DNA from: an uncultured Bacilli bacterium
GTDB taxonomy: Bacteria; Bacillota_I; Bacilli_A; RF39; UBA660
Assembly (NCBI GenBank): GCA_947584955.1
Contig: CANPWS010000008.1
Span: forward strand, 1-16,765
Reading direction: 5' to 3'
Length of the DNA stretch: 16,765 nt
Shown: positions 1 to 16,765 of the stretch, piece by piece
Layout of the letters: each line of letters begins with the position of its first letter
Position numbering within the stretch: the first letter of the stretch is position 1
Made by a program: the position numbers and the translations under genes
The notes under the pieces: generated by a model
Database searches by the model: none
What the model was told of the DNA's origin: nothing
The model's input: the letters and a program-made list of their open reading frames with translations, nothing else

Positions 1-106
<106 letters not shown>

Positions 107-108
107 TT

Positions 109-117
109 ATTTTACCA
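109..117 (-). promoter_or_regulatory. Candidate extended -10 promoter for mbl
   Basis: On the minus strand the spoIIID-mbl gap reads TGGTAAAAT, an extended -10 of TGnTANNNT type about 24 bases upstream of the mbl ATG. No convincing -35 lies 17 bases further upstream. It could let mbl be transcribed independently of sporulation. Evidence is motif match only. Confidence 0.33.
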
Positions 118-138
118 TATTTTGTATATTTTTTATAG

Positions 139-399
139 TTAAAACTCCATTTTTTTATGCAAAAATTTCTCTTTTGTCGCATTTCCTCCTCGAATGTGTC
201 TAATATCTAAATGATACTTTAAAATTTTTGAAACTTCACTATATAATGAAGCATCTATTTCTAATAATCTTTCTTTTAAATCTTTATGTACTGTACTTTT
301 ACTAACATTAAATACTTTTGCAATATCTCTAATAGTATCTTTTGTTTTTATAATATAATTTGATTCTAAAATAACTCTATTTGTAATATTTTTATTCAT
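139..399 (-). CDS. spoIIID: SpoIIID, sporulation transcription regulator
   Basis: 86 residues, close to the roughly 93 of Bacillus SpoIIID. Residues about 21-42 form the helix-turn-helix (DIAKVFNVSKSTVHKDL), nearly identical to the family signature. Residues 68-79 (HIRGGNATKEKF) match the conserved basic C-terminal segment that adds minor-groove contacts. SpoIIID is a small DNA-binding protein that activates and represses many sigma-E genes in the mother cell. The ATG follows a clear AGGAGA SD. An intrinsic terminator separates it from spoIIQ, so it should have its own promoter in 400-445. That spacer contains TAATATT, which fits the sigma-E -35 consensus KMATATT, but no good CATACANT partner, so no promoter is called. 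mbl follows 53 bases downstream. Confidence 0.95.
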   Translation of the reverse strand: MNKNITNRVILESNYIIKTKDTIRDIAKVFNVSKSTVHKDLKERLLEIDASLYSEVSKILKYHLDIRHIRGGNATKEKFLHKKMEF

Positions 400-445
400 A
401 ATATCTCCTAATTAATTATATTAATATAGTTAAATATTATGTTTT

Positions 446-466
446 AAAAAAAGGCAAATAATGCCT
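446..466 (-). terminator. Intrinsic terminator after spoIIQ
   Basis: Minus strand: AGGCA, a five-base TTATT loop, TGCCT, then a run of T. The 5-bp stem is short but contains the only G/C-rich bases nearby and is directly followed by T. The 5' arm overlaps the spoIIQ stop codon (TAG at 465-467). It should separate spoIIQ from spoIIID. Confidence 0.72.
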
Positions 467-1109
467 ATAAATCTGTTAAATTTTTATCATAATACAATTC
501 TGGATTAACAATTTGTCCCATATAATAAAGTTCAAAATGCAAATTATTTTCATTTTCTAAATTTAAATTAGATTTTCCACTTTTACCAATTATTTGTCCT
601 TGAACTACTTTATCATCTACTTTTACATTAATTTCAGATAAACTTTGATAAACACTTATAAGCTCATTAGTATGTCTAATTTCAACTACTGTACCTAAAA
701 CATTATCATTTTTTACATCAATAACTGTTCCTTCTAAAATAGAGACAACATCAAACTGAGTATCTGAATAATAGTCTACGCCAGAATTTTGCATGTATGT
801 ATTTTCATAATAAATTATAGAGTTTTGTTGACTTTCTGCTTCTGCGGTATAATCATAATAATTTCTAAATACTTTAACGTTATCACTAGTAAAAGGTTTA
901 ATTATTGTCTCGCTTGTTCCTACAACTGGCATATAATTATCATTATTTATAATTTCTTTATCGACATATTCTGTCTCTTTATCTATTTTCTTTTCCTTTA
1001 ATAAAGCATTAGACAAAATATTAGCTGTAAAATACATACTAACTGCAAAGAGTATTAAAGCAATTGCATAAATTCCTGGAACAACAAATGATTTAAGTTT
1101 TCTTTTCAT
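465..1109 (-). CDS. spoIIQ: SpoIIQ, forespore engulfment and channel protein (degenerate LytM domain)
   Basis: 214 residues: a short basic cytoplasmic N-terminus, one membrane segment at about 11-30, then an exported LytM/M23-type domain at about 95-207. Lines such as MPVV, YQSLSEI, GQIIGKSGKS and HFEL match Bacillus SpoIIQ closely. SpoIIQ sits in the forespore membrane, binds SpoIIIAH from the mother cell, and supports engulfment and the feeding-tube channel. The metal site looks broken: the first M23 histidine position is Asn108 (NSGVD) and the HxH pair is Asn189-Leu-His191, so this copy is probably non-enzymatic, as in B. subtilis. It ends sooner than B. subtilis SpoIIQ, lacking that protein's long charged tail. 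The ATG follows GAGGTG. A sigma-F-like promoter and SD-overlapping hairpin lie just upstream. Confidence 0.93.
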   Translation of the reverse strand: MKRKLKSFVVPGIYAIALILFAVSMYFTANILSNALLKEKKIDKETEYVDKEIINNDNYMPVVGTSETIIKPFTSDNVKVFRNYYDYTAEAESQQNSIIYYENTYMQNSGVDYYSDTQFDVVSILEGTVIDVKNDNVLGTVVEIRHTNELISVYQSLSEINVKVDDKVVQGQIIGKSGKSNLNLENENNLHFELYYMGQIVNPELYYDKNLTDL

Positions 1110-1117
1110 TTTTTCAC

Positions 1118-1146
1118 CTCTATTTTAATTTTTTCCTAAAATAGAG
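1118..1146 (-). promoter_or_regulatory. Hairpin masking the spoIIQ SD, with the -10 in its loop
   Basis: Perfect 10-bp inverted repeat. On the minus strand the arms are CTCTATTTTA (1146-1137) and TAAAATAGAG (1127-1118) with a 9-base loop GGAAAAAAT. The 3' arm supplies the GAG of the GAGGTG SD of spoIIQ, and the loop is the core of the sigma-F-like -10. RNA coming from spoIID could fold this and hide part of the SD; RNA started at the local promoter would lack the 5' arm. The arms are seen directly; the regulatory role is inferred. No T-run follows on the minus strand, so it is not a terminator for spoIID. Confidence 0.6.
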
Positions 1147-1155
1147 TTTTTATAC
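1128..1155 (-). promoter_or_regulatory. Sigma-F-type promoter of spoIIQ
   Basis: Minus strand: GTATA at 1155-1151, a 14-base spacer, then GGAAAAAAT at 1136-1128, with one more T. This fits the sigma-F consensus GYWTA and GGNRANAWTW at every position; the spacer is one base below the usual 15. Bacillus spoIIQ is known to be transcribed by sigma-F in the forespore, so motif and gene identity agree. The predicted start lies only about 15 bases before the ATG. Confidence 0.7.
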
Positions 1156-1163
1156 ATTTTTTA

Positions 1164-2087
1164 TTACTTTATTTTACCAATCGTAACTCCTGTATAATAA
1201 TATTTTAATATTTCTTCATAATTATATCCTTCTTTTGCCATACCAAGTGCACCATATTGACTCATTCCAACTCCATGTCCATATCCACATGTATTAATAA
1301 TTATTTTATCATTTTCTTGTCTGAAAGAAAAATCATATGATTTTAAACCTAATATATTATAAACATCTTTTGCTTCAAAATCCTTTCCATTTATTTTTAA
1401 TTTTAATATTCTATTTGTAGCACTTCGCAAAGTTACTTCAACATTAAGTTTATCATTATATGGTAAATTTAATTTTTCATAAAAACTAGATAAACTAATA
1501 CTTGTACTAGATTTAAATGCTGAAGATGTATCTTTATCCCAAAAGCTATCTACACTTTTCAAATATGGTAAATTTAAATTAAAAATATTTTGAACATCTT
1601 CAGTATAACCATTACTAGTTGAAAAGAATAATGCATCTATTACTTCATCATCATAATACATAACTTTGTCTAAAGTTTCATTTACTGCACTTCTTAGCTT
1701 ATTAATATTTTCTGTATAATTAAATCCCCAAGCTTCTTTTAAATAATCTAAATCTAAATATACTTGATTAGCTACAGAATCTACTACATCATATTCGCTA
1801 TCTTTATTGTAATTTATCCTTTTTAATGCATAACTTCTAGAGGCTACAGCCTGTGCTTTAAAAGCTTCTTTTTCAAAATATATTGGCATTTCTCCTGCTA
1901 AAACACCAACAATATATTCTTCAAGTGGCATTACTTCAATAGTATTTGTACTAAGTCTTTTAACTCTTATATTTCTATTTTCTATATAGTTAAGTTCTAT
2001 TTCTTTTAAAAAATATAACTTATATATAAATACAATAAAAAAAGGTATAAATATTATAGCCAATGTAAAAGCAATTATTCTTTTCAT
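1164..2087 (-). CDS. spoIID: SpoIID, engulfment peptidoglycan lytic transglycosylase
   Basis: 307 residues from the chosen start. One membrane anchor at about 3-27, then an exported SpoIID/LytB domain. Diagnostic segments are PLEEYIVGVLAGEMP (54-68, with Glu66 the likely catalytic acid), EAFKAQAVASRSYAL (74-88), STSNGYTED (156-164) and GYGHGVGMSQYGALGMA (268-284). SpoIID cuts glycan strands after SpoIIP removes stem peptides, driving mother-cell membrane migration round the forespore. The ORF extends nine codons upstream to a GTG at 2114, but the ATG at 2087 has a well-spaced TAGGTG SD and starts MKRIIAF ahead of the membrane segment, so it is preferred. The SD-like box is duplicated (TAGGTGAATAT and TAGGTGAAAATAT). 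A weak sigma-E-like element (AATATACT) overlaps the gap. DUF1146 is 45 bases upstream. Confidence 0.95.
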   Translation of the reverse strand: MKRIIAFTLAIIFIPFFIVFIYKLYFLKEIELNYIENRNIRVKRLSTNTIEVMPLEEYIVGVLAGEMPIYFEKEAFKAQAVASRSYALKRINYNKDSEYDVVDSVANQVYLDLDYLKEAWGFNYTENINKLRSAVNETLDKVMYYDDEVIDALFFSTSNGYTEDVQNIFNLNLPYLKSVDSFWDKDTSSAFKSSTSISLSSFYEKLNLPYNDKLNVEVTLRSATNRILKLKINGKDFEAKDVYNILGLKSYDFSFRQENDKIIINTCGYGHGVGMSQYGALGMAKEGYNYEEILKYYYTGVTIGKIK

Positions 2088-2132
2088 ATTTTCACCTACT
2101 ATAAGTATATTCACCTAATTTTATAAAATTTG

Positions 2133-2330
2133 TCATAATATATTGTTAAATACATTCATAAAATCATATAAAAAATTTACTACTAAATAACTAATACTAA
2201 AAATTAGTGCCATATAAAATACTCTTGCTTGATAATATCTATTTTTCTTAAATATCATATTTATATTAATACTATCTAATCCCCATATTACAAGTGGAAT
2301 TACTAATACATATAATAATAATTTACTCAT
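2133..2330 (-). CDS. DUF1146 (YwzB-type) small membrane protein
   Basis: 65 residues with two membrane helices, at about 3-17 and 36-58, separated by a basic loop (FKKNRYYQARVFYMAL). The spacing and the segments D-x-I-x-x-x-x-x-F-K-K and Y-L-V-V-N-F-L-Y-D-F match the DUF1146/YwzB family, whose role is unknown to me. It overlaps the end of rpiB by eight bases (ATGAGTAA, in which the rpiB stop follows the start), with no good SD of its own, so translation is probably coupled to rpiB. In Bacillus the homologue lies between the ATP synthase operon and spoIID, and here too spoIID follows. Confidence 0.82.
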   Translation of the reverse strand: MSKLLLYVLVIPLVIWGLDSININMIFKKNRYYQARVFYMALIFSISYLVVNFLYDFMNVFNNIL

Positions 2331-2763
2331 TTTCTATTCTTATTATTTTCTCACATCTATTTTTATATTTTTCTTCATTTAAAAAATCTGTTGTTAAAAA
2401 TTTATCAGTTATATTAGCAGCTTCTTGTTCACTAAGTACTTCAGACATACTTATTACGTTAGCATCATTGTGTTCTCGGCATAATATAGCTTCTCGCTCA
2501 TTGGAAACTTTTGCACAATAAATTCCTTTCATTTTATTTAATGCTATACTCATCCCAATACCAGTTCCACATATTGCTATGCCATAATCTACTTCATGTG
2601 CAATGATGGCTTTTCCTAATTTATATGCATAATCTGGAAAATCAACAGAAAGTTCAGTATCTGTTCCATAATTTATTACTTCGTACCCTTTTTCTTTTAA
2701 ATATGAAAAAAGATATTTTTTTAATTTAACACCACGGTGATCATTTGTTATACCAATCTTCAT
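2323..2763 (-). CDS. rpiB: RpiB, ribose-5-phosphate isomerase B
   Basis: 146 residues, the normal length of the RpiB/LacAB family. Key segments are ITNDHRG (5-11, Asp8-His9), SVDFPDYA (39-46), the CGTGIGMSIA stretch from Cys65 (the catalytic cysteine position), and REHNDANV (96-103, with His98 of the active site). It interconverts ribose 5-phosphate and ribulose 5-phosphate in the pentose phosphate pathway. The related LacA/LacB subunits act on galactose 6-phosphate, but no lac genes are nearby and the neighbourhood matches Bacillus ywlF (rpiB), so RpiB is preferred. The ATG follows GGAGGA. It has an extended -10 promoter and opens a transcript with DUF1146, probably on to spoIID. Confidence 0.92.
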   Translation of the reverse strand: MKIGITNDHRGVKLKKYLFSYLKEKGYEVINYGTDTELSVDFPDYAYKLGKAIIAHEVDYGIAICGTGIGMSIALNKMKGIYCAKVSNEREAILCREHNDANVISMSEVLSEQEAANITDKFLTTDFLNEEKYKNRCEKIIRIENE

Positions 2764-2790
2764 TTGTAAATTCCTCCATTTCTTATTTTT

Positions 2791-2799
2791 AGTATACCA
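2791..2799 (-). promoter_or_regulatory. Extended -10 promoter of rpiB
   Basis: Minus strand TGGTATACT, an extended -10 (TGnTATACT) about 28 bases before the rpiB ATG. No good -35 is present; instead an A-rich tract made by the 19-bp direct repeat at 2798-2816 lies immediately upstream and could act like an UP element. Confidence 0.6.
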
Positions 2800-2885
2800 T
2801 TAATTTAATTTTTTTACTACATTACGTTATTAAAAAAATATTAATTTCTAAAATGTAAAAAGAATTCATTAATTTAATTTTTTTA
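2798..2885. repeat. Exact 19-bp direct repeat, 69-base period
   Basis: CATTAATTTAATTTTTTTA occurs at 2798-2816 and again, exactly, at 2867-2885. The first copy abuts the rpiB -10; the second fills most of the loop of the terminator at 2857-2903. A/T-only sequence makes chance copies more likely than usual, but 19 of 19 over such a short distance suggests local duplication. Confidence 0.7.
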
Positions 2886-2903
2886 AATATATGAATTCTT
2901 TTT
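2857..2903 (-). terminator. Intrinsic terminator after the lipoprotein gene
   Basis: 13-bp perfect inverted repeat: AAAAAGAATTCAT at 2857-2869 and ATGAATTCTTTTT at 2891-2903, with a 21-base A/T loop. Either strand ends in a T-run, so it can work in both directions. It closes the lipoprotein transcript before the rpiB promoter. Confidence 0.7.
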
Positions 2904-2911
2904 TTATCTAT

Positions 2912-4381
2912 CTACTCTTTTTTCTTTTTATTAACTAATACAGACTTACTATTAACATTGATTAATTCTGAGTTAAAATCTTCATCATTTAACTCTTTTT
3001 CTTCTTCACCTTGTGATTTATCATTTATTTCAGGTTCTAATTCTTGAAAATCAAATGAATTTAATACGTTTTTATCTACTTTATTTACATTTAACTCATC
3101 ATTTTTAATCATTTTAACATTTCCAATATTATTTTCTAAATCATTATCTTCTTCTTTTTTATCTGTTATATCAAATTCAAACATTTCATTGTTATCATCA
3201 CTTGTTTTTTCGTCTTTTTTATTTATTTTAGTTTCTTTTGAATTAACATTTATTGTAGATGTATTTTTATTTATGTTATTTACAATATTAGTAAAATCAT
3301 CATTTTTCTTGATTTTTGGTTCAATCACTGTTATTTCTTCTTCCTGCTTACTATCTAAATCCAAATTAAATAGTTTTTCTTCTTTTTCTTTTGTTTGTTC
3401 TTTTTTATTCTTATTACCATCTTCATTGTTAAATTCAAAATTAAAGATCTCTTCATTTTCTTTTAGTCTTTTATCTAATTTTGTTTCTGTTTTATTAGTA
3501 TTTTCTGATTCTTTCTTTTTCTTTTCAGTTATAATCTTATCCATATTAACTGCATTTTTATTTGAAGAATTTGTCTCTAAACTAGTTTTCTTTTTCTGAC
3601 TATTATTAAGAGACATAGCAGTTAAATTAGCTATTTTCTTTTCAACATCATATCCAGAATTATTTGCATCTCTTATCTGCTTTGTAATACTTCCTTTTTG
3701 ACTAGTTGAAGATTGACTTTTACCACCTATATTTCCAAGAATAAATATTACTAAAATTATTACTACTGCAATAGCTATACCATAATATATATAATCATAA
3801 CTGTTAAGTTCAAAAGTGTAATTTATATCAGTTACTCCTGGTGATGTGATATTCCATGTAAGTTCAGTTCCATCTATACTTTCAGAATTTGAATTGTTAT
3901 CAGATGATATAACAGGTAAAATTACTGAATATTTAACTGTAGCATTATTAAAATCTATTCCTAAATTTGACAAATCGACATAAAAGTTTGCAGTATATTT
4001 ATTACTACTAAGTCCTTTTTCTACACTAAACATTCTTGATTCTATCGCAGGATCATAAGAATTATTATACAAATACAATAAATCAAATTTATCATCTTTA
4101 TTTCCTAATGATATGTCATCAATATTATCAAAATGCTTAGTTATAACCATTCCATATGTACCATTTTCATTATACTGGCTAACATTATAACCATATGCTG
4201 AAAATTTATTTTTATATTCTTCTATACTATTTTCCAGTGAAGTATTTGGAGAATTTGATGCAATAATAATTTTATAATCTACACTTTTATCTTCTTTTAT
4301 TTCCATAGACATATTAAAATTATTACAACCTGTTATAAAAAAAGCTAATAGCAACATTAAAATATTTTTTATTTTTTTCAT
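2912..4381 (-). CDS. Lipoprotein with one membrane helix and long charged cytoplasmic tail
   Basis: 489 residues, family not recognised. Residues 1-19 are a lipoprotein signal (LLAFFITGC, lipid-modified Cys19). Residues 20-195 form an exported domain predicted to be beta-rich. A membrane helix follows at about 197-217 (YIYYGIAIAVVIILVIFILG). Residues 218-489 are a low-complexity Lys/Glu/Asn/Ser tail that should be in the cytoplasm. The protein is therefore anchored twice, by lipid and by helix. Within the tail a short acidic-aromatic motif recurs: EIFNFEFN (311), KLFNLDLD (336), EMFEFDIT (399) and a looser LNSFDFQE (440). Such repeats in a disordered region resemble docking sites for a partner. 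The ATG follows GAGGA; the gene has its own promoter and terminator. Confidence 0.75.
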   Translation of the reverse strand: MKKIKNILMLLLAFFITGCNNFNMSMEIKEDKSVDYKIIIASNSPNTSLENSIEEYKNKFSAYGYNVSQYNENGTYGMVITKHFDNIDDISLGNKDDKFDLLYLYNNSYDPAIESRMFSVEKGLSSNKYTANFYVDLSNLGIDFNNATVKYSVILPVISSDNNSNSESIDGTELTWNITSPGVTDINYTFELNSYDYIYYGIAIAVVIILVIFILGNIGGKSQSSTSQKGSITKQIRDANNSGYDVEKKIANLTAMSLNNSQKKKTSLETNSSNKNAVNMDKIITEKKKKESENTNKTETKLDKRLKENEEIFNFEFNNEDGNKNKKEQTKEKEEKLFNLDLDSKQEEEITVIEPKIKKNDDFTNIVNNINKNTSTINVNSKETKINKKDEKTSDDNNEMFEFDITDKKEEDNDLENNIGNVKMIKNDELNVNKVDKNVLNSFDFQELEPEINDKSQGEEEKELNDEDFNSELINVNSKSVLVNKKKKE

Positions 4382-4406
4382 ATATATCCTCTACCATTCC
4401 ATTTTT

Positions 4407-4435
4407 AGAATAACATAATTTAAAGAAAAAAACAA
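4407..4435 (-). promoter_or_regulatory. Promoter of the lipoprotein gene
   Basis: Minus strand: TTGTTT at 4435-4430, a 17-base spacer ending in TGT, then TATTCT at 4412-4407. The TG gives an extended -10. It lies about 26 bases before the ATG. Confidence 0.48.
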
Positions 4436-4597
4436 TACAAAAATAATTTTAATTCTATTTTTTTACATATTACTTAATACTAATTTTAAATTATTATACA
4501 TTATATATATAAAATTATCATACTTAAAATAAATATAAATAATATTTTTATATAAAATTTGCCAATATATTTTTTATATTTAATATCATTTAATTAT

Positions 4598-4626
4598 TTG
4601 ACTTTTATTTTACAAAGAGATATTAT
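4598..4626 (+). promoter_or_regulatory. Sigma-A promoter of the 199-residue membrane protein gene
   Basis: TTGACT at 4598-4603, a 17-base spacer, then TATTAT at 4621-4626. This is the best canonical -35/-10 pair in the window. The 266-base gap 4382-4647 holds this promoter and the divergent one; the rest is A/T tract with nothing recognised. Confidence 0.75.
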
Positions 4627-4647
4627 ATTATAAAAGAAGGTAAAGAT

Positions 4648-5247
4648 ATGAATAAAAAAGTTAATTTTATTATTTCAATTTGTTTAATATTTATTTCTAT
4701 GCTGATGTTATTTTTAAAATATAATTATGTTTCTATTAGCCTAGGAATTATAACTATTTTAATAACTATTTTTATTTATCATAAAAATTTAAGATTATTA
4801 TTATTTTTTATTTTTATATCTATTTCGACTATATTTACAAATATTCTTATTTTACATGATCTTAATAAAGAAACTATTGATATTTTTAAAGACAAAAACT
4901 TTTTATTAGGTACTTTAGAATATGGATATTCTGGAGCTAAATATATTTTTAATGATGATTATACTTATATTAATTATACTACTGATAGTACCTCAAATAA
5001 TTATTGTACTGGTAAATATGAATATAGTTTTGGAGCAAAAAGTAACGATAATAAATTAATTTATGAAGATAAAGACAATTATTATTATACCTTAAATTTA
5101 ACTGAGGATTCTTGTATTATTATGAATGAAAAACTTGATATAACCGAAGATAGAAAAATAGTTGTATCTGTAAATAAAAAAGATAATAATTACATAATAT
5201 TTATAGATTCTGATAATAATGATGCATATATTGTAAATAAAAAATAA
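4648..5247 (+). CDS. Unrecognised membrane protein with three N-terminal helices
   Basis: 199 residues, family not recognised. Three hydrophobic helices lie at about 6-24, 27-44 and 49-70. Residues 71-199 are polar and rich in Tyr, Asn and Asp with alternating strands (YIFNDDYTYINYTTD, KYEYSFG, NYYYTLNL), suggesting a small beta domain at the membrane surface. It contains two cysteines in that domain (Cys120 and Cys155) that could form a disulphide if exported. The ATG follows AGAAGG eight bases upstream. It is a single-gene transcript with its own sigma-A promoter and a terminator shared with the convergent gene. No function can be assigned. Confidence 0.7.
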   Translation: MNKKVNFIISICLIFISMLMLFLKYNYVSISLGIITILITIFIYHKNLRLLLFFIFISISTIFTNILILHDLNKETIDIFKDKNFLLGTLEYGYSGAKYIFNDDYTYINYTTDSTSNNYCTGKYEYSFGAKSNDNKLIYEDKDNYYYTLNLTEDSCIIMNEKLDITEDRKIVVSVNKKDNNYIIFIDSDNNDAYIVNKK

Positions 5248-5279
5248 AGTATTGAAATTAATCTGATACTTTATTTTTT
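5239..5279. terminator. Bidirectional terminator shared by two convergent genes
   Basis: 14-bp perfect inverted repeat (5239-5252 and 5266-5279) with a 13-base loop: AAAAAATAAAGTAT and ATACTTTATTTTTT. Each strand ends in a T-run. Both stop codons lie inside the arms: TAA at 5245-5247 on the plus strand and TAA at 5273-5271 on the minus strand. Confidence 0.88.
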
Positions 5280-6122
5280 ATTATTGCGTTTTTTCTTTGC
5301 TACATCTTTTAAATCTTTGGCAATAGCTTCTTTTATATCATCACTTGTAAATAATACTTTTGTATCTTCTAAAGAAGATGATGTTTTATTTAATTTTTTT
5401 AGCTCTTTTTGAATTTCTTCGAGAGGAATTTGAATTGTCTTTTCTAGATTATCTATTTTTTTATAATCTCTTTTAGCATCTTCTATTTCTTTTAATTTAT
5501 TTTTTATATTTTTCTCTAATTCTTTACTTTTTTTAGTATTATTTTTTAAGCTTTTTAATTCTGAAAGTTCATATTTCATCTGTACTTCTAATTCTTTTCG
5601 TTTTATCTCTTTGGTAAGTGTTACTAATTCTAAAATAAGCAAAGTACCAAATAAAGTTAATATGCATATAGATGTAACTTTACTTGTTTTTGTTAAACTA
5701 TTTAAAAAGCTTAGCGTTATAAAATGATATTTATATTCTCCATAAATACTATCATCATTTATGTATAATTCATTTTCTTCTGTTTTAATTCTAATTAAAT
5801 AATTATTTTCATTTTTCTTTATATCAGTTACTTCGGCTAATTCTCTTTCTTGTTTACTATTTTTATAAACAATTATACTACCTACTTCTAGTTTTTCTAA
5901 ATTAGCTTTTTTAACTAATATTACATCAGTTGATTTTAAATTAGTAAGATTACTATCTTCTCTTATAATAATACTGCTATAACCAAATAGATAAGTATTT
6001 TGTAGTGAAGTATTTTGTAGTATTAACATATAGCAAAATATTGCTAATCCAAATACTAGCAAAACTTCTAATATATTTAATAATGGCTTTCTCACACTTA
6101 CCCTCTTTTCATTTTTATTCAT
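5271..6122 (-). CDS. Signal peptidase I-like membrane protein lacking the catalytic residues, with coiled coil
   Basis: 283 residues. Membrane helix 1 at about 14-34; an exported domain at 45-135 whose pattern STDVILVKKANLEKLEVGSIIVYK (64-87) matches the GD-x-V-x-V...L-x-x-GD-I-I-x-Y core of SipW-type signal peptidase I; helix 2 at about 149-170; then a Lys/Glu coiled coil at 171-250 and a basic C-terminus in the cytoplasm. The expected Ser-Met nucleophile site reads Ser50-Ile51, and the His-Arg dyad region reads ELAEV (94-98) with no His, so it is probably not a peptidase. The ATG overlaps the gmk stop (ATGAATAA) without an SD. A GTG nine codons later (6095) has an AGAGGG SD and is a good alternative start. 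Function unknown. Confidence 0.62.
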   Translation of the reverse strand: MNKNEKRVSVRKPLLNILEVLLVFGLAIFCYMLILQNTSLQNTYLFGYSSIIIREDSNLTNLKSTDVILVKKANLEKLEVGSIIVYKNSKQERELAEVTDIKKNENNYLIRIKTEENELYINDDSIYGEYKYHFITLSFLNSLTKTSKVTSICILTLFGTLLILELVTLTKEIKRKELEVQMKYELSELKSLKNNTKKSKELEKNIKNKLKEIEDAKRDYKKIDNLEKTIQIPLEEIQKELKKLNKTSSSLEDTKVLFTSDDIKEAIAKDLKDVAKKKRNNKK

Positions 6123-6714
6123 TTATATTTATTATATTTCTGCATACTTTGCTTTTTTCGCTATCAATAATATTTTCTACTTTAATTTGAGCTTTTTCTA
6201 AATCGTCATTAACAATAACATAATCATAAAAATCAATATTTTTTAATTCTTCTTTAGTTATTTGCATTCTATTTTTTATTACTGCTTCGCTTTCTGTATT
6301 TCTATTTCTTAATCTTTCTTCTAATTCTTTTAATGAAGGAGGAAGTATATAAATTAACACACTGTCTTTATATATGTTTTTTATATTTCTTGCACCTTTT
6401 ACTTCTATTTCGGCAATTACATCTACATTAGATTCTAATTTTTCATTAATTTTTGATTTTAATGTTCCATAGTAATTATCATTATATATTGCATATTCTA
6501 AAAAATCTCCTGCTGCTATTTTTTCTTTAAATTCTTCTTTACTTATAAAAAAATAGTCTACACCATCTTTTTCTCCTTCTCTTTTGGCTCTTGTTGTGGC
6601 ACTTACTGAATACCAAGCATTAAAATCATTTAATATTTTTTTACAAATTGTACCTTTTCCTACCCCAGATGGTCCTGATAAGATTATGAATAATCCATTT
6701 TTGCTTTTAATCAT
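6115..6714 (-). CDS. gmk: Guanylate kinase
   Basis: 199 residues, normal for the family. The P-loop is GPSGVGKGT (14-22); SATTRAKREGEKDGVDYFFI follows as the GMP-binding segment; the NYYGT, IEVKGARNIK and FIL-type PP segments of guanylate kinase are also present. It converts GMP to GDP using ATP. The only available start (ATG 6714) has no SD immediately upstream. An SD-like AGAAAGGAAA lies about 50 bases upstream, separated from the ATG by a predicted hairpin. The gene overlaps the downstream signal peptidase-like gene by eight bases. In Bacilli gmk usually sits with remA and rpoZ; neither is here. Confidence 0.96.
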   Translation of the reverse strand: MIKSKNGLFIILSGPSGVGKGTICKKILNDFNAWYSVSATTRAKREGEKDGVDYFFISKEEFKEKIAAGDFLEYAIYNDNYYGTLKSKINEKLESNVDVIAEIEVKGARNIKNIYKDSVLIYILPPSLKELEERLRNRNTESEAVIKNRMQITKEELKNIDFYDYVIVNDDLEKAQIKVENIIDSEKSKVCRNIININE

Positions 6715-6728
6715 TTATTTTTCAAATC

Positions 6729-6829
6729 ATCAATTCTTAAAGAAAATATATTCTTTTAATTGATTTCCTTTCTAATACCTTATTTTATTTTTTAATATAT
6801 AAATTAATTTTTCGTCGGTATTTAACGAA
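6729..6829 (-). promoter_or_regulatory. Possible structured leader of gmk
   Basis: The 172-base gap 6715-6886 is nearly all A/T except a G/C-bearing hairpin, TTCGT (6829-6825 on the minus strand) with ACGAA (6815-6811). Its loop contains AATACC, which can pair with GGTATT at 6779-6774 to make a pseudoknot. A second hairpin follows at 6764-6729 (ATCAATT with AATTGAT outside, AAAGAA with TTCTTT inside) between an SD-like AGAAAGG and the ATG. No known riboswitch class was recognised and no clear promoter was found. Confidence 0.35.
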
Positions 6830-6886
6830 TTATCTTTTAAATATTATATTTTATATTAATAATAAATTTTTATTAATTATTTTAAA

Positions 6887-8344
6887 TTATTTTTGACACA
6901 GATACTCTATATGCATAGCATATAATTCATATAAATCCTGATGATTTTCTATTATATATCCTTTTCTTTCTAAAGTCTTTTTTATAATATCCAAAACTTC
7001 GTCCATTTTTATATTTTCTTCAGCTATTAATCTAGCGTTATTTCTTCTTGTTATTGGACTATAGTCCCCATTTTCCATCCTTATTAGTGCTCTTGCTACC
7101 TGCAACTTTCCTGAAAAATTTCTATTTTCATTTTGAAAAGCTAAATATGTCTCTCGGCATACTTCTTCTAATATCATTTCTTTTTTAGTTTTTATTTTTT
7201 CTTTGCTTTTTTCATTCAATTTAGGTTTTAATGAATCAATAATTTTTTTTAAGTCTTCTTCTTTAAAACTACTCATGTATGTTGTAAAACTTTTAGACTT
7301 TATTATTTTTTCTCTTATATTATTTTCTCTTGTTATATATTCTATCTTTTTACCTTGATCTTTTTCACTTTCTTTGATACTTTTTTGATACTTAATTATA
7401 CTTTTTTTAGCATTTTCAAAACCATATTTTGATGTCATTACATTTATTAATTCTTCTAATATTTTTTCATCTGTTTCAAAAGATTCCTTTGTAAAATCTT
7501 TATAATCTTCTTTTAATAAATTTTCATAATTAGCATTTTGCATTTTATTTAATTCATCAAATACATAACTTTTATTATCAAAATTAATCTTTATCGCTTG
7601 TAAGTTTGCATATATTTGACTAGTTATTTCTTCTAATAACTTTAAATAATAATTTGTAGGTACTTTACCTTCTAACATATTTAATTGATTAGATAAATCT
7701 TCTTTTATATTAAATTCAATTAAATTTTTATATATATACATCATAAAATCTTCAAAATTTGCTTGCATTTGTGTACTACTACATTGCAATATATAATTAT
7801 ATAGATATTTTGATAATATTTCATTATAAGATAACATACTTCCTAATGTTAAATATATTTTATCATTTATTGTATAAAATGGTAATATATATACATCTTC
7901 TTTTATAGTCTTATTTAAAAACTGAATTATTTTTATAGTATCTTTTTCATTATAAACATCTATTATAACTGTATCTACTCTATATACTACTGAAATTTTA
8001 CAAGTAAAATCTATTTTACTTTTAGATAAATAGTCTATTATTTTTCCTAAATCTTTAGAAAGAGTTTTTTCACTTAATGGTACATGTATTTTTATTGAAA
8101 AATTGTTTTTAGTATTTTTTTTATTTTCTAAAATGTAAAAACGTTTTAAATTAGATATTTTAAATTTTTTTTCGTATTTTTTTATTATAGGTATTAAACA
8201 ATCAGTTAAGTCTTTTAGCTTATCTTTATTTGGCAAATGATAAGTTATAAGTTGTAAATATACTTGTCTTTCATCTATTACTTCTTTAGATAATTCTTGT
8301 AATTCATATAAAAATAAATTAATTTCCTCTATCTTGTAGTTCAT
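6887..8344 (-). CDS. Unrecognised 485-residue soluble protein, shares motifs with the 214-residue protein at 15175
   Basis: No signal peptide or membrane helix. Residues 1-80 look helical; 81-165 have alternating strand pattern (FSIKIHVPL, VIIDVYNEK, KIYLTLGSM); 170-485 are mainly helical and charged. The C-terminal half contains SKYGFENAKKSIIKY (305-319), ITRENNIRE (337-345), IIDSLKP (368-374) and ITRRNNAR (431-438). The first three recur in the same order in the 214-residue protein, and ITRxNNxR occurs twice within this protein. The ATG follows AGGTGA inside the overlapping small upstream ORF. No terminator is clear before gmk 172 bases downstream. Function unknown; no catalytic motif was seen. 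Confidence 0.72.
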   Translation of the reverse strand: MNYKIEEINLFLYELQELSKEVIDERQVYLQLITYHLPNKDKLKDLTDCLIPIIKKYEKKFKISNLKRFYILENKKNTKNNFSIKIHVPLSEKTLSKDLGKIIDYLSKSKIDFTCKISVVYRVDTVIIDVYNEKDTIKIIQFLNKTIKEDVYILPFYTINDKIYLTLGSMLSYNEILSKYLYNYILQCSSTQMQANFEDFMMYIYKNLIEFNIKEDLSNQLNMLEGKVPTNYYLKLLEEITSQIYANLQAIKINFDNKSYVFDELNKMQNANYENLLKEDYKDFTKESFETDEKILEELINVMTSKYGFENAKKSIIKYQKSIKESEKDQGKKIEYITRENNIREKIIKSKSFTTYMSSFKEEDLKKIIDSLKPKLNEKSKEKIKTKKEMILEEVCRETYLAFQNENRNFSGKLQVARALIRMENGDYSPITRRNNARLIAEENIKMDEVLDIIKKTLERKGYIIENHQDLYELYAMHIEYLCQK

Positions 8345-8441
8345 TTATTTCACCTTTTTCTTCTTTTAAACTATCATAAAGTAATTCTAACTCATAATCT
8401 TCAATACTAATTTCTAATTTTTCTAATTTTCCGATTTCCAT
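8319..8441 (-). CDS. Small 40-residue acidic ORF overlapping the next gene
   Basis: Reads MEIGKLEKLEISIEDYELEL then LYDSLKEEKGEINELQDRGN, an acidic, probably helical peptide. The SD is AGAAGG at 8456-8451, nine bases before this ATG; an ATG three codons earlier (8450) touches the SD and is less likely. Its last 26 bases overlap the start of the 485-residue gene, whose own AGGTGA SD lies inside it, a layout typical of translationally coupled genes. The T/A-rich region 8457-8490 could hold the promoter (TAAAAT or TATAAA), but the choice is unclear. No homologue recognised. Confidence 0.55.
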   Translation of the reverse strand: MEIGKLEKLEISIEDYELELLYDSLKEEKGEINELQDRGN

Positions 8442-8544
8442 ATGTTCCATCCTTCTATTTTATATTTTATCATTATTTTTTATTAAATGGAAGTATGATT
8501 AATTATTTTTTTTATTTTTTCTTAAATTTTATTTAGCTTGAATA

Positions 8545-8587
8545 TGATATTATTTTGGTATTTATATGGTATTATTTTGGTATTTAT
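8545..8587 (+). repeat. Tandem 21-base direct repeat upstream of gltX
   Basis: 8545-8565 and 8567-8587 match at 20 of 21 positions with a 22-base period, about two helical turns. Each copy starts with an extended -10-like box (TGATATTAT, TGGTATTAT), and the gltX -10 (TGATATAAT at 8587) follows 20 bases after the second. It could be an operator or duplicated promoter. Confidence 0.7.
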
Positions 8588-8595
8588 GATATAAT
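8587..8595 (+). promoter_or_regulatory. Extended -10 promoter of gltX
   Basis: TGATATAAT, a perfect extended -10, 29 bases before the GTG start. No convincing -35 was found at 16-18 bases, which is common with an extended -10. The same TGATATAATTWAT sequence precedes engB and der. Confidence 0.65.
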
Positions 8596-8624
8596 TTATA
8601 TATCTTATAAAGGAGGAATTTAAC

Positions 8625-10046
8625 GTGAAGGTTAGAACTAGATATGCACCAAGTCCTACTGGATTTATGCATATAGGTAATTTAAGAACAGCGATATTTG
8701 AATATTTACTTGCCAAAAAATATGATGGTGATTTTATATTAAGAATTGAAGATACAGATCAAGAAAGAGAAGTAGAAGGTGCCATTGATTTTATTTATGA
8801 TACGTTAAAACTTTGTAATTTTAAAATTGATGAAGGTCCAAATAATCCTGGAAAATATGGTCCTTATATTCAAAGTGAAAGAAAAGAAATATATGCTAAA
8901 TATGCTAAAGAGCTTGTTGAAAAAGGAAAAGCATACTACTGTTTTTGTACAGAAGAAGATATAAAAAAAGATAGAGAAGAAGCAGAGAAAAGAGGAAAAG
9001 CTTATTTTTATGATGGTAAATGTTCAAGACTATTAAAAAGTGAAATTGAGGAAAAATTAAAAAATAATGTGCCATATGTCATAAGACAAAAAATGCCTAA
9101 ATATGGAATTACAGAAGTAAATGACTTACTATATGGCAAAATTAAAATAGATAATAGTATTCTTGAAGATCAAATTCTTTTAAAATCTGATGGATATCCA
9201 ACATATAATTTTGCTAATGTTATTGATGATCATTTGATGGAAATAACGCATGTTGTTAGAGGAAAAGAATATTTAGATCAAACCGCTAAATATAATTTAC
9301 TATATGATTCTTTTGGATGGGAAAAACCAATTTATATCCATGTAGCTATGGTACTTGGAGAAGATGGAAATAAACTTTCTAAAAGAAATGGTGATGCTTC
9401 ATTTATGGATTTATATAATGAAGGATATTTACCTGAAGCTATTGTTAATTATTTAGCATTTCTTGGATGGAGTCCTGAAACTAATGAAGAAATTTTTTCT
9501 TTAGATGAATTAATCAAAGCTTTTGATCCTAAAAGAATAAGTAAATCATCTAGTACATATGATGTAAAAAAATTAAGATGGATAAATAGTCATTATATAA
9601 AAAAATTAGATGCTGAAAGTTTATATAATTTAACATATAAGCATTTAGAAAAAGCATATGATTTAAGTAAGAAAAGTAAAAGTTGGATTACAGATTTACT
9701 ATTACTATATCAAGGTGAATTAAAGTATGGAAAAGAAATTGTAGAGCTTACTAAATTATTTTTTAGTGATTATAATATTTGCGAAGAATGTAAAGAATTC
9801 ATGAAAGAAGAAGGAATTGATAATACTATTAAAATCTTTAAAAATGAAATAGAACAATTAACTTCTTGGACTATAGAAAATATTAACAATGCTATTAATA
9901 ATACAAAGGAAAAAGCAAATGTAAAGGGTAAAATGTTATATATGCCAATTAGAATTAAAACTACTGGTGTTATGCATGGTCCAGAACTTGATAAAACTTT
10001 GTATCTATTAGGAAAAGAGAAAGTAATTCAAAATTTAGAAAGATAG
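8625..10046 (+). CDS. gltX: Glutamyl-tRNA synthetase
   Basis: 473 residues, normal for a class I GluRS. The Rossmann signature is HIGNL (16-20) in YAPSPTGFMHIGNLRT, followed by LRIEDTDQER (39-48). The second catalytic motif is KLSKR (250-254). Cys106, Cys108 and Cys133 (YCFCTEED...GKCSR) match the zinc-binding knuckle of bacterial GluRS. The helical anticodon-binding domain occupies about 310-473. It charges tRNA-Glu; in many Gram-positives it also mischarges tRNA-Gln for repair by GatCAB, which the window cannot decide. The start is GTG after a strong AAAGGAGG SD. cysS begins 11 bases after the stop; in Bacillus cysE lies between the two, and it is absent here. Confidence 0.97.
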   Translation: MKVRTRYAPSPTGFMHIGNLRTAIFEYLLAKKYDGDFILRIEDTDQEREVEGAIDFIYDTLKLCNFKIDEGPNNPGKYGPYIQSERKEIYAKYAKELVEKGKAYYCFCTEEDIKKDREEAEKRGKAYFYDGKCSRLLKSEIEEKLKNNVPYVIRQKMPKYGITEVNDLLYGKIKIDNSILEDQILLKSDGYPTYNFANVIDDHLMEITHVVRGKEYLDQTAKYNLLYDSFGWEKPIYIHVAMVLGEDGNKLSKRNGDASFMDLYNEGYLPEAIVNYLAFLGWSPETNEEIFSLDELIKAFDPKRISKSSSTYDVKKLRWINSHYIKKLDAESLYNLTYKHLEKAYDLSKKSKSWITDLLLLYQGELKYGKEIVELTKLFFSDYNICEECKEFMKEEGIDNTIKIFKNEIEQLTSWTIENINNAINNTKEKANVKGKMLYMPIRIKTTGVMHGPELDKTLYLLGKEKVIQNLER

Positions 10047-10057
10047 AAAGGAAATAA

Positions 10058-11377
10058 ATGATGAAAATATATAACTCTTTATCTTCTAAAAAAGAAGAGT
10101 TTATACCTATTGAAGAAGGAAAAATAACTATGTATGTATGTGGTCCAACAGTATATAATTATGTACATATAGGAAACATGAGACCACCTATTACTTTCGA
10201 TATGGTATATAACTATTTTAAATATTTAGGCTATGATGTTAAGTATGCTTCAAATTTTACTGATATAAATGAAAAAATCAGTATTGTTGCTAAAGAAAAT
10301 GGAATATGTGAAAGAGAAGTTGCAGATAAATTTACAAAAGCTTATTTAGAAGATCTTAAAAATTATAATTGCTCTTCGATTGATTATAGACCTAAAGTTA
10401 CTGAACATCTACAAGATATATTTAATTTTATTCAAGAATTAATAAAAAAAGGATATGCCTATGAAGTAGATGGAAATGTTTATTTTAGAGTTGAAAAGGT
10501 AAAACAATATGGTATTTTATCAAAACAGGACATTACAGAATTAAAAAATGGAATTAGAAAAGAAGTAGATTTAAATAAAGAAAGTCCACTTGATTTTGCT
10601 CTTTGGAGAAAAACTACAGATATAGAACAATTTGACTCTCCTTGGGGAAAAGGAATCCCTGGATGGCATACAGAATGTGTAGTAATGATAGATAGCATAT
10701 TTAATGGAAAAATTGATATACATGGCGGCGGAGTAGATTTAAAATTTCCTCATCATGAAAATGAAATAGCTCAATCTCTAGCATGTAATGGTCATACAAT
10801 AGCTAATTATTGGATGCATAATGGACACATTAATTTAAATGGAGAAAAAATGAGTAAAAGTTTAGGAAATTATATTTTAGCCAAAGACTTTATAAAAAAA
10901 CATGATATAAATGTTATTAGAATAGCATTATTTAAAACTCATTACAGACTTCCAATTAATTTTAATGACTCATTATTTGAAGAAGCTGATAATATAAATT
11001 TAAAAATTATAAATTCATTAAAACAAGCAAATTTATATGGAAATGTTAACAATCTTTCATTTTCAAATAACGTTAGAGATAAAGAATTTGAAGAAATAAT
11101 GAATGATGATTTTAATACCCCTAATGCAATTTCTTATTTACTAGAATTAGTTAAAGGACTTAATCAATCTATTAGAAGTAAAAATAGTAATGATGTTGAA
11201 ACTATAACCAATAAAATTTTAACAATTACAAAAATTTTTGGATTATCTTATAATATGCCAAAACTTTCTGTAAAAGATTTAGAAATTTATAATAATTGGA
11301 ATAAAGCTAGAGAAAATAAAGATTTTGAAAAAGCTGATGAGTATAGAAAAAAATTAATAGAAAAGAATATTTTGTAG
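10058..11377 (+). CDS. cysS: Cysteinyl-tRNA synthetase
   Basis: 439 residues. Motifs are CGPTVYNYVHIGN (28-40, with the HIGH box) and KMSKS (264-268). The catalytic zinc ligands are all present: Cys28, Cys207 (WHTEC), His232 and Glu236 (PHHENE). The enzyme charges tRNA-Cys. Two ATGs (10058 and 10061) follow an AAAGGA SD; most relatives begin MKIYN, so the second may be used. The C-terminus stops at ADEYRKKLIEKNIL. Relatives usually carry on for about a dozen residues through a DTPxGTxW segment, so this copy is slightly short. The TAG stop forms part of the TAGGAGG SD of the next gene, 9 bases downstream. Confidence 0.97.
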   Translation: MMKIYNSLSSKKEEFIPIEEGKITMYVCGPTVYNYVHIGNMRPPITFDMVYNYFKYLGYDVKYASNFTDINEKISIVAKENGICEREVADKFTKAYLEDLKNYNCSSIDYRPKVTEHLQDIFNFIQELIKKGYAYEVDGNVYFRVEKVKQYGILSKQDITELKNGIRKEVDLNKESPLDFALWRKTTDIEQFDSPWGKGIPGWHTECVVMIDSIFNGKIDIHGGGVDLKFPHHENEIAQSLACNGHTIANYWMHNGHINLNGEKMSKSLGNYILAKDFIKKHDINVIRIALFKTHYRLPINFNDSLFEEADNINLKIINSLKQANLYGNVNNLSFSNNVRDKEFEEIMNDDFNTPNAISYLLELVKGLNQSIRSKNSNDVETITNKILTITKIFGLSYNMPKLSVKDLEIYNNWNKARENKDFEKADEYRKKLIEKNIL

Positions 11378-11386
11378 GAGGAAAAA

Positions 11387-12082
11387 ATGTTAGGATTTTA
11401 TAGTAATAATTTAATTGAAATGGGAATCTTATTATTAGGAACATTAATAGTTATATTTGCTGAATTTAAAGTTAAAGGTGCATATTCCAAATATTTAGGA
11501 AAAAAATCATCAAAAGATTTAGCAGGTTGTGAAGTTGCTAGAAAAATATTAGATGATGCAGGTCTTGAACAAATTCATGTTGTTGAAGTAAAAGGTGTTT
11601 TAACAGATCATTATGATCCTAAAAATAAAGTTGTTAGATTATCTACGGATATATTCCATGGAACTAGTATCGCAGCAGTTTCAGTAGCAGCTCATGAATG
11701 TGGTCATGCAATTCAAGATAAGGATAATTACTCTTTTATGAGAATAAGAAGTCTTTTAATACCTAGTGTTAATTTTATTACTAAAATTGGATATTTTGCT
11801 TCAATTATCGGATTAATATTTGGCTTGTTTGATCTTGCAGTATGTGGAATTATCGTATTATTTGCTACTTTAGTATTTCAACTTGTTACATTACCCGTTG
11901 AATTTGATGCTTCTAAAAGAGCAAAAAAAATTATTGATAAATTAGATCTAGCTACAAAAAGTGAACAAGAAGGCGTTGAATCTATGCTTTCTGCCGCAGC
12001 ATTTACTTATGTGGCTAGTGTAATAAATACACTTCTTCAAATGCTTAGATTACTTATAAATATTTTAAATAGACGTGATTAA
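11387..12082 (+). CDS. YugP-type zinc metallopeptidase (PF04298 family), membrane-bound
   Basis: 231 residues. N-terminal membrane helix at about 9-25, then the active-site motif AAHECGHAIQ (His103, Glu104, His107), two hydrophobic helices at about 122-168, and VEFDASKRAKK (171-181), whose Glu172 fits the third zinc ligand as in M48-like peptidases. A further hydrophobic stretch at about 200-226 closes the protein. The pattern matches the neutral zinc metallopeptidase family represented by B. subtilis YugP, of uncertain substrate. SD TAGGAGG overlaps the cysS stop, so it is in the gltX-cysS operon. Confidence 0.9.
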   Translation: MLGFYSNNLIEMGILLLGTLIVIFAEFKVKGAYSKYLGKKSSKDLAGCEVARKILDDAGLEQIHVVEVKGVLTDHYDPKNKVVRLSTDIFHGTSIAAVSVAAHECGHAIQDKDNYSFMRIRSLLIPSVNFITKIGYFASIIGLIFGLFDLAVCGIIVLFATLVFQLVTLPVEFDASKRAKKIIDKLDLATKSEQEGVESMLSAAAFTYVASVINTLLQMLRLLINILNRRD

Positions 12083-12112
12083 ATATTGCAAATTATATAA
12101 TAAAATATTTAC

Positions 12113-12159
12113 TAATAAATAGCTAATTACATAGAAATTTGCCTTATTTATTATTTTTT
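12113..12159 (+). terminator. Weak A/T-only terminator after the YugP-type gene
   Basis: TAATAAATA at 12113-12121 pairs with TATTTATTA at 12145-12153, followed by six T. The stem is 9 bp without G/C and the loop is 23 bases, so strength is doubtful. The engB -35 (12139) is in the loop and the -10 follows the T-run. Confidence 0.38.
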
Positions 12160-12167
12160 GATATAAT
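12139..12167 (+). promoter_or_regulatory. Sigma-A promoter of engB
   Basis: TTGCCT at 12139-12144, 17-base spacer ending in TGA, then TATAAT at 12162-12167: an extended -10 with a fair -35. The predicted start is about 17 bases before the ATG, giving a very short leader. Confidence 0.72.
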
Positions 12168-12185
12168 TAATTTGGTGATTTTATT

Positions 12186-12770
12186 ATGAAAATTAATGAT
12201 GTCAGTTTGACAATATCTGCAGTAAGAAGAAGTCAATATCCTACTGATAATAAAAAAGAATTTCTCTTAGTAGGAAGAAGCAATGTAGGAAAAAGTAGTT
12301 TTATTAATGCTTTAATTAACAGAAAAAATTTCGCTAGAACTTCATCTAGACCAGGTAAGACACAAACTTTAAATTTTTATAATATTAACAATAATTTCTA
12401 TTTAGTAGATGTTCCAGGATATGGATTTGCTAAAGTACAAAAAAGTTTAAAGAAAAAATTTGGATTAATAATTGAAGAATATTTAGAATCAAGAGAAAAT
12501 TTACAAATGGTATTTATGTTAGTAGATTTTAGACATAAACCAACTGAAGATGATGAACTTATGTACAACTACTTAAAACATTACAATATTCCTGTTACGG
12601 TAATTGCTACTAAAATAGATAAAGTAAATAAAAGTATGCATGATAAAAACAAAAAAATAATACTTAAAACTTTAAATATAGAAAATGAAGATGATTTAAT
12701 TTTATTTTCTGCTGTAACAAAAGTAGGGAAGAATGAATCTTTTGAAAAAATAGAAAAATATCTGGTTTAA
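12186..12770 (+). CDS. engB: EngB (YsxC), ribosome-assembly GTPase
   Basis: 194 residues, normal for the family. G1 is GRSNVGKSS (30-38), G2 region RPGKTQTLNFY (55-65), G3 DVPGYGFA (75-82), G4 TKID (142-145), G5 SAV (175-177). GRSNVGKS and VPGYGYA-type motifs separate EngB from Era and Der. It helps mature the large ribosomal subunit. The SD is GGTGAT with a short spacer. It has its own promoter and terminator and is thus a single-gene transcript; in Bacillus it follows lonA, which is not here. Confidence 0.96.
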   Translation: MKINDVSLTISAVRRSQYPTDNKKEFLLVGRSNVGKSSFINALINRKNFARTSSRPGKTQTLNFYNINNNFYLVDVPGYGFAKVQKSLKKKFGLIIEEYLESRENLQMVFMLVDFRHKPTEDDELMYNYLKHYNIPVTVIATKIDKVNKSMHDKNKKIILKTLNIENEDDLILFSAVTKVGKNESFEKIEKYLV

Positions 12771-12790
12771 ATAGTACCAAATATTTTTTT
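12754..12790 (+). terminator. Intrinsic terminator of engB
   Basis: 12754-12766 pairs with 12776-12788: AAATATCTGGT and ACCAAATATTT plus flanking A-T pairs, with one C-A mismatch, followed by T to 12791. The loop is 9 bases and contains the engB stop codon (TAA 12768-12770). Confidence 0.72.
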
Positions 12791-12815
12791 TATCATAAAT
12801 TATTCTAGGTGAATT

Positions 12816-13301
12816 ATGATTTGTAATATGATAGATGAAAATTTTTATATATTAAAAATTTTTAATGATAATGATAATTTTGATATTTATGATCATGAAT
12901 TTATAAAAGATTTTACAAAAGAATTATTTGATAATATATTAAAAAAATATGATATAAGAGGAGATGTTTTATTTAATATTTATATTGATAATCTTTATGG
13001 TATAATAATTGAAATAACTAGCAATAATGATATTTTATCAGAAGATTTAGTAGAATTAAAAATTAAATTTAACTTAAATATTTCTTTTTTATATGAAGTT
13101 GATTACTTTTATTTATATGAAAACAAATTAACAAATCAAAATATTTATTTTTATAAAGATAAATTTTATTTAGAAATTATTAATGAAATTAATAGAAAAG
13201 ATTATTTAGAATTATTAGATAACTCTTATGTTATTTACGATAATCAAATAAATGATATTGTTAATAATGGAATAAAGCTAGCAAATATTAAACTTATGTG
13301 A
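12816..13301 (+). CDS. Unrecognised 161-residue protein between engB and der
   Basis: 161 residues, no signal peptide or membrane helix, extreme in Asn, Asp, Ile, Tyr and Phe. The likely fold is mixed alpha/beta; the middle (DVLFNIYIDNLYGIIIEIT, about 50-68) reads as two adjacent strands. No cysteine or histidine cluster or catalytic motif was seen. The ATG follows AGGTG with a short four-base spacer; an in-frame ATG four codons later lacks an SD. It sits alone after the engB terminator, and its TGA stop forms the TG of the der extended -10. Function unknown. Confidence 0.68.
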   Translation: MICNMIDENFYILKIFNDNDNFDIYDHEFIKDFTKELFDNILKKYDIRGDVLFNIYIDNLYGIIIEITSNNDILSEDLVELKIKFNLNISFLYEVDYFYLYENKLTNQNIYFYKDKFYLEIINEINRKDYLELLDNSYVIYDNQINDIVNNGIKLANIKLM

Positions 13302-13307
13302 TATAAT
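13279..13307 (+). promoter_or_regulatory. Promoter of der
   Basis: TAGCAA at 13279-13284 (weak), 17-base spacer, TATAAT at 13302-13307 preceded by TGA, an extended -10. The TGA is also the stop codon of the preceding gene (13299-13301). Confidence 0.6.
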
Positions 13308-13333
13308 TAATGAATGAAACGAGGTGATATTAA

Positions 13334-14653
13334 ATGAAAATGCCTACAGTAGCACTTGTTGGAAGACCTAATGTTGGTAAAAGCACTATTTTTAATAGAA
13401 TAGCACATAAAAAAGTTTCTATTATTGAAGATACACCTGGAGTTACAAGAGATAGGATTTATATCGATGTATCATACAACGGCTATAAATTTCATTTAAT
13501 TGACACTGGAGGAATTGATGTTAGTAATGAATTATTTAATAATGAAATAAAATTACAAGCTTCCATTGCTATTGATGAAGCTGATGTTATTGTTTTTATT
13601 GTAGATGGAAAAGAAGAACTAACACAAAATGATTATGTAATTAGAGATATGTTAAAAAAAACTGGAAAAAACATTATAGTAGCAGTTAATAAAATAGATA
13701 ACAAAAAAGATGAAGACTTTATTTATAATTTTTATGAATTAGGTTTTGATAATATAATTGGTATAAGTGGAGAACATAATATAGGAATTAGTAATTTACT
13801 TGATACAATATGTTTATATTTTCCAAAACTTGAAAATGAAAATGTTGAAGAAGATGACAATATCGTAAAATTTGCGATTATTGGTAGACCTAACGTTGGA
13901 AAAAGTAGTCTTTTAAATGCTTTATTAAATGAAGAAAAAGCTATTGTTTCTGATACTCCTGGTACTACACGAGATGCTATTGATACTAAATTTACTTACG
14001 AAAAAGAACCATATATTGCAATTGATACTGCTGGTATTAGAAAACGTGGTAAAATTTATGAATCAATTGAAAAATACAGTGTTTTAAGAAGTATTAAAGC
14101 AATAGAAAGATGTAATGTATGTGTTCTTGTTATAAATGCTATGGAAGGTATCATAGAACACGATAAACATATTGCTAGCTATGCGTTAGAAAACGGCAAA
14201 CCAATGGTAATAGTTGTTAATAAATGGGATATGGTTCAATCTGAAACTGATATTGCAAGTTTCACTAAAAAGGTTAGAAATGAATTTCAATTTTTATCAT
14301 ATGCTCCGATAGTATTTTTATCTGCTAAAACTAAAAAAAGAATTCATACCTTAATGCCAGAAATTAAAAAAGTATATGAAAATTCAAAAAAAGAAATTAA
14401 GACAAGTATTTTAAATGATGTAATTAGAGACGCTGTTTTGTTAAATGCTCCTCCATCATATAAAGGAAAAAGATTAAAAATATATTTTGTATGTCAAAAT
14501 GGGACATGCCCTCCAACATTTACTTTTAATGTAAATAGTAAAGGATTAGTACATTTTTCATACGAGAGATATTTAGAAAATAAAATAAGAGAGAATTTTG
14601 ATTTTGAAGGTTCACCAATAGTAATTAAATTTAAAAATAAAGGAGAAAATTAA
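13334..14653 (+). CDS. der: Der (EngA), double-GTPase ribosome-assembly factor
   Basis: 439 residues, normal length. GTPase domain 1: GRPNVGKS (10-17), DTPGVTRD (33-40), DTGG (57-60), NKID (119-122). GTPase domain 2: GRPNVGKS (184-191), DTPGTTRD (207-214), DTAG (231-234), NKWD (296-299), SAK (330-332). The C-terminal KH-like domain spans about 355-435. The tandem G domains are unique to Der. It acts in late assembly of the 50S subunit. The SD is GAGGTGAT. Its stop codon shares one base with the next ATG (TAATG), so the two are coupled. Confidence 0.97.
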   Translation: MKMPTVALVGRPNVGKSTIFNRIAHKKVSIIEDTPGVTRDRIYIDVSYNGYKFHLIDTGGIDVSNELFNNEIKLQASIAIDEADVIVFIVDGKEELTQNDYVIRDMLKKTGKNIIVAVNKIDNKKDEDFIYNFYELGFDNIIGISGEHNIGISNLLDTICLYFPKLENENVEEDDNIVKFAIIGRPNVGKSSLLNALLNEEKAIVSDTPGTTRDAIDTKFTYEKEPYIAIDTAGIRKRGKIYESIEKYSVLRSIKAIERCNVCVLVINAMEGIIEHDKHIASYALENGKPMVIVVNKWDMVQSETDIASFTKKVRNEFQFLSYAPIVFLSAKTKKRIHTLMPEIKKVYENSKKEIKTSILNDVIRDAVLLNAPPSYKGKRLKIYFVCQNGTCPPTFTFNVNSKGLVHFSYERYLENKIRENFDFEGSPIVIKFKNKGEN

Positions 14654-15171
14654 TGTATATAGATAAAAAATTAATTGAATTTTTCAAAAAACATAATTTA
14701 TATGAAGAAGAGATATTCGATTATATAAGAAATAATTTAACACTAGTTGATTATGATGATGATACCCAAAACATTTTCATTGGTTGTTATTATATGACAG
14801 ATAAAAAAAACATATTAAAAGGATTTAAATTATATGTTCCACGTATTTATAATGATATAACGATGATAGTAAGTATTCATGAATTTGTACATGCTATAAT
14901 TTCTTATAAATATTTAGGAAAAAAATATATTGTCGATATAACTTCTGAGGCACTACCTATGTTATATGAAAAAATATACATAAATGAACATCCTTACCCA
15001 GCTTTAATAAAATATGGAAATAAATTAGATGAAATGATTAATACTAATAATAATGATAGTTATTCATTTGGATTAAATGTTAGAGATACATTAATTGAAA
15101 ATTATGATTATAATATTGAAAATTCTAAAAAACTAATAAAAAATTTAAAAAAGAATAGGAAGAAGGTATAA
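14653..15171 (+). CDS. Small putative zinc metallopeptidase (HExxH), family not recognised
   Basis: 172 residues, soluble. Residues 76-80 are HEFVH in a hydrophobic context (IVSIHEFVHAII), the zincin active-site helix. Glu99 (TSEALPMLYEK), 19 residues after the second His, or Glu106, could be the third zinc ligand as in gluzincins. The resemblance in this segment to M3-type peptidases is only slight, and the protein is far smaller than M3 enzymes. The C-terminus is Lys/Asn-rich. An AAAGGAG SD lies inside the end of der, and the start overlaps the der stop by one base. Substrate unknown; zinc binding inferred from the motif. Confidence 0.68.
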   Translation: MYIDKKLIEFFKKHNLYEEEIFDYIRNNLTLVDYDDDTQNIFIGCYYMTDKKNILKGFKLYVPRIYNDITMIVSIHEFVHAIISYKYLGKKYIVDITSEALPMLYEKIYINEHPYPALIKYGNKLDEMINTNNNDSYSFGLNVRDTLIENYDYNIENSKKLIKNLKKNRKKV

Positions 15172-15174
15172 TAT

Positions 15175-15819
15175 ATGTATAATGAATTAGAAAAGAATTT
15201 AGAAAAAGATAAAAATATGCTTGATAATGCTTTTGAGACTACAAAATCAAAACATGGAGAAGAATTTGCTAAAAAAGGATTAATTAATTATTTTGTATAT
15301 TCTAAAATTTCAGGTATTAGTAGAGATAATAATGCTAGAGAAAATATGACTTTTTTAACAAAAAATAATCCATACATATTAAGTCAAATATTACTTGATT
15401 TTGCTATTTCTTCTTTTATGATTAATAGTATGAAACCAGATATAACAGAAAAAGAAGTATTAGCCTATTTTAATGATAAAGATGAGCTTTTAAAATATGA
15501 TAATGAGACAGTAACCAAAGTAGCGGCACTTGCTTGTACACTTTATCCTGATCAATCATTACTTTTAATAAACAACAATTATTCTATGTATAAATCTTTA
15601 GTTGAAACATTTATTAATGAAAGATATATTAATAATAAAAAAAATGAATTAGATAACTCATTAAGAACAAAATTTATATATTTAAAAAATTCTAACAGAC
15701 CTATGCCTATTAGTAAAGATAGACTTAACTATGCTACAAAAAGAATGACTCAAAATGCCTTAATGTATAATTTTCAAGACTTAAAAGATAATAAAAAATA
15801 TTTTTATAAAAAAAGCTAA
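15175..15819 (+). CDS. Unrecognised 214-residue helical protein, related in motifs to the protein at 6887-8344
   Basis: Soluble, mainly helical, no signal peptide. Motifs in order: SKHGEEFAKKGLINY (25-39), ISRDNNARE (48-56), MINSMKP (82-88) and PISKDRLNYA (178-187). The first three have clear counterparts in the same order in the 485-residue protein; the fourth resembles its ITRRNNAR segment loosely. No catalytic motif or metal cluster was seen. The ATG follows AGAAGG inside the end of the preceding gene, three bases after its stop, so it is the last gene of the der group. A hairpin 5 bases after its stop may end transcription or control spoVIF. Confidence 0.7.
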   Translation: MYNELEKNLEKDKNMLDNAFETTKSKHGEEFAKKGLINYFVYSKISGISRDNNARENMTFLTKNNPYILSQILLDFAISSFMINSMKPDITEKEVLAYFNDKDELLKYDNETVTKVAALACTLYPDQSLLLINNNYSMYKSLVETFINERYINNKKNELDNSLRTKFIYLKNSNRPMPISKDRLNYATKRMTQNALMYNFQDLKDNKKYFYKKS

Positions 15820-15845
15820 CAATAACCTCTTACAATCATATACTA
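15819..15845 (+). promoter_or_regulatory. Sigma-K-type promoter of spoVIF
   Basis: AC at 15819-15820, exactly 16 bases, then CATATACTA at 15837-15845, a full match to the mother-cell sigma-K pattern (AC, about 16 bases, CATANNNTA). Sigma-K control fits the late sporulation role of SpoVIF. The predicted start is about 15851-15853, giving a leader of roughly 13 bases. The -35 consensus is short, so the -10 carries most weight; sigma-E has a similar -10. Confidence 0.6.
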
Positions 15846-15859
15846 TATTGTAGGAGGTT
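15824..15859 (+). promoter_or_regulatory. Hairpin covering the spoVIF SD, with the -10 in its loop
   Basis: 13-bp stem: AACCTCTTACAAT (15824-15836) and ATTGTAGGAGGTT (15847-15859), with one T-G wobble and a 10-base loop CATATACTAT. The whole GGAGG SD is in the 3' arm and the sigma-K -10 is the loop. In read-through RNA the SD would be closed; in RNA started at the local promoter the 5' arm is missing. Four T follow the stem, so it might also work as a weak terminator for the der group. Confidence 0.72.
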
Positions 15860-15864
15860 TTAAT

Positions 15865-16113
15865 ATGGCTTTTTCTGATAATTTTTTTAAAAAAGTTGAA
15901 AAGAAAACCAATGTTGATAAAAATACTATACTTTCTCTAGCAAATAAACTTCAAGGTTCTAATATGAAAGATGAAAAAGTCTTAAGAGAAGTCATTAGTG
16001 ATATTTCTAAAATGACAGGAAGGGAAGTATCTAAAGAAAAGGAACAAAAAATTATTGATGCAATTATAAATGATAAAGTTCCTAATAATTTAGATAAATT
16101 TATCGATGAATAA
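15865..16113 (+). CDS. spoVIF: SpoVIF, stage VI sporulation protein F
   Basis: 82 residues, similar to the family. The N-terminal FFKKVEKKTNVDKNTILSLA, then KLQGSNMKDEKVLREVI and GREVSKEKEQKIIDAIIN, follow the pattern of SpoVIF (PF14069 as I recall it). The protein is soluble and helical. In B. subtilis SpoVIF is made late in the mother cell and is needed for proper coat assembly and mature spores; its biochemical action is not known to me. The ATG follows TAGGAGG, buried in the hairpin at 15824-15859, and a sigma-K-type promoter overlaps. It overlaps the next gene by eight bases (ATGAATAA), so both should be translated together. Confidence 0.86.
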   Translation: MAFSDNFFKKVEKKTNVDKNTILSLANKLQGSNMKDEKVLREVISDISKMTGREVSKEKEQKIIDAIINDKVPNNLDKFIDE

Positions 16114-16744
16114 TTTACTTATCGGAATTGTTGGAAATGAGCAAACCATCGATAATAAAAGTTATGAAGCAATAGTAAGAAATAACCTTAAATATTTAAA
16201 TAATAAATGTAGTTATGTTGGACTTATTGTTTATAATCAATTAGAACATTTTGATACTAATTTATTAGATATATGTGATGGGATTATTTTTCAAGGAGGA
16301 ACAAATATTTATCCATATCATTTTGAGATATTAGATTATGCTATTAATAATAATATACCTGTATTAGGTATATGCATGGGAATGCAAATAATTGGATTAT
16401 ACGCTAATAGGCAATCCGAAGAAGATTTAATTGAAACAGATAATCATTATAATACTAATCATATGATAAACATTAATAAAGATAGTATTTTATGTAAAAT
16501 CTTTGGTAACAATTTAAAAGTTAATTCAAGACATCATTATAAAATTGATCATATTGAAGCACCATTTATAATTAGTGCAAAAAGTAATGATGATGTTATT
16601 GAAGCAATAGAATTTATTGATAATGATAATTTTATATTAGGTCTTGAATTTCATCCAGAAGATATGGAAAATATGGAAGGATTATATAATTATTTTATAA
16701 AATATTGTTTAAAAAGGAAAAATAAAAGGAAACTAAAATTATAG
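16106..16744 (+). CDS. Class I glutamine amidotransferase-like hydrolase (C26, gamma-glutamyl-GABA hydrolase type)
   Basis: 212 residues, slightly shorter than typical PuuD-like enzymes (about 230-250). The nucleophile elbow is GICMGMQ with Cys90; the catalytic partners are His183 and Glu185 in LEFHPED. DGIIFQGG (58-65) and SRHHYKI (141-147) match the C26 substrate-pocket segments (GGxD and NSxHHQ types), although the usual Asp after GG is replaced by Thr-Asn. The family hydrolyses gamma-glutamyl amides such as gamma-glutamyl-GABA. It starts inside spoVIF without a clear SD, so it is probably made in the same late sporulation transcript. The stop codon lies in the loop of the terminator. Confidence 0.85.
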   Translation: MNNLLIGIVGNEQTIDNKSYEAIVRNNLKYLNNKCSYVGLIVYNQLEHFDTNLLDICDGIIFQGGTNIYPYHFEILDYAINNNIPVLGICMGMQIIGLYANRQSEEDLIETDNHYNTNHMININKDSILCKIFGNNLKVNSRHHYKIDHIEAPFIISAKSNDDVIEAIEFIDNDNFILGLEFHPEDMENMEGLYNYFIKYCLKRKNKRKLKL

Positions 16745-16757
16745 TTAGTTTCTTTTT
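16724..16757 (+). terminator. Intrinsic terminator of spoVIF and the C26 hydrolase
   Basis: AAAAGGAAACTAA (16724-16736) pairs with TTAGTTTCTTTTT (16745-16757) with one G-T wobble; the T-run forms the 3' side. The 8-base loop contains the stop codon TAG (16742-16744). Confidence 0.8.
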
Positions 16758-16765
16758 AGTATTAT

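Follow-up and report, generated by a model that had tools for sequence, protein, structure and literature searches.

The window, a stretch of 16,765 nucleotides from an uncultured Bacilli bacterium, carries spoVIF together with several genes on the same strand from which transcription could run into it, der being one of them (Table 1). The spoVIF product scores 76.6 bits against PF14069 (curated cut-off 27) and thus belongs to this family, in agreement with the gene identity given by an earlier interpretation of the same DNA, referred to here as the sequence-only reading. Against NCBIfam NF052662 it scores 74.2 bits, under the equivalog cut-off of 130. The stop of the 214-aa ORF lies 45 nt 5′ of the spoVIF start, and the glutamine amidotransferase gene overlaps the spoVIF end. 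Also present in the window are spoIIID (Pfam), spoIID (NCBIfam, above cut-off) and a spoIIQ-like gene (NCBIfam, below cut-off), indicating that the organism has sporulation genes. B. subtilis spoVIF is included in the coat-gene list of PMC3533761 and appears in the reference list of PMC517825. Among the papers naming spoVIF, judged by title or by the start of the abstract, no study is about its leader.

Table 1. Genes and leader elements at the spoVIF locus (positions in the window).
Feature	Positions	Strand	Basis or remark
der (ribosome GTPase EngA)	13334..14653	+	TIGR03594, 568.8 bits
ORF of 172 aa	14653..15171	+	family match absent
ORF of 214 aa, immediate upstream neighbour of spoVIF	15175..15819	+	family match absent
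AC, sigma-K-type -35	15819..15820	+	spacer to -10 of 16 nt
Hairpin 5′ arm AACCTCTTACAAT, anti-SD	15824..15836	+	pairing exceeds 5′-segment shuffles
Hairpin loop CATATACTAT	15837-15846	+	read from sequence
Sigma-K-type -10 CATATACTA, in hairpin loop	15837..15845	+	near-invariant in 156 leaders
Hairpin 3′ arm ATTGTAGGAGGTT	15847..15859	+	read from sequence, folding
Shine-Dalgarno (SD) AGGAGG, wholly within 3′ arm	15852..15857	+	read from sequence
TTTTAAT, interval from SD to start codon	15858..15864	+	weak T-run; longer T-run here in many relatives
spoVIF, 82 aa	15865..16113	+	PF14069, E 1.2e-21
Class I glutamine amidotransferase (peptidase C26)	16106..16744	+	PF07722, E 1.5e-31

The layout of the spoVIF leader described by the sequence-only reading was confirmed: the SD is enclosed in a 13-pair stem that includes one U-G pair, the -10 is in the loop, and AC is found 16 nt upstream. 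The A of this AC is the final base of the upstream stop codon. A 121-nt region of the window folds with -26 kcal/mol (z = -4.46; none of 200 shuffles equally stable). When the 5′ segment alone was shuffled, z was -5.3, and the pairing probability of the SD with the 5′ arm is 1.00. In four folds of read-through RNA of differing lengths the predicted openness of the SD is at most 0.001, in line with the claim that the SD is closed in such RNA. An Rfam search of 15000-16765 gave zero matches at E <= 1, i.e. no known RNA family was found there, and a terminator scan of the window with a loop limit of 8 did not call the hairpin.

The individual motifs are common in this A+T-rich window. There are 35 CATANNNTA sites (18 on the + strand, 17 on the -), and AC-N15-17-CATANNNTA occurs five times, every time on the + strand. 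Long stems are somewhat enriched across the whole window: stems of at least 13 bp with loops of 3-15 gave 11 entries at five places on the + strand, compared with a mean of 1.70 and a maximum of 5 entries in 20 Markov-1 control sequences. Two other long stems, one between convergent ORFs (5236-5282) and one where the glutamine amidotransferase gene ends (16723-16758), are probably ordinary terminators. Since the CATANNNTA motif is frequent, the argument rests on the combination of features and on the relatives.

Two sets of relatives were used. Set 1 comprised 80 loci from a genome scan (80 of 110 relatives kept) and the window; most of these relatives are labelled 'uncultured Bacilli bacterium' and the others Tenericutes, Firmicutes, Erysipelotrichaceae or Clostridiales, some with animal hosts. 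For set 2, spoVIF was found in 86 of 296 genomes of the class, and two matches that fell under the family cut-off were left unused. A -10 was called in 81 of the remaining 84 loci, the exceptions being L176, L210 and L224 (start misplaced in at least the first two). Pooling the sets and removing six duplicates gave 156 distinct spoVIF leaders, the window included. The -10 and start of L023, L055, L074 and L076 were placed by hand, and the -10 of L185 is misplaced. A leader was taken as hairpin-positive when the 5′-segment shuffle gave p <= 0.05 and the SD paired upstream; L006, L011 and L211 look paired, fall under this threshold and were counted as negative. Gene context and terminators were called with simple in-house scripts, and both the leader counts and the covariation shuffles ignore relatedness.

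The promoter signature is strongly conserved in these leaders. Its fixed -10 positions are C in 155, A in 156, T in 156, A in 156 and T in 153 of the 156 leaders; this constancy is partly due to selection, because the presence of CATA was required for scoring a set-2 leader (in set 1 CATA was located by pattern in 77 of 81 loci and by hand in four). Spacers from AC to the -10 peak at 16 nt (64 leaders) and 17 nt (30), together 94 of 156, and a CA control peaks one base on, at a spacer of 15 (36 leaders), as expected from ACA. B. subtilis sigma-K promoters have AC, about 16 nt and CATANNNTA, and the window conforms to this pattern of AC, 16-17 nt and CATANNNTA. In PMC517825 a gap of 14-16 nt is given between the 5-nt and 10-nt blocks of sigma-K promoters. 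A sigma-K model was matched in all 16 relatives searched, above the curated cut-off in eight; two strong matches were present in 15 of them and one in G012. Unlike B. subtilis sigma-K promoters, most of the 156 leaders place the -10 only 3-7 nt before the SD. In gpsA-linked genomes the distance is 15-19 nt, and the hairpin still encloses the -10.

Judged from the -10, the 5′ end of a sigma-K mRNA in the window would lie at about 15850-15854. The predicted SD openness of this short RNA is 0.11-0.30 when the RNA is cut at 15905 and 0.92-0.94 when it is cut at 15925. Across the 41 hairpin leaders of set 1 the predicted median is 0.67, with 25 of the 41 above 0.5. The very short leader had been offered as a caveat, and this caveat falls away: close spacing is no oddity of spoVIF. 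In genome G016, 20 genes have a CATA element (9-mer) ending 4 nt before the SD, and each of the remaining spacings between -2 and 30 is seen at 0-7 genes; TATAAT lies at scattered distances of about 6-14 nt before the SD. Parts of four other genomes, some sharing orthologues, gave 10 CATA elements at 4 nt and 0-4 at other spacings (counts from loci L105-L149 of G016 and L150-L164). Genes with the 4-nt spacing include sigK and ORFs that we take, by eye, to be YabG-, YabP- and YqfC-like. The mRNAs of these mother-cell-type genes should, from the position of the -10, begin at or beside the SD. With the spacing as a lineage trait, a very short leader is no objection; furthermore, any hairpin that covers the SD at this 4-nt spacing must hold the -10 in its loop.

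Leader structure was also considered as a general property of mother-cell genes and was set aside. On the G016 contig, SD pairing above 0.8 is seen in 13 of 56 genes that have CATA near the SD compared with 102 of 666 others, a weak tendency at most. A second motif of this type occurs in the window at 12776-12816 (AC-N16-CATAAATTA-N4-AGGTG), 5′ of an unassigned 161-aa ORF that lies between engB and der. In G004, G005 and G006, ORFs resembling it by eye likewise carry CATA 4-5 nt 5′ of the SD; the 161-aa ORF is a candidate mother-cell sporulation gene.

Pairing that buries the SD is significant in 74 of the 156 leaders, some of which are accounted for by chance at p <= 0.05, and not significant in 82. 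In set 1, shuffling of the 5′ segment alone gave 43 of 81 leaders at p <= 0.05. By a simpler count over a 12-pair span at the SD, at least 9 pairs are Watson-Crick in 80 of 156 leaders; the same test with shuffled 5′ segments gave 15.4 +/- 4.0 leaders (maximum 25, 40 repeats). Swapping 5′ arms between loci gave 35.3 +/- 5.5 (maximum 49) against the 80 observed, and this null was dropped in favour of the shuffles because an arm taken from a relative matches the SD too. In a FastTree phylogeny of the protein the hairpin state changes 28 times, compared with 52.3 times when labels are shuffled. The stems vary in both sequence and register, e.g. TTAACATA..TATGTTAGGAGG (L002), CTTCTACA..TGTAGGAGG (L005) and AAAAGACTTCCT..AGGAGGTCTTTT (L060); the stem of long leaders has the form AACCTTCTCAGAAATCAT..ATGATTTTTGAGGAGG (L172).

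Of 104 loci with AGGAGG or AGGGGG, 70 were used for covariation, the register being set on the SD core alone. Covariation exceeds that of shuffles for the pairs at k = -3, -2, -1, +6 and +7 (p 0.002-0.006, relatedness ignored). Paired changes in the stem with a preserved CATANNNTA, named as a check by the sequence-only reading, are thus found in relatives outside the SD. Where a G of the 3′ arm faces a base other than C, this base is T in 81, A in 19 and G in 4 cases, compared with T 415, A 642 and G 124 in shuffles. A cruder ratio of U-G to A-C, 96:10, is little different from that of shuffles, 467:75. The preference for T over A indicates that pairing is kept in RNA of this strand, and SD pairing thus appears to be selected in RNA of the spoVIF strand. 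In long RNA, predicted SD openness is below 0.2 in 36 of the 41 hairpin leaders of set 1.

A T-run of at least 4 within 7 nt after the SD is present in 62 of 74 hairpin leaders compared with 17 of 82 others (Fisher 7e-16); among other AGGAGG genes at these loci it is seen in 2 of 50. On the same tree of this short protein the link shrinks: in 28 independent pairs the hairpin member has the longer T-run in 19 and the shorter in 7, with 2 ties (p 0.03). T occupies k = 8 in 65 and k = 9 in 64 of the 70 loci; pairing at these two positions is not clearly above shuffles (p 0.06 and 0.40). Hairpins and separate upstream terminators tend to exclude each other: a separate terminator was called in 3 of 74 hairpin leaders compared with 22 of 82 others (p 1e-4), the rate of such calls in shuffled segments being 0.6%. 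The T-run after the stem and this exclusion suggest that termination is at least part of the job of the hairpin.

Gene context was also compared. The hairpin is present in 1 of 11 leaders with a divergent neighbour and in 68 of 136 with a tandem one (p 0.01); a looser first count gave pairing in 2 of 9 divergent loci. Tandem leaders with a hairpin have a median gap of 47 nt to the upstream gene; where a separate terminator is present instead, the median is 71 nt (p 3e-7). Forty-seven of the 82 leaders lacking the hairpin are tandem and have no separate terminator called either. Their median gap is 44 nt, equally short, so that a barrier is not essential everywhere; in these leaders read-through is tolerated or otherwise blocked. 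The gene upstream of hairpin loci varies, being der in many, gpsA in three tested (L178, L217, L234), a Wzy_C protein gene (L057), an HTH protein gene (L042) or small ORFs (L060, L166), so that the element seems to go with spoVIF. Of the 722 SD-bearing ORFs on the 891-kb G016 contig, 6 combine significant SD pairing and a T-run of at least 4, and spoVIF is one of them. Separate terminators were called at 10 of 17 tandem mother-cell-type genes and at 143 of 409 others (p 0.07).

The hairpin, the promoter signature, the covariation, the RNA-strand bias, the T-run and the exclusion with separate terminators can be read directly from the sequences. From these we infer use of the promoter by sigma-K, its start site, termination and an effect on translation. 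We consider it probable that the leader is one compact element that blocks read-through, in which a terminator-like hairpin carries the sigma-K promoter in the loop and the SD in the 3′ arm. The T-run between the SD and the start codon would be the U-tract of the hairpin. Read-through RNA carries both arms, and the hairpin would end it just before the start codon; where polymerase passes the hairpin, the RNA would keep its SD closed. Sigma-K RNA would start beyond the 5′ arm: in the window at the SD or adjacent to it, and in long-leader lineages before the 3′ arm. Without the 5′ arm, this RNA could neither terminate nor close its own SD. Since the T-run of the window is weak, SD closing may outweigh termination there. 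A wider form of this proposal is a tentative one, somewhat short of even chances: in many Bacilli the spoVIF hairpin would act as a double lock that both terminates and closes read-through RNA and is bypassed solely by the sigma-K promoter in its loop, being rebuilt with new stems and registers, following spoVIF as neighbours change, and riding on a lineage trait of mother-cell mRNAs that begin at the SD.

The sequence-only reading had proposed a translation switch, in which a full read-through RNA has its SD closed and sigma-K RNA without the 5′ arm is translated. The geometry, the covariation, the RNA-strand bias and the read-through context speak for such a switch, as do the predicted closing of the SD in long RNA, the weak T-run of the window, the 12 of 74 hairpin leaders in which a T-run of at least 4 is absent, and the same logic known from phage T4 gene e and I-TevI. 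As a purely translational device it is unlikely, because it leaves the prevalent T-run and the T's at the weakly paired positions k = 8-9 unexplained, and it accounts less well than termination for the exclusion with separate terminators. The same reading had named a promoter kept without pairing as evidence against the switch. This was found in part: significant pairing is absent in 82 of 155 relatives, including the 47 tandem ones described above, and present in 74 of the 156 leaders.

The hairpin could instead be an ordinary terminator of the upstream operon fitted into a short gap, with SD occlusion and the loop promoter as by-products of compaction. The -10 and the SD are 4-6 nt apart, and the G-rich block of this area is the SD itself; the T-run, exclusion and gap data, like the close spacing of -10 and SD in relatives, would suit this explanation. 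We regard it as rather unlikely, given that the hairpin stays on spoVIF behind differing upstream genes and occurs also with long leaders, where other placements are possible. Dyad symmetry about the -10 would suit a repressor site, i.e. a DNA palindrome for a regulator (GerE, SpoIIID or similar). That the structure is such an operator, or due to chance, is very improbable: pairing stays while stem sequence and register change, T beats A opposite the G's of the 3′ arm, and the shuffles argue in the same direction. The operator reading was set aside on these grounds.

Read-through RNA of IS10-type transposase leaders folds over the start region and thereby gives protection. There the outside promoters are accidental; the spoVIF element separates neighbouring chromosomal genes. 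A direct precedent is found in phage T4, in which promoters specific to a late sigma factor lie beside or inside SD-closing hairpins. The long early RNA of gene e closes the SD, with synthesis down 100-fold, and RNA from the late promoter, which is without the 5′ part, is well translated (PMC3014915). The I-TevI leader behaves in the same way, and segB and mobE are likened to it (PMC2988022). I-TevII, I-TevIII, segB and Aeh1 mobE are counted as similar, and for soc and 49 a sequestered start region is described (PMC3014915, PMC2988022). As in gene e and I-TevI, the SD of spoVIF would be closed in the long RNA, and a stage-specific sigma factor would start a short RNA without the 5′ part. The window agrees with the gene e type in having an SD predicted to be paired in read-through RNA and promoter RNA that, from its probable start, would be without the 5′ arm. 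It differs in that the gene is a cellular one for sporulation, has a promoter of sigma-K type and a terminator-like T-run, and carries its SD at or beside the probable RNA start. Like an intrinsic (Rho-independent) terminator, the spoVIF hairpin has a stem followed by a T-run in many relatives; unlike one, it has an A+T-rich stem, a 3′ arm that is the SD, a loop that is the promoter and, in the window, a weak T-run. The sequence-only reading knew of no such hairpin merged with a sporulation promoter. The T4 genes supply a promoter-merged case, and for a sporulation promoter inside a terminator or SD hairpin none was found by title in the literature searched, outside which most subscription papers lie.

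If true, the proposal would provide a cellular, developmental counterpart of the T4 late-gene switch, plus termination, in about 36 bases, and would show how small genomes can keep a growth operon apart from a late spore gene at no cost in space. Its signature of a promoter in the loop, an SD in the 3′ arm and a T-run before the start codon can be searched for. The 4-nt peak between mother-cell-type -10 and SD predicts mRNAs beginning at the SD, and initiation on such short leaders is directly testable.

Some further leaders were noted in passing. At a coat-like gene (MFYNDDFRADMPYG...; L094, L099, L249-L252) complementary arms are seen by eye around the -10 and before the SD, with the T-run absent; four of six relatives have this hairpin by eye, and L253 and L254 are without it. 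At a gene starting MIREYSYKN or MVKEYSYKN (L083, L100), ACTTCCATA and TATGG(G)AGGT arms are seen by eye around the -10 and the SD, again with the T-run absent. On C4 of G016, the SD of a gene that starts at 762644 (reverse complement) is overlapped by a hairpin GCCTCACT / AGTGAGG with TTTTTAT directly after it; here a terminator-like stem covers the SD of a gene other than spoVIF, and the CATA element is absent.
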